DNA of 64,000 bases from SAR324 cluster bacterium. Its GTDB lineage: Bacteria; SAR324; NAC60-12. The position numbers were made by a program, and so were the translations under genes. The notes beneath the pieces are model-generated. The model made no database searches and was not told the DNA's origin. It saw nothing but the letters and a program-made list of their open reading frames with translations. This document shows positions 1 to 64,000 of the stretch, in pieces (positions within the stretch are counted from its first letter, which is position 1; each line of letters starts with the position of its first letter). The stretch is from contig JAKUUI010000005.1 of NCBI GenBank assembly GCA_022448485.1, positions 1-64,000 on the forward strand, written 5' to 3'.

Positions 1-97
1 TAGTCTCATTTCTGCATAGATGCTACCCTGATGCCCCCGGTAATTCTTCAGAGTCTGAACCTATACACAATCTCCATTAAATTACATAAATGATTGT

Positions 98-370
98 TCA
101 GCTAACATCCACATTGATAGGCCCAACTGCATCGAAAGTCTTTTCAAGATCCATTGAAGAAGATACTTTTTCTCTGTATGCGTCCAGTTCAGCCTTAAAG
201 TCATCGTAAACTTCTTTACTGGTATAGGTTGCAAAAGAACCATGGTTGTATTCATCAATCGCAAACCATTGAATGGTTGTGCCTTCGGGCATCTTATCGA
301 TTTCTGGTACCATATTCTTCCAATCGATTGGATTCTTGTGCTTCCATGCCGTCATAACAGCGTATGCCAT
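98..370 (-). CDS. hypothetical protein, about 90 aa (start at MAYAVMTAWKHKN)
   Basis: Open frame; the internal ATG gives a compact protein and the upstream part of the longer ORF looks non-coding. Confidence 0.4.
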   Translation of the reverse strand: MAYAVMTAWKHKNPIDWKNMVPEIDKMPEGTTIQWFAIDEYNHGSFATYTSKEVYDDFKAELDAYREKVSSSMDLEKTFDAVGPINVDVS

Positions 371-700
371 TTTAGCTCCTAAACTAGTGTGAAAATTATG
401 AATAAAGTGACGTACCACTCGCCGGCTTTGCCAAGACCCTGATATTTTAGTAGCACTTATGCAGAACCAGCATGATCTACACAACTAATTGGAAAATCGA
501 AAATAGTCAAGAAGAAATTCCAGGAATTAATTGGTCCAAAGTGGGTTGATCCCGGATTGATACTATGGGCAATGGGACTGTTTGCTGAGCAAAATCTTCA
601 CTCCACAACCTACCCCAATTCTTTCTTGTAATGTAAACTAAATGATGATAGTTTGCAGATGTTATCCCACAACTAGAAAATTGAAGTTTGGTTTATCTAA

Positions 701-1540
701 ATGTCCATTACTTTGAATATTAGAAGCCGTATTACCCTCCAAGATGGTAATAGCATGCCTTTGTTTGGACTTGGAGTCTGGGCTGCTCAGTCCGGTAAAG
801 AAACTTATGATACCACTTTGTATGCTTTAAAAACGGGATACAGGCATATTGATACTGCTGAAATGTATGGTAACGAAAAAGATGTTGGTAATGCCGTTAT
901 TGACTCAGGTTTAAATAGAGATGAGATCTTTGTGACAACCAAGTTGTGGGACAGTGGTCTAGGCTATGATCATGCGTTAAAAGCATTTGATGCCAGCTTG
1001 AAAAAGATGAATCTTGAATATGTGGATCTTTACTTGATTCATTGGCCTGAAAAAGGATCTCAGTTAGATATTTGGCGAGCATTAGAGCGAATTAAAAAAG
1101 AAGGACGAAGCCATTCTATCGGTGTAAGTAATTTTGCTCCGAAACACCTAAAAGAGCTGTTAGTCAAAGGCAATGAACGACCGGTCGTAAACCAGATAGA
1201 GATGAGTCCTTTTTTGCAACAGAAAACCATTTCCTCATTTTGCCGAACAGAAAACATTCACCTAACAGGCTATTGTCCGCTTGCAAGAGGGAAAAGGTTT
1301 GACGACCCAAAACTTTGCCGGGTTGCAAAAGGAATGAAAAAAACAGCTGCTCAGGTAATGATTCGCTGGGCATTGCAAAGTGGACATACAGTTATACCGA
1401 AATCTGTACGACCTGAACGAATCAAAGAAAACTCCAATGTGTTTGATTTCAATTTGAATAAGGAACAAATGAAAATTCTTGATGGATTGGAACAAGGCTT
1501 ACGTTTTTGCCCAGATCCTCTTGAAATTCCAAAAAACTAG
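701..1540 (+). CDS. aldo/keto reductase family oxidoreductase
   Basis: AKR motifs: GYRHIDTAEMYGNE, TTKLW, VDLYLIHWP, GVSNF, IPKSVRPERI. Confidence 0.92.
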   Translation: MSITLNIRSRITLQDGNSMPLFGLGVWAAQSGKETYDTTLYALKTGYRHIDTAEMYGNEKDVGNAVIDSGLNRDEIFVTTKLWDSGLGYDHALKAFDASLKKMNLEYVDLYLIHWPEKGSQLDIWRALERIKKEGRSHSIGVSNFAPKHLKELLVKGNERPVVNQIEMSPFLQQKTISSFCRTENIHLTGYCPLARGKRFDDPKLCRVAKGMKKTAAQVMIRWALQSGHTVIPKSVRPERIKENSNVFDFNLNKEQMKILDGLEQGLRFCPDPLEIPKN

Positions 1541-1579
1541 GATGTTATAAATGACAGTTGGACAGTTTCCCATGAAGGT

Positions 1580-1670
1580 CTAATTCTTCACAGTCAGAGA
1601 CCCTCCGAGAAAAATCTTACATTCTTGTAATTCCCCCAAATTCTGGTATATATTGGGTTCTCCTAAAACT
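1580..1670. repeat. direct repeat copy 1 (promoter-like segment upstream of the SBBP lipoprotein gene)
   Basis: CTAATTCTTCACAGTCAGA...ATTCTTGTAA...TATATT...TTCTCCTAAA recurs at 2557-2649. Confidence 0.75.
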
Positions 1671-1707
1671 TAAGGAGTAGTATTTTACTTTTGGCATTGA
1701 GGGATAG

Positions 1708-2493
1708 ATGAAAAATATTATATCCATTTTTCTAATTTCCTGTTTTAGTCTCAGTATCATCTCCTGTGCAAAAAGAGATGGTTCATCAGATACAACAATA
1801 TGGTCTGGGACAAAACAAATTGGGACTTCTACGTCTGATTATGGGACTGGAGTAACGTTGGAATCTTCTGATATTTTCATTGCGTCAGGACAAACCAATA
1901 TAGGATTGGACGGGAACACCAACTCGGGGAGTGATGACATCTTTCTGGTCAAGTACAATTCCTCAGGAACCAAACGGTGGACAGAACAGTTAGGAATCTC
2001 AGATAATGAATCTGGAATATCATTGACAGTCGACTCTTTTGACAACATCTACGTGACTGGATATACCAAAGGAGAACTAGATGGGAACACTAATTCGGGT
2101 AATTATGATATTTTTCTGATCAAGTACAATTCCTCAGGAATCAAACAGTGGACAAAACAGTTAGGGGACTCTGCTGCTAATCATGGAATGGGAATGACGG
2201 TGGACTCTTTTGACAACATCTACGTGACGGGATTTACCAATAGAGTTCTTGACGGGAACATCAATTTAGGTGGTGAAGATATTGTCCTCATGAAGTATAA
2301 TTCCTTTGGAACTAAACAGTGGACAAAACAATTGGGATTATCTGCATCTGATTTTGCGTTGGATGTGACGGTAGACTCTTCTGACAACATCCACGTGATT
2401 GGATTTACCAATAGCAGTTTTGACGAGAACTTCGAACATCTAAGTGATGACATCTTTCTTGTGAAGTACAATTCAGATGGTGTCAAACAATAA
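1708..2493 (+). CDS. SBBP-repeat (beta-propeller-like) lipoprotein, apparently truncated
   Basis: Lipoprotein signal MKNIISIFLISCFSLSIISCAK; repeats DDIFLVKYNSSGTKQWTKQLG...VDSFDNIYVTG; stop falls inside a repeat. Confidence 0.8.
   Translation: MKNIISIFLISCFSLSIISCAKRDGSSDTTIWSGTKQIGTSTSDYGTGVTLESSDIFIASGQTNIGLDGNTNSGSDDIFLVKYNSSGTKRWTEQLGISDNESGISLTVDSFDNIYVTGYTKGELDGNTNSGNYDIFLIKYNSSGIKQWTKQLGDSAANHGMGMTVDSFDNIYVTGFTNRVLDGNINLGGEDIVLMKYNSFGTKQWTKQLGLSASDFALDVTVDSSDNIHVIGFTNSSFDENFEHLSDDIFLVKYNSDGVKQ
1909..2490 (+). repeat. tandem 171-bp (57-aa) SBBP coding repeats, three full units plus a partial
   Basis: Units at 1909-2079, 2080-2250, 2251-2421 and partial 2422-2490 align by eye in protein and DNA. 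Confidence 0.85.
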
Positions 2494-2556
2494 CCTCTTC
2501 AATCACTAATACTCATCGCAAGGTCACTCACATCATCACCCTGTGATTGACCCCCA

Positions 2557-2649
2557 CTAATTCTTCACAGTCAGACACATTCCAAGTAAAATCCTCAATT
2601 CTTGTAAAACACCGCCGAATCGTGGTATATTCTTGATTCTCCTAAACCA
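2557..2649. repeat. direct repeat copy 2 of the promoter-like segment
   Basis: First 19 nt CTAATTCTTCACAGTCAGA identical to 1580-1598; also shares TTCTTGTAA, TATATT and TTCTCCTAAA. Confidence 0.75.
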
Positions 2650-2758
2650 ACCAATTGTTAGTCTTTAAGCTGGCAGTTCCTTGAGGATCCTGCTGGTATT
2701 GTAGCAACACATCAAGTTGGTGAATAATTCAGGATCAGGAATATGTTGAGTGGTATGA

Positions 2759-3622
2759 ATGCCTATTTTAGATAGTGAAAAACGTAAATTGTTTCAGGAA
2801 CAGGGCTTTATTCTTCTTGAAAATGCTATAGACAGCCAACTATTGAAAGGCCTGCAAAGAGATTTCAATGGGTGGGTAAAGGACAGCATTAATCACTCAA
2901 AGCCATATGGAAAAATGCTAGATGGTCGTCCTCGATTCGATCTTGACTCTGGCCACAGGCAGGAACGACCAGCACTTCGTCGCGTAGCTTCACCGACAGA
3001 AATATCATCCATTTGCTTAAGTGTCGTTTGCTCAAGTTATGCTACTCAAGCAGTGGTGGAACTGATTGGCCCCGATGTTCGTTTTCATCATTCTAAGTTT
3101 AATTCCAAAATGCCTGGTTCAGAAACTGTGGTTAAGTGGCACCAGGACTTCACATTTGACCCATGCAGTAATGATGACAGTATTACTATTATAGTGTTTG
3201 TTGACAATGTGACCGAAACTAACGGGGTAATTATGCTAAGTCCCGGTTCGCACAAGGGACCATTATATTCCCTTTGGCAAGATACGGTTTTTACAGGTGC
3301 GCTTAATGAAGATATAGCATCAGAGATGGAAAAGACAGCGGTACCTTGTGTAGGCAAAGCCGGTGATGTCTGTTTAATGCACTCTCGTGTTGCCCATGCA
3401 TCGAAGCTTAATCAAACCAATCAACCCCGCACACTGTTTATCTATAATCTCATTGCAGCTGACGCCATTCCACTGGTTCCCAATGCTGTTCCCAGCAAAC
3501 ACGCAGGAATGCTGGTTAGTGGGAAGGAGCCTGGACGAATAAGAACCACATCATTCGATATTGAAATGCCTGAAATACCAAAAGATGCTTCATTTTTCAA
3601 TCAACAGGCTCAAGCAAAATGA
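2759..3622 (+). CDS. phytanoyl-CoA dioxygenase (PhyH) family protein
   Basis: Fe(II)/2OG motif KWHQDFTFD, LSPGSHK, distal H in MHSRVAHAS. Confidence 0.87.
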   Translation: MPILDSEKRKLFQEQGFILLENAIDSQLLKGLQRDFNGWVKDSINHSKPYGKMLDGRPRFDLDSGHRQERPALRRVASPTEISSICLSVVCSSYATQAVVELIGPDVRFHHSKFNSKMPGSETVVKWHQDFTFDPCSNDDSITIIVFVDNVTETNGVIMLSPGSHKGPLYSLWQDTVFTGALNEDIASEMEKTAVPCVGKAGDVCLMHSRVAHASKLNQTNQPRTLFIYNLIAADAIPLVPNAVPSKHAGMLVSGKEPGRIRTTSFDIEMPEIPKDASFFNQQAQAK

Positions 3623-4113
3623 AAGTAGAAATCACATAATTCTTTTAAAATTTACAACCAGAGGAAATGCATGCGAATAAGCAATGGAATATTAACTTAA
3701 TATTACATAATAAAAGATTTAGACAATCAGCCCACCTAAGCCGAGCATTTGGGAGTATTAAAGTGTGGTATATTTGATCAACAAATTTGCATTACCAGCA
3801 TTACCAAGTGATAACAGCCGAATGTGGCTGACTCTCACTGGTGGACATCCAGGAGACCTGACAGTTGACTGTTTACTATATTTTTCTGCTTCTTCGACAA
3901 ATTATGCAACCGCCCTTCCAGAGTGGAGCTTTCTTTCTGAACTAATAATTCTAGCTGCTTAGGATCGTATTCTGTGCCTGCCTTTCCATTTTTTTTGTTA
4001 ACAATTAAGGGTCATATTCAAGCCCCGGTTCAATTGCAGAACAGGGCTTAGCCCTTAAGCTGAATTCAGATCTGCTTAAAGATTAACTTCTTAATATTTT
4101 AATACCTATTCAC

Positions 4114-4419
4114 CTACCAAAGGTACATCTCAGGAGACATCTCACTTTCATCCTTCAGTTCCCTCTGCATTCGAAATAGTGACCGCACATCATTACGGTT
4201 ATTAATTCTCTGGTTTAAGTCTTTCAGATTCTCTATTGCCTTATTTGCCTCGTCACTAAATTGATCTGAGACTTTTGGGGGGATTTTTCTGTTGAGGTAC
4301 TTGATGTCAGTAAGGATTTCAACTTCAAGCCATAAAGCATTTAGCTCTTCTTCGCCTGTTTTTGTGTCTTTCACAATTAAGTAAAGATAAACAGAACCAC
4401 AAAGATTACAGTTTGTCAA
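4114..4419 (-). CDS. hypothetical protein (TTG start, overlaps the upstream ORF by 4 bp)
   Basis: Helix-rich acidic ORF directly after 4416-4646. Confidence 0.4.
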   Translation of the reverse strand: MTNCNLCGSVYLYLIVKDTKTGEEELNALWLEVEILTDIKYLNRKIPPKVSDQFSDEANKAIENLKDLNQRINNRNDVRSLFRMQRELKDESEMSPEMYLW

Positions 4420-4646
4420 TTGAGCAATTTTGGCGACTCCAAATAATCAACCATTTCATCCAGCGCTTTTGCAAAAACATGAGTTGCATAGTCAACTTTT
4501 GTCTCATCGTCAATTAAACGATTCTCCAAGGAATCCATCAACTCCTGAATAGTTCTACTCACCTGCTTCTCAAATTGACTACTGAGATCTACGCCAACTG
4601 AATTAGTAAAGTTTTCTATTTTTTCCTCTGTTTGTGTCATTATCAA
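4416..4646 (-). CDS. hypothetical protein
   Basis: Short charged helical ORF, ATG start, coupled to the next ORF. Confidence 0.45.
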   Translation of the reverse strand: MIMTQTEEKIENFTNSVGVDLSSQFEKQVSRTIQELMDSLENRLIDDETKVDYATHVFAKALDEMVDYLESPKLLN

Positions 4647-4854
4647 CCTTTATCAAATGCATATTAGAAAAGTTAAACTGTAAGCCAATGTATCTCAAAG
4701 ACAGAGATCTCTAAAGATTTGCAATAGACCATGGCTCCGGGTGTTAAATTTGCTTGGAGTATGAAGAGAATCTGTACACGCTCTTCAATCTGCTCTATAC
4801 ATCGGCAGTTAAGGGGGAAAACTTGAATGAATAACGAAAGACAAAAAACTTTTC

Positions 4855-5277
4855 ATGTCCATCAAACTAATTCATTTCAAAGAAAGAGTCGAGAAAACCA
4901 TAAATCCCATTTTTTCTTTCCGCAAACCGGCAAGTATTATTTTGTTTTTATGGATTGGAATAAGTTCTGTTGAGGCCCAGGAATACGCAACAGATCGATT
5001 GTTCATGAAGGAGTTCAGCAAGACAAAGTGCCGTACTGCTGCAGAAGCTAAGATCAACAGATTGAAAAACAAGCGTCCATCGACTCTTGAACAGGAATCT
5101 TTATTAAATCGAAATGTTTGGTCAAAATTACGGACACAACTCCCCCTCAGTCCGGGAGAAAAGAGACACCTCAGAAAGCTCAAACAAAGAGGAGTGTCCA
5201 AAAATAAACTGAGTTCAAAAGACATCTGGGCCAAGAAAGCTGCAAAATTTAGAGCGCTTCGACTAAGATGCAAATAA
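4855..5277 (+). CDS. hypothetical basic protein with probable signal peptide
   Basis: Hydrophobic segment SIILFLWIGISSVEAQE followed by a Lys/Arg-rich region. Confidence 0.5.
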   Translation: MSIKLIHFKERVEKTINPIFSFRKPASIILFLWIGISSVEAQEYATDRLFMKEFSKTKCRTAAEAKINRLKNKRPSTLEQESLLNRNVWSKLRTQLPLSPGEKRHLRKLKQRGVSKNKLSSKDIWAKKAAKFRALRLRCK

Positions 5278-5429
5278 ACATCTTTTGTTGATCTGACTTG
5301 CTTTTCCCTCCATTTCTCTTGAGAATGTTGAGTTGTTAATTGTCGTATCATCATATCCTGATACGAATATCAATTTTCTTCATTTTTCACACATCTATTC
5401 ACCTTTACATATTTTTTCAGGATTAGTTT

Positions 5430-7907
5430 ATGGCATTACAAACGCCATTGAGTTGGTTGCAGGATTTTGTTGAATTGAGCATGGCGCCAACTGAACTGGC
5501 TGAACGTTTGACCACAGCCGGACTTGAAGTTGAAACAATTGAAAAAATTGGTGAAAACTGGGGGGAATACTGTGTTGTGGGACAGATCAGTGAGATTCGT
5601 AAACATCCAAAAGCTGATGCATTAAACTTAGTGGATGTGGAATTTGGTGCTGACAAACCAATTACAATTGTAACAGGCGCGCCAAACATCAGGGAAATGG
5701 AAAAGACATTTCCGGATTCTGTTCCAAAAGTTGCTCTGGCCCTTTCAGGTGCAATGCTGATTGATGCCCATCACGAAGATCAACCACTGAAAAAACTCAA
5801 ACCTGCCAAAATTCGCGGTATTGCTTCTGAAGGAATGCTCTGTTCCGAGTTGGAATTAGGACTCAGTGAAGAGCATGTGGGTATTTTCATTCTTCCTGAG
5901 GATGCTCCAGTTGGCACTTTGTTGCAAGACTATATAGGTGACAACACACTGCATTTCGATATAAAAGGCGGATTCAGTCATCTTCTTTCGATGCTCGGAA
6001 TAGCTCGCGAAATTTCAGCACTGACCGGACAGAAATTAGACAAAAGCGTGCTGCCCGATGTTTCAAAAATAGAAGTCTTGGAGCAGCCGCCATTTGTCGA
6101 ATTGGAAATAAAAGACCCAGATATTTGTCCACGTTATACTGCCTTGTTAATCCGGAATGTTAAAATCGGTCCCTCGCCGTTTTGGATGCAGCAACGATTA
6201 CAACGAATTGGAATGCGTCCCATAAACAACATTGTAGACATCACCAACTACGTTATGCTGGAACTGGGTCAACCGCTACACGCTTTTGATTACGATAAGC
6301 TGATTGAGAGGGCAAATGGGGAAACTCCAAAAATCATCGTGCGCCGTGCCAATAAAGGTGAAACACTACTGACCCTCGACGACGTTGAGAGAAAATTGGA
6401 CACTGATATGCTGATGATCACCGACAAAGCAGGACTGATCGCAATTGGCGGAGTGATGGGCGGCGGTGGTTCAGAGGTTTCTGATACAACAACTAATGTT
6501 TTGCTGGAATCCGCGAATTTTGAATTTCTTAACAACCGGCGTACCTCACAAGTCCTCAAACTACGGACTGAGGCAAGTGAGCGGTTCGGCAAGCAGGTTG
6601 ATCCGGAAGGCACTTTGCAGGCTGCATTGCGAGCTGCACAATTGATGGAAAAACATAGTTCCGGCACACTTGAAAAGATTGCGGGAGACCTCTATCCACA
6701 ACCTAAAGAAACTATCACTCTTGAACTTGATCCGCATTATGTGGAGCGCCTGCTGGGAATAAAACTTTCTATTAAAAAAATTACTGAAATATTGAATTCA
6801 CTGGAATTTGAAGTTTCTGGAAAAAACATCTTAAAAATTAACGTCCCAAGCCACAGGAAGGATGTAAATATTCCTGCGGATCTGGTTGAAGAAATTGTCA
6901 GAGTTTTTGGCTATGAAAATCTGCCAGCAACTCTGCTCGACGACGAACTTCCTCCACAACACAGCAACCGAAAACTGGAAGGAACTGAGCGCGTCCGGGA
7001 TATTCTTGTTAATTCAGGTATGGACGAAATTATTACATATTCCATGATAGATCCAATGGATGAGGCTCGATTGAGTCTGGAAGATGATATTGATATAGAA
7101 AAATTTGTTCCATTGAAAAACCCACTCTCCCAAGAGAGAAGCCATCTGCGCCGTTCGCTTCTGTCAGGCGCCTTACATACAGCCCGCTCAAATTTGCGTT
7201 TTTTAGATAAAGTGGTCACATTTGAGGTTGGCAGTGTGTTCCATCCTCTTAAGGGGAGGAAACTTCCGGATGAACCTCTGAGGCTGTCTTTGTTGGTAAG
7301 CGGGCTCCGGAGCCCTCAATCCTGGATGGAACAAACTGAAGGATACTATGACTTTTTCGACCTTAAAGGTATTTTGGAACATTTTTTCTCAGCCTTACAC
7401 TTTAAAGGTCTTGAATTCAGGAAATCCAGAAAATTGCCGTGCCATCCTGGGCGTTGTGCTCAGATTTTGGTGAATGGGAATGAATTGGGATTTGCAGGAG
7501 AATTACATCCAAAAATCCGTGAAACTTTTGAGTTGCCGGAAAAACCTGTATGCATTGCAGAACTGGATTTGGATTTGATCATCAAGCTGGGAGTTGAAAA
7601 TCACCAGATGGAATTTATTTCAAACTTCACTCCTATTTTTGAGGATTTGGCTTTTGTGATGGATGCAAGTTTCCCAGTCGAGGCTGTTACTCCAGTCATT
7701 CTTCAAACCGGGAAACCTTTACTGCGCAAGGCAACTCTCTTTGATGTGTATGATGGTGAACAGGTGGATGTGGGAAAGCGCAGCTTGGCTTATTCGCTCA
7801 CTTTTCAGGCAACCGACAGAACACTTACCGATAACGAGGTAGGAAAAATCAGGAACAAAATTGTCAAACGCCTGCAGCACGAGTTTCAGGCAACCTTAAG
7901 AACTTGA
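5430..7907 (+). CDS. pheT: phenylalanine--tRNA ligase beta subunit
   Basis: Full-length 825 aa; tRNA-binding domain, B3/B4, B5 and C-terminal FDX-ACB-like domain (TLFDVYDGEQVDVGKRSLAYSLTFQ). Confidence 0.97.
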   Translation: MALQTPLSWLQDFVELSMAPTELAERLTTAGLEVETIEKIGENWGEYCVVGQISEIRKHPKADALNLVDVEFGADKPITIVTGAPNIREMEKTFPDSVPKVALALSGAMLIDAHHEDQPLKKLKPAKIRGIASEGMLCSELELGLSEEHVGIFILPEDAPVGTLLQDYIGDNTLHFDIKGGFSHLLSMLGIAREISALTGQKLDKSVLPDVSKIEVLEQPPFVELEIKDPDICPRYTALLIRNVKIGPSPFWMQQRLQRIGMRPINNIVDITNYVMLELGQPLHAFDYDKLIERANGETPKIIVRRANKGETLLTLDDVERKLDTDMLMITDKAGLIAIGGVMGGGGSEVSDTTTNVLLESANFEFLNNRRTSQVLKLRTEASERFGKQVDPEGTLQAALRAAQLMEKHSSGTLEKIAGDLYPQPKETITLELDPHYVERLLGIKLSIKKITEILNSLEFEVSGKNILKINVPSHRKDVNIPADLVEEIVRVFGYENLPATLLDDELPPQHSNRKLEGTERVRDILVNSGMDEIITYSMIDPMDEARLSLEDDIDIEKFVPLKNPLSQERSHLRRSLLSGALHTARSNLRFLDKVVTFEVGSVFHPLKGRKLPDEPLRLSLLVSGLRSPQSWMEQTEGYYDFFDLKGILEHFFSALHFKGLEFRKSRKLPCHPGRCAQILVNGNELGFAGELHPKIRETFELPEKPVCIAELDLDLIIKLGVENHQMEFISNFTPIFEDLAFVMDASFPVEAVTPVILQTGKPLLRKATLFDVYDGEQVDVGKRSLAYSLTFQATDRTLTDNEVGKIRNKIVKRLQHEFQATLRT

Positions 7908-8283
7908 GGTTTAATGTGGCGAAAGCCTTACTTAATTTGTGGAAAATCTTTGTTTATAGTTTGCATGGATTGAGGGACACAGTGCATCATGAAATGGCTT
8001 TCCGCATCGAATTAGCTGTTGCAGTCATTCTGATACCTGCTGCTTTAATATTACCTGTTTCGCCGATCGTCCAGATTTTGCTGATCAGTGCCGTTTTCCT
8101 GATATTAATTGTTGAATTAGTTAATACTGGGATTGAAGCTGTTGTGAATTGAATTTCAACAGAGCAACATACTCTTTCTGGTCGGGCAAAAGACGCAGGA
8201 AGTGCAGCAGTTTTTATATCATTTGTCAACATGGTCTTCGATGGGTCATAGTTTTGTTTGACATAATTTTGAATTATTCATAG
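7904..8283 (+). pseudogene. dgkA: diacylglycerol kinase (DgkA-like), disrupted by an in-frame TGA and a downstream frameshift
   Basis: ORF 7904-8152 gives ...VELVNTGIEAVVN then TGA; the same frame continues ISTEQHTLSGRAKDAGSAAVFISFVN, then the -1 frame gives LRWVIVLFD, matching the DgkA C-terminus. Confidence 0.82.
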
Positions 8284-8287
8284 ATTT

Positions 8288-8533
8288 GTGCAAATTACTT
8301 TGATTTTTTATGCCGCTCTCGAGGAAGCAATATCCGGGGAACCGATGTTGCTTGAGGTTGCTGAAGGCAGTACAGCAGAGCAGGTAATAGAGCAGCTTTC
8401 ACAAAGATTTCCTCAAGCTGCTCCAATATTAAAAGCAACGCGACTGGCACATGAAGATGAGTACGTTGGGAAACAGACTGTACTCAATGGGGGTGCAGAA
8501 TATTGTTTGATTCCTCCCGTAAGTGGAGGATAA
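8288..8533 (+). CDS. moaD: MoaD/ThiS-family sulfur carrier protein (molybdopterin synthase small subunit-like)
   Basis: Ubiquitin-like 81-aa protein ending in PPVSGG; GTG start. Confidence 0.85.
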   Translation: MQITLIFYAALEEAISGEPMLLEVAEGSTAEQVIEQLSQRFPQAAPILKATRLAHEDEYVGKQTVLNGGAEYCLIPPVSGG

Positions 8534-8550
8534 TTTTACAGTAATCAGAA

Positions 8551-8697
8551 ATGTCACTTTCGTAAAAAGTATTCATGTCTGCAGAGGCGAGAACCCAGAA
8601 ACATGTGAGTAACTGAAAAAATAAATTCCTTCTGTCATATCAGGCCAAGGACAAGCTTTGCGGGAATGACAAACATGTCTGGTATTTTGACTTTTTA
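8551..8697. repeat. intergenic REP/MITE-like element, copy 1
   Basis: TGTCACTTTCG...AACCCAGAAAC...GAGTAACT...GCGGGAATGACAAAC...TATTTTGACTTTTTAC; related to 40251-40357. Confidence 0.65.
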
Positions 8698-8722
8698 CAA
8701 GACAATCAGTAATCATTGACCG

Positions 8723-10978
8723 GTGTTTGTGAAAACTAGAATGTCCAAGATAGCTAAATCTAAAATTGCAGCAGGTATTTACTGGCTGGAAGTTCCAGAG
8801 GCTGAATTATTCGTGCTCTGCGGATGTCCCGCGGACAGTGTCAAGCATTTGATGAAAGCCGGTAAGATCTCCAACATAGAAGAAGAAATCGATTTTTCAA
8901 AATCCGGATCTGATCAAACTCAACATACACATGGCACAGTAACAAATGAAACTGGGCCAAATGCCATTCTTCTTTCCGATTTGAGTGTACAAAATGGAGA
9001 CATTGCTAATTTAGCAGAGTTCCCAGTACTACAGATGCTCTACCGTCAGGGCATGCTTTTGCCTAATCACCCCAACAATACCGGAGCCAAACCACTCCTC
9101 ATAGGTCACAAAAACATGGTTAGCGCCCAAATGAATTACATTCACCGGGGCAACTATGGTTTGACAAGCCTGGAGGAAATCCTTGAGGCGGGGATTACTC
9201 GAGTGCAAGCAGAAGAAATGATGCGCATTAAACTCTTCTTTGCCTTTGGTGAAATTCATCCCAGTAGTGATCTGCTTGAAGCCAGAATCGTCGACCAAAA
9301 ACCTGTCGAAATCCTAAACGGAGTCTGGGTAGTCAGGAAAAACATTAACTGCTATGAGTTCCTTTATCAGGATGAACGTGTAGAAGTAGACTTGAACCTA
9401 GGAAAAAACGAAAGCTATGAGACTCCTTATAAACTGGAAAACCACCACTTCAAAAGAGAATATTTTTCCATCGTACATACTGGTGAGGGGGATGGCTGGG
9501 ATATCAATCGGCCATGCATGGCCAGCGTTCTGAGTTTTCAAGGGAAAATTTTTTTAATCGATGTTGGTCCCAACATTGCGTACACCTTGAATGCAATAGG
9601 TGTCGATACCAATGAGGTGGAGGGTATTTTTCATACTCATGCACACGACGATCATTTTGCTGGACTGGCTTCTCTCATCAGAACAAATCACCGGATCAAG
9701 TATTACTCCACACCACTGGTTCGAGCATCTGTATCTAAAAAACTGTGCTCACTTTTATCAATCAAGGAAAATACCTTTAAAGATTATTTTGAAGTTTGCG
9801 ATTTGGAGTTTGATAAATGGAACAACATTAACGGACTGGAAGTTCAGCCTGTATTTTCTCCACATCCTGTTGAAACAAATATTCTGTTTTTCAGAACTCT
9901 GTGGGAAAACGGTTATTCAACATACGCCCATTTAGCAGACGTGGCATCTCATGATGTTTTGAAAAAGATGGTTGAAGAAGATAAGAAAATGCCTGGCATC
10001 AGCAAAAAGCTAATGAAAAAAGTATGGGGAGATTATCTCAGCCCTGTGCAGGTAAAGAAAATCGATATTGGCGGCGGAATTATTCACGGTAAGGCTAAAG
10101 ATTTTAAGGCTGATAAATCTGAAAAAATTATATTGGCTCACACCGCACACAAATTGACACAAGATGAAAAAATAATTGGTTGCGGTGTCACTTTTGGAAG
10201 TACGGATATGCTGATTGAAGGACATGAGGATTATGCCTTGGAGTTCGGAGGAGATTATTTGCGCGGATATTATCCAAAAGTAGAAGATAGTGAAATTCAC
10301 TTGCTGTTGAATTGTGAACGTGAGTCTGTCAGTGTTGGAACTATTTTGCTCAGAGATCAGGAAATTCCCGAATATGTCTGTTTGGTACTTACGGGCGTAG
10401 CAGAGTTGCTTTCTACGAAAGAAAAAACTAGTTATCAGTTATCCAGTGGATCACTAATTGGCGATCTCGCGGTTCTTTTTGGATTAAAAAGCAAGGGAAC
10501 ATATCGCGCATTGAGTTATATTGAAACTCTCAAAATTCCAGCTGTTTTGTTCAAAGAATTTGTAAATCGCAACCAGCTTATGAAACAGCTTCAAAAAACC
10601 CAGGAGACAATTGAATTCTTAGAGCAAACCTGGTTATTCGGCGAATCAATTTCATCTCCCATTCAAAGCCGGATTGCTCAGAGCATAACGGCCAAAAAAT
10701 ACAAGAAAGGTGAAAAAATAGAGTGCACCGGACTAATGCTGGTGAAAAAAGGGAAAGTGGAACTAACAAGCCGGAAAAGTGGAAAACAGGAGAGACAGCT
10801 TATGGTGAAAGAAGGGGATTTTTGGGGTGGTGAAAAAATGATCTCAAATGAAAATATAAGCGTGAATGCAAGAGCCAATACTTCAACAACAATCTATAAC
10901 ATCACTGATATTGAAATCCTTCAGCAGATTCCGATTGTTCGCTGGAAAATGCTTGAACAAACTGAAAAACGAGAATAA
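8723..10978 (+). CDS. metallo-beta-lactamase-fold protein with C-terminal cyclic-nucleotide-binding-like domain(s)
   Basis: MBL motif GIFHTHAHDDHFAGL; later ILLRDQEIPEYVCLVLTGVAELL...LSSGSLIGDLAVLFG and a second KGEKIECTGLMLVKKGKVEL...VKEGDFWGGE. Confidence 0.75.
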   Translation: MFVKTRMSKIAKSKIAAGIYWLEVPEAELFVLCGCPADSVKHLMKAGKISNIEEEIDFSKSGSDQTQHTHGTVTNETGPNAILLSDLSVQNGDIANLAEFPVLQMLYRQGMLLPNHPNNTGAKPLLIGHKNMVSAQMNYIHRGNYGLTSLEEILEAGITRVQAEEMMRIKLFFAFGEIHPSSDLLEARIVDQKPVEILNGVWVVRKNINCYEFLYQDERVEVDLNLGKNESYETPYKLENHHFKREYFSIVHTGEGDGWDINRPCMASVLSFQGKIFLIDVGPNIAYTLNAIGVDTNEVEGIFHTHAHDDHFAGLASLIRTNHRIKYYSTPLVRASVSKKLCSLLSIKENTFKDYFEVCDLEFDKWNNINGLEVQPVFSPHPVETNILFFRTLWENGYSTYAHLADVASHDVLKKMVEEDKKMPGISKKLMKKVWGDYLSPVQVKKIDIGGGIIHGKAKDFKADKSEKIILAHTAHKLTQDEKIIGCGVTFGSTDMLIEGHEDYALEFGGDYLRGYYPKVEDSEIHLLLNCERESVSVGTILLRDQEIPEYVCLVLTGVAELLSTKEKTSYQLSSGSLIGDLAVLFGLKSKGTYRALSYIETLKIPAVLFKEFVNRNQLMKQLQKTQETIEFLEQTWLFGESISSPIQSRIAQSITAKKYKKGEKIECTGLMLVKKGKVELTSRKSGKQERQLMVKEGDFWGGEKMISNENISVNARANTSTTIYNITDIEILQQIPIVRWKMLEQTEKRE

Positions 10979-10999
10979 CTAACCACTAGCAGAGGTCTT

Positions 11000-11779
11000 C
11001 TACAAACTTACAATTGAATCTGAGCACTTACAACCCTGCTGGTCCAGCGGATTACTAAAGACATCCATAAATAACCGACTTACTTTTTCCTTATTCCGGG
11101 CGACCATTTCATCGATTTTATCCAGCTGAATTGATCCACTTTCCATTCCTGTTGCCATATTAACCACAAAACCTACGGACGCATAACACAACCCAAGTTC
11201 TTTCGCCAAAACCACTTCCGGAACATTCGTCATTCCGACCACGTCTGCACCCCATTGCTTCATCATCTTGATTTCAGCTTCAGTTTCTAAACGCGGTCCT
11301 TCAGTACAAATATAAACAGCTCCTCCCTTAAACCGGACATCTTGCAGCTTTGCTGTTTCAAGCAGTTGTTTCCGTAGATTGCTGCAATATGGATCATCCA
11401 TATTGACGTGCCTTACTCCTTCTGAGCCACCCTCAAAAAAAGTCTGTGGACGTTGTCTGGTCATGTCCAGAAAATCAGATAGCAGCACCAACGCGCCTGT
11501 TTGATAATCCGGATTCAAAGAGCCAACTGCTGCTGTTGAAAAAATCTGTTTAACTCCAAGTTCCTGCAGAGCTTTCAAATTTGCACGGTAATTTATGCGG
11601 TGCGGCGGGGTTCCATGTTCCTTCCCATGTCGAGCAAGGAAAACAATAGAATTTCCTTCAATTTCTGTAATATCAACTTCAATCTCTCCGTATTCCGTTT
11701 TTACAGTTTCCTGAAATGAAGTGACACCACTGTCATAAACTCCAGTTCCACCTATGATTGCATATTGGATTGGCTTCAT
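11000..11779 (-). CDS. mtnP: S-methyl-5'-thioadenosine phosphorylase family
   Basis: IIGGTGVYDSG, RHGKEHGTPPHRINYRAN, CTEGPRLETEAEI, GMTNVPE. Confidence 0.92.
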   Translation of the reverse strand: MKPIQYAIIGGTGVYDSGVTSFQETVKTEYGEIEVDITEIEGNSIVFLARHGKEHGTPPHRINYRANLKALQELGVKQIFSTAAVGSLNPDYQTGALVLLSDFLDMTRQRPQTFFEGGSEGVRHVNMDDPYCSNLRKQLLETAKLQDVRFKGGAVYICTEGPRLETEAEIKMMKQWGADVVGMTNVPEVVLAKELGLCYASVGFVVNMATGMESGSIQLDKIDEMVARNKEKVSRLFMDVFSNPLDQQGCKCSDSIVSL

Positions 11780-11832
11780 GAAATTTTGATAGACGGCGGG
11801 ACTTTATAGCAAAAACACTGTTATTAGATATG

Positions 11833-11991
11833 CTATCCTAGAAATTCTGATTCAAGCATTTCAATCCGCTCTAACATATTTCCAGTTAGCCAAATATCTT
11901 TTCCCAGGATTGGTTCGCCGACAATTCGCTCGTAGCGACTCACCAGAAATCTAGCCATTGCTTCATTACTTTGTTCGCTTGTAATACTCAT
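11833..11991 (-). CDS. small hypothetical protein (52 aa), paralogue of the 12089-12262 product
   Basis: MSITSEQSNEAMARFLVSRYERIVGEPILGKDIWLTGNMLERIEMLESEFLG aligns to its neighbour along its length. Confidence 0.65.
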   Translation of the reverse strand: MSITSEQSNEAMARFLVSRYERIVGEPILGKDIWLTGNMLERIEMLESEFLG

Positions 11992-12088
11992 TTTTTGTCC
12001 TAGATGCTTTTTATAGTGCAAAAAATATTATAAATTTTGATGAGTGTGGTAGCTGTTCAAATAAAAAAATATTCTGCAAATAGAACTA

Positions 12089-12262
12089 CTATCCCAGAAA
12101 ATCCGAATCACGTGTTTCAATCAGCTCCAACGTATCCTCAGTCAGCCAGATATCACTTCCCAAAATCGGTTCGCCAACAACTCTTTCATAGCGGCGGATT
12201 GAACCTCCACGATCCAAAAACCTAGTCATTGCTGCATTAATTTGATCACGTGTAATACTCAT
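12089..12262 (-). CDS. small hypothetical protein (57 aa), tandem paralogue
   Basis: MSITRDQINAAMTRFLDRGGSIRRYERVVGEPILGSDIWLTEDTLELIETRDSDFLG. Confidence 0.68.
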   Translation of the reverse strand: MSITRDQINAAMTRFLDRGGSIRRYERVVGEPILGSDIWLTEDTLELIETRDSDFLG

Positions 12263-12388
12263 ATGACTATCTCCTAAGTAATTGAAATATATAATCTTCA
12301 CTACCATTAATGAAACAGATTTTAATGGCCAGTATCTATAAATTCTGCAATATGCAGGCCAGAAGAAATTTTTATTATTTTTTTCTAA

Positions 12389-13240
12389 TTAAATTAAAAC
12401 CTCATAATGAGCCAATATCACACCGGCCGCTACCATTAAAGTAGATAATAGATGCCTTGCTGTAGTTTCCTCTTTAAGAACCCAGATACTCATCAGAGCG
12501 GCAATTACCACGCTACTTTCCCTGAGCGCTGACACCAGGGCGATCGGAGCGTACTGCATGGCCCAGACGACAATTCCATATGCAGAAACTGACAAAATTC
12601 CGCCCGGCACAGCATATTTCCAGTTTTGATGTATTGAACGAATAATTGCACGTTTGCGCAGAAACACTGTTATTCCTAACAATGGCCAACACTCTAATGC
12701 CATTAACCAAAGTACATATGAAGCAGCATTTCCAGAGGAACGAACACCTAATCCATCAGCAAGTGTATAAGCTGCAATGAAACTTCCAGTGGCCAGTGCA
12801 TAATAAATTGGTCGGAGCGAATGCCTCATAGACAATGTTTTCCTAAACATAAGGCTAAAAATACCTAGTGAAATCAATCCAATAGCTAACATCATTTGGA
12901 AGGTAAGTTCTTCTCCAATCCAAAACACAGAAACAAATCCCAGTAATAGTGGAGAAGTGCCTCTTGCAATGGGATAAACCTGGCCTAGGTCACCATGTAC
13001 ATAGGCTTTGACTAAAAATAACTGGTAGCCTAAATGCAGCACCACTGATGCCAAAAGATACGGCCAGCTTTCCACGTTGGGAAGTGGTAGTAATGGTACT
13101 GCTATCATTCCAATCGCTCCAGTGACAAGATGAATGGTTGCCATCGTCACCAGATGATCTCCGCTTTGCTTGACAAAAAGATTCCAACTTGCATGCATGA
13201 ATGCAGAAAAAAGCACCATTGATAAAACAAAAAATGTCAT
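12389..13240 (-). CDS. EamA/DMT-family permease
   Basis: About 10 hydrophobic segments; internal duplication typical of EamA; YALATGSFIAAYTLADGLGVR. Confidence 0.85.
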   Translation of the reverse strand: MTFFVLSMVLFSAFMHASWNLFVKQSGDHLVTMATIHLVTGAIGMIAVPLLPLPNVESWPYLLASVVLHLGYQLFLVKAYVHGDLGQVYPIARGTSPLLLGFVSVFWIGEELTFQMMLAIGLISLGIFSLMFRKTLSMRHSLRPIYYALATGSFIAAYTLADGLGVRSSGNAASYVLWLMALECWPLLGITVFLRKRAIIRSIHQNWKYAVPGGILSVSAYGIVVWAMQYAPIALVSALRESSVVIAALMSIWVLKEETTARHLLSTLMVAAGVILAHYEVLI

Positions 13241-13383
13241 AAATATTTATAAGAATAATTAAGATTGTCTCTCGGCCTTTTGAGTAGGGTACAAGACAAC
13301 GGCATGCCGATTGTATAACGTTTTGTTGATGTTTTTACAAGTTCTGCTTTTTCGCATTCCGGTAAGACTAAGATTGAATATCA

Positions 13384-14238
13384 ATGAGAACATTTTTAGA
13401 CAGATTACACGACCTTAAATTAAAAGAGGTAGCACAACGTCAAATTAAAATCTCTGAAAAAAACTTGCGTGACCAAGTTGAAACGCTTGGTTTGGCTTCG
13501 GCTTTCCGCTCTTGCCTGCTGAGAGCTCCGGGTGAACCAATATCACTGATTTCTGAAGTAAAATCGAGGGCTCCAGGACGTAATAATGTCGATAGACTTG
13601 TTCCGGAAGATGTAGTGTCCGATTTTGAGGCTGGAGGTGCAAAAGCCATTTCAGTATTAACGGATGAAAAATGGTTTGGAGGTTCTCTCGAAACTCTCGA
13701 AAAAGCCCATAAGGTGACTGCTTTGCCTCTGCTGCATAAAGACTTCATTGTAACTTCCTACCAGCTACTGGAGGGACGTGTCCGCGGCGCAAGCGCAGCT
13801 TTAATTTTGGCGTATTATTTTCAAGAAACAGAATTACTTCAAATCATAGATGAAACAAGAAAATTTGGTTTGGAAGCGGTAGTGGAATGTTCATTGGAAA
13901 ATGAATTGCCAAGAGTACTTGCCGTTAATCCGGACATTCTGATGATAAATAATCGGGCAATTGCCGCAATTCCGGAAGAACCTGCTGCTACATATGACCA
14001 AGGCAGTATTGATGTGATTTCAGCATGGTGGGAGCGCAACCCGGATTTAAGATCCTGGAAGAAACAGGCAGGAAAACTTTTGATCAGTGCCAGTTGTGTC
14101 AATTCGGCAGAAGATATTAAAAGTCTTTTGAAAATCCCCTGTGATGCAGCACTTATCGGGAATGCCGCAATGGCCGCTCCGGATCGTATTGAATTTTTAC
14201 GATCTCTCAACAAGACTGCAAACGAATCTTCAACGTAA
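13384..14238 (+). CDS. trpC: indole-3-glycerol-phosphate synthase-like (divergent TrpC)
   Basis: AISVLTDEKWFGGSLETLE, LPLLHKDFIVTSYQLLEGR, LEAVVE, INNR, ALIGNAAM; SESG replaced by SASC. Confidence 0.82.
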   Translation: MRTFLDRLHDLKLKEVAQRQIKISEKNLRDQVETLGLASAFRSCLLRAPGEPISLISEVKSRAPGRNNVDRLVPEDVVSDFEAGGAKAISVLTDEKWFGGSLETLEKAHKVTALPLLHKDFIVTSYQLLEGRVRGASAALILAYYFQETELLQIIDETRKFGLEAVVECSLENELPRVLAVNPDILMINNRAIAAIPEEPAATYDQGSIDVISAWWERNPDLRSWKKQAGKLLISASCVNSAEDIKSLLKIPCDAALIGNAAMAAPDRIEFLRSLNKTANESST

Positions 14239-14252
14239 ATAAAATTAACTCA

Positions 14253-14687
14253 ATGAAAAAAACAACTGATGCAGAATTAAGTATTTTGGTGGTGGATGAT
14301 GACGAAAATATCCGCATGGTACTCCATCAATCTTTGGAAAAAGAAGGTTATCATGTAAGCACTGCAAAAAACGCAGAGGAAGCGTTGAACACATTGCAAC
14401 GCAGTTTCTTTCATGTTGTTATAACGGATATTATGATGGGTGAGATGAGCGGTGTGGAATTATTGCAACAGATCAAAGAAATGAATTCCCTGATGCAGAT
14501 TTTTGTTATGACATCGCACAGCACATTACCGCACGTCATACAATGCATGCAGGGTGGGGCCTATGACTTTTTTGAAAAACCACTCAAGATTGAAGATATC
14601 TTAATTTCACTTGGTGAGGCATCCCGCCGTGCAGCTCGCTGGAGCACACTTTACAGTCGCCTTTCCTTATCTTCAAAAGAAAAATAG
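14253..14687 (+). CDS. single-domain response regulator
   Basis: LVVDDDENIR, ITDIMMGEMSG, MTSHSTL, FFEKP. Confidence 0.9.
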   Translation: MKKTTDAELSILVVDDDENIRMVLHQSLEKEGYHVSTAKNAEEALNTLQRSFFHVVITDIMMGEMSGVELLQQIKEMNSLMQIFVMTSHSTLPHVIQCMQGGAYDFFEKPLKIEDILISLGEASRRAARWSTLYSRLSLSSKEK

Positions 14688-14704
14688 AAAGTATATCAGG
14701 TAAT

Positions 14705-15745
14705 TCAAACCTGACGAGAAACAATATAATCTGCAATATCTGCAAGAGATTGTCTAAGATCTGTTTCCGGGAAATTTTCTATACTGCGCTGAGCTTCAGC
14801 AGCATACTGTTTGGCGTGATTTATAGCGTAGGTGATGGAACCATAGCATTGCATCAAACCGATCACCTCATCAATTTGCGGTTTCTCAATTTCCGTTTGG
14901 GAGAGAATAGAATGCAACCGCTTCTTGTCAGAAACATTTACTTTTTCCAGCAAGTGACTCAAGGGGAGGGTGATTTTGCGTTCCTGTAAATCTCCGCCCA
15001 CCGGCTTTCCTGTTTTTACCTCATCCGAATAATCGAGAGCATCATCCACAATCTGAAAAGAAACTCCGATTGCCATTCCGTAATCATACAGCAGATTCAC
15101 AGATTTTCCTGAAGCACCGGCCAGTAAAGCCCCCGTTTTGATTGCAGTTGCAAAAAGACAGGCAGTTTTGTTGATGATGATTTCAAGATATTCTTCTTCG
15201 TTTACCGATTTGAATGAGCGTGTCAGCTGTAATAATTCACCTCGTGCCATTCTTGTCGTTGTATCTGACATCAGTTCCAAAACTTCCGGATTACGCAATT
15301 TGGTAAGACGGTAAAATGCCATAGCCAGAAGATAGTCTCCGGAAAGGACGCTGACCTCATTCCCCCATAACCTGCAAGCTGCTTGCTTGGCTCTTCGAGT
15401 TTCCGCTCCATCAACCACATCATCGTGCAAGAGAGTTGCTGTATGTAAATATTCAATAACTTGAGCTGCCTTCATAACTCGTTCATCCACCCCTCCAAAC
15501 ATCTTAGCACCTAAAAGTACCAGTGCAGGACGCAAGCGTTTTCCACCGGAATTTAGAATATGTTCAGCAACATTGTTGAGTAACGGAATATCGGTCTGTA
15601 CATCACGAAAAATCTGTGACTCCAGGCGCTTAATGTCAGAGGAAACTACTTTAAGAATTTGTTCTAAACTGACAGGCGGGGCAGTTTTTGGGTTTGCACC
15701 TGTTTTTATTGGTTGGTTCATGACAACTGACACATGATCAAGCAT
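14705..15745 (-). CDS. ispB: polyprenyl (octaprenyl-type) diphosphate synthase
   Basis: GGKRLRPALVLL, ATLLHDDVVDGAETRR, GVSFQIVDDALDY. Confidence 0.9.
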   Translation of the reverse strand: MLDHVSVVMNQPIKTGANPKTAPPVSLEQILKVVSSDIKRLESQIFRDVQTDIPLLNNVAEHILNSGGKRLRPALVLLGAKMFGGVDERVMKAAQVIEYLHTATLLHDDVVDGAETRRAKQAACRLWGNEVSVLSGDYLLAMAFYRLTKLRNPEVLELMSDTTTRMARGELLQLTRSFKSVNEEEYLEIIINKTACLFATAIKTGALLAGASGKSVNLLYDYGMAIGVSFQIVDDALDYSDEVKTGKPVGGDLQERKITLPLSHLLEKVNVSDKKRLHSILSQTEIEKPQIDEVIGLMQCYGSITYAINHAKQYAAEAQRSIENFPETDLRQSLADIADYIVSRQV

Positions 15746-18700
15746 CCACAGGCAGCATCACAAACAGCAAATCACCTTGGTTGACAGTGTTATGGTCCTC
15801 GGCAATTACTCGAGTAACTTTGTATTTTACTTTATCCGTGTATAATGAATCTCCATCCGAACTTTTGTAATCTGCCAATGCTAACTCGGTGAAAACTTTC
15901 ATCGATTCAAGCAGGCACAGAGTTTGATTAACATCAATGATTTGTCCTTCACTGACAAATGGCTCATCATCCTGAGAGGTTGCGCGATAAAACCCTCCCA
16001 TCTGAGGAGAAAGGACTTTCAACTCTTCCGAACCCTCCAGCATAATTGCTTTCTGGTCTAAAGAATTTTTTGTAGTTCCTGAGTCTTTCTTTGCTTCTCT
16101 CAAAAGTTTCTTCGTGTCAGCCTGTGCAAAAAAGTCTGTAAGATATAAAGTGCTGAAACCTCCCTTTTGAAAAGAAGCATCTCGCAAAATAGCACGATTC
16201 AAAGCCAGATTAGTAGAAACACCATGAATTTTCACTTGTTTTAAGTAATCAAGTAAACTATTGATGGCTCCCTTACGTGATTTTCCCCAACAGATAATTT
16301 GCGCAATAAGGCTATCGTAAAAAGGTGAGACTACAGAACCAGAAACAACAGATTGAATAACGCGCACATTTGCTTTTTCGGGGAAAAACACTTCAGTCAC
16401 ATGTCCCGGATCAGGAACAAATCGTAACTCTCCCTCATCGTCCAACTCAACTTTCTCAGCAATTATTCTTAACTCAATAGCATGACCGTTAAGTTTATAA
16501 TCCAACTCTCCAATGCTGTTTCCTTGAGTCACTTCAAACTGTTGGCGTACCAAATCCACTCCGGAAACCATTTCAGAAACCGGATGTTCAACTTGAAGCC
16601 GTGTATTCATTTCCATAAAATACACTTTATTTTCTTCAAGATCATAAATAAATTCGACTGTTCCTGCACCAATGTAATCAATTTCGTCAATCAATTTACC
16701 TGCAAAACTACAGACCTGTTCCCTGATTTTTTTTGGAATTCCAGAAGCAGTTTCCTCAATCAGTTTTTGGTAGTTGCGCTGAACAGAGCAATCACGAATG
16801 CCTAAAAATTTTGAATTTCCATGCATGTCCCTCACGATTTGGGCTTCAAGGTGGCGCATCGAGCCAATATATTTTTCCAAGTACAAATCTCCATTACCAA
16901 ATGCACTCAATGCTTCTTGTGACATTCGAGAGAAAGTGGACTGAAATCGCTTCACTTCACTGACCACCTCAATTCCTTTTCCTCCACCACCATGGGCTGC
17001 TTTAATCAGTACAGGGAAACCAATTTCTGAAGCAACTTCCATTGCATGCGACGGTTCCATTAAAGCACCCTCACTACCAGGAACAACTGGGATTCTTAAT
17101 TTTCTGGCTGTTGCAATTGCATTCGATTTGTTGCCCATTCTGTCCATATTCGCAACACGTGGACCAATAAAGTTGAAACCATGTTCCCGGCAAATACGAG
17201 CGTAATGCGGAGATTCGGACAAAAAACCAATCCCTGGATGAATAGCATCCACGTCCTCTTGCTCTGCAATCCTGATCACGCTCATTCCATTCAGATAACT
17301 TTCCTGCGGAGTATTCCCCCCAATGCAAACCAGACGATCTTTCTCTCGAAGCAACGTTGCCGGATAGCTTTCCATGTCCGGATCGGAAGCTACCAAAACC
17401 ACTTCCAAACCTCCATCTTGCGCACTGCGTACCAAGCGAACTGCCGTGCAACCACGTGCGTGAATCAGCACTCGCTTTATCTCGCCAGTGTGCAAATTTT
17501 CCTGTGTGGAATATATGTGTTCTTCGTCGCCCACAGACAATTGGTATTCACCGGACAATACTCGTGAAATGATCTCCTCTACAGTATGTTTTGCAATGGG
17601 AATTTTTGGATCAATTTCCTGTAGTTTTTCATCAATATCTGCGTCAAATGGATTTTTTACAAGACCATCCATTGTTCCAGGATTGGTTGAGAGATAATTG
17701 GATAAAGTGGAATGCGCCGGTAAGTGACTTTCCACAACCAGCTGACCAGCAAAGGGGATTTGTGATCCAGAAAAATAATAAGTACGAGCAAGCAAATGAG
17801 TCACAAAACTAGCTTGTGCACCTCCGGTACAATCTCGAAAACCAAAACACAACACCGGAAGATCCAAATCTTTTACAAAACGTGTAATTCGTTCATTTAT
17901 GATGGACATTGAAAATAATGAACCCCCGCCTTCTTTTGTCTGCATGCCTGCAGAAGAGATAAAAAAGATCATCGGTAATTTCAGACGCGCGCAGTCATCA
18001 AGCAGGCGGCAAACTTTTTCACAGCTTGCCATATCAAAAGAACCAGCTTGAAACTCTGCGTTACTGACCACCAATCCTACACGGTAAGTTGTTTTTTGTT
18101 TTTTAATTTTTGATTTTTTCCCTCTGACAGACTCTCCATTTTCTTCATGTGTGAATGTTGCCAGCCCAGTCACAACACCGCATGGAGTAACACCGTTCTC
18201 AAGTGCCAGCTCAATCGCATCTCTAAATCCTGGAAATTTCACTGGATTAGAAGTAATCCTATCAGCATGTAGTTCCTTAAAGTCTTTGAAATAATGTCCA
18301 ATAACTTTACTGGAGGTAATGACAGTACTTTTGTATTCCCGCAACAAATTATTAATCAGCAAATCCTTGTAAGATTGATCAAGACGATTCCAAAAATCTT
18401 TAATGCCAATGTTACGTGGAGTTATTTTTCCTTGAAATTTCCCTTTGCCCTGCTGGGCTGCATAGAGTGAAGGCAGCAATCCGGAAAAATAGTAGCGCAC
18501 TACCCCAAACAGCGGTGGACTCATACGGGGAAAAACAACCCTCTTCCACTCACTAATGGTTCCCAAAACTTCATCACAATCTTTGCGGTCAATAAAACTG
18601 GCCAGCCACTTGAAAAAGTGTGATCGTACTGAATTGCTATCTAGCTGCAAAGAGTTTTTTTCAAATTCTTGCATTGCTCCTTCAACAGTTTGCTCGAACA

Positions 18701-20321
18701 ACTGTTCCACCGATTTTTGGGAAATTTGATTTGTACCTTTCAGTTCGTTTGCAATAGTCGGGAGTACCTCAATTACTTGATCGTAGAGCAGGTCAAAAAG
18801 GAGAATATTCTGAAAATTTTCCTGAAAACTCTGATTTATTTCTGTGGTTCTTAGTAGATCCAGTAAATTAGGATTTCTGGGTGGATGGTCATGCAGTGTG
18901 GATTTACCTAGTTGTTCATAAAGCTCAATCATGTTTCCTGAAGAACTATTCTTCCAATAATTGTAAAGATGAAGTAGTATCTCCAGAGTTAAATCGTCTA
19001 TCGCTTTTTTATAATTTTCCAACGGATCACCGATGAAAAAGGCCACAAAACGGCCGCGTTCTTTCACACTGTCTTCACGAGAACTGACAAATTGCTCATA
19101 ACGTTTGTTCAGTTTTTCATGAAAGCGAACCTCAAGAGGCGTTTTGTACCAGTGTTCAAATTTTTCCAGACGTTCATTCTTCAACCGTTCCTGTAATTCC
19201 CCTACTGGAGTCCTGCGAGAACTCAAGCGGGCATAACTGTCGATAGAACGACTGACAATGCGCTGACGTAATGTCAGGTAACGCATAAAACGAAAAACAT
19301 CACCAAAAATATTCAGAGTACCAGTTGGAGAACGATCTGTTACCCGGTTGCTTTCAATTAAAAGCTTTGAGGGATTGAGATAGTGGTTGATACTGTCACG
19401 ATAGTGGTTGAAGAAAAAATCATTTTCGTTTAAAAATTTACATGAATTTTTCTCAGTAGTTTCAACTGCACTGATAATCGCATCTTTTATATTTTTCACC
19501 TGATGCGGCTGATCATAGCTATAATCGATGATGCCGTCAAAATACCCTTGAGACTGTAGCTCATAAGCAGAAACCCCAATGTGTTTTGCTGACTCCTGCC
19601 ATGAAAGATCATATTTACGTGCAATGTTGCTTAAACCTTTTGGATGAATAGTGTTGAAGACACCTTCTCGAACTGAAAGCAGGATATTGGCCGTTGCCAG
19701 TGGAATTGCTCCTCCACTGTAACCACCGCCAAAAACGATTCCAATAACTGGTAATTGCAAATTCGCCATCTCGCTAATTAAAAAGGAAATGCTATGTGAT
19801 TGATTGTCCAAGTTTGCTTCTGTGTCTGCGGCAGCTCCTGGAGTGTCCATGAAAGTCACCAGCGGGGTACTGTGAGAAGCAAAGAAACGTACCTTTTCTG
19901 CGGCCTTGCGATGGTGAATTGGAGACCAAACTCCATTTTGCATTTTGTGATTTTGAGCAATAAAACCCAGCCTGCGCATTTGTCCCGAAATTGACAATTC
20001 AATTTCTGCAGTATAAAGTGGTCCTTCAGTTTCATCAGCTATCATTTTTCCTCCTAATTGCTGGATTACTTCAGGAGCACTTGGCCGGTTTTTTGATTCA
20101 GAGGGACTCACCACCCGTTGAATATAGGAATCCACGTCAACTTTCTTTAATTTCTGAACTTCCTTCTCAATTTCTTCTACAGGCAGCAACCCCTTCACTT
20201 CTGATTCATCAAAAAAAGCAGAATGTTTCTTTCCACGCAGAAGAGACAGATCGTGTGACATTACTTCTGCAGCATGGAATGCTGATTTGAATTTGCTCTT
20301 CTTATTCTTGTTTAAACCCAT
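15738..20321 (-). CDS. single-chain acetyl-CoA/acyl-CoA carboxylase: CT(AccA-like)-helical linker-CT(AccD-like)-BC-BCCP
   Basis: AccA-like [22 protein letters not shown]...[13 protein letters not shown]; AccD-like [20 protein letters not shown]...[27 protein letters not shown]...[16 protein letters not shown]...[23 protein letters not shown]; biotinyl motif LLESMKVF. Confidence 0.9.
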   Translation of the reverse strand: [1527 protein letters not shown]

Positions 20322-20360
20322 ATAATTAATTTATTTTTTTTCATCAATATTGTTTACATT

Positions 20361-22268
20361 TTACTGAAGAATCAAAGGAGACAATGCTTTGTCAAGAGAC
20401 GGCAACGAAATTGGAAACAGGAGCTGCTCTTCCAGCGAGTGCAATTGTGCGGCAGTCAGTGGATCGTTTTTTTGATGAAATTTTCGTAAAATTTGGATCT
20501 TATTTTCAGTTTTATTCAAACGCTGATGAGCAACTGCCAATCGATCCAGAAACAATAGTTGCATTGGAGGATTACCTTCCAGACGCTGGCTTTGCTCTAA
20601 AGTTGTTTCCAACAACTCCTGCACTTCAGCCCAATCTTCAGTCATAACTAACGATGCACTAAATCCATCTACCAAAAAGAGATGACCGGGAAACTGCTCC
20701 AGCCCATTACGGAGTATTTTTTGGGCTTCCTTCTCTTCCCCTTTATATCGCAACAAATCTCCAACTAAACGATGTGCATAGCCCTGACTTTCCTTACGCT
20801 CCAGGTAGGGCAAACTTATACGTAACGCCTCTTCAAAATTTCCTACACGACTCAAAGTCAAGGCGTGCAAATAAATAACTTCCCAGTTTCCTGAAAGTAC
20901 TTCCATAAGAGGCGTTGTCACTTCCAGAACTGAACGGTACTTGCCCTGCTGATAAAGTACTCTTGCCAATGAAAAATGTATCGAGGGCGAATCGTGAACT
21001 AAAATTGCCTGCCTCAGCAATTTTTCCGCTTCCGCAGAATTACCTCGGCTTTTGTGCAAATCTGCCTGCAGCTGCAAAGCCTCTGTATTCAATGGATGCT
21101 TTTCCTGAATCCGCCTCAATTGCTTTTCCACAACAGCCAATTCTCCTTTCATCAGTTGTCGACGCAAAAAAAGAAGCTGATATGAAGGGTTGGCTGAGTC
21201 CAATTCCAGTGCTCGACCGATGGCCATGTCTCCTTGCAGATAATCACCTTGTCGAAACAAAATCGAGGAGCGTAAATAATGTGCTCTGGCCAGGCTTGGA
21301 TTGATCTCCAGGCCGCGTGTTAACCAGATAAGAGAATCGTCTAAAAATCCCCTGCGCAACAATTGTACAGCCAAACCCATGATTGCATCCACGTTTTTTG
21401 GCTGCTTCTCAAGAATTGCTTTAAAGTGCAGACGGGCTTCTTCCTCCTGTTCCTGATGCAAAAGCAAATATGCCTCAATCAGTTGATCTTCAGGAGAAAG
21501 TAAATTTTTTGTTCTTAATTGAATCAGCAAGGCTTGTGCTTCAGGCCATTGCTGCTGAGCGAATTGAATCCGGAGTAACTCGCGTCTGATCGGTAAATAA
21601 TCCGGAAACTGATTTGTCATTTCTTTTGCCAGTGTTTGGGCATAATAATAACTGCCCTGAAGAGAATATGTCTGAACCCTCATTAACAACGCTTCTTTAT
21701 TATGTGGCTCCAGTTTCAGCAAAGTTTCAAGTGTCCGCAACGATCCTTCGAATTCCCTTTGGCGTAAATAAATTCGAGCCAAATGGTAGAGTGCTTCAAC
21801 ATAATGCCGATCTACTTGCAGTGCTTGCTCCAAGGATGAAATAGCTCGCCCATCATCGTCAATTTTCTCATAAGTTGCGGCTAATTTCAGATAAGCTGAA
21901 ACTCGTTCTGGAGAAATTCTAACTGCTGTCGCCAACTCTGTAATGGCATCACCATAACGTTCAAGTGCGAAAGCCAAGCTTCCCAGAAGTTCATAATAGC
22001 CAGCATTTAACGGATCATAACGCGTGGCTCGTCTTGCATGCTGTTCTGCGGAATCGTATTTTTTTATAAAGTAATAAGATCTGGCCAAATTGAAATGTGC
22101 TACTGGATTTTCCTCATCGCTATCAACAATCTTCTTCTGTTCATCAATGTAACCCAGCACATTATCTTGAGTGAGCAAAAATTGCTGAATATTCTTTCCG
22201 TTTTCAGAACATCCGGAAAAAAGAAAAAAGCTAAACAGAATTAATAATAAGGAATTAATCAGTCTCAC
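20361..22268 (-). CDS. TPR-repeat lipoprotein
   Basis: Lipobox LFSGCSE; many TPRs (NPVAHFNLARSYYFIKKYDSAEQHARRATRYDP etc.). Confidence 0.88.
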   Translation of the reverse strand: MRLINSLLLILFSFFLFSGCSENGKNIQQFLLTQDNVLGYIDEQKKIVDSDEENPVAHFNLARSYYFIKKYDSAEQHARRATRYDPLNAGYYELLGSLAFALERYGDAITELATAVRISPERVSAYLKLAATYEKIDDDGRAISSLEQALQVDRHYVEALYHLARIYLRQREFEGSLRTLETLLKLEPHNKEALLMRVQTYSLQGSYYYAQTLAKEMTNQFPDYLPIRRELLRIQFAQQQWPEAQALLIQLRTKNLLSPEDQLIEAYLLLHQEQEEEARLHFKAILEKQPKNVDAIMGLAVQLLRRGFLDDSLIWLTRGLEINPSLARAHYLRSSILFRQGDYLQGDMAIGRALELDSANPSYQLLFLRRQLMKGELAVVEKQLRRIQEKHPLNTEALQLQADLHKSRGNSAEAEKLLRQAILVHDSPSIHFSLARVLYQQGKYRSVLEVTTPLMEVLSGNWEVIYLHALTLSRVGNFEEALRISLPYLERKESQGYAHRLVGDLLRYKGEEKEAQKILRNGLEQFPGHLFLVDGFSASLVMTEDWAEVQELLETTLEQSQRLEGNPPMQLLFLDRLAVAHQRLNKTENKIQILRKFHQKNDPLTAAQLHSLEEQLLFPISLPSLDKALSPLILQ

Positions 22269-22271
22269 AGG

Positions 22272-23600
22272 TCAATCAGAAAGAGGGTCAAATATTGGCG
22301 ACTGAAAGTTGACAGTCTCAGATGCTTCACTTTCATTTCCGAAACGATCAACCAGCCGCAATTTGTACAACCAAGTATCTCCGTTTTGACCACGCAAATC
22401 AATATAAAACGAGAGTTTGGCTGATGAAATAGCTGGGTGCATATCTGCCAAATGCGGGTAGTTGGCGAGGGGGATATCTACTTTAAGTCTGTCCAGGAAG
22501 TGGTTATTTTGGGTAGAATTGCGGTTAATTGGAGTTTCCGGCCAATCTTCTCCACTACGTGTACGGTAAAGATGAACCTGATAAAATTCCAGTTCCTCAA
22601 AATAGTCTCCCTTCCCTTGAAGACGTTTCAAACCTTCATCGAAAAGTAGAGGCCAAGACAGTCTCAAAACGAATGTTCTTGATTTTGTTTGCTGCTGTTT
22701 AACCGCTGGAACAATCTCTGAATTCTCAGATTTTTCTGTTTTCTGTTCCAGTAATTTTTCTGAATCATCATCAATGACAGTTGTTTTTTTCAATACAACT
22801 TTGCCAAAAGCAAATCGCATGATTTGATTTTCATCCTCAATTTGAACTAATTGCAAGCTGGGGACAGGCACTTTTGGAAATAGATTGCTTTGTCTAAATT
22901 TCACAGTTTGCACAGGCGACAGGATCTCATCCTCTGGCCCAAAGTGACTTACCTCATATTCGCGTAAATTTAAGTCATTTTTTGGAAGATCTAAATAATA
23001 ATACAAATGTTTCCCTTCCCGGATAAATGAGTTACTTGAAAATAATACCCGCAAAGGAGGTGTTACTTCAGTTTCACAATCCCGGCAATAAAGTGGTATT
23101 AGACGTTCCTGAATCAGAAAATAGTCTTGCAGATTCTGTTTTGTATCCAACTTACTGAAAGCATCAGTCTTTTCAGTTCCATTGTCATATTGATCATTGT
23201 ACCACTTACTCAATGCTTCACTCCTTTCTATTTTATTGTCATAATTGTCTTCATACCACTTGCTTAATAGATCAACTCCTGTTTTGGGAAGGCGTGCTTT
23301 CAGCATTTGATAATGTGTGTTTGCCTGACCAAAAATTTCACTCCTTTCGGATTCATTGTCATACGGATCTTCGTACCACTTACTAAATGCATAAGCCCTT
23401 TCAGTTTCATTGATTATCCAGGATAAACGGAGACGTTCACCAAGTTGCTGGACTTTCAAGTCAGTGAATGTTGATCTTGGTTTTGCTTCTGGAAGGTTAT
23501 GAGGGGCTGTCCGGAGTCCACAGGAAACCAGCCATCCGCAACAAAACAGGAAGAGTAAGAAAATAATTTTTCGAGAAATAATTGATATGCGGGAATTCAT
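22272..23600 (-). CDS. lipoprotein containing an 18-aa repeat insertion
   Basis: Signal and lipobox LLFLFCCGWLVSCG; repeats SKWYEDPYDNESERSE / SKWYEDNYDNKIERSEA / SKWYNDQYDNGTEKTDA. Confidence 0.72.
   Translation of the reverse strand: MNSRISIISRKIIFLLFLFCCGWLVSCGLRTAPHNLPEAKPRSTFTDLKVQQLGERLRLSWIINETERAYAFSKWYEDPYDNESERSEIFGQANTHYQMLKARLPKTGVDLLSKWYEDNYDNKIERSEALSKWYNDQYDNGTEKTDAFSKLDTKQNLQDYFLIQERLIPLYCRDCETEVTPPLRVLFSSNSFIREGKHLYYYLDLPKNDLNLREYEVSHFGPEDEILSPVQTVKFRQSNLFPKVPVPSLQLVQIEDENQIMRFAFGKVVLKKTTVIDDDSEKLLEQKTEKSENSEIVPAVKQQQTKSRTFVLRLSWPLLFDEGLKRLQGKGDYFEELEFYQVHLYRTRSGEDWPETPINRNSTQNNHFLDRLKVDIPLANYPHLADMHPAISSAKLSFYIDLRGQNGDTWLYKLRLVDRFGNESEASETVNFQSPIFDPLSD
23164..23391 (-). repeat. 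54-bp (18-aa) in-frame repeat units inside the lipoprotein gene
   Basis: Units at about 23164-23217, 23218-23270 and 23338-23390 share CATTGTCATAxxGATCxTxxTACCACTTACTxAATGC. Confidence 0.82.
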
Positions 23601-23603
23601 GGA

Positions 23604-24533
23604 TCAATAGCCATGTTCTAAATCAACTAAGTTCAACAGTTGACAGCCGGAAGTGGCCCGTCTGTAATTTTCAAGAATTTGTGGTGCAACCGAATCTGCG
23701 GGCGTAGCACTTGAATTGTGAGGCGTAATAAGAATTTTATTATGTTTCCGGAAAGGATGCTTTGAAGGTAAAGGTTCTGTCCTGAAAACATCAAGACAAG
23801 CTCCAGATAATTGACCGTCATCCAATAATGGAATCAGATCTTCGTCCACAAGAGTTTGTCCCCGTCCAGCATTAATCAAATACGCTCCGCGTTTGAGTTC
23901 TTTTAATGTGTCAGTATTTAACAAATTATGAGTTTCAGAAGTGTGCGGTAGTAAGTTGATGAGATAATCAGTTTCTTTTAACATGTCTGTCAATCCATCT
24001 TTTCCGGAAAAACAGGAAACTCCATCAACTTGTTTGAGTGTGCGGCTCCACCCGGCAACCTTGAAGCTCAGCTGTAGAAACACTTTAGCGGCCGCACGTC
24101 CCAAGAACCCCAAACCAAGGATACTAATGTTATTTCCGGGATGACGCGCAGTTGTTCCCCATTCGCTGAAGCCTGGGTTTTTCGCATATGCCAGCAACTG
24201 GCGCCTCTCGAGCAACACCACAGCCAGCAAATACTCACTCATCCACTCAGCCATTGTTTCATCTGCCAGACGTACTAGAGGTACACTTTCCGGAAGCTTC
24301 TTGTCTGATAACAAACCATCCGCTCCATGCCCGTAAGATGAAATTGCTTTTAAATTTGGGTAATTCAGCAAAATCCCTTCCGGGTGATTCCAAACTACAG
24401 CAAACTCCACTGCAGAGGGTATTTGCACATTCTCTGGACCAATTTCGATTTGCAACTCTGAGTCAAGTGACACCAGCGCAAAGCGTAAAGATTCGGGCTT
24501 CATTGTGTCAGGAATACAAATTAGCAAAGACAT
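23604..24533 (-). CDS. D-2-hydroxyacid dehydrogenase (glyoxylate/hydroxypyruvate reductase A-like)
   Basis: NAD motif GLGFLGRAAAK; NAGRGQTLVDEDLI; LDVFRTEPLPSKHPFRKHNKILITPHNS. Confidence 0.9.
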   Translation of the reverse strand: MSLLICIPDTMKPESLRFALVSLDSELQIEIGPENVQIPSAVEFAVVWNHPEGILLNYPNLKAISSYGHGADGLLSDKKLPESVPLVRLADETMAEWMSEYLLAVVLLERRQLLAYAKNPGFSEWGTTARHPGNNISILGLGFLGRAAAKVFLQLSFKVAGWSRTLKQVDGVSCFSGKDGLTDMLKETDYLINLLPHTSETHNLLNTDTLKELKRGAYLINAGRGQTLVDEDLIPLLDDGQLSGACLDVFRTEPLPSKHPFRKHNKILITPHNSSATPADSVAPQILENYRRATSGCQLLNLVDLEHGY

Positions 24534-24585
24534 TCAAAGTTCAAGGAGAATTAATGATTTAAGATGTTTCACAAACCTCTTTTTC

Positions 24586-25080
24586 TTAAACAAATACTGG
24601 GGCTATATCTCCCATGCTCACAATCATCTGATTCCGTTCATTGTTGAGTTCAATCATGTCTGTTACCCGACGTAACACTGCTTTTGCAGTCCCAGACGAG
24701 AAACCGAGCTTGCCGCATATTGAAGTCTGCATTTTAACTTTGGAAGTTTTTTTATCCTTCCGTCGGCAGCAATCACTATCCCCAGAAAAAAGAAAAAATG
24801 TTCTGCATACTCACGGTCATAAGTTAATCGCCCCAGTTCCAAGGCCTCACGATTCCTCAAAGCTGATATAAGTTCACTTCGAACCTCGTCGTTTTCAAAA
24901 ATCATTATCGCATCTTTGAAATATCTTTTTCCCCCCTATGGAAACTTGCTTATCTGCAATCAAAATATTTACAATTGCTCGAGCCCGCCAAGCTTTTCTA
25001 TCCCCACTGAAATTGTTAATAAATTCTGGAATTAAGCGATATTCTGCAATTGAATTAAGATTCTCTTCCATTGCCCTCAC
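24586..25080 (-). pseudogene. TerB-like protein gene with two compensating frameshifts at homopolymers (or assembly errors)
   Basis: Frames join as ...NILIADKQVSIGGK/KRYFKDAIMIFENDEVRSEL...FFLGIVIAADGRIKK/TSKVKMQTSICGKLGF...DIAPVFV*; switches at C6/T5 (24926-24936) and T7 (24747-24753). Confidence 0.65.
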
Positions 25081-25312
25081 TCTATGAATCAGAATAGTCC
25101 TTTGACATATAAATTCATTTCTGATTAAAAGGACACTATCCTACCAGGTAAACCAAAAAAGACCTGCAAATCTCCATCAATACCGTATCTCAGCATCGCA
25201 AATGGAGAGCATCTTGTCAAGAATGTCTTGACCATGACGAAAAAAAGTAGCCTTTTAATTTGGAATAATTTGACAATAATATTTGACTATCAAATTTTCA
25301 TAAGTTGTTAGC

Positions 25313-25936
25313 ATGTCCACAAACTCTGACCAAGTCAAAAAAGAATTGCAGAACATTGAGATTGCCATCGAGTTGGATCGGGGTAAAAATATTGTTGAAG
25401 TAGCCGAAATGTTTGGGGTAAAAATACCGTTTGTGAAAGCCATTGCCGAAAAAACAGCGTCTTTAGATCTAAAGACAAAAACGGCAAAGATTAGACGGTT
25501 TTCTGAAGCAGAACGTGAGGTACTGGTTGGAAGAATAGAATCCGGTGAATCTTTGGAAGATATTGCGGCGGAAGCTGGTGTAACGGGAAGCACATTACGC
25601 CGTTGGTGTAAGCAGTGTGGGGTAAATGTTCCAAGAAGGCTTGAACAAATCAGTCTTGCAGAGCAAAAAGAAATAAGGGAGTTGCTGGAAGAACAAGACT
25701 TGCGGGAAATTGCTCGAGCTTACAACATTAGTCGTGACGCAACTGAAGAGCTCAGAGAACCTGCACATAGCCATCTCAATGCTGAATCTCTCAGTTATTT
25801 ATTTGAACTGCTTAGAGAACTGCCAAGTGCTTCATCAAAAAAACTTTGTGGAATTGCAAAAGGTGCAGGGCTGGATATTCCGGAATCTGCTGTGAGTTCT
25901 TACAGGAAAAGACTGCAATCACTGAAAATTATCTAA
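25313..25936 (+). CDS. multi-HTH putative DNA-binding protein
   Basis: Successive HTH-like segments: IVEVAEMFGVKIPFVKAIAE; SLEDIAAEAGVTGSTLRRWCKQCGV; DLREIARAYNISRDATEEL. Confidence 0.6.
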   Translation: MSTNSDQVKKELQNIEIAIELDRGKNIVEVAEMFGVKIPFVKAIAEKTASLDLKTKTAKIRRFSEAEREVLVGRIESGESLEDIAAEAGVTGSTLRRWCKQCGVNVPRRLEQISLAEQKEIRELLEEQDLREIARAYNISRDATEELREPAHSHLNAESLSYLFELLRELPSASSKKLCGIAKGAGLDIPESAVSSYRKRLQSLKII

Positions 25937-26268
25937 TTGCCTAACTGGTTTTGCTTGGAATCCATACTCCTCAGGAGAGCAGCGATTTCGTTCAATTCTC
26001 GAATTTGCGGCAACTCAGTATTCCCTGTAACTGTGGACGAAATATTAATTGCATCCTGGATTGAACTCTCATACTGGTACCTTCCACTGTCAACTTCTTT
26101 CTCAGCTTTTCTGAGGTTCAAAGTTTCAGCATTATCCTTTGAGTCGGAAGTTCGTACGATCTTAATTACCGCTTCGCTGCGTAATCCTTTCAGCATGGTA
26201 ATTACGTCAGAGACGCCAATGCGCTTCTTCGTATCTACTTTAAGGCTAACTCTATTTTCAGCACCCAT
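25933..26268 (-). CDS. hypothetical protein, 3' overlap with the convergent HTH gene
   Basis: 111-aa ORF; the opposite-strand ORF 25937-26419 looks less protein-like. Confidence 0.5.
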   Translation of the reverse strand: MGAENRVSLKVDTKKRIGVSDVITMLKGLRSEAVIKIVRTSDSKDNAETLNLRKAEKEVDSGRYQYESSIQDAINISSTVTGNTELPQIRELNEIAALLRSMDSKQNQLGN

Positions 26269-26475
26269 TTCTCAGTTTCTCAATTATTCAGCATTTAAAG
26301 GCCTCCTGTACCACAATTACTCGCAAAGTTCATACCACAATTCTAAAAAAACTTTTTTCTATTCCTTCTCCACACAAAAAGTTCTGTATTTTAAATGTAA
26401 GTCAAATCAGCTCTTATAATTCAGATCTTGTTTACAGAAAAACTTTAAACCCTATCCCCTTTCCAGTTGGTTAAT

Positions 26476-29400
26476 TCAAGGCAAGCAGTTATCCGGACAG
26501 GCGTATTGTTGTTTAAATTTTGCAATTGACAAAATTTTAACTCCCGCAGACATTCCAGCATCATGGTCTCTTCCGGACATTCTTAAAATCAGCTTGCGTT
26601 GTTTGGATGGTAACAAATAGCTTCGTACAACATTTTGAATGTCTGCCAGTGTAAGTCTTTCCAAAGCTGTAATCTCTTTACTGTTTTCATCAAACTTAGC
26701 ATTTCGTTCAAAAGCAAGCGTAAAGAGTCGTCCAGCTTCACCTGTTACGGAAGTACTCTTTTGCAATTTACTGTGAAGTACGGATTTTTTGATTTTGTCA
26801 AGTTCTTCATCAGTAAGGTTATCTAAGGATTTGTAGAACTTTTCAAGAAAGGCCTCCATCCTTTTCTCCAAAATTTCCACATTGTACTCTCCAGACTGAA
26901 TGATAAAAATCAAACCCAATGTTTTTTCGAGTATGGTCATGCCAGAATTGACAATGTAGCCCAGCTGCTGACTGGTACGCAATTCGTTATAAAACTGCGG
27001 TTGCATTATATTGTCGATCACCATCAAGGCAACTTGCAATTTCGGGCTGTGTTGCCCAATTTGAACGTCCGTCACTAATGCGGAATTTTCGACCTGCATT
27101 TTACGAGTGAAGGTATGGGATTTGCCTTGAGAAACCTGGCGAACACTTGCCAAAAACCGTTTTCCTTCAGGCAAAGTTTTTTCCCCCAGTTTCTCACGCA
27201 ATACTTTAACTGCATCACGCACCGGTTTCACACGGAGATTACCATAAACAAATCCCTCAATATAAAGTTGGTCAAATAGTTTTTTTGCAAATTTCTTTAC
27301 TTGATCGAGCCGTATTTTTTTTATTTCTTTTTCATAGTCCATAATCGAAAATTTCTTCCCTTCCAGCAGCAAACTCCTAAAATAGAAGGCCTGATGATAA
27401 GGCTGTTGAAAATAAAAATTCTGATAGCGGCGCAGACGAACTTCCTTGAGGTTGTTGAAAGTTTTTTTATCAATCGTGATCGTTTTCAAACGGCTCGCAA
27501 CTGTTTTTACCAATTCCTGTATCCGATCTGAGTAGCCGCTGAAAGTGAGATTTATTCCCTTTTTGTCCACATTGATTCCATATTCCATGCCTGCCAAACG
27601 GACGGGATATCCAAATTCATTGAGTCCCTCACGGATAGCATCCGTATAAAGTTGTGACAAGACGGCATTGCGCGGAGAAGAATAAACATGCGGAGAATTA
27701 ATCCGTAACATCAAATGCGCTTTCGGAGTTTCAAAACGAAAATCCTGCTGAAACCAAATTTTACCAAACTCATTATCCTGTATAATTATCGGGTTCCCCA
27801 ATGCGTGTTTACGCAATAATTCCCGTAAAGCTCCTGCATAAACTGCTTTTGGTGGAATATCTGCTGAGGTCAGCAACTCGTCCCACGACTTCCATAATTT
27901 TCCCTGAGAGCGTTCAAAACGTTTCAGCACTCCTGCACTAAGCCCTTCTTGCTGCAGTCCCACAATCGATTGATGAGTAAGTTTTACGGTGCCTTGAAAA
28001 GCTAACACTTCCAGGCCTTCCGGCAAAAACGGATTTGCTTCCGGAAGATTCAATGCAGAATGAGTTTTTGAGTTGCGCCATTTAATGACCCACTTCGGAT
28101 TACTGTAAGTCAGTGAATACTCAACACCATAATACTCTTCCTTTTCAGTTGTTTTGACTTCCCGTGCAGCCAAAATAGCCAGCATATTTTCAGGAATCAA
28201 ACTGTAGAGCATGCTGTCAAAAATGCGTGGTTTGAACTCAGTAATCAGGTACGGATCAATTTCAACAGTGCGCAAAGGGTAGTACATCATCAGCGTGGAA
28301 AAAACATTGACTAGGGTTGTGCCTTCAGGCTTTTCCGCAAACCTGTAGTCTACCTCGGACATCCGTTTTACTTCTTCAAAAACAGTACGGGGAAGCCCTG
28401 TTTTCCGCAGTAAACGCAAATATTGAAAAACACGCTGGATGACTATTGAATAGTTCTGGAGCCCCTTGGGAGTTAGCTGAATATTTACATCAAAACTAGA
28501 AAAAGATTTGTTTGAATCTCCACCTCCTGCAGATAAGCCGGTAGCCAGATTTTCCTGTTTCAGTAACGAAAGCAAACTGCCTTTGCCTTCGTGCCCCAGT
28601 AAAAATCCCAACATTCCTAAGGGCTGGCTTTTGTAATAATGAAGAGTACGTGATAAAGGAAACATCAATGTCAGCGAGCGTGTGTCCTTGACAGTTTTAA
28701 CACGCATTAAGCGAAATCGCGGATCACGTTTCATAAATTTTGTCGAAACCCGAATTTCCGACAGGCTGCGGTTTTTCACTGAATCGAAACGTGGAACGAC
28801 CCAAGCCTGCAAAGTGTCCAAATCCTGTGGTCCTGCTACAGCCAGCATCATCCGATTACTTGAATAATGCTTTTTATAAAAAGTCAGCAATTCCCCTCTG
28901 GTTACATTCTCCAGAGTTTCCAATGTACCGGTGGCAAAATGTCTGGCTGGATGTCCTGCTTCATAAGCTTTGCGTTTCACTTGCCTAATTCTGCGGAAAT
29001 CATTTGGAATGTTTTTGGAGTGTTCTGAATTCACAGCTTTCAGTTCGCGTTCCACGAGTTCCTGATTGAACAGAGGAGCCAAAAAGAATTGTGAGAAACG
29101 GTCCAGACCTTCTTCAAAATAATCCGGATCAACTTCGAAGTGATAATTGGTACGGTCATCGGCAGTATAGGCATTACTGAATCCATCATGCGTCGAAACA
29201 AATTTCTGATAGCTACCCTCATCAGGATATTTCTCAGTTCCCAGAAATAGCATGTGTTCCAGAAAGTGAGCCAACCCAAATCGTTCCTTTGGGTCACTCA
29301 TCGAGCCGACTGCAACCGTCAAGGAAGACGCACTTCGCTGCATGGTCGGATCTGAAATCAGAATTACTTTCATTTGGTTTGGAAGCAAAAAGCGACGGTA

Positions 29401-29511
29401 TTGGCGTTGAGGATAACGAGGATCAGAATTATCCAATCCTCCACCACAAACTAAATCAGAAAATCCTCCCAAAAAACAAATTGTTAAGAATAGTGTCAGA
29501 ATTTTTCGCAT
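26476..29511 (-). CDS. M16-family zinc metallopeptidase (pitrilysin/insulinase-like)
   Basis: HFLEHMLFLGTEKYPDEGSYQKFVSTHDGFSNAYT; signal peptide; full-length 1011 aa. Confidence 0.93.
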   Translation of the reverse strand: MRKILTLFLTICFLGGFSDLVCGGGLDNSDPRYPQRQYRRFLLPNQMKVILISDPTMQRSASSLTVAVGSMSDPKERFGLAHFLEHMLFLGTEKYPDEGSYQKFVSTHDGFSNAYTADDRTNYHFEVDPDYFEEGLDRFSQFFLAPLFNQELVERELKAVNSEHSKNIPNDFRRIRQVKRKAYEAGHPARHFATGTLETLENVTRGELLTFYKKHYSSNRMMLAVAGPQDLDTLQAWVVPRFDSVKNRSLSEIRVSTKFMKRDPRFRLMRVKTVKDTRSLTLMFPLSRTLHYYKSQPLGMLGFLLGHEGKGSLLSLLKQENLATGLSAGGGDSNKSFSSFDVNIQLTPKGLQNYSIVIQRVFQYLRLLRKTGLPRTVFEEVKRMSEVDYRFAEKPEGTTLVNVFSTLMMYYPLRTVEIDPYLITEFKPRIFDSMLYSLIPENMLAILAAREVKTTEKEEYYGVEYSLTYSNPKWVIKWRNSKTHSALNLPEANPFLPEGLEVLAFQGTVKLTHQSIVGLQQEGLSAGVLKRFERSQGKLWKSWDELLTSADIPPKAVYAGALRELLRKHALGNPIIIQDNEFGKIWFQQDFRFETPKAHLMLRINSPHVYSSPRNAVLSQLYTDAIREGLNEFGYPVRLAGMEYGINVDKKGINLTFSGYSDRIQELVKTVASRLKTITIDKKTFNNLKEVRLRRYQNFYFQQPYHQAFYFRSLLLEGKKFSIMDYEKEIKKIRLDQVKKFAKKLFDQLYIEGFVYGNLRVKPVRDAVKVLREKLGEKTLPEGKRFLASVRQVSQGKSHTFTRKMQVENSALVTDVQIGQHSPKLQVALMVIDNIMQPQFYNELRTSQQLGYIVNSGMTILEKTLGLIFIIQSGEYNVEILEKRMEAFLEKFYKSLDNLTDEELDKIKKSVLHSKLQKSTSVTGEAGRLFTLAFERNAKFDENSKEITALERLTLADIQNVVRSYLLPSKQRKLILRMSGRDHDAGMSAGVKILSIAKFKQQYACPDNCLP

Positions 29512-29688
29512 ATGAATTTCTCTTGTCGGTTATTTTTGATCATCAGCTATAATGCATTTCATTTTGAGAATATTTGTAAAAAAACGCAATTTGAAAGAAG
29601 GCGTTTTTGTATTGACTATCAAAGCATCCGTATTACGATACTTCAATATTTAAATTTTTTCCTGAATAACACAAAAGTGTAATCGAAA

Positions 29689-30112
29689 TTGAAACCAAAG
29701 TTAGAGACACTGATTTATGACGTGGACGGTACATTGGCCGATACAGAGAATCAAGGCCACCGAATTGCTTTCAATCGAGATTTCAGGGAAACAGGGCTTG
29801 ACTGGGAATGAGAAGTTCCTCTTTATCAGGAGTTGTTGTCCGTTACAGGAAGGTAAGAGGCGGATGGAATGTTATTTGGACGAATACCTTCCCTCTTTTG
29901 AGCATCAGGATAATTTGCAGGTTTTTATTGCAGATATGCGCAAGTCAAAGTCTCGGCATTACACTGATTTGCCGGCAGAAGGGGCTGTCCCGCTACGTTC
30001 GGGAATAAAGCGGTTGATTTCTGAGGCACGAAAGCAGGGCTTACGCTTGGATCCAACTCAAACTTTACATCAACAAGCTGTTTCTAAAATAAGATCAGCC
30101 ATCCTCCAATAA
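29689..30112 (+). pseudogene. CbbY-like HAD phosphatase remnant (nonsense, frameshift and 3' deletion)
   Basis: [56 protein letters not shown], then frame change to GKRRMECYLDEYLPSF...PLRSGIKRLISEARKQGLRL, then unrelated end. Confidence 0.82.
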
Positions 30113-30119
30113 ATAATCA

Positions 30120-30443
30120 ATGGAAAATAAAGAATATTTTGCACGAGCTTCTGAATTATTCAAGAGAGTCGAGGAAAAACTTGATGAGTTTGAAGACGAA
30201 ATTGACTATGACCCAAGCCCGGACAAGCTATTGGTCAGCTTTGAAGCGAGCGGGGAAAAAATTGTCATCAATACCCAACGGGCAATTAAGGAAATCTGGC
30301 TGGCTGGAAATTCGCGAGCTTGGCACTTCCAATTTCAGCAAGAAAAAAATATCTGGTTTGCGAATGCTGAACAAGAAGAATTTTACCAGTGTTTAGCTAA
30401 TTTAATCTCTGAAAACCTGGGACATGCTGTTTCTTTCAGCTAG
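30120..30443 (+). CDS. cyaY: iron donor protein CyaY (frataxin homologue)
   Basis: ITIDYD-like EIDYDPSPDKLLVSF, GEKIVINTQRAIKEIWLAGNSRAWHF. Confidence 0.88.
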   Translation: MENKEYFARASELFKRVEEKLDEFEDEIDYDPSPDKLLVSFEASGEKIVINTQRAIKEIWLAGNSRAWHFQFQQEKNIWFANAEQEEFYQCLANLISENLGHAVSFS

Positions 30444-30477
30444 TACAGGAATGTGCATATTATCCGTTTAAATATTT

Positions 30478-30966
30478 CTAATCCTTTTTCCGGTAATCTC
30501 CAGATTTTCCTCCGGTTTTTTCCAGCAAATAAACAGACTCAATTACCATACATTTGGTAACCGATTTGCACATATCGTAGAAGGTTAAGGCAGCAACTGA
30601 GGCTGCTGTGAGGGCTTCCATCTCAACACCGGTACGACCAGTAGTTTTGGCTGTGACTTGAATTAAAGCATATTCTTCCTCCAACTCAATATCAACATCC
30701 ACTCCAGAAAGAGGTAAAGGGTGACACATTGGAATCAATTCTGAGGTACGCTTTGCAGCTTGAATTCCTCCAATTACAGCTGTTTGCAAAACCGGACCTT
30801 TTTTTGTGCTTCCAGAAACTCTAAGCAGTTCCGCAAGTTCTGCACCTAAGTGCACACGAGCCACCGCAACTGCTTTACGCTCAGTAACAGTTTTTTCGGA
30901 AATATCGACCATCCTTGGCAAATCACTTCCGGAAAGGTGAGTAAATTCGTTCGTTGAATCAGACAT
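30478..30966 (-). CDS. moaC: cyclic pyranopterin monophosphate synthase
   Basis: MVDISEKTVTERKAVA, TSELIPMCHPLPLSGVDV, GVEMEALTAASVAALTFYDMCK. Confidence 0.95.
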   Translation of the reverse strand: MSDSTNEFTHLSGSDLPRMVDISEKTVTERKAVAVARVHLGAELAELLRVSGSTKKGPVLQTAVIGGIQAAKRTSELIPMCHPLPLSGVDVDIELEEEYALIQVTAKTTGRTGVEMEALTAASVAALTFYDMCKSVTKCMVIESVYLLEKTGGKSGDYRKKD

Positions 30967-30991
30967 GTTCTGGTGAATGAACCGGTGAGTT

Positions 30992-31705
30992 TTATTGTTG
31001 GTAATTCCCAAAAGGAATCCAGCGAGAATCCTGCAAAATTTGAGCAGGCTGATACTCTGCTTTGTAATTCATTTTATGAGAATTTTCAATCCAATATCCT
31101 AAATATAACCAGCGAATATTGAGAAAACGTGCATACTCTATTTCATACAAAAGTGAAAAAACTCCCAGCCTCCTTGATACAAACTCCGGATCAAAAACAA
31201 AATAAACAGAACTGATTAATTCCGGCAAACGATCCAACCAGCCCAATCCAATCAGCTTATTTCCTAAATAGTAACGCAGGATTTCGGTCGGAACTGGAGT
31301 TTCGATCAAAAAATCAAAATACTCAATTTCCTCAACTGGGGACTCCGCATCGTGCCAATCTTTCTGGTATTGCTGATAAAGAGCAAAATCTTCCTGATTA
31401 AATTCTACTGGATGATGCTCAACACGCACTTCTTTGTTTTTTCTCCAAGTCCGACGTTGCCCTTTGTTTTGAGAAAAATTTTGCACATCGATCCGAATCG
31501 GAATGCACGACTGACAGCCTGAGCATACAGGGCGATAAATGGAAAGTCCACTCCGGCGAAAGCCTTGATTAAGCAGAGAAGCGTAACCGTCTGCTGGGAG
31601 CTTACTGGTCTGGAAGGAAACATTGTGCCAAGAATAATCTTCCCGATATGGACAAGGCCCATTGTTAGTCTGATAAAGATTTATCTGGCCTCCGCTCATT
31701 TTCAA
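30992..31705 (-). CDS. bpt: leucyl/arginyl-tRNA--protein transferase (Bpt/Ate family)
   Basis: PCPYREDYSWHNVSF, GFRRSGLSIYRPVCSGCQSCIPIRIDV, LGYWIENSHKMNYKAEYQP. Confidence 0.93.
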   Translation of the reverse strand: MKMSGGQINLYQTNNGPCPYREDYSWHNVSFQTSKLPADGYASLLNQGFRRSGLSIYRPVCSGCQSCIPIRIDVQNFSQNKGQRRTWRKNKEVRVEHHPVEFNQEDFALYQQYQKDWHDAESPVEEIEYFDFLIETPVPTEILRYYLGNKLIGLGWLDRLPELISSVYFVFDPEFVSRRLGVFSLLYEIEYARFLNIRWLYLGYWIENSHKMNYKAEYQPAQILQDSRWIPFGNYQQ

Positions 31706-31748
31706 TGTTCAGGAAAGAGGAATAAGGAAAAAGGCGAAAAGGACTTAA

Positions 31749-32720
31749 TCAGGACAATCCGGTGGCAATTACAGTCATGGCAACTTCATCACCTGCTGCT
31801 TCAGAGAAGGTGGCCCCCCAGATCAACTCAACGTCTTCGTCAGCCATATCTTCAATGAGTGACATGGCTTCCTGAATTTCATAAGCGCTGGTGTCTTTTG
31901 GTCCACTGACATGTACCAAAATGCCTTTTGCTCCACGAATGTCTGTATCTTCCATGAGAGAACCATGCAAAGCATCCTCTACTGCATTCAATGCTCTGTC
32001 CTTCCCTTTCGCCACACCACGACCAATGACTGCTTTCCCCATTCCCTTCATTATGGTCTGCACATCTGCAAAATCGACATTGATGTCACCGACTCCGCTA
32101 AGCAGGAGAGTGATGCCTCTGATAGCGTTGATCAGCACCATATCAACCATGTGAAAAGCTTCAAGGAAGCTTGTATTCTGTGTGCTGGCATCGAGAAGTT
32201 TGTCGTTGGGAATAACCAGTAAAGTATCAGTAAATTCCCGGAGGCGTTCAACTCCAGCAAGCCCTGAATCCCTTCTTTTTGTGCCTTCAAAGGAAAAGGG
32301 AATGGTAACAATACCAACAGTCAGAATTTGCTTCTCTTTTGCCAGACGAGCGATAGTTGGAGCTGCACCGGTTCCTGTTCCACCGCCCATTCCGGCAGCA
32401 ATGAAAATCATATTAGCACCTTCAACAGCTTCACTTAATTCTGTAAGACTCTCCTCGGCAGCACCTTCGCCTACTTCAGGGCGTGCTCCAGCTCCCATTC
32501 CGCGTGTTAGTTTTTTGCCAAGCTCTATCTTTTTATGTGATTTGTTACGCTTTAAGGCCTTGACATCCGTATTGCAAATAATCGTCTCTACTTTGTCAAG
32601 ATCTTCTTCTGCTATTTGCGTGACCACATTCCCTCCAGCTCCCCCGACACCGATTATTTTTATGTTTGGAATAAATGCTTCCTGAACGGGAGAAAATTGT
32701 GTAGTTTGTGTTTCTGCCAT
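31749..32720 (-). CDS. ftsZ: cell division protein FtsZ without C-terminal linker/tail
   Basis: IIGVGGAGGNVV, AAGMGGGTGTGAAP, NxxD region; ends MTVIATGLS*. Confidence 0.95.
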   Translation of the reverse strand: MAETQTTQFSPVQEAFIPNIKIIGVGGAGGNVVTQIAEEDLDKVETIICNTDVKALKRNKSHKKIELGKKLTRGMGAGARPEVGEGAAEESLTELSEAVEGANMIFIAAGMGGGTGTGAAPTIARLAKEKQILTVGIVTIPFSFEGTKRRDSGLAGVERLREFTDTLLVIPNDKLLDASTQNTSFLEAFHMVDMVLINAIRGITLLLSGVGDINVDFADVQTIMKGMGKAVIGRGVAKGKDRALNAVEDALHGSLMEDTDIRGAKGILVHVSGPKDTSAYEIQEAMSLIEDMADEDVELIWGATFSEAAGDEVAMTVIATGLS

Positions 32721-33172
32721 GAATTACAACTCAAAAAGAAATTAGGGATTAAAATTAAATCTGTTTTGAAATAAGATTGTACGTTGCGTAAAAATCACAG
32801 ACTTAACTGATCGGTGAGGTGATCTCAATCAACTGCTTACGGTCGGCAATTTCGAAACCGTAAGGAAAATGGATCATGCATTAACGCGAAATTATACACT
32901 GAATGCATTAGACTATGGCAGATAACCATCAACAACCAGCCGTAAAGCTGAAAGTCGTCACTTCAAATAAAGGTCAATTCCCCCATCTTTTTAATAAGGG
33001 AAAAACTTTTTCAAGATCAAACATGAAAATGCTAGCACAAAAAATATAGAATTTGTTGACTAAACCTTGCAACGATCCGTGAATCATGATATAGCTGTAT
33101 TGTCGAATTTGCAAACCAAGAATTGTGGGTGGTTAAAAAACCGCTTCAATTCGCTTCTTTCTTGGAACTATT

Positions 33173-33322
33173 ATGATTTCTGAACAAGTTTTTTATCTCT
33201 TTCTCTTTCCCTGGATCGTTTTCATAGCCGCTGTTCCGGGTTCTGTAATGACATACATCTTCGCTGGCCTTGCGGCACAATTACTTAATTATCTCCCAGA
33301 AAAAACTGGTGATGAAAAATAA
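33173..33322 (+). CDS. small membrane protein, 49 aa
   Basis: ATG...TAA encoding MISEQVFYLFLFPWIVFIAAVPGSVMTYIFAGLAAQLLNYLPEKTGDEK (below the ORF track's size cutoff). Confidence 0.45.
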   Translation: MISEQVFYLFLFPWIVFIAAVPGSVMTYIFAGLAAQLLNYLPEKTGDEK

Positions 33323-33346
33323 TGAATCGGATGTTAAGCAAGCGTT

Positions 33347-33787
33347 TTGTATAGTTTGTCATCCATTCAATCTCTGCAGTTTGGAGGAGACTTGAACCAG
33401 TATAGCGCAATGATCACCGATTTTCTGCATAACTGCGGAGAAGCGGAAAAAGAGTTCGTCAGCAGTCAGGAATGGTGGATTATCAGTGGCTCTGTTAAGG
33501 TCCAGATTTTCCTCACAAACCTGGAGGACAATGCCGAACTGATTGTTGCATCAAATCTTTTTCAGTATCCAACTCAAAAAGCTGATATTAATGAATATTT
33601 ACTGAAACTCAACGGTACACTGAAACTCAAAGGAGTGAGTTTTGGTATACGTAACAAGCAGCTGATTTTAAGCTATATCCGTCCCGTTCAAGGGTTGGAT
33701 CCTGAAGAACTTCAATGGATTATTGCCAGTATTGCAGTCATTGCCGATGAATACGACGATTTCCTGATTGAAAAGTTCAACATGTAG
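33347..33787 (+). CDS. YbjN/CesT-like small chaperone-fold protein
   Basis: 146-aa protein with SQEWWIISGSVKVQIFLTN...GVSFGIRNKQLILSYIRP...ADEYDDFLIEKF pattern. Confidence 0.5.
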   Translation: MYSLSSIQSLQFGGDLNQYSAMITDFLHNCGEAEKEFVSSQEWWIISGSVKVQIFLTNLEDNAELIVASNLFQYPTQKADINEYLLKLNGTLKLKGVSFGIRNKQLILSYIRPVQGLDPEELQWIIASIAVIADEYDDFLIEKFNM

Positions 33788-33814
33788 AACGTTATCTTCC
33801 TCTCTTTTTGTAGT

Positions 33815-34327
33815 ATGGCTGTCTTCTCTTCTCAATTTTACTGTTTTTACCCGTCTCCTTTGGGACAAATCAGGTTGATTGAAATTCAAGAACACTTATC
33901 ACAAGCAGATTTTGTTGAGGATCTTCCACAGGCTGAAAACATTTCCGAAACATTTAAGGAATCCTACTCCGCTTTCCTCCTGACCGTCTGCCAACAATTG
34001 GATGAATATTTTACCGGCATTCGACAAAAATTCGACCTGAAGTTAAAACCCCAAGGCACAGCTTTTCAGTGTTCTGCATGGAATGCACTGCTTCGGGTAC
34101 CCTATGGAGAAACCTGGAGTTACCTACAGCATGCCCAGGAGATCAAAAACCCGAAAGCCGTCCGGGCAATCGGCCAGGCAAACGCACGTAATCCTATTCC
34201 CATCATTATTCCATGTCACCGGGTAATTGGCAAAAACGGTGAGCTGACAGGTTATGCAGGAGGGTTAGGGCGTAAGGCGCAGTTACTTGAACTGGAGCGC
34301 CGTTTCAAGCACGGACAAAAGAATTAG
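33815..34327 (+). CDS. ogt: methylated-DNA--[protein]-cysteine S-methyltransferase
   Basis: Active-site IIPCHRVIGKNGELTGYAGGLGRK. Confidence 0.94.
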   Translation: MAVFSSQFYCFYPSPLGQIRLIEIQEHLSQADFVEDLPQAENISETFKESYSAFLLTVCQQLDEYFTGIRQKFDLKLKPQGTAFQCSAWNALLRVPYGETWSYLQHAQEIKNPKAVRAIGQANARNPIPIIIPCHRVIGKNGELTGYAGGLGRKAQLLELERRFKHGQKN

Positions 34328-34949
34328 ATCGCATTTCATGACCAATACTAGTCGAATCTCCGTGACCGGTGATCACAGAGGTTTCTTCATCCAGAGTGTA
34401 AAGTTTTTCCCGGATGGATTGCTCAATTTTCCGAAAATCACCGCCCCACAAATCAGTTCTCCCGATAGATCCGTGGAACAATGTGTCTCCGGCAATCAGC
34501 AGTTTTTGGCTTTCAAACAAAAAACACATTGAACCTGGAGTGTGTCCGGGAGTATGCAGAGCCTTCCCCTGAGCCTTATTCATGTCAATTTCCTCTTCAT
34601 GTTCCAACCATTGATCCGGCGGTGGAGGCTTCTCAAAAGGAATACCAAACATTCGGCATTGATCCTCCAACATATCCCAGAGAAACAAATCTTCACGGTG
34701 CAAAGCCAATTTTGCACCAGTTGCCTCTTTCATTTTTCCAGAAGCAAGAAAATGATCCAAATGCGCATGGGTGTGAATAATACGATCCACTTGAAGATCC
34801 AATTCAACCAAACGATCAAGTAGTATTTCAGCGTCTCCTCCAGGATCCACGACAATTGCTTTCCGACTAACTGGGTCAGCTAAAAAGGTACAATTACACT
34901 GCAAGGGACCAACCGGCTTAGTTTCTACAAAAAGATTAGCATCACTCAT
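34305..34949 (-). CDS. MBL-fold hydrolase (glyoxalase II-like)
   Basis: HTHAHLDH motif; LHTPGHTPGS; ITGHGDST. Confidence 0.92.
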   Translation of the reverse strand: MSDANLFVETKPVGPLQCNCTFLADPVSRKAIVVDPGGDAEILLDRLVELDLQVDRIIHTHAHLDHFLASGKMKEATGAKLALHREDLFLWDMLEDQCRMFGIPFEKPPPPDQWLEHEEEIDMNKAQGKALHTPGHTPGSMCFLFESQKLLIAGDTLFHGSIGRTDLWGGDFRKIEQSIREKLYTLDEETSVITGHGDSTSIGHEMRSNSFVRA

Positions 34950-37303
34950 GCAGCAGTTCCCTTTTTTATGAATCTCCTTTTTCCGCCTTTATTGCCTTTT
35001 GAATGCGGTGCTTCAGCGATTATTTTTTGACAGGCTAATTCATCCAATTTTTCGGGCTCAACACCTTTTGGGATTTTATAGTTTTTCTTTCCTGATTTAA
35101 TGTAAGGACCGAAGCGACCGTTAATTACCCGAATCTCACCAAAATCATGAATTGTATTTTTTGCTTTTTTCTCCAAGCCCTCACGAATAATTTCATGTGC
35201 TGCCTCTAAACTTGTATTCAACGGGTCTTCTCCTTCTGGCAAGGAGAAAAAATCTTTGCCCATTCTGACATAAGCTCCATAACGTCCGTTGTTGACAATA
35301 ATCTCTTCACCACTTTCGTAATTACCCAAAGTACGTGGCAATGCAAAACATTTCATGGCTTCTTCGTAAGTTACTTCGTTAAGATTGAGATTACTTGGTA
35401 AAGAAGCAAAACGTGGTTTTTCCTCATCTTCATAAGTTCCGATTTGAACCATTGGGCCAAATTTACCAATACTCACACTCACAGGTTTACCACTTTCCGA
35501 GTCAGTTCCCAATTCTCGTCGTTTAAGCACTTCTGCACGAGTTACAAATTCGTCTTTTTCTCCTACCCTTTGGTGAAAAGGCTCATAGAAATTTCCTATC
35601 ATTTCCACCCAGTTTTCCTCACCATTCGCAATCCGGTCAAAGTTCCTTTCAATTTTTGCAGTAAATCCCAAATTTACTATTTCAGAAAAATGATCCCTGA
35701 GAAAATCTGTGACAACTTCCCCAATAGACGTTGGTTTAAGTCGCTTTTCAGGGGTTACCTCAACATAGCCGCGATCTTGGATAGTTGAAATAGTTGGTGC
35801 AAAAGTCGAGGGCCGACCGATGCCTTCAGACTCCATTTTTTTCACTAAAGATGCTTCAGTGTAGCGGGGTGGAGGCTTAGTAAAGAATTGTTCACGTTTT
35901 ACTGGACCTTCTATTTCTTCTTCCGTACCATCTTCGTGAACAAGAGTATATTTCTGATCTTTTACAGTTAGTACTTGATCTTTTTCTACTTTGGGCAGGA
36001 TTACGTCTTTTTCACTCATCGATTCTTCCGGATCATCCGTACCTTCCGTGTAGGCCTGCAAAAACCCTGGAAAAACAACTCGTTGTCCTTGTGCCTCAAA
36101 CAAACATTCTTTATTTGCACCGGCCTCAATTTTTATAGTGGTGCGTGCAATTTCAGCCACAGACATTTGAGAAGCAAGAGCGCGCTTCCATACCAGACTG
36201 TAAAGGCGATACTGGTCGGAACTCAAACTGCCTTTGACAGTACTTGGTTTGAGTGAAAAGTCCACCGGGCGAATTGCTTCGTGAGCTTCCTGCGCATTCG
36301 TTGAGCGGTTTCTGAAAAATCGTGGTTCTTTCAAACCAAATTTTGAACCGTATTCCGAGTCAATAACCTCCTGTGCCTGCGTGAGAGCCTGTTTTGCAAG
36401 TACAACTGAATCTGTACGCATATAGGTAATCAGGCCACCGTTGTAATCAGGGTTATCAAAATTTCCTTCATAAAGTTGCTGTGCAACAACCATTGTTCTT
36501 TTGACCGAAAATCCCAATTTGACTGAAGCTTCCTGCTGAATTGTTGAAGTTGTGAATGGCGCACCGGGATTCCGGTTAGTCATACGCTCATCAATTTCGT
36601 GCACAACAAAATCTCCCTGCTTCACGCTGGATTCAATCGCCTTGGCTTCAGTTTCATTGACCACTTTTGCAGGCTTGCCATCAAGCTTCTTAAGTTCAGC
36701 GGAAAATTCTGAAAATTCCGCACGGATTTTCCAATATTCTTCTGGTTTAAATTTTCTGATTTCTTTTTCACGCTCAACCAGAATATAAACGGAAACACTC
36801 TGCACTCTCCCGGCAGAAAGCCCCGGTTTGATTTTTTTCCAGAGTAATGGAGACAGTTCATACCCTACTGCCCGGTCTAAAATTCTACGTGCCTGCTGAG
36901 CATTAACCAATTGTTTATCTACTTCCCTCGGATTTTCCAGAGCACTGAGAATTGCTGACTTTGTGATTTCGTGAAACACAATCCTTTTCACTGGACTTTT
37001 TTCCAAGCCGAGCGCATTCAGCAGATGCCATGAAATAGCCTCACCTTCACGGTCTTCATCCGTTGCAAGGTAGACCTCGGTTTTTTTATCAATTTGTTTT
37101 TTCAGCTCTGCAACTGTTTTTTTCTTATCCTTGGAAATTACATACTGTGGAGCAAATCCATTTTCAGGATCAAAGCCGAGCATACTCGAAGGAAGATCCC
37201 GAACATGCCCCATTGAGGCCTTAACGCTGTATTCTTTGCCCAAGAATTTACTAATTGTGCGGGCTTTTGCTGGTGATTCAACAATAATTAAATTTTTTGC
37301 CAT
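34946..37303 (-). CDS. topA: DNA topoisomerase I
   Basis: MAKNLIIVESPAKARTISKFLG; DEDREGEAISWHL; GLSAGRVQSV; YMRTDS; C-terminal repeats of the GRFGPYIK type. Confidence 0.96.
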   Translation of the reverse strand: MAKNLIIVESPAKARTISKFLGKEYSVKASMGHVRDLPSSMLGFDPENGFAPQYVISKDKKKTVAELKKQIDKKTEVYLATDEDREGEAISWHLLNALGLEKSPVKRIVFHEITKSAILSALENPREVDKQLVNAQQARRILDRAVGYELSPLLWKKIKPGLSAGRVQSVSVYILVEREKEIRKFKPEEYWKIRAEFSEFSAELKKLDGKPAKVVNETEAKAIESSVKQGDFVVHEIDERMTNRNPGAPFTTSTIQQEASVKLGFSVKRTMVVAQQLYEGNFDNPDYNGGLITYMRTDSVVLAKQALTQAQEVIDSEYGSKFGLKEPRFFRNRSTNAQEAHEAIRPVDFSLKPSTVKGSLSSDQYRLYSLVWKRALASQMSVAEIARTTIKIEAGANKECLFEAQGQRVVFPGFLQAYTEGTDDPEESMSEKDVILPKVEKDQVLTVKDQKYTLVHEDGTEEEIEGPVKREQFFTKPPPRYTEASLVKKMESEGIGRPSTFAPTISTIQDRGYVEVTPEKRLKPTSIGEVVTDFLRDHFSEIVNLGFTAKIERNFDRIANGEENWVEMIGNFYEPFHQRVGEKDEFVTRAEVLKRRELGTDSESGKPVSVSIGKFGPMVQIGTYEDEEKPRFASLPSNLNLNEVTYEEAMKCFALPRTLGNYESGEEIIVNNGRYGAYVRMGKDFFSLPEGEDPLNTSLEAAHEIIREGLEKKAKNTIHDFGEIRVINGRFGPYIKSGKKNYKIPKGVEPEKLDELACQKIIAEAPHSKGNKGGKRRFIKKGTAA

Positions 37304-37469
37304 AAATATCCCATGCATTCAGCATATGCTGAACTGTAATATACAAAAATGGTTTCGTAAAAATGGAAAATTAAATAGTAAAATCAGCGACAGAGGCTAC
37401 AAATATTTTATTAATTTTTATTAAGTCTAAATGCGACACTAGTTTGTCAATTATTATTATCTGAAACCT

Positions 37470-37498
37470 TTGTAGCAACCTTACACGAATTGCTACAA
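37470..37498 (-). terminator. hairpin just downstream of clpP
   Basis: Perfect 9-bp inverted repeat TTGTAGCAA/TTGCTACAA; no clear U-tract. Confidence 0.45.
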
Positions 37499-37503
37499 TT
37501 CTA

Positions 37504-38085
37504 TTATTTTAATTCTGACCGTGAATGCACCACCTTGTCAAGCAACCCGTATTCAAGTGCTTCTTCGGCAGTAAACCAATTATCACGATCAAGCGCTTTT
37601 TTTATTTCTTCTCTGCTTTTTCCCGTTTGCTCAGAATATAACTTGACCAGATGATCACGCGTTTTCAAAATTTCACGTGCTTGAATTTCACATTCAGAAG
37701 CCCGCCCCTGATACCCCATTAACAAGGGTTGGTGAATCATTATCTTTGCCTGAGGCATGGCAAAGCGCCGTCCCTTGTCAGCAGCCATACTCAAGATTGA
37801 ACCCATGCTTGCAGCAAACCCTGTCACAATAGTTGTCACTGGACATGCAATAAAATTAAGCATATCAAAAATGGCAAAGCCAGAAAATATTTCTCCTCCA
37901 GGAGAATTTATAAAAACCGTGACAGGCTCTTCATGACCCTCCTGTTCTAGTAATACCAATTGACTCAACACTTTTGCGGTCAATTCTGCATCGACTTGCT
38001 GGGAGATAACAACTGTACGGGACTTGAGCAGCTTGCTCGCCAAGTCCTCCATTTCCTTATTTTCTTTGTTTTTTTCTTTACTCAT
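37504..38085 (-). CDS. clpP: ATP-dependent Clp protease proteolytic subunit
   Basis: INSPGGEIFSGFAIFD, GFAASMGSIL, MIHQPL. Confidence 0.95.
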   Translation of the reverse strand: MSKEKNKENKEMEDLASKLLKSRTVVISQQVDAELTAKVLSQLVLLEQEGHEEPVTVFINSPGGEIFSGFAIFDMLNFIACPVTTIVTGFAASMGSILSMAADKGRRFAMPQAKIMIHQPLLMGYQGRASECEIQAREILKTRDHLVKLYSEQTGKSREEIKKALDRDNWFTAEEALEYGLLDKVVHSRSELK

Positions 38086-38352
38086 TTATTGTTCCTGTGT
38101 GAACCTTCTAGCATTTTTATCCGATATTTAGTGCGTTCTCCAAACTATGGTAGGGAAAAAGCGTGTGCAAGTTTTTTGTTGAATTAACTTATAGAAAAGC
38201 AGGTATCAGCAAACCTTTATATAAATTAGAACTAACAGGAAAAATTAGCACCAACTGCGACAACTGAAGTACATACTATTGTTTTCATAGCATTTTCTGA
38301 AATTTGCCTCTATTGTCGATGATTTTTCCATTTGTGAGCCTTATTACAGGCT

Positions 38353-40083
38353 TTATAATTTATCCGTAAGCATTTTTTTTGCTTGAAAATTATGCAACAT
38401 TTCGTGCGCCAGCTCCAGGGTTTGCTCTGTAATTTCCTGTCCCCCAATTAAATCAGCAAGGGCTTGGACTCTTTCTTTCTCTGTTTTGAGTGGATTGATT
38501 TTTGTATACGTCTCATTATCAGTCAAATGCTTGCTGACCAAGTAATGATTCTCTGCAAAAGCTGCAATTTGCGGGAGATGTGTCACACACAAAGTCTGCT
38601 GTCTCTCACCAAGTGAGTGTAATTTTTGGCCCACAATTTCTGCAATCCTTCCGCTGATTCCTGTATCAACTTCATCAAAAATCAATATTTCAACTGAATC
38701 AAGTGTGGTAAGAACAGTTTTAAGTGCCAGCATTATCCTGGACAGTTCCCCTCCGGATGCCACTTTGACAAGACTGAGCATTTCCTGTCCAGGATTAACC
38801 GTCAGCAAAAACTCAACCTGATCAATTCCTGAGCTTGTACTAGCATTGTTGTTTTCTGAAAATGATGCTGAAACAATGCTAGTGTTAAAACGCGCCTTTT
38901 CCATCCCCAGTTGATGCAACTCATCAACAATTGCACGATCCATTTTTTTGGCCTCTTCATGACGCTTTTCTGAGAGCAGTTCCGCTCTCTCTTGTAATTG
39001 TATCCTTAGTTGCTCAACCCTATCGTAAATCTCCTGCTCATTTTCATTAAAGTGTTCCAGTGAATCTAATTCTTGCTGAGATTTTTCATAAAGAGCCAAC
39101 AGTTCTTCTGCATTTTCAAGTCGAAATTTACGTACAAAATGTTGTATTTGACTAAGCCGCTCGTTGATCCATGCCAGACGAGCCGGATCGTCTTCCACTT
39201 TGTCACTGTAGTGCACCAATTCCTGGTAACTGTCTTCGACCTGAATAAGCGCTGTTTCGACTCCGGAGCGGATATTTGCACATTCATCATCAATTTGTTC
39301 TGCATCACTCAAAAGTTTTCTTGTCAATTCCAGCTGCTCTAAAACCGCTCCATCCTCTTCCTGTAGTTGATGCCTAATCTGTCCCAGAAGCATTGAGAGT
39401 TTTTCTACATGAATCAGTCTATTCTCTTCTTTTCGAAGTTCACTTTCTTCTGCAGGCTGTAAATTTAGTTCAGACAAGTCTGCAATAATTTCCCTAAGCT
39501 CAACTAAACGAACTGCACGTTCTGCATATTGCTTCTGCAGAGCCTGCTGTTCTTTTTTTGCTGCCTGCAAAGCCTGGTAAGTTTCTGATACTTGACGTCG
39601 CAATGTAGTCAATTGGCCATAAACATCAAGAAAATCCAGGTGTGATGAGACCTGCAGCAAAGATTGATTGTCGTGCTGTCCATGAATATTAATCAATTGC
39701 CGGCCTATTTTTTTTAGAAAATCTGCAGTAACTGATACACCATTTATATGCCGTTTTTGTCTACCTTTACGAGAAACAAGACAACGCACAATTAATTCGT
39801 CATCCAGAGTTATCCCGGAATACTCCAGTTCCCTACGGATGTTGAATTGCTCACCCTGATCTGAATTTGCTGGTATAGAAAATATCCCTTCTACTAAGGC
39901 ATGCTCCTCACCCGTACGGATGATGCCTGGATCACCACGATGGCCAAGTACAAGCAAAATCGCATCGATCATAATCGATTTTCCTGCTCCGGTTTCACCT
40001 GTGAGGATGGAAAATCCTGCTGTAAATTCTACATCCAGTTCACGGATCGTTGCTAAATTTTCTATTCTCAACTGTAACAACAT
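38353..40083 (-). CDS. recN: DNA repair protein RecN
   Basis: LTGETGAGKSIMIDAI; INIHGQHDNQSLL; VASGGELSRIMLALK; EVDTGISGRIAE. Confidence 0.95.
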   Translation of the reverse strand: MLLQLRIENLATIRELDVEFTAGFSILTGETGAGKSIMIDAILLVLGHRGDPGIIRTGEEHALVEGIFSIPANSDQGEQFNIRRELEYSGITLDDELIVRCLVSRKGRQKRHINGVSVTADFLKKIGRQLINIHGQHDNQSLLQVSSHLDFLDVYGQLTTLRRQVSETYQALQAAKKEQQALQKQYAERAVRLVELREIIADLSELNLQPAEESELRKEENRLIHVEKLSMLLGQIRHQLQEEDGAVLEQLELTRKLLSDAEQIDDECANIRSGVETALIQVEDSYQELVHYSDKVEDDPARLAWINERLSQIQHFVRKFRLENAEELLALYEKSQQELDSLEHFNENEQEIYDRVEQLRIQLQERAELLSEKRHEEAKKMDRAIVDELHQLGMEKARFNTSIVSASFSENNNASTSSGIDQVEFLLTVNPGQEMLSLVKVASGGELSRIMLALKTVLTTLDSVEILIFDEVDTGISGRIAEIVGQKLHSLGERQQTLCVTHLPQIAAFAENHYLVSKHLTDNETYTKINPLKTEKERVQALADLIGGQEITEQTLELAHEMLHNFQAKKMLTDKL

Positions 40084-40250
40084 TTAGAAAATATTATTCA
40101 TTAAAATTGTATTTTGATTAAATATATATAATATCTATAATACTGTTGTGATCATCGTTTTGTACTATTTAATTAAATATATATATTCATAATTGTTGAA
40201 AATTATTTAAAATCGATTTCTTTAAATAATTATGACAAGCTCGAAAAAAG

Positions 40251-40357
40251 TTGTCATTTCTGTGAAAATCAGAATCCAGGAACTTATAAGTAACTAAAAT
40301 AACAAACTCACTCTTTCGTGGAAATGACAAACAAATGTGGCATTTTGGCTTTTTACG
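40251..40357. repeat. intergenic REP/MITE-like element, copy 2
   Basis: TTGTCATTTC (40251-40260) and GAAATGACAA (40321-40330) are perfect inverted repeats; internal and downstream homology to 8551-8697. Confidence 0.65.
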
Positions 40358-40531
40358 ATTGCATCACTTATACATTTGGTAGAATTATTGTGAGAAAGAT
40401 TTTTATTTGATTGATTATATAATTAATCATTCAGGTTAGCTAATATCATGGGAGTGACAGCAAAATAGTCGAACATTTAATTATATCTTTCATGCTCACA
40501 TTTTTTTCAATGACTGATGCACGCACAAATT

Positions 40532-43500
40532 TCAAAAATATTTTAGATAAATCTCTCTAACATTATTAGTCGCTGTTTCCACAGTTTGACGCAAATTTGT
40601 AGCTTCATAGCCATGATGATTCAGCAGTTGGATAATCGTGTATTCCTGAATCTTTTCAAAATCAAGCAAATCTGTAGATTCATCATAGATCAGTCGTAGT
40701 CCATTTTCAATTAGTCTCAACATTTTGTAATTGTATTGTAAGCTTTCAGCTTCTTCTTTTTCGAGTAAAGCTAGTTTACCAAGTTCTCGTAGAGCTACCA
40801 TGGTTTTTGGATTTTGTAGTTGAGTGAAATCGCTTCCATGTTTCAGCTGCATTGCTTGTGTCAGGTATTCAATATCCAGTAATCCCCCCCGACCTTCTTT
40901 GATGTTGCGGCAATTATCTTTTTCTCCTGACAACTCTCGCTCTTTGCGTTGCCGAAAATGATGAATTTGCGCATTCATATCTATCGGCGGAGTCCATTCA
41001 TAAACCGCACTACGTATTCCATCTTCTACTTCCTGCAGCCATCCTACTTCACCACTACCTCCAATTACCCGGCCTTTTATCAAGGCTTGATGTTCCCATG
41101 GTAACGATTTTTCATGGTACTTGAGATATTTATCCAAAGGGGTGACCAACACACCGGCGTTTCCTGATGGTCGAAGGCGTGCATCGAGCCTATAGGCATA
41201 ACCGGTACGAGTCATAGTGGAAAGACTGGAAATAAGACGCTGAATTAATTTGATCCAATATTCCTGTGCACCGATTTCACGGGGACCGCTTGTAGTTCCC
41301 TCACCGGAATGAATAAATATCAAATCAAGATCAGAGAGATAGGTCAATTCGCCCCCCCCCAGTTTACCCAAACCAATAATTGCAAATTGCCCTGTTCCAC
41401 CATTTGCGTCCCGGACTTCCCCATATCGTTGAATTAACCATTTTTGAGACAATCGAAAAGCCGCCTGTACAATAACCTCAGCTAGCAAGGTCAATCCTAA
41501 TCTGGTTCGTTCGTATGAAAGCACACCTTCCATTTCAGCGCTTCCGAGTAGAAATGTGATGGTGTGCTTGAATTGCCGTAACTGATCAATTTTAGCTTCT
41601 TCATTTTCTGCACAGCTCTGCAACTGTTCTTCAAGCTGTTCTGTCCAAGTTATTGCTGAAATTTCAAGTGTTGAATTATCCAGTTGTTCCAGCAGGTCCA
41701 AGTGATTGAGTAAATAATTCCACAGCATCTCACTGGTTTCTGCAATTCTCGTCAAACGTGAAAGTGCAGACGGATGCTTAAACAGTTTTCGATAATAGCC
41801 AATTTGCACCCCAACTGATTCGAAGAGGCGCTGAAAACGATTTTTTGTACTCTCATTCATAAGCGGAGCAAGTTGCTGTGAGAATGATTCAATAAACCGC
41901 TTTTCATCTTCAGTGAAACTTTGCACACGTGCGCTGCTACGGATAGCCGCTTCAATTTCAAGATGTTTACGACTAAACAAACCGCTGAAAATCGCACGCA
42001 CCCGACCCATCACATCTTTCAAATCACTCAAAAATAGTTGACGTGCTTTTTCAATATCAAATTCGCTGTACCCTAAATTTCTGGCAACCTCCTGTTGTAG
42101 TTCAACCTCAGAGGGCAAAGTGTGTGTTTGCTGTTCCTCACGCAGCTGAAGGTGATGTTCCACTCGCCGCAAAAACAAATATGATTCTTCCAGTATGTCC
42201 GCATCACGTCTCGGAATTAGCTCTGCTTGACGCAATTTTTCCAAAACTTGTAGCGTTCCTGGGATACGTAGTTCCGGTTTTTCACCACCATATAACAGTT
42301 GAAAAGTTTGCACAAAAAATTCAATTTCGCGGATTCCTCCTTTGCCTAATTTTACATTCAAATAGCTTTCCCGTAGATGTTCCTCTTCGATACGCTCCTT
42401 CACTTTTTCTACATCACGCAGTACTCCTTCGTCCAGCAATCTTCGATAAACAAAAGGGGTAATCATGCTTATAAAATCTTTTCCAGACTGCGTTGTTCCA
42501 GCAACCGGGACAGCTTTTATGAGGGCTTGGCGCTCCCACATTTCTCCACTTGCGGTATAATATAATTCCATTTCATCCAGAGACTGAACAAGTGGCGCAC
42601 GTTCACCTCCAGGACGCAATCGCATATCCATTCGTGCCAAAAAACCTTCCACGGTTACATCTGCCATCACGTCGATCAATATCCTTGCAGCCTTCATCCG
42701 CAGTTTATAATCATGGTCAGGATCTCCGCTAAGTGGCTCATTATCATGAATAAACATCAAATCAACATCGGATGAATAGTTAAGTTCGTTGCCGCCTAAT
42801 TTCCCCATTGCCAATATCATAAATGGATAAAGCTGTTGGTGGCTTTCACTTTGCGAGGAAAATGATTTGCAACTTGTTTCTCTAGTCGTGTCCGGAATAT
42901 TACCATTGGTGAGGAAATCCGTGATTCCCAACTCGTGATTCGTGATTCCTGAAAGGGCTGCTCGTAAACAGCAAATAGCAATAGAAGAGAGTTCTTCCAG
43001 AGTTTCTTTAAATGGACATAGATGTGCCAAATCACGGACAGTTATCCGCAAATATTCTTCGTATTTGTAGCGCCGTAAAATATTCTTGAATTCCGGAAGT
43101 GAAAATCCAGTCAGCTGATCCAGCCGTTTCCGGAGTTCTTTTTCCATAACTTCTAAATCCTTTTTTCGTAACAGGAAAGGAGACTCCAGCAACTCTACAG
43201 CAAGTTGCGGATTCCTTTTTAAACGATTTGCGAGAAAATTACTGCGTCCAAAAATGTACAGGAATGCTTCTATGTTCGGACGACTCCAGTTAAAATTACT
43301 GCTGAACTTGTTCTGGAAAGCTACGGAAAAATCAATAAACTGGGTCAGCGCGGTTTCTGGTGTTCCAGAAGAGAGTATAATAGGAAGGAAATGAGGAAGG
43401 TGATCTGCAATTCCACAAATTTCAATACTCTCCTCTAACAGAGACGCCAGTCGTTCCGAAGAATTGGAGGAGAAAGGCGAAGAAGAGCCCTGCAAAATTG

Positions 43501-43561
43501 CTTTCCAGTTTCTCTGCTCAAACAAGGGAAATAGGTTTTTAATCCAGTCGTTGAGGTTCAC
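40532..43561 (-). CDS. glnE: bifunctional glutamine synthetase adenylyltransferase/deadenylase
   Basis: Two NTase cores: AMGKLGGNELNYSSDVDLMFIH and GLGKLGGGELTYLSDLDLIFIH. Confidence 0.95.
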   Translation of the reverse strand: MNLNDWIKNLFPLFEQRNWKAILQGSSSPFSSNSSERLASLLEESIEICGIADHLPHFLPIILSSGTPETALTQFIDFSVAFQNKFSSNFNWSRPNIEAFLYIFGRSNFLANRLKRNPQLAVELLESPFLLRKKDLEVMEKELRKRLDQLTGFSLPEFKNILRRYKYEEYLRITVRDLAHLCPFKETLEELSSIAICCLRAALSGITNHELGITDFLTNGNIPDTTRETSCKSFSSQSESHQQLYPFMILAMGKLGGNELNYSSDVDLMFIHDNEPLSGDPDHDYKLRMKAARILIDVMADVTVEGFLARMDMRLRPGGERAPLVQSLDEMELYYTASGEMWERQALIKAVPVAGTTQSGKDFISMITPFVYRRLLDEGVLRDVEKVKERIEEEHLRESYLNVKLGKGGIREIEFFVQTFQLLYGGEKPELRIPGTLQVLEKLRQAELIPRRDADILEESYLFLRRVEHHLQLREEQQTHTLPSEVELQQEVARNLGYSEFDIEKARQLFLSDLKDVMGRVRAIFSGLFSRKHLEIEAAIRSSARVQSFTEDEKRFIESFSQQLAPLMNESTKNRFQRLFESVGVQIGYYRKLFKHPSALSRLTRIAETSEMLWNYLLNHLDLLEQLDNSTLEISAITWTEQLEEQLQSCAENEEAKIDQLRQFKHTITFLLGSAEMEGVLSYERTRLGLTLLAEVIVQAAFRLSQKWLIQRYGEVRDANGGTGQFAIIGLGKLGGGELTYLSDLDLIFIHSGEGTTSGPREIGAQEYWIKLIQRLISSLSTMTRTGYAYRLDARLRPSGNAGVLVTPLDKYLKYHEKSLPWEHQALIKGRVIGGSGEVGWLQEVEDGIRSAVYEWTPPIDMNAQIHHFRQRKERELSGEKDNCRNIKEGRGGLLDIEYLTQAMQLKHGSDFTQLQNPKTMVALRELGKLALLEKEEAESLQYNYKMLRLIENGLRLIYDESTDLLDFEKIQEYTIIQLLNHHGYEATNLRQTVETATNNVREIYLKYF

Positions 43562-43841
43562 TTTTATTTCTTTTTTTTGTTTCAGGTGCGAGCACAGTTT
43601 AGCATAAAATAATACTCGTCAGAAATAAAAAACAACTCTTTGATGCTTGTTGATGGCAGTCTAAGTTTGTACTTTTATCCACTTGCTAAGAAGCTTTATG
43701 CCTGTAAAATCTTGAGGATATCCTGCTACATTTACAGCAAATTTATATTACCTAGCATTAGCTACTGATAATAAAGTTATTAGACTCAGAGCTGGTTTTT
43801 TTGGAAAAGATCTAAGGTAGGGATAAACGAAAACAGTAGGG

Positions 43842-43864
43842 CGTGGGAACAAAATGCTCCCACG
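43842..43864 (-). terminator. possible terminator hairpin downstream of glnA
   Basis: CGTGGGA...TCCCACG inverted repeat; weak U-tract. Confidence 0.4.
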
Positions 43865-43875
43865 TAAAAGTCAGA

Positions 43876-45288
43876 TTAACAGTTGAAATACAACTCAAAC
43901 TCATGTGGGTGGGGTCGGGAGTCGATGGCTTTGACTTCTTCTTCCATCTTCCAATCCAGCCAGTAGTCGATAACATCCTTCGTAAAAACTTCCCCTTTGA
44001 GCAAAAATTCGTGGTCGCTCTTCAGGGCTTCTAGAGATTCGTAAAGTGAACTAGGCATCTTACCTATTTGATTCAGTTTTTCCGGAGGAAGATCATAAAT
44101 ATTAACATCCATCGGTTCCCCTGGATCAATTTTATTTTGGATTCCATCCAATCCTGCCATCATCATTGCCGGAAAGGCAAAATAGACATTGGCTCCAGAG
44201 TCTGGACAACGGTATTCAATCCGACGACCTTTTGGTGAATCTACTACTGGGATTCTGACGGTTGCGGAGCGGTTGCGATTTGAATATGCCAAATTAATCG
44301 GTGCTTCATAACCGGGCACGAGGCGTTTGTAAGAGTTAGTTAATGGATTAGTGAACGCAGCTAAAGCTGGGGCATGCTTGAGAATTCCACCAATATAATG
44401 CAGGGCCATTTCGCTCAACCCTCCGTATTGATCTCCAGCAAACAAGGGCTGACCGTCCTTCCAAATCGACTGGTGCGTATGCATTCCACTACCATTATCT
44501 GAAAACATCGGTTTAGGCATGAAAGTCGCTGTTTTGCCATATTCTCTTGCAACATTACGCACTACGTATTTGTAAAGCTGCATCATGTCGGCAGTCCTCA
44601 GCATAGTATCAAACTTAATATCAATTTCATGCTGAGCAGGCGCTACTTCATGGTGTTGTGCTTCAATGGTAATTCCTAATTCCTGCATGGCTAAAACCAT
44701 CTCTGCACGAATGTCGCGGTCCTGGTCAAACGGGGCTGTGGGGAAATATCCTGACTTGTGACCAATTTTGTATGCCTTGTTTCCACCCGCTTCTTCGGCA
44801 CCGGAGTTCCATGGGCATTCCGTAGAATCAATTGAATAGAACCCCCCCTCAGGACCTTGTGCATAACGCACGTCATCAAACATGAAAAATTCTGCCTCAG
44901 GACCAATATAAATTGTGTCGCCAATTCCAGTGGAAATTAGATAATTTTCTGCTTTTTTTGTCACACTTCGTGGATCACGGCTGTAATCTTCACCGGTAAC
45001 AGGATCTTGAATATCACAAATAATAGATAATGTCTGAACTTCATAGAACGGATCCATTTTTACCGTTTCAATATCCGGCATAACTTTCATATCGCTGTTG
45101 TCTATTGACTGCCAGCAACGAATGCTGGAACCGTCGAACATACGACCTTCCTCCAGCATCTCTTCTGATAAGTCTGAAACTGGAACTGCAAAGTGCTGCC
45201 ATGTTCCTAGAAAATCGATAAATTTCAAATCCACCATTTCCACTTCATTTTGTTTTGCAAATTCAATAACCTCTTTTGGAGTAGTCAT
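43876..45288 (-). CDS. glnA: glutamine synthetase type I
   Basis: FDGSSIRCWQSI, GSGMHTHQSIW, adenylylation-site region NIYDLPPE. Confidence 0.97.
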   Translation of the reverse strand: MTTPKEVIEFAKQNEVEMVDLKFIDFLGTWQHFAVPVSDLSEEMLEEGRMFDGSSIRCWQSIDNSDMKVMPDIETVKMDPFYEVQTLSIICDIQDPVTGEDYSRDPRSVTKKAENYLISTGIGDTIYIGPEAEFFMFDDVRYAQGPEGGFYSIDSTECPWNSGAEEAGGNKAYKIGHKSGYFPTAPFDQDRDIRAEMVLAMQELGITIEAQHHEVAPAQHEIDIKFDTMLRTADMMQLYKYVVRNVAREYGKTATFMPKPMFSDNGSGMHTHQSIWKDGQPLFAGDQYGGLSEMALHYIGGILKHAPALAAFTNPLTNSYKRLVPGYEAPINLAYSNRNRSATVRIPVVDSPKGRRIEYRCPDSGANVYFAFPAMMMAGLDGIQNKIDPGEPMDVNIYDLPPEKLNQIGKMPSSLYESLEALKSDHEFLLKGEVFTKDVIDYWLDWKMEEEVKAIDSRPHPHEFELYFNC

Positions 45289-45619
45289 AACTTATTCCTC
45301 TTTCAATATATTAATTATTTAGCAACCACAAAAACACGGGGTAATAAACCTAAACCACCACTGGTGGCAAATACCAAGCCAAAAATCATCCTGCTGATAT
45401 TACATGTATTTAATTATTTTTACAAGAAAATTAGCATATTATTTAAGCAACTGCATATAATTTAGTCAAATAAAGAATTCCAATACACCATGAACATGCA
45501 AAGAGAAAATAATTTGCCAGCGATTTTAAAGCTAATATCGCATGAGTTCTGGTATATTGCTTGCTTTGCTCAAAGCCTATATAAATAAAATCAAAAACTG
45601 TAATTTTTCTGGTTCATCT

Positions 45620-46390
45620 ATGAGTGGCATGACCAGCCTTGTCCAGGCGGCAGGCGTAATTGAGCATAAAATGGAAACTGTTTCCAACAACTTGGCAAAC
45701 GTCAACACAGTCGGTTTCAAAGAAGATCAGCCATCATTTAGGGAGGTTCTTTCCACTGTACAACGGATTGCTCCGGAATCCCTGGAAGAGCGCTTTTTGT
45801 CGCACGAATATCTTGATGACTATGTAGGCATGGACAAATCTGCCGTGGTTGTAGATGAGGTGGGGAAGAATTTCGAGCCTGGACGGATGCGTTCCACGGG
45901 TAATGATCTGGATTTTGCACTGGCCAACGAAGGATTTTTTACTATTGCAACTCCTCAAGGAGAGCGTTTTACACGAGCCGGTAATTTTCAACTTGATTCT
46001 ACAGGCCGCGTTGTCACAAATGACGGTTTTCCGGTTTTAGGTAATAATGGCGCAATCACCATTAAAGAAGGTTCTGTTCATGTCAACGAAAGTGGACAAC
46101 TTAGTGTAGATGGAATAATTTTGGACAGCTTCCATTTGGTACGTTTCCGTAATCAAGATAAATTGCAGAAGCTCGGACAGGGATTTTTTGCACCGATTAA
46201 CATCAATGATGTGCCGATCACTTCTGATGAAATCCGGATACAGCAAGGAATGCTTGAAGATTCAAATGTGAACAGCATGCTCGAAATGACTCGCATGATC
46301 ACGGCGACACGTGCCTATGAGTCGGTACACCGTGCACTTTCGAGAATTGATAAATTAGATGAGAAAGCCATCAGCATGGTTCAAGCGTAA
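45620..46390 (+). CDS. flgF: flagellar basal-body rod protein FlgF
   Basis: N-terminal VSNNLANVNTVGFK; C-terminal NSMLEMTRMITATRAYESVHR. Confidence 0.9.
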   Translation: MSGMTSLVQAAGVIEHKMETVSNNLANVNTVGFKEDQPSFREVLSTVQRIAPESLEERFLSHEYLDDYVGMDKSAVVVDEVGKNFEPGRMRSTGNDLDFALANEGFFTIATPQGERFTRAGNFQLDSTGRVVTNDGFPVLGNNGAITIKEGSVHVNESGQLSVDGIILDSFHLVRFRNQDKLQKLGQGFFAPININDVPITSDEIRIQQGMLEDSNVNSMLEMTRMITATRAYESVHRALSRIDKLDEKAISMVQA

Positions 46391-46452
46391 TTTTATGTTA
46401 CGAATATTTAAACCACAATTTATGATAATCTGATTCAGGAGTTTACCGCTTT

Positions 46453-47241
46453 ATGATGCGTGCACTTTATACGGCTGCTACCGGAATGAAAGCCCAGCAG
46501 AGAAACATCGATACAACTGCCAACAACTTGGCAAACGTTAACACCACAGGTTTTAAAAAGAGCAAGGTCCAGTTTCAGGATTTACTTTATTACAATGAGC
46601 GCAGCGCCGGTGTTCCATCATCAGTTTCCACCCAGGTTCCGGTCGGAATTCATGTGGGGCATGGTGTGAAGTACGTCAGCATTGATAAGGTGCACACTCA
46701 GGGCAATCTGGAAAATACCGGCAATGATTTGGATATGAGTATTGACGGGATAGGGTTTTTCCAAATTCTCCAACCAAATGGAATAATCGCTTATTCACGC
46801 GATGGTCACTTCAATGTGGACGGAATGGGTCGCCTGGTGACAAATGACGGAATGCTGATGGATCCTGAAATAAATATTCCGATTGATACCAGAAAAGTAC
46901 AAGTCGGAATAGATGGAACTGTATCTGTATTTTTGCGAGATGAAAATTTACCTGAAGCACTCGGCAGCATTCAGTTAGCACGCTTCCAGAATCCTGCTGG
47001 TCTGACACCAATCGGAAAAAACCTTTATCTCTCTACTCCAGCTTCTGGAAATGCTGTCGTGGATGCACCTGGTTCAAGTAACATGGGATCTATCACACAG
47101 GGGTTCTTAGAGCGTTCAAATGTGTCATTAGTTGAAGAAATGGTAAATATGATTACTGCGCAGCGGGCTTATGAGGTGAACTCCAAAGCCATCCAGTCTG
47201 CTGATGAAATGCTGCAAAATACCAACAATCTGATTCGGTAG
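46453..47241 (+). CDS. flgG: flagellar basal-body rod protein FlgG
   Basis: MMRALYTAATGMKAQQRNIDTTANNLANVNTTGFKK; VSLVEEMVNMITAQRAYEVNSKAIQSADEMLQ. Confidence 0.96.
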   Translation: MMRALYTAATGMKAQQRNIDTTANNLANVNTTGFKKSKVQFQDLLYYNERSAGVPSSVSTQVPVGIHVGHGVKYVSIDKVHTQGNLENTGNDLDMSIDGIGFFQILQPNGIIAYSRDGHFNVDGMGRLVTNDGMLMDPEINIPIDTRKVQVGIDGTVSVFLRDENLPEALGSIQLARFQNPAGLTPIGKNLYLSTPASGNAVVDAPGSSNMGSITQGFLERSNVSLVEEMVNMITAQRAYEVNSKAIQSADEMLQNTNNLIR

Positions 47242-47376
47242 TGAATTAACCCCAAGAACATAAAAACGCAAAGTAAAAGTTTGATAAAAATTAATCAACC
47301 GCAATGGATGCCAAGAAACGCAAAAATACTTGCAGTTCCTTAGTCCACTCGGTTGTTAAAACAACAAGGTTAGTCG

Positions 47377-48366
47377 ATGAAACGTTCTCAGCATCGTTAC
47401 GGATTTTTGATGCTACTAATTTTATTATATTCCGCAACTGCATTTTCCGGCGGAAATAATATTCCTGAAGCTCAGCAAATCAAGATTTTCCTGCCCCAAT
47501 CTTCAGTAATTAACAGCGAAAAATACCGACTCGGCGAGATTGCCCAAATCGAGGGTGAAGATTATCTGCTGTTGGATAATCTTGCAAAAATTATCATCGG
47601 ACGTTCTCCTCTACCCGGAAGAAAATTGACTGTTACCCGCTCCTTGATTCTCTCCCGCTTACGCTCCCACAAAGTCGACATCAAAAACTTTGTTTTTCCA
47701 GGATCAGACTCAACCAGCATTCAAAGAGCAGCACTCAAAATTTCAGGAAAAGACATTGAGCAAGTAGTTCTGAATCACATTAAGGAGTCAAATAATAATC
47801 CGGACTTGAAACCTCGCCTGTTGGCAAAAACTCGTGATATTTTTCTGCCAAGAGGACAGGTAAGCTATGTGATTACTTCAAAAGGAAATATTAAAAAGGA
47901 AGGCGGCTACCGGAATTATGAAGTTGAGTTCAGCATCGATGGCAAAGCATTCAGGAAAGTTTCAGTGCGGACATATTTAAAAATATACAAGGAAGTTTAT
48001 GTTGCACGCAATACTATCAAACGTAACCATATAATTGAGGAATCGGATTTGCTGAAGGTCCGCAAAAATGTGGATCGAATGCCACGTGAATATGTGACAG
48101 ACAAAGAACAGTTAATTGGTAAAATTTCCACACGCACAATCAACCCCAGCGAAGCGATTCGAGGCAACACTGTTACAGCGCCACCGCTGGTGAAATCTGG
48201 AGATCGTTTACAAATTGTTTTTGAAACACCTTTTTTACGCCTTTCTGCTCCCGGAATTTCCCTGGCCAAAGGCCGTAAAGGAGAACGTATTCCAGTGAAA
48301 AATGTTGACAGCAAGATTGTTGTTTTTGCGACTGTTAAAACCAGAAATGTAGTGCTGGTGAATTAA
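47377..48366 (+). CDS. flgA: flagellar P-ring assembly protein FlgA
   Basis: SAF-domain organisation; VARNTIKRNHIIEESDLL...GRKGERIPVKN; follows flgG. Confidence 0.85.
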   Translation: MKRSQHRYGFLMLLILLYSATAFSGGNNIPEAQQIKIFLPQSSVINSEKYRLGEIAQIEGEDYLLLDNLAKIIIGRSPLPGRKLTVTRSLILSRLRSHKVDIKNFVFPGSDSTSIQRAALKISGKDIEQVVLNHIKESNNNPDLKPRLLAKTRDIFLPRGQVSYVITSKGNIKKEGGYRNYEVEFSIDGKAFRKVSVRTYLKIYKEVYVARNTIKRNHIIEESDLLKVRKNVDRMPREYVTDKEQLIGKISTRTINPSEAIRGNTVTAPPLVKSGDRLQIVFETPFLRLSAPGISLAKGRKGERIPVKNVDSKIVVFATVKTRNVVLVN

Positions 48367-48405
48367 TAAAGTCAGGTCAATTAAAGATTAATAATTTATT
48401 AAATA

Positions 48406-49176
48406 GTGTCTCGATTATCTTTTCCATTTAAGCGTTTTATTCATTGGTCCCTGTCTACATTTCTGGTCCTGGGCCTCATAGGTTGTACTCCTTCTAGACC
48501 GCAACCCAAGCCGCCTGCTGAAGTTTTGGCCGCAAATGCGGTGAAGAAAATGAAAGACAATTTAAAACGGACTGCAAAACGCTTGAGGCGTAAACGAATT
48601 TCCACCAGCAGAAATCGCTATGAAGGTTCTCTCTGGCGCTATGAATCCTCGTTTGGAAATTTGCTCAGAGATCACCGTGCCCGCTTCCGTGGTGATTTAC
48701 TGAGAATCAATGAGGTGAACTTAATAGTCAACGTGCCTCCTCCCAAAATTGCTTCAGAAGGCCAACCGGCCGGAGGTGCTGAAACAGCAAGCGTTGCTCT
48801 TGAAGCCCTGACGCTCAGAGACTCAATAGAAGAAGAACAAAACGATATTTTAAGAGCCCTGGACGCTCTTTCTGCACGTGTCATCCGGGTGCTCCCGGAT
48901 GGAAACATGATTATCAAAGGTCAAAAAATTGATTATCGCCAGCGCAATCAAGTCCGCTACATTACAACTGTTACTGGGATTTTACGCCCTGCAGACGTAA
49001 ATGATTCAAACATTGTATCCGCCAGCAAACTCGCCAACCCAAACGTTAAAATCAAGCGTCAGCAAAGTAGAAGCTTGGTCCGTAAACGTTTAGAAAAACT
49101 CGCCCCCTTGCTCGGTAAGCAAAAAGCCGGAGTCCTAGGCCGTCTTGGTGAATTGGCCAAAGGTAGCACTCAGTAA
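48406..49176 (+). CDS. flgH: flagellar L-ring protein FlgH
   Basis: Lipobox LGLIGCTPS; SLWRYESSFGNLLRDHRARFRGDLL; LPDGNMIIKGQK; VTGILRPADV. Confidence 0.9.
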   Translation: MSRLSFPFKRFIHWSLSTFLVLGLIGCTPSRPQPKPPAEVLAANAVKKMKDNLKRTAKRLRRKRISTSRNRYEGSLWRYESSFGNLLRDHRARFRGDLLRINEVNLIVNVPPPKIASEGQPAGGAETASVALEALTLRDSIEEEQNDILRALDALSARVIRVLPDGNMIIKGQKIDYRQRNQVRYITTVTGILRPADVNDSNIVSASKLANPNVKIKRQQSRSLVRKRLEKLAPLLGKQKAGVLGRLGELAKGSTQ

Positions 49177-49408
49177 CGCGAACTGGGATTTTCCTGTTCT
49201 TTCTTCTCTCTCAGTCTTTTCAGCACTGACAGCATAACCAGCGCTGATTATATTCTAAAAAGCCTCAAAAACTCAACTCCGACTCTTACTGACTGTGTCA
49301 CTCAATACCGAAGAGTCCATAATTTTCATTCCGTTTTTTTCAAGGTTTTGTTATACAGGTAGATATCGATTCAATTTATTTGTTAAATCGCATTTGTTGA
49401 GTAATTTT

Positions 49409-52400
49409 ATGACGACTGATTCGAGCACCGATACATCTTCCCAACTCGACCAACAACTGAAGTTGCTTTGCTCGTTTAATATTCAGGTTCCATGTAATCC
49501 CCAGGGAGATTTTGCTGCCAGCGGATATAAAAAACTTTTGCAGTCCCTCAAAACAACTCAAATCAGTGATTCTTTGCGAGGTTCCTACCACGATGAACAT
49601 TTAAAAAAATGGAAAAAGTACGCACAAAGGGAATTTAATGAGATGGGACGTATAAACCGCTTACGTTTGGAAAGTCTAGTGGAACTTTCTGATGAAAAAA
49701 TGCACCGAACTATGTTTGAATGGATGCTACTTTTTGACATCAATCCGGAAGATTCTGCCCCGTTGGAGGTGCAGGGAAAGACTGGTAAGTTTGATGAAGA
49801 GGGCAAACCTATCTTGCATACTATGACATTCGATGTTTTTCAGAAAGGAGCAATTCACGGTATTGAAGGACTCGAAAGGTTTTTACCTTCTGCCTCAATA
49901 AAGGGAGAAGCAGGAATGGATGCATATCTCGAGGAAGAATTTGCTGGAACAGACCTTGTGAGTCATTTCAAACAAGGTTCAGGGCACCTGATCAAGGCCC
50001 TGACAACTATTGGAAGTTTAGGTGGAATCGGACATAAACCTGATTCTGATATGGATGCACAGATTATTATCAACACAAATCCGGAATTTAAATTTAACTG
50101 GAATGACGCAGATTATTTAGTAGCTCTGATTGCAAATGTGATTGAGTGTTTTTATGAAGACTATTACCGCAATGGATTGAAAGCTGAAGAACGAACAAAA
50201 ATATATAAAACGGCCATTCAAACTTTAAATGAGCAATGCAGTGGCAGCTTAAACGAGGAAGAACAGCGCGTGATTGAATTTATCTTTGCCAGTAGCTACC
50301 GCAAGGAATTACGTAAATTGATTCAAGAACATTTACAAAAACGGCCAGCAGAAGAACAACAACAATTCTTCCAGAAGTCTGTCATTAAAACTTTGAATAA
50401 ATTCCCTGATTGTGAGGAATTGCTGGAACCACTTAATAATTTTTTCTCTTTTATGAAAAAAGACGGTGGTAATTTACAGCGGGAGGCCTTCCCCTATTCT
50501 TTAAAGCAATTCAGTAAAGAAAAGATACTAAATTGGTTGGTGTACTATTACCGCACCACTTTTCTGGATGAGGCTGGTGCTCGTCAAGTTTTGTGGCGTT
50601 ATGCTGTCAGTAACAACCTGACACCGGAGTCTCTTCCGGAAGAGAAGCAGAATGAATGTTTTTTGAGCAGCTTGACAAATAATTCTCAGCTGTCACAACT
50701 CTTGACCGATTTTTTTGTGCACCTTTCCAGTAAGGTGGCTTTTGCTTCCCGGACTAAAGTTTCGAGGGCTATACAAACACTTAAACAGCATTTCAACTCC
50801 AAGAATCTAACTATTGAAGAAGGACTGGAAAAGAGGATTTTATCGAAACTTGAAATAAAATACAGTTCACGGACCGTTGAGATGATTGAAATTTTTTCAG
50901 ACGGACAAGCCAAAGATCTTGAAGCTGAAATTGAATATCCGTTACATCTCAAAATCCAGCAGGTCGAGGCTTACATGGCCAAAAAATATCCAATCGCCGA
51001 AATTCATTTTTTTGCTAACATTATGCGTAAGCAGCGCAGCGGGAAGCATACTCCTTTTTTGGTCTCTCCGGAAGGAAGCATGGCTTATGCACTGATGCTT
51101 AACGATTTTCTGCTCAACCCTGCGACAATGATCTGTGGCACTACACCAATGCCTTTTGATCTACCGAAAAATTTTAAAATCCTCTCTTCAATTGGAGTTT
51201 TTCCTGAAGCGGAATGGACTCTAAAACAGAACCTTGCTGCAGAATATATAAAAACATCTAAACCTGCAGAAAATGATGGTGGGGAAAGTCCGGTAAAAGT
51301 GGGTACGCCAGATAAGAAGCAAATACTGGATGAGGAAACAGAATCATTTGTCTTGGGGAAACTACCAAATTGGGGTGAAATAATCATTCCGCGTGAAATG
51401 TTTTTGGGACATGCAATTCCTATCTTTTTAAGGGAAAGTGAGAAAATCAGTCACAGGAACCTTCCCAAAGCTTTGCTCAATTGTTGGTGGCTGGAAATGA
51501 TTGTCTGCATTGATGAAGAAGATGAACTGCCTACAAGTTTGACCCGACTATTGTGGAATCCAGAGGGACGTTACTTTATTCGAGAAAATCGTAAAGGACC
51601 TCTGATTGATGCTATTATCAAGATGGAAGAAAACTACCCTGCTTTGCAGTTGGACCCGTGGTGGTTGAAATTTACTGAAATGCTAGTGCGTTTTGAAAGC
51701 TATGAACAAGAGGAGGAGGAACCGGATTTTGAACTCAACACGCTATCTGAAACTCAAAAAAATATTGTTTTTTGCTTTACACAACACATTCGAATTTCTG
51801 ATGTTATCAATTTTGGTGATGAAGGGAATCCGGTCCGGCTTGGCGAAAATGCAACTTGGCGCACCAGAGCCCTAGTTGATTTTTATAACATTTTCTTCTC
51901 TATACGTGAAGACCGTCGGGAACTAATTCGCTTTTCAGAGGGAAGGGATGATGCAGGCAACAAAATGGAAAAAATACTCAAGAATCTTTTTCTTGAGTCA
52001 ATGAACCGGGTTGAGAAAAAACTTTGCAATATTGGACATGGTCGCGCACTTAGGCAAATATCCAATCAGCTGGCACGCTTGAGTGAGGAAGGCTTTGATA
52101 AAGAGAAGGCAACCAACATTCTCAGTCCTCTACTGGACGTTGTCAACCAGCGTGTATCAATTGAAGACCGGAAGGTGTTGGTAAAACTTAAAAAGAAAAT
52201 TCCACTCAACAAAATTGAGCAAATGCAGGTCAAGATCGTATACGAGGAATTGCAAAAACTGAAAAGCGTGCAAGGCAACATTGTTGATTATTTTAATCAA
52301 TTCAATTTAAAAATGGAGGAAAGCTGGGTCAGAAAAACCATCACAAATGCAAAGGTAAAGATTGCAGGTAACCCCTTGGAAAATGTGATATTCAAATTCC

Positions 52401-53266
52401 ATTTTGAAAGAAACTTTGAAAGAAAACATTTTCAGGTGCCTTTGCCGATCTCAAAGTGTTTGAGTATTCCAAGATCGCGGATAAAAGTTGATTTTGTGCG
52501 GAAGAGTGGAAAGTGGCAATTCAGTTCAATGCTAAGCAGCAAAGAAACTGACGGCGGCGAAATTGGTGTGGAAACGGTAATACCGATGTTTGAGGCAAAC
52601 CTGGTGGAAGGCATAGCCCGCTGTACTTTTAGTGGTTATGTTGGTTTTGGCGGGGAAGATCTTTCGACCTTTGAAAAACCTGTGGCTCAGGTTCATAGTG
52701 ATGTCGCAATGAATTCAATATCAAGCGGTGCATTGTTCACATTGGCTGCTGAAATAAAAACTTTTTTCTCGCCATTTCACGTTTCATCGCGGGAACTAAT
52801 GGAAAACAAACATTACATCCGAGATATTTTGATGGTCTGCAATGTCAACAAACTCAATATAATTTCGGCAATAGTACGTGATAATCTTGGTGAGCAATTT
52901 GTGATTAATTATGATATTCGAAAAATTATAATCAAGAAGGTTCCACCCAAATTAAGAATTGGCGGAGATACAGCCCTGGCTGAGTTTTTTATGCGAATCA
53001 ACAGCAGGGAGTGCCGTATTTTGTTTATGCGACATTTATCAACCCTGAAAATTCCATTATTAGCCTCTAACCCGCCTCATTTGAAAATTTGGGTCAATGG
53101 TTCAAATTACAAATTCCCAATTTCCCCAAAATTTCAGCAGAAATATCTCAACGGGATTGCCAACAAACTCTGGCCTAATGATTCGATTGGTACAAGAGAA
53201 CATTTGCAGCCACATCCCTTGACTAGAACATTTGATGAGATCGGCAGAGCATCGCTATATGGCTAA
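49409..53266 (+). CDS. very large protein with class-I adenylate cyclase-like nucleotidyltransferase motif
   Basis: TTIGSLGGIGHKPDSDMDAQIIINT matches the GS-x(n)-SDxD pattern of the NTase fold; rest unrecognised. Confidence 0.6.
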   Translation: MTTDSSTDTSSQLDQQLKLLCSFNIQVPCNPQGDFAASGYKKLLQSLKTTQISDSLRGSYHDEHLKKWKKYAQREFNEMGRINRLRLESLVELSDEKMHRTMFEWMLLFDINPEDSAPLEVQGKTGKFDEEGKPILHTMTFDVFQKGAIHGIEGLERFLPSASIKGEAGMDAYLEEEFAGTDLVSHFKQGSGHLIKALTTIGSLGGIGHKPDSDMDAQIIINTNPEFKFNWNDADYLVALIANVIECFYEDYYRNGLKAEERTKIYKTAIQTLNEQCSGSLNEEEQRVIEFIFASSYRKELRKLIQEHLQKRPAEEQQQFFQKSVIKTLNKFPDCEELLEPLNNFFSFMKKDGGNLQREAFPYSLKQFSKEKILNWLVYYYRTTFLDEAGARQVLWRYAVSNNLTPESLPEEKQNECFLSSLTNNSQLSQLLTDFFVHLSSKVAFASRTKVSRAIQTLKQHFNSKNLTIEEGLEKRILSKLEIKYSSRTVEMIEIFSDGQAKDLEAEIEYPLHLKIQQVEAYMAKKYPIAEIHFFANIMRKQRSGKHTPFLVSPEGSMAYALMLNDFLLNPATMICGTTPMPFDLPKNFKILSSIGVFPEAEWTLKQNLAAEYIKTSKPAENDGGESPVKVGTPDKKQILDEETESFVLGKLPNWGEIIIPREMFLGHAIPIFLRESEKISHRNLPKALLNCWWLEMIVCIDEEDELPTSLTRLLWNPEGRYFIRENRKGPLIDAIIKMEENYPALQLDPWWLKFTEMLVRFESYEQEEEEPDFELNTLSETQKNIVFCFTQHIRISDVINFGDEGNPVRLGENATWRTRALVDFYNIFFSIREDRRELIRFSEGRDDAGNKMEKILKNLFLESMNRVEKKLCNIGHGRALRQISNQLARLSEEGFDKEKATNILSPLLDVVNQRVSIEDRKVLVKLKKKIPLNKIEQMQVKIVYEELQKLKSVQGNIVDYFNQFNLKMEESWVRKTITNAKVKIAGNPLENVIFKFHFERNFERKHFQVPLPISKCLSIPRSRIKVDFVRKSGKWQFSSMLSSKETDGGEIGVETVIPMFEANLVEGIARCTFSGYVGFGGEDLSTFEKPVAQVHSDVAMNSISSGALFTLAAEIKTFFSPFHVSSRELMENKHYIRDILMVCNVNKLNIISAIVRDNLGEQFVINYDIRKIIIKKVPPKLRIGGDTALAEFFMRINSRECRILFMRHLSTLKIPLLASNPPHLKIWVNGSNYKFPISPKFQQKYLNGIANKLWPNDSIGTREHLQPHPLTRTFDEIGRASLYG

Positions 53267-53392
53267 TTTCATCTGATCAGATGTAGGTGACGTGAATCAG
53301 AACAGAAAAAAGTTTCCATATCAAACCATTGTCCGTATAATGGCACTATCAGGTGATTTGAAATTTTTATAACCAAGTTCCTTAGCTAAAAC

Positions 53393-54628
53393 ATGGCCTC
53401 AAAAGAACCGAAAGAAAATCCTAATACACCCAATATAAATTTCATCGGTTTTCAAAAACAACTTCGTGAAATTGCCAAAGATATTAAACAATCTAATAAA
53501 AAAACCGGGCTTAATAAAATTTTTGGAGGCAAACAGGAAAATCCGCTTGTAGACGGAAGTATCCTGCTGAGTGAAGCTCCAGATAACAAAGAGGTCTCAA
53601 AGTTAATCAAAAACTTAGATAGCAACCCAACCAATTCTCTGGCTCGTTTGCGCCTAGTGAATGTTGTGTTGGGAGTCCGCAAAGATCATCACCTGCAAAC
53701 TCACCTAGACATGATGCTGCAGGCTTCAATTCCTATTTATCTCGGGGATATCTCTCCAACTTTTCTGCAGGCAGTTGTGCATGCTTATCGTTCTTATTTG
53801 GAGCGTCTGGCAAATATTCACAAACATAAAATGATGGCCATTAGGTCAGAAGAATTAAAAAATGTAAACATGAGTGGGATAGATGTAGATGACGAATTCA
53901 CCGAAGATTCACATGTTAATGATATTGCTTCAGTGAAAACCGAAATTCAAATTGCAGAGGCTTTGATAGAAAATTGTGAATCAGTAATTCAAAATATAAA
54001 AACCAAGATGACTTTATCCCTTTCACATGAAGAAATTGAGGAACTGATTGCTGGAGAAAAAGCATCCAGTTCTTTTTTTGGTGGAGTCGAAGAAAAAGTA
54101 GATCCAAACAAGCAGAACATGATTATAAGTAAAGCTGTACAGGCGATTGAAATGCTTAAACAGATTCCTTTGCTGCAGGGTGCTGGACTTGATTTGGCAC
54201 AACAGTTGGGTCGAATTGACAACAAACTGACTTATCCACTGGTTATGGAGGGGCGAATTCATATGCAGGCCCTCAATTATCAATTATTACGGGTTGAGAG
54301 TGGTGACCGCAGTGCACAAGAAAACATGGCTCCTGTCTACAATCTCGCTGTTGTGGCTTACCGCAAAGCATTAAAACTTACATCAAAAAAAACTCCCAAA
54401 AAAGCTGATCTTCCAGTGCTGACAGAGTTCGGAAACATCACCTATTATGGTTTTATTCACCGTGACAGGATGCGCTTTACCGAGGAAGGTATAAAGACTT
54501 TGGTTAAGTTAGGAAAAGATTCTGTGGATGCTGCTGTGAATATTGATGATAGTTTTGTTCCACTGCAAAAACGTTTAGAGACCTCAATGAATGAACTCAC
54601 TGGACATGAGGCAGAAGTTCAGTCATAA
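53393..54628 (+). CDS. hypothetical helical protein, 411 aa
   Basis: Long ORF, helix-rich; same strand, after the NTase-like gene. Confidence 0.6.
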   Translation: MASKEPKENPNTPNINFIGFQKQLREIAKDIKQSNKKTGLNKIFGGKQENPLVDGSILLSEAPDNKEVSKLIKNLDSNPTNSLARLRLVNVVLGVRKDHHLQTHLDMMLQASIPIYLGDISPTFLQAVVHAYRSYLERLANIHKHKMMAIRSEELKNVNMSGIDVDDEFTEDSHVNDIASVKTEIQIAEALIENCESVIQNIKTKMTLSLSHEEIEELIAGEKASSSFFGGVEEKVDPNKQNMIISKAVQAIEMLKQIPLLQGAGLDLAQQLGRIDNKLTYPLVMEGRIHMQALNYQLLRVESGDRSAQENMAPVYNLAVVAYRKALKLTSKKTPKKADLPVLTEFGNITYYGFIHRDRMRFTEEGIKTLVKLGKDSVDAAVNIDDSFVPLQKRLETSMNELTGHEAEVQS

Positions 54629-54661
54629 ATCAGATTAAGTGAGCTTAACACGGATCTTCAT

Positions 54662-55678
54662 GTGGAGAGTCTTCTTCAAAAAATTCGAAAAAACTGGGAG
54701 TTTCACCAACTAACAATTCCAGAATATAAACTGAAAAGCAGAAAACTTTCAAAAAATTCTGTTCAGGTTATTGTCTGCGTCAGCAGTGGGAGTGATTCAG
54801 TTGCTCTTTTCCATTCGCTTCTGCGTCTCAGTGCACTTCTTTGCTTGAAATTACATATTCTACATTTCAACCATCAGTTGCGTCCGGAAGCTCTTCGGGA
54901 GCAGGATTTTGTCGAGTCTCTTGGCAAAGAGTATAAAGTCCCTTTTCATTGTAAAACTGCAAAACACCTGCAGACCGGACAACAGGGACTGCAAGAGTCT
55001 GCACGAAAGTGGAGGATAGATGAGTCTCGTAATCTACTTGAAACTCTGGGCGGAGGCTGGATAGCCACTGGACATCATGCGGATGACCAAACTGAAACTT
55101 TACTGCTTAAATGGCTCCGGGGATCACACATTTCCAATTTGCAGGGAATGCGCTGGAAAAACACTCCTTTCATTCGTCCTTTGCTAAACTGCAGCAAATT
55201 GGAACTGCAGGGTTTTTTGAAAAATAATAATCTGGCCTGGATGGAAGATAATTCCAATCAAAGCGCTGCATACTTACGTAATCGAGTGCGGTTGGAACTG
55301 ATCCCGCTCTTGGAGGAATTAACAAGGCATGGACTACAATCCCGGATTAGTGATTTGAGTGGACAAAGCCAGCTACTTCGCGAATGGCTGGATTCACAGT
55401 ATGATGAATGGAAACAGCACTCCAGAAAAAATGAAAGTGAATCTCCAGATGTCCTGTCTTTAACTGATTTAGAGCAAGTAAGCGATTTACTTCAGGAAGA
55501 AATTATGCATAATTTTATCACTACTCAAACAAAACAGGCACTGAGCTACAGCAAACTCCAAAATATTTTTGAATTGATGCGATCAGATAGCAATCTTTGG
55601 GAACTGCGCCTTTCTCAGGAATGGATAATCATCAAATCAGGCAAAGAGCTGTTGGTGCAGCAGAACTCTGAAAAATAA
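54662..55678 (+). CDS. tilS: tRNA(Ile)-lysidine synthase
   Basis: VCVSSGSDSVALFHSL (variant PP-loop); HFNHQLRPEALREQDFVE; ATGHHADDQTETLLLKWLRG. Confidence 0.9.
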   Translation: MESLLQKIRKNWEFHQLTIPEYKLKSRKLSKNSVQVIVCVSSGSDSVALFHSLLRLSALLCLKLHILHFNHQLRPEALREQDFVESLGKEYKVPFHCKTAKHLQTGQQGLQESARKWRIDESRNLLETLGGGWIATGHHADDQTETLLLKWLRGSHISNLQGMRWKNTPFIRPLLNCSKLELQGFLKNNNLAWMEDNSNQSAAYLRNRVRLELIPLLEELTRHGLQSRISDLSGQSQLLREWLDSQYDEWKQHSRKNESESPDVLSLTDLEQVSDLLQEEIMHNFITTQTKQALSYSKLQNIFELMRSDSNLWELRLSQEWIIIKSGKELLVQQNSEK

Positions 55679-55774
55679 TTTACTCTAATGAGATAGTTTG
55701 TTTCATTCTCTCTGCAGAAATGAAATCATTCCTGTCATTGCTTTGATACTTAGAAATAATTAAAAGGGAATTAA

Positions 55775-56665
55775 ATGCGAATCGGCATTGACATGGGAGG
55801 CACAAAAATAGAGGGAATCGCGCTTGCTGATAATGGGGAAGAGCTGATTCGTAGAAGAATTGACACACCTCGGCATGACTACGATGGTACAGTTAACGCG
55901 ATTGCCGGAATTGTTCACAGTCTTGAATCGGAAACTAAACAAAAATGTACCGTTGGTGTCGGCATTCCCGGTGCAATTTCACCGCAAACCAGGCTCGTTA
56001 AAAACGCAAACTCCACCTGGATAATCGGAAAGCATTTTGACCTCGATTTAGGAAATGCACTCGGGCGTGAAGTTCGCCTCGCAAATGATGCAAATTGTCT
56101 CGCTGTTTCTGAAGCAGTAGATGGCTCAGGCGCCGGTTTTAAGCTAGTATTTGCCATTATTCTCGGAACAGGATGTGGTGGCGGAATTGCTATAGATCAG
56201 AAGGTGCATAATGGGTTTCACGCCATTGCAGGCGAGTGGGGGCACATAACTTTGGGTTGGATGTATCCGGAAGAATATCCTGGCATTGAGTGTTATTGCG
56301 GACAGCGGGGGTGCCTGGAAACATATATTTCCGGAACCGGATTTGAAAATGAATACCAACTGCAAACCGGAATCCGCAAACGTGGACGTGAAATTGTTGA
56401 AATACTTGAGCAGGGTGATGATGCTGCAGAGAGAGTAATGGAGATTTATGAAAACCGTCTGGCCCGAGCAATTGCGACAGCTGTAAATTTTTTAGATCCG
56501 GATGTTCTGGTACTCGGCGGCGGGATGTCAAATATATCCCGGATTTATAAAACCGTTCCTGGTTTAGTCCAGAAATGGACTTTTGGGGGAGAATTCACTA
56601 CACCAATCCGGCCTGCAAAACACGGAGATTCCAGCGGAGTTCGTGGCGCAGCATGGCTTTGGTGA
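55775..56665 (+). CDS. ROK-family sugar kinase
   Basis: [53 protein letters not shown]. Confidence 0.93.
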
Positions 56666-57427
56666 TCAACTATTTCGGGATTTTTCTACTAAATACGCAA
56701 AACCGATCACTTCATAAGTTATCGTCAGCGGCAGAAATAACCAGCCAATAAATGGAATAAAAGTAAGGACTGTCGGTAGCCAACCAATGCGAACCGGCAG
56801 CCAGCGCCAGCTCTTCCGAAGCTCGGCTGCTTCCTCCGGATTTGTTAAACTATCCAAATAAACAATGGTGCTTTCCCGTCCCAGCAGATGGGATTCAAGT
56901 ACAAATACAATTGGCAGACCTATTACGGGAATCAGTCCGACAAAAAGCAGCATTACCGGAAACAAACAAGATTTCAATGATTCTTTCAAAATATACTTAA
57001 TATTAGCCATCCATGCTTTAAAAGAAAAAGTCGGCTCTTCAATTTGCCTGAAATGTTTGATAATCCGTAACACTAAACTTTGGTGCCAGAGGCTGAGTAG
57101 TCCGACGGAAAAACGCAGGGCTACCATAGCAAAGACAGCTGCAACAGTCAGTTGAATGCTCCACAAAACTACTGATCCTACAGCAGCCCAAAAGCCTTCT
57201 CCCACGCCAAAAAGCCAGTTGATAAGCGGACCGAGAAGCTGATAGTAAAACAAGCCGTTCAAGGCAAGTGTTGCTGCAAAAAAGATGAGATAGTTAAATA
57301 GCATCCCTCGAACAGCCATGCCTCGCAGTCCTTCAATTTCGGATAATGCCTGATGTCCGGAACGAAATACTGTGACAGCATTTGTTTTTTGAAGAGTAAC
57401 TTTTTTCCTGGTATTCATGTCGTTCAT
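56666..57427 (-). CDS. EI24/CysZ-like membrane protein
   Basis: Multiple TM segments; GLIPVIGLPIVFVLESHLLGRE; FIPFIGWLFLPLTITY. Confidence 0.7.
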   Translation of the reverse strand: MNDMNTRKKVTLQKTNAVTVFRSGHQALSEIEGLRGMAVRGMLFNYLIFFAATLALNGLFYYQLLGPLINWLFGVGEGFWAAVGSVVLWSIQLTVAAVFAMVALRFSVGLLSLWHQSLVLRIIKHFRQIEEPTFSFKAWMANIKYILKESLKSCLFPVMLLFVGLIPVIGLPIVFVLESHLLGRESTIVYLDSLTNPEEAAELRKSWRWLPVRIGWLPTVLTFIPFIGWLFLPLTITYEVIGFAYLVEKSRNS

Positions 57428-57497
57428 TTGTCCTCATTATTTCAGATGAATCATGTTTACAAGTTTAACTCACTTACACAAATCCAGCCAGCAATTG

Positions 57498-57556
57498 ATT
57501 AAGTATGATTTTTGTGGTTTTTGAATTTGCAGTAAACACCACAAAAAGTACTTAAT
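57498..57556. other. long imperfect inverted repeat (hairpin/operator candidate) in a divergent intergenic region
   Basis: ATTAAGTA-tga-TTTTTGTGGT ... ACCACAAAAA-g-TACTTAAT. Confidence 0.6.
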
Positions 57557-57609
57557 TTGCATGAATTACAGGAATGATTTTTCACTCAATTAACTTGCAT
57601 TAATTTACA

Positions 57610-58188
57610 GTGCCAATCTTACCAAAAATCAGTGTATTTGTTATGTTTTTCCTATTGTCTGGATTTTCCGCTGGAGCAGAAGAACTTTGGCGTTTGCGCT
57701 ATTTTGTTCCAACTGCGGCAGAAAGCCAAATCAAACTTGGCTCAAGCAAAGCCACTGGGAAACTTAATACATCCGGACATAGTGCAAATTTGGTTTTCGC
57801 AAATGGGATCGGTCTGGGTTATAGCACAGTACGCTCAAACGGAAGCCTTGAAGGTGTTTCCTACATCTTCAAGAATAACTGCCTAGATTTGTCTTACACA
57901 ATTGGGAACTCGCTCGGTTTTACTTTGGGAGCAGGACTCTTAATCAATGGGCGGGGAGAACTGAGCTTCAATGGAGTAAGTTATGCAACGGAAAACAGTA
58001 CTGGTGAAGCAGTCTTTATGAACTTCGGCATTCCATTTTTTGGCGGAGAATTATTATTGGGTTACCGCCAAAATAACATCAAATATAAGAATTTTCAAAG
58101 CCAGGTTTCTGGACAGTCCGTAACGCTTGCTGATTCTGTAAAATTAATTTCCGGCCAGGTCAACGTCGGTATCGGATTTTTGTTTTGA
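57610..58188 (+). CDS. probable outer-membrane beta-barrel protein
   Basis: Signal peptide; alternating hydrophobic Gly/Asn-rich strands; C-terminal VNVGIGFLF. Confidence 0.6.
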   Translation: MPILPKISVFVMFFLLSGFSAGAEELWRLRYFVPTAAESQIKLGSSKATGKLNTSGHSANLVFANGIGLGYSTVRSNGSLEGVSYIFKNNCLDLSYTIGNSLGFTLGAGLLINGRGELSFNGVSYATENSTGEAVFMNFGIPFFGGELLLGYRQNNIKYKNFQSQVSGQSVTLADSVKLISGQVNVGIGFLF

Positions 58189-58303
58189 AAATATTTGCTA
58201 CTACTTTTTTTCAGCCTCTTTTTACGAAATAACTCACAAGCTAACAAATCCGAAATAGTTGCTGTGTTTGTTTTTTCTAGCTATTTTTAACTTGATACTG
58301 ACA

Positions 58304-58750
58304 ATGCCTGAGATTAAACAGCAATTCATGATCCGTGCTTTGGAACTGGGGGAACATGCACGAACAAAAACCGGAGATAATCCCTGGGTGGGTTGTGTGA
58401 TTGTCAAGGGTGGAAAAGTGCTGGGCGAGGGTTATACACATCCCCCTGGGAAACTACATGCTGAAGCAGATGCAATCCGGAATGCTGAAGCACAGGGATA
58501 CTCTCTCACTGGAGCAACACTTTACTGTACAGTAGAACCTTGTTCTTTCCGTGGCAGAACGCCATCTTGCGCCAAAACAATTGTTGAAAAACAAATTTCA
58601 CACGTTGTGATCTCCATTAGAGATCCACATCCACAAGTTAACGGTGAAGGAATACGCTTGCTTAGGGAAGGTGGTATTACGGTAACAGAGGGAGTAGAAG
58701 AACAGTCGGTTCGTCGCTCTTTACAAGATTGGTTGAGTGGTTGGGAATGA
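58304..58750 (+). CDS. ribD: RibD-type pyrimidine deaminase (deaminase domain only)
   Basis: GDNPWVGCVIVKGGKVLGEGYTHPPGKLHAEADAI; VEPCSFRGRTPSCAKTIVE; no reductase domain. Confidence 0.85.
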   Translation: MPEIKQQFMIRALELGEHARTKTGDNPWVGCVIVKGGKVLGEGYTHPPGKLHAEADAIRNAEAQGYSLTGATLYCTVEPCSFRGRTPSCAKTIVEKQISHVVISIRDPHPQVNGEGIRLLREGGITVTEGVEEQSVRRSLQDWLSGWE

Positions 58751-59187
58751 ACAAAAACCGAGAATATCCGGAGCGTCCCTTTGTAGGAGTGGGAGTTATT
58801 GTTTTACGTAACGAAGAAGTATTGCTAGTGCAGCGCGGTAAATCCCCAAACAAAGGACATTGGAGCATCCCTGGAGGCAAACAACGGCTTGGTGAAACAA
58901 TTTTTCAAGCTGCACGCAGGGAAATCTTTGAGGAAACAGGAGTCAAAGTTGATCAACTTGCTCTGATTGACGTTGTGGATATTATTATTCCTGACGGTGA
59001 AGGAAAAATCCGCTACCATTACACTGTGGTTGATTTTCAAGGCCAATGGCTTTCAGGAGAATGCCGCGCAGGTGATGATGCACATGCTGTTAAGTGGTTC
59101 AAATTAAACGAACTCGGTTCACTTTCATTGTCAGAGAAAGCAAAAGGAATAATTCTCAAAGCGGCCAACAGGTCAGACTTGATTTAA
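58747..59187 (+). CDS. Nudix hydrolase
   Basis: Nudix box GKQRLGETIFQAARREIFEETGVKV; start overlaps the ribD stop (ATGA). Confidence 0.92.
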   Translation: MNKNREYPERPFVGVGVIVLRNEEVLLVQRGKSPNKGHWSIPGGKQRLGETIFQAARREIFEETGVKVDQLALIDVVDIIIPDGEGKIRYHYTVVDFQGQWLSGECRAGDDAHAVKWFKLNELGSLSLSEKAKGIILKAANRSDLI

Positions 59188-59258
59188 ACTATCTGCATAA
59201 ATATCTTGTTCCCAAGGAAGGTTAAACTAGCTGTACCGCGGCACACATGAGAACCTGT

Positions 59259-60176
59259 TTATTCCTTTTTTCGCTTCCTGAATCCTTCTTCTTCCCAGGT
59301 CAGAAAGCGTTTCCCAATCACATCTCCTGTGTCTTGAACAGAGACAAAAGCGTCAGGATCTGTTTCAAACAAATATTCTTTGAGCCGGCCTAATTCCAAA
59401 AGGTTTATTACAGTATAAATAACCCGTTTTTCTCCACTTGCATATCCGCCAGAGGCATGAAAATAAGTAAATCCACGGTCAAGTTTTTGTAAAACATTTT
59501 CTGCAACCTCTTCTGGCTTAGAGGAAATGATGAATACTGATTTCCTCTGAGATAGACCAATCTGCCCCTTTTGCATACTCCAGCTGAAAACGTACATAAA
59601 GACTCCTGTGAAGAGCGCCGTTTCGAACTGATGAAGGTACGCATTGCTGAAAATAACGAAAAAGTTAACTAGATTGAAAACTGTTCCAATGGGAACTGCA
59701 AAGCGTTTTTTCATCACAGTTCCTAAAATATCCAGCCCTCCTACTGATCCACCAAGGCGTAGATAAAACCCTGTAGTAAATCCAGAAAGTGCTCCACCAA
59801 AAATGGCGGCCAACATTGGGTCTTTAACTGAAATTTCAACTCCCTGTGTCAATTCAAGACTTGTAGAATAAAGCCCCATACCAATCAGTGAAGTCATGAT
59901 GAATTTCAGAGAAAATTCACGAAAGCCAATTAAAAAAATTGGGATATTCATCAATGCATAGAGCAAACTGAATGGGAGATAATCCTTAATTGAGTCATAA
60001 AACAACAAGGCCAGACCAGTCAGTCCACTTGCAAAAAAGTTGTGTGGAATAAGAATTCCATTGACCACAACACTGAAGACAAAGCAACCGAAAGCCAGCA
60101 CCAGTAGCATGTACCAATATTTCAATGTGCGCAGAGAAATTATAAATTCTTGAAAATCTTCATGAAGTTGATTCAT
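59259..60176 (-). CDS. YitT family membrane protein
   Basis: TM-rich N-terminus, GGSVGGLDILG, C-terminal DUF2179-like domain. Confidence 0.87.
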   Translation of the reverse strand: MNQLHEDFQEFIISLRTLKYWYMLLVLAFGCFVFSVVVNGILIPHNFFASGLTGLALLFYDSIKDYLPFSLLYALMNIPIFLIGFREFSLKFIMTSLIGMGLYSTSLELTQGVEISVKDPMLAAIFGGALSGFTTGFYLRLGGSVGGLDILGTVMKKRFAVPIGTVFNLVNFFVIFSNAYLHQFETALFTGVFMYVFSWSMQKGQIGLSQRKSVFIISSKPEEVAENVLQKLDRGFTYFHASGGYASGEKRVIYTVINLLELGRLKEYLFETDPDAFVSVQDTGDVIGKRFLTWEEEGFRKRKKE

Positions 60177-60214
60177 TAAAATTCCAGTTGATTTATTAGT
60201 TTTGCAGAAAAAGA

Positions 60215-60257
60215 ACAAAAAAAACGGGATGTCCGCTTGTGCAGCCATCCCGTTTGA
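60215..60257 (-). terminator. rho-independent terminator of the cold-shock gene
   Basis: Perfect 10-bp stem AAACGGGATG/CATCCCGTTT followed (minus strand) by a T-run. Confidence 0.88.
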
Positions 60258-60280
60258 ACCGTATTTATTCTAATAATGAA

Positions 60281-60475
60281 TTATGAAGCAGTTTGAACGC
60301 TTACTGCACAGGGACCCTTTTGCCCCTCTCCAATTTCGAATTCCACGTTTTCTCCTTCTCTGAGATATCCCCCTCGGACCTCAGAATGATGAACGAACAA
60401 GTCTTTACCAGACTCCTGCTCGATGAAGCCATAACCTTTACGTTCGTTAAACCATTTTACTTTGCCTGTTGCCAT
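60281..60475 (-). CDS. CspA-family cold-shock protein
   Basis: [31 protein letters not shown]. Confidence 0.96.
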
Positions 60476-60600
60476 TGTGACCTTATATTTTAATTAAAAA
60501 AACTCTCCAAAATGAAGAGGGGAAGCGATAATTATGACAGGTAAAAAAACAAAAGCAAGGAAAAAATATCTTTCTCTACCTTTCTTTTTTCAATATCTTT

Positions 60601-62418
60601 TCATTTTGCTGGTGCTGGGACTAACTCTGTTCCCCGGTACAGTGTTTCAACCAGACCAGCATAAACTCCCCTTTGGCTTAAAAGTCCATCATGTGATCCA
60701 CGTTCCACAATTTTTCCAGCATCCATTACCAGGATCAAATCCGAATTTTGAATTGTGCTCAGTCGATGCGCAATGGCAATCACAGTTTTTTCATGAAAAA
60801 TACGTTCAATAGCTTTCTGAATAAGATTTTCTGTCACAGAATCAACAGAGCTGGTTGCTTCATCCAAGACAATCAGGTCACTTTCCCCTGCTAATGCACG
60901 GGCAAAAACGACCAATCGTCCCTGTCCCTCCGAAAGATTTTTTCCGCCTTCAAGTATCTTGAAATCATATTGTTCGGGCAGGTGCTCAATAAATTCGTGA
61001 GCATAGACGTATTGGGCAGCATCCCGAATTTTTTCCCGAGTAATTTCCGGACGGTTAAGGGCAATATTGAAGCCGATACTTTCCTCAAATAAATAAGATT
61101 CCTGCTGCATCAGAGCAATCATCCGCAGTAAATGACTCCGTGAGATTTCGCTAAGTTCTACACCATTTATTTTGATCGAACCCTGATAATGTGTATAGGT
61201 TCTGGTAAGAAGACGGACGATTGTGGTCTTTCCGGAACCTGTTGAACCAACTATGGCCAGACGATCGCCTTTGCTGACAATAAACGAGACACCCTGCAGA
61301 ACCCAGGGGGCATCTTCTGTGTAACGGAAATGAACATTTTCAAAACGCAATTCTTCAAAATTCTGAAAACGTTTCATCAGTTGCTCAGAAGTATATTTTA
61401 TGGAATTGGCTTCCGTGAAATGGTGTCCTGCAGTGTCTTGATCTTCTGGAATTTCACGAAATAATTTATCAATATTTTCCAGTGATGAAAGTGAGCGCTG
61501 AAAAACAGAAATCTGTTGAGTAAACTCACGAATTGGCACAAAAATACGATTCAGCGTGTTAATGAAGCCAACCAAAACTCCGATTGAGACAATGCTGGCC
61601 AGAATTTGCTGGGAACCATACCACAGCATCAAGGCCAGGGCAATTGAGGTGATGGCTTCAATCACGGAAAAAAGAGCTGCATCATAAAAATTGGAGTGTG
61701 ACTGTGCCTTAAAAAAATGCTTTGTTTTTGTTTCAAATTGCCGTCTAACTTTGTCTTCTGCAGCATACAACTGGATTGTTTTAACCCCATTCAAACATTC
61801 CTGCAAATAACCAGTCGCGTCTGCAAGTGCCTCACGAGTGAGGTTGTAATAATGCCGTAGACGAGTACGTAAAAAGTTGCTGACAAAATAAATTGGAGGC
61901 AAAATCAACAGCACAACTAGCGTCAGCTTCCAACTCAGTGCAACCAGCAAAATGAGCAGTGCAATTGTTTTGAGAAAATCTGTGAAAATGGAAAGTACAC
62001 CAATGGCCAGCGATTCATTGAGCGCTTCCATGTCACTTGTGAGGCGCGTCAAAATCACTCCGATTGGACGCTGGTCAAAAAAAGAGCGGGGCATGGAGAG
62101 GATATGCGCATAAAGATCGCTGCGCATAGCACTAATAGCTAACTGGCCGGTTTTTTGGAGGGAAAATGTATAAATTGAATCTGAAAAATAACCCACAGCA
62201 ACCGTTCCTGCCATGAGGGCCACCATCAGAAACAATCCCTCCAGATCTCCAGGAATTACATGATCATCAATAATTTGAATAATGAACCATGGAAGAAGTA
62301 AAGTTGCCACAATTGAAAAAGGAATTGTTGCCGTTCCCAGAGCCACACTTTTCCAGTGCGGACGCACGTAAACGAGAAACCGCTGAAATAATTCCCAGTC
62401 GTTGACTACTTTATTCAA
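60601..62418 (-). CDS. ABC transporter, fused permease/ATP-binding (multidrug/lipid exporter type)
   Basis: Walker A VGSTGSGKTTIVRLL; LSEGQGRLVVFARALAG; Walker B DLIVLDEATSSVD. Confidence 0.93.
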   Translation of the reverse strand: MNKVVNDWELFQRFLVYVRPHWKSVALGTATIPFSIVATLLLPWFIIQIIDDHVIPGDLEGLFLMVALMAGTVAVGYFSDSIYTFSLQKTGQLAISAMRSDLYAHILSMPRSFFDQRPIGVILTRLTSDMEALNESLAIGVLSIFTDFLKTIALLILLVALSWKLTLVVLLILPPIYFVSNFLRTRLRHYYNLTREALADATGYLQECLNGVKTIQLYAAEDKVRRQFETKTKHFFKAQSHSNFYDAALFSVIEAITSIALALMLWYGSQQILASIVSIGVLVGFINTLNRIFVPIREFTQQISVFQRSLSSLENIDKLFREIPEDQDTAGHHFTEANSIKYTSEQLMKRFQNFEELRFENVHFRYTEDAPWVLQGVSFIVSKGDRLAIVGSTGSGKTTIVRLLTRTYTHYQGSIKINGVELSEISRSHLLRMIALMQQESYLFEESIGFNIALNRPEITREKIRDAAQYVYAHEFIEHLPEQYDFKILEGGKNLSEGQGRLVVFARALAGESDLIVLDEATSSVDSVTENLIQKAIERIFHEKTVIAIAHRLSTIQNSDLILVMDAGKIVERGSHDGLLSQRGVYAGLVETLYRGTELVPAPAK

Positions 62419-62510
62419 TGTTCGATGTTTCAGGATTCAGGTTAAAGGTTCCGGGATCGACGAGTTTCAACCGGTTTTTCCAGTTCAAGGCTTGTCAAGT
62501 TGTATTTGAT

Positions 62511-63782
62511 TTATATTCGCTTCCGGATGGAGGCCAACTGAACACAGGTCACAAAAATCTGCATTGCCAGATCCAAATCTTCCACACTCGGGAATGTGGG
62601 TGACAGTCGGATATTCCTGTCGTTTGGATCTCGAGTGTAGGGAAAGGTTGCACCTGCAGGAGTAAGTTTCACGCCGGCCTCTCCCGCGAGACGGACTATT
62701 TCCTGCGCCAGTCCTGGTAATGCATCAAAAGAAACAAAATATCCACCTTCTGGATTGCACCAGGTCCCCATACCCTTTCCGCCCAATCCGCTTTCAAGAT
62801 GTTTTTGCACCATCGCAAACTTGGGGCGTAAAATTTCAGCATGTTTGCGCATGTGTGCCCGAACGCCTTCTATATTATTTAGAAAGAGAACTTGACGCTG
62901 CTGATTGAGTTTGTTCGGGCCAATACTCATGACAGAAAGGCGTTTGCGGAAATGTTCCAGATTTTTCTCCGATGTACCCAGAAAAGAAATCCCACCCCCT
63001 GCATAAGTTATCTTTGAAGTTGATGCGGTTAAAATTAAATTGTCTTCAGTTCCATATTTTCGGCAATAATCCATCACATTGGCCAGTTGCTGCGGGTTTT
63101 CAAAGAGGTCATGCACTCCGTAGGCATTGTCCCACATCACGCGAAAATTCGAACCGGCAATCTTTCCAAGTGAAGCAATCCTCTCCACCACTTCTTCAGA
63201 ATAAACATTCCCGGTAGGATTCGAATACTTTGGAACACACCACATGCCTTTGATCATGGAATCATTGCGCACCAAATCATCTACAGCGTCCATATCAGGA
63301 CCCTCGTCCAGCATGTCCACATTAACCATCTGCAGCCCCAATTCCTCACAGATGGTAAAGTGCCGATCGTATCCGGGCACAATCGCCAAGAATTTCACGT
63401 CACCTTCCCTGACCCACGCGGTATCCGGCCCCTGTGAACCGTGATAATATGCGTGAAGCATGTAAAGATACATCAGCGTTAAGCTGCTGTGATCTCCGGA
63501 AATCACTTCGGATTTCCGCAGTCCAAGCATTTCGCTGCCGAGTTTCCGCGCAGCAGGAATTCCATCGAGCCCTCCATAATTCCTGAGGTCAGTTCCGCTC
63601 TCAGAAATCATTTTGTCTTTGAGCGAACCTTCCATTTCATCAGCAAGATCCAACTGTGCGGCTCCAGGCTTGCCCCGAGTAAGGTCCAGCTTTAAACCGG
63701 CATCCTGATATTCCTGATAATTTGCTGCAAGTTTTTGTTCCAAAGTTTGCAGTTCTTCTCTGGTTGCATTTTCAAGATTCAT
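62511..63782 (-). CDS. class I PLP aminotransferase (aspartate aminotransferase-like)
   Basis: LDLTRGKPG; PKYSNPTGNVYS; TASTSKITYAGGGISFLG (PLP Lys); RDPNDRNIRLSPTFPS. Confidence 0.9.
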   Translation of the reverse strand: MNLENATREELQTLEQKLAANYQEYQDAGLKLDLTRGKPGAAQLDLADEMEGSLKDKMISESGTDLRNYGGLDGIPAARKLGSEMLGLRKSEVISGDHSSLTLMYLYMLHAYYHGSQGPDTAWVREGDVKFLAIVPGYDRHFTICEELGLQMVNVDMLDEGPDMDAVDDLVRNDSMIKGMWCVPKYSNPTGNVYSEEVVERIASLGKIAGSNFRVMWDNAYGVHDLFENPQQLANVMDYCRKYGTEDNLILTASTSKITYAGGGISFLGTSEKNLEHFRKRLSVMSIGPNKLNQQRQVLFLNNIEGVRAHMRKHAEILRPKFAMVQKHLESGLGGKGMGTWCNPEGGYFVSFDALPGLAQEIVRLAGEAGVKLTPAGATFPYTRDPNDRNIRLSPTFPSVEDLDLAMQIFVTCVQLASIRKRI

Positions 63783-63900
63783 ATTTTTTTTGTGTACAGG
63801 TCTAAGTTCCGGTCTTTATTATCAAATCCAGCCCGCAAAGTGTCAACCTTCAATGTCTCAGCATTCCCCGTTTTATTATTATTCGCAATTCTAAAAATTT

Positions 63901-64000
63901 TTATTTCCATTCAATAATTTTTTTGCACAATGGCCCTCCGTCACCTAGATAATCATGAATGATATTGAAATGGTTTTTTCCTGGAATTAACTGATATTCA
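63901..64000 (-). CDS. partial CDS, C-terminus of a probable alpha/beta hydrolase (runs off the window)
   Basis: Minus-strand frame EYQLIPGKNHFNIIHDYLGDGGPLCKKIIEWK*; NHF near the C-terminus fits a catalytic-His region. Confidence 0.5.
   Translation of the reverse strand, partial: EYQLIPGKNHFNIIHDYLGDGGPLCKKIIEWK

Follow-up and report, generated by a model that had tools for sequence, protein, structure and literature searches.

A predicted single-chain acetyl-CoA carboxylase of the AccS/AccADCB family in an order of the SAR324 phylum

The gene and its surroundings

The window analyzed here is a stretch of 64,000 nucleotides from a SAR324 MAG (2.7 Mb, 246 contigs, 87% complete). Its minus strand carries one intact frame of 1527 aa that ends in a stop codon, while the plus strand contains many stops over the same positions (Table 1). 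The uninterrupted frame described in the first-pass annotation was thereby confirmed, with the minus strand as its coding strand. The flanking genes lie on the same strand, and the upstream TPR-repeat gene is probably an operon partner of the carboxylase gene. Throughout the genus the order is TPR protein, acetyl-CoA carboxylase (ACC), polyprenyl synthase and response regulator; a TPR homologue adjoins the ACC gene in the whole genus and is found near it in some other genera of the same family (f1). This gene order is not kept in the second family with the fused gene (f2) or in the gammaproteobacterial loci.

Two further frames were seen on the plus strand of the window: a 1323-aa frame that begins with GTG and matches no Pfam family at E 1e-6 (49295-53266), and a 751-aa protein with a metallo-beta-lactamase fold match and a cyclic-nucleotide-binding domain (8723-10978).

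Table 1. Features of the carboxylase locus, in window coordinates
Feature	Position	Strand	Basis
accS/accADCB-type gene, single-chain acetyl-CoA carboxylase	15738..20321	-	complete frame; full-length match to PDB 9kkm_A, 1453 bits
CT-alpha (AccA-like) core, aa 123-294	19440..19955	-	Pfam ACCA; alignment with stand-alone AccA; motif positions
Central all-helical region, aa 300-640	18402..19424	-	AlphaFold2; profile match to 9kkm; Foldseek
CT-beta (AccD-like) region, aa 641-930, no zinc ribbon	17532..18401	-	S. aureus 2f9i_B profile match; AccD alignment
Biotin carboxylase, aa 947-1396	16134..17483	-	Pfam, NCBIfam; alignment with SAR324 AccC; motif positions
Biotinyl carrier domain (BCCP), aa 1431-1527	15741..16031	-	Biotin_lipoyl E 2.8e-5; TIGR00531 BCCP E 3.7e-11
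Polyprenyl diphosphate synthase family gene	14705..15745	-	downstream neighbour, 8-bp overlap with ACC gene; not part of enzyme
TPR-repeat protein gene	20361..22268	-	upstream, same strand, 39-bp gap; not part of enzyme

Domain order and catalytic motifs

Pfam and NCBIfam searches yielded the domain order CT-alpha (AccA-like), a helical region of about 340 aa, CT-beta (AccD-like), biotin carboxylase (BC) and biotinyl domain, which is the CT-CT-BC-BCCP arrangement with an intervening helical region that had been read from the sequence before. Pfam matches were ACCA (aa 123-294, E 3.7e-27), Biotin_carb_N (948-1059, E 2e-30), CPSase_L_D2 (1065-1271, E 1e-56), Biotin_carb_C (1283-1395, E 2e-25) and Biotin_lipoyl (1436-1480). 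The NCBIfam AccD model TIGR00515 matched weakly at aa 746-890 (E 6e-8); a profile of the CT-beta family matched S. aureus AccD (2f9i_B) with E 6e-20, and with this profile the assignment as AccD-like is firm at the level of sequence.

Ten representatives of the family were aligned with AccA, AccB, AccC and AccD from the SAR324 families that have the four-part enzyme. Compared with these stand-alone subunits, the BC retains GGGGKG, RDC...QR..QK..EE, [12 protein letters not shown] and E-x-R-x2-AE, CT-alpha retains DTPGA and G-x-G-x-SGGA, and CT-beta retains GG-x-QASF and FAG. In the window protein CT-alpha has DTPGA (aa 159) and GYSGGAIP (aa 200), CT-beta has [10 protein letters not shown] (aa 830) and FAGQ (aa 857), and the BC has HARGCTA (aa 954), GGGGKG (aa 1111) and RDCSVQRN (aa 1176). 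By motif alignment E1237 and E1245 correspond to E288 and E296 of the E. coli BC; E1245 aligns with position 1238 of the 1517-aa protein of a Shewanella-like locus (L088), in keeping with the mutation E1238A of the solved structure 9kkm. Lys1475 in LLESMKV is the predicted biotinylated residue, and the E-x-MK motif is invariant in all 34 full-length family members.

Two peculiarities had been pointed out by the first-pass annotation, the missing AccD zinc finger and a BC start that departs from ANRGEIA, and both are real. CxxC was found in none of the 34 full-length members, whereas the stand-alone AccD of the other SAR324 families carries the C-x2-C...C-x2-C ribbon, and the BC starts with HARG(C/A)TA throughout the family. 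Since both occur across the family, they are family traits and not specific to the SAR324 protein. HARGCTA as the mark of a dead BC was ruled out, since the whole family has it, including the structurally solved enzyme of Shewanella.

A lysine-rich insert ([15 protein letters not shown]) at about aa 728-745 of CT-beta has low pLDDT and was seen in the window protein alone among the members aligned. The dimer-interface residues R19, E23, F363 and R366 of the E. coli BC are altered at the corresponding positions in many members (loci compared include L058, L059, L082 and L083); in the BC alignment, for example, gammaproteobacterial members have Glu or Asp where E. coli has R366. Because of these alterations, the BC dimer of the fused family may differ from the classical one.

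The protein belongs to the AccS/AccADCB family

Among solved structures, one full-length match dominated the search: 9kkm_A (and likewise 9w4a), with 1453 bits across residues 15-1526 of the query and about 45% identity. This 1517-aa protein is annotated as 'Acetyl-CoA carboxylase multifunctional enzyme AccADCB'; the entry, released 2025-11-19, is a cryo-EM structure of the acetyl-CoA carboxyltransferase holoenzyme dimer of Shewanella oneidensis, mutant E1238A. The S. oneidensis multi-domain ACC was named AccS, and its domain order was reported to be unlike that of eukaryotic ACC (NAR 2024, PMC11602165). The two enzymes share domain order, length class (1517 versus 1527 aa), a homologous helical region, HARGCTA, the lack of a zinc ribbon and the catalytic motifs, and they come from different phyla, with 44-47% identity between SAR324 and gammaproteobacterial members. 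By sequence the SAR324 protein is thus a member of the AccS/AccADCB family, and because the match runs from end to end, the single-chain architecture is not novel but already known and structurally solved.

Other carboxylases are more distant. The heteromeric ACC (S. aureus 2f9i, E. coli 2f9y, SAR324 families f3 and f4) has homologous CT halves and BC with the same active-site motifs; however, it consists of four separate chains, has the AccD zinc ribbon and no helical linker, and its BC and CT are clearly divergent from those of the fused enzyme. Eukaryotic single-chain ACC likewise combines all activities and a large non-catalytic region in one chain, but its order, BC-BCCP-central domain-CT, is not that of the SAR324 protein. 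The CT of the Saccharopolyspora erythraea ACC and of the 5fif type is continuous and PCC/MCC-like. The S. erythraea ACC (PMC6491548) and the carboxylase of PDB entry 5fif are single-chain bacterial biotin carboxylases too; with the model of aa 1-945, the 5fif CT domain reached E 2e-5, compared to 1.4e-67 for 9kkm.

The central helical region is specific to the family

No Pfam family matched the helical region of the window protein. AlphaFold2, run on an alignment of 26 sequences, predicted it to be all-helical (pLDDT 82.6), in agreement with the first-pass annotation, which had named structure prediction as a check. A profile of the region, built from an alignment that included Shewanella-group sequences, matched residues 306-646 of 9kkm (E 4.8e-99), with no other convincing match; taken by itself, the window protein likewise aligns to 9kkm across this stretch. 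When the model of the region was searched with Foldseek, 9kkm ranked first (E 4e-13) and was the only match below E 0.001. Since both profile and Foldseek convincingly match 9kkm alone, the region is specific to the AccS/AccADCB family. The central domain of eukaryotic ACC and the BT domain of PCC were considered as counterparts and found no support in sequence or fold; the region matched no eukaryotic ACC in either respect.

The model of aa 1-945 superimposes on 9kkm with a TM score of 0.80 and 42% identity, followed by AccA and AccD structures solved by crystallography from S. aureus, E. coli and Chloroflexus. The helical region may hold the two CT halves together, and it may plausibly replace inter-subunit contacts.

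Role in the cell

An ACCA search of the genome recovered the fused gene alone, besides weak matches in other carboxyltransferases. Neither another AccA or AccD nor a separate accABCD set, the search for which had been suggested by the first-pass annotation, was found in this 87% complete MAG. Three other CT proteins match mmdA-type models and are PCC/MCC-like, and a BC-BCCP chain of 685 aa is the other true biotin carboxylase. That a separate set lies in the missing part of the genome is unlikely, since the same pattern is found in 35 genomes of f1 and f2. With no other AccA or AccD at hand and the other CTs being of propionyl or methylcrotonyl type, the fused protein is very probably the acetyl-CoA carboxylase of this bacterium, and homology and genome content together support the role originally proposed.

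Acyl-CoA carboxylases occur among the single-chain carboxylases of bacteria, and the Pfam Carboxyl_trans match is common to acyl-CoA carboxylase families, so that propionyl-, methylcrotonyl- or long-chain acyl-CoA might be the substrate instead. We consider this improbable: the CT halves are closer to bacterial AccA and AccD than to PCC or MCC, and the genome already encodes three CTs of the PCC/MCC type and no other ACC. The combination that would have spoken against an ACC, CT halves matching propionyl- or other acyl-CoA carboxylases best alongside a separate accABCD set, was not found. In addition, S. oneidensis AccS is required for normal growth: an accR mutant, in which AccS expression is low, has a growth defect that either accS or E. 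coli accABCD corrects (PMC11602165).

As an acetyl-CoA carboxylase, the protein would work in two steps. Using ATP and bicarbonate, the BC domain would carboxylate biotin on Lys1475 of the C-terminal carrier. The carrier would then swing to an active site built jointly from both CT halves, AccA-like and AccD-like, and hand the carboxyl group to acetyl-CoA, yielding malonyl-CoA for fatty-acid synthesis. As a family-specific scaffold, the helical region would join both CT halves in one chain. AccS of S. oneidensis is biotinylated, giving a streptavidin-reactive band near 170 kDa (PMC11602165), and by homology the SAR324 enzyme is likewise expected to be biotinylated, to use acetyl-CoA and to assemble as a dimer. 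A BirA-type biotin ligase was not found in the 87% complete genome; its single BPL_LplA_LipB match is lipoate-ligase-like (L084:1348-2163).

Distribution and origin of the fused gene

The published range of AccS comprises Shewanella and a few gammaproteobacterial genera (PMC11602165). Scanning genome contigs with one protein retrieved two full-length SAR324 relatives and ordinary BCs; the public records L024 and L025 are SAR324 cluster MAGs. Across the SAR324 phylum, 39 of 52 genomes contain the fused gene: 30 of 31 in f1, nine of ten in f2, and none of the eleven in f3 and f4. All carriers thus fall into one order, formed by f1 and f2, in which 39 of 41 genomes are positive. TIGR00515 (accD) scored above its cut-off, which is strict and passed by six of 14 control genomes, in none of 35 f1/f2 genomes (the window's included) and in all five f3/f4 genomes tested; the scores were at best 62 bits in f1/f2 versus 385-415 bits in f3/f4. 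The fused gene and stand-alone accD are therefore mutually exclusive in the SAR324 genomes tested. Neither gene was detected above cut-off in one f1 and one f2 relative (G020, G029), probably because these assemblies are incomplete.

With even sampling, the fused gene was present in 6 of 369 genomes from the class of Oceanobacter (Gammaproteobacteria) and in 6 of 399 from its phylum, Oceanobacter itself being the chosen centre and counted in both. It was found in none of 387 Alphaproteobacteria sampled from the class of a SAR116 genome, a weak result because this set lacks a positive control. A description of a fused ACC in SAR324 was not encountered in the literature searched, the coverage of which is incomplete. 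The known range of AccS is hereby extended to the SAR324 lineage.

In a tree of full-length proteins a branch separates the SAR324 sequences, among which f1 and f2 each group together, from the gammaproteobacterial sequences, including 9kkm. A tree of BC sequences unites all fused BCs (SH-aLRT 100), apart from AccC and the MCC-type BCs, including those of SAR324 itself. Together, the two trees support the view that the fusion arose once and was exchanged long ago between SAR324 and Gammaproteobacteria, in either direction. The first-pass annotation had instead suggested an independently assembled enzyme. The placement on separate sides of the tree and the 44-47% identity might be read as an origin separate from that of Shewanella, but the common order, the shared helical insert, HARGCTA, the loss of the zinc ribbon and the union of all fused BCs against stand-alone BCs make this very improbable, and together with the full-length match to 9kkm they contradict the earlier suggestion.

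An assembly artefact or pseudogene fusion has next to no probability, although the MAG is fragmented, one relative has a frame interrupted by stops (G005) and another record lacks a 1000-aa frame (L025). Many SAR324 genomes that were assembled independently carry intact frames of equal length and order, as do eleven of the gammaproteobacterial/Pseudomonadota genomes sampled and one enzyme of solved structure; neither chance nor the misassembly that the first-pass annotation had considered accounts for the 1527-aa frame. In G005, a genome of five contigs, the several stops in the fused gene (C1:431077-435635) probably reflect sequencing errors of a long-read assembly. The MAG G023 carries, besides a full-length fused gene, a second partial copy (C126:460-3015) that covers CT-beta to BCCP in an 859-aa frame with 67% identity, either a paralogue or contamination.

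Regulation and implications

In S. oneidensis, the LysR-type regulator gene accR lies beside accS in divergent orientation (PMC11602165), and the Shewanella-like control locus L088 has a divergent LysR gene about 125 bp from the ACC gene. No LysR gene or accR was found beside the ACC gene of the window, which is flanked instead by the TPR and polyprenyl synthase genes. Given this difference, regulation of the SAR324 gene probably departs from that in Shewanella; the divergent accR is a regulatory feature seen in Shewanella and no defining mark of the enzyme.

Taken together, it is likely that the whole SAR324 order swapped the four-part ACC for the AccS type, which would have passed between SAR324 and Gammaproteobacteria long ago in one direction or the other, that it runs this enzyme without AccR, and that the published range is too narrow. 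Acetyl-CoA carboxylase starts fatty-acid synthesis, and here it is one chain instead of four. Its non-eukaryotic order in a single-chain bacterial enzyme offers a handle on why and how carboxylases fuse. SAR324 would represent a deep, vertically inherited branch of the family, about 45% identical to the gammaproteobacterial one, and the phylum holds the contrast within itself, one order having the fused ACC and the remaining families the four-part ACC. The new element is this distribution, which points to an old, lineage-wide replacement in a SAR324 order without an adjacent accR.
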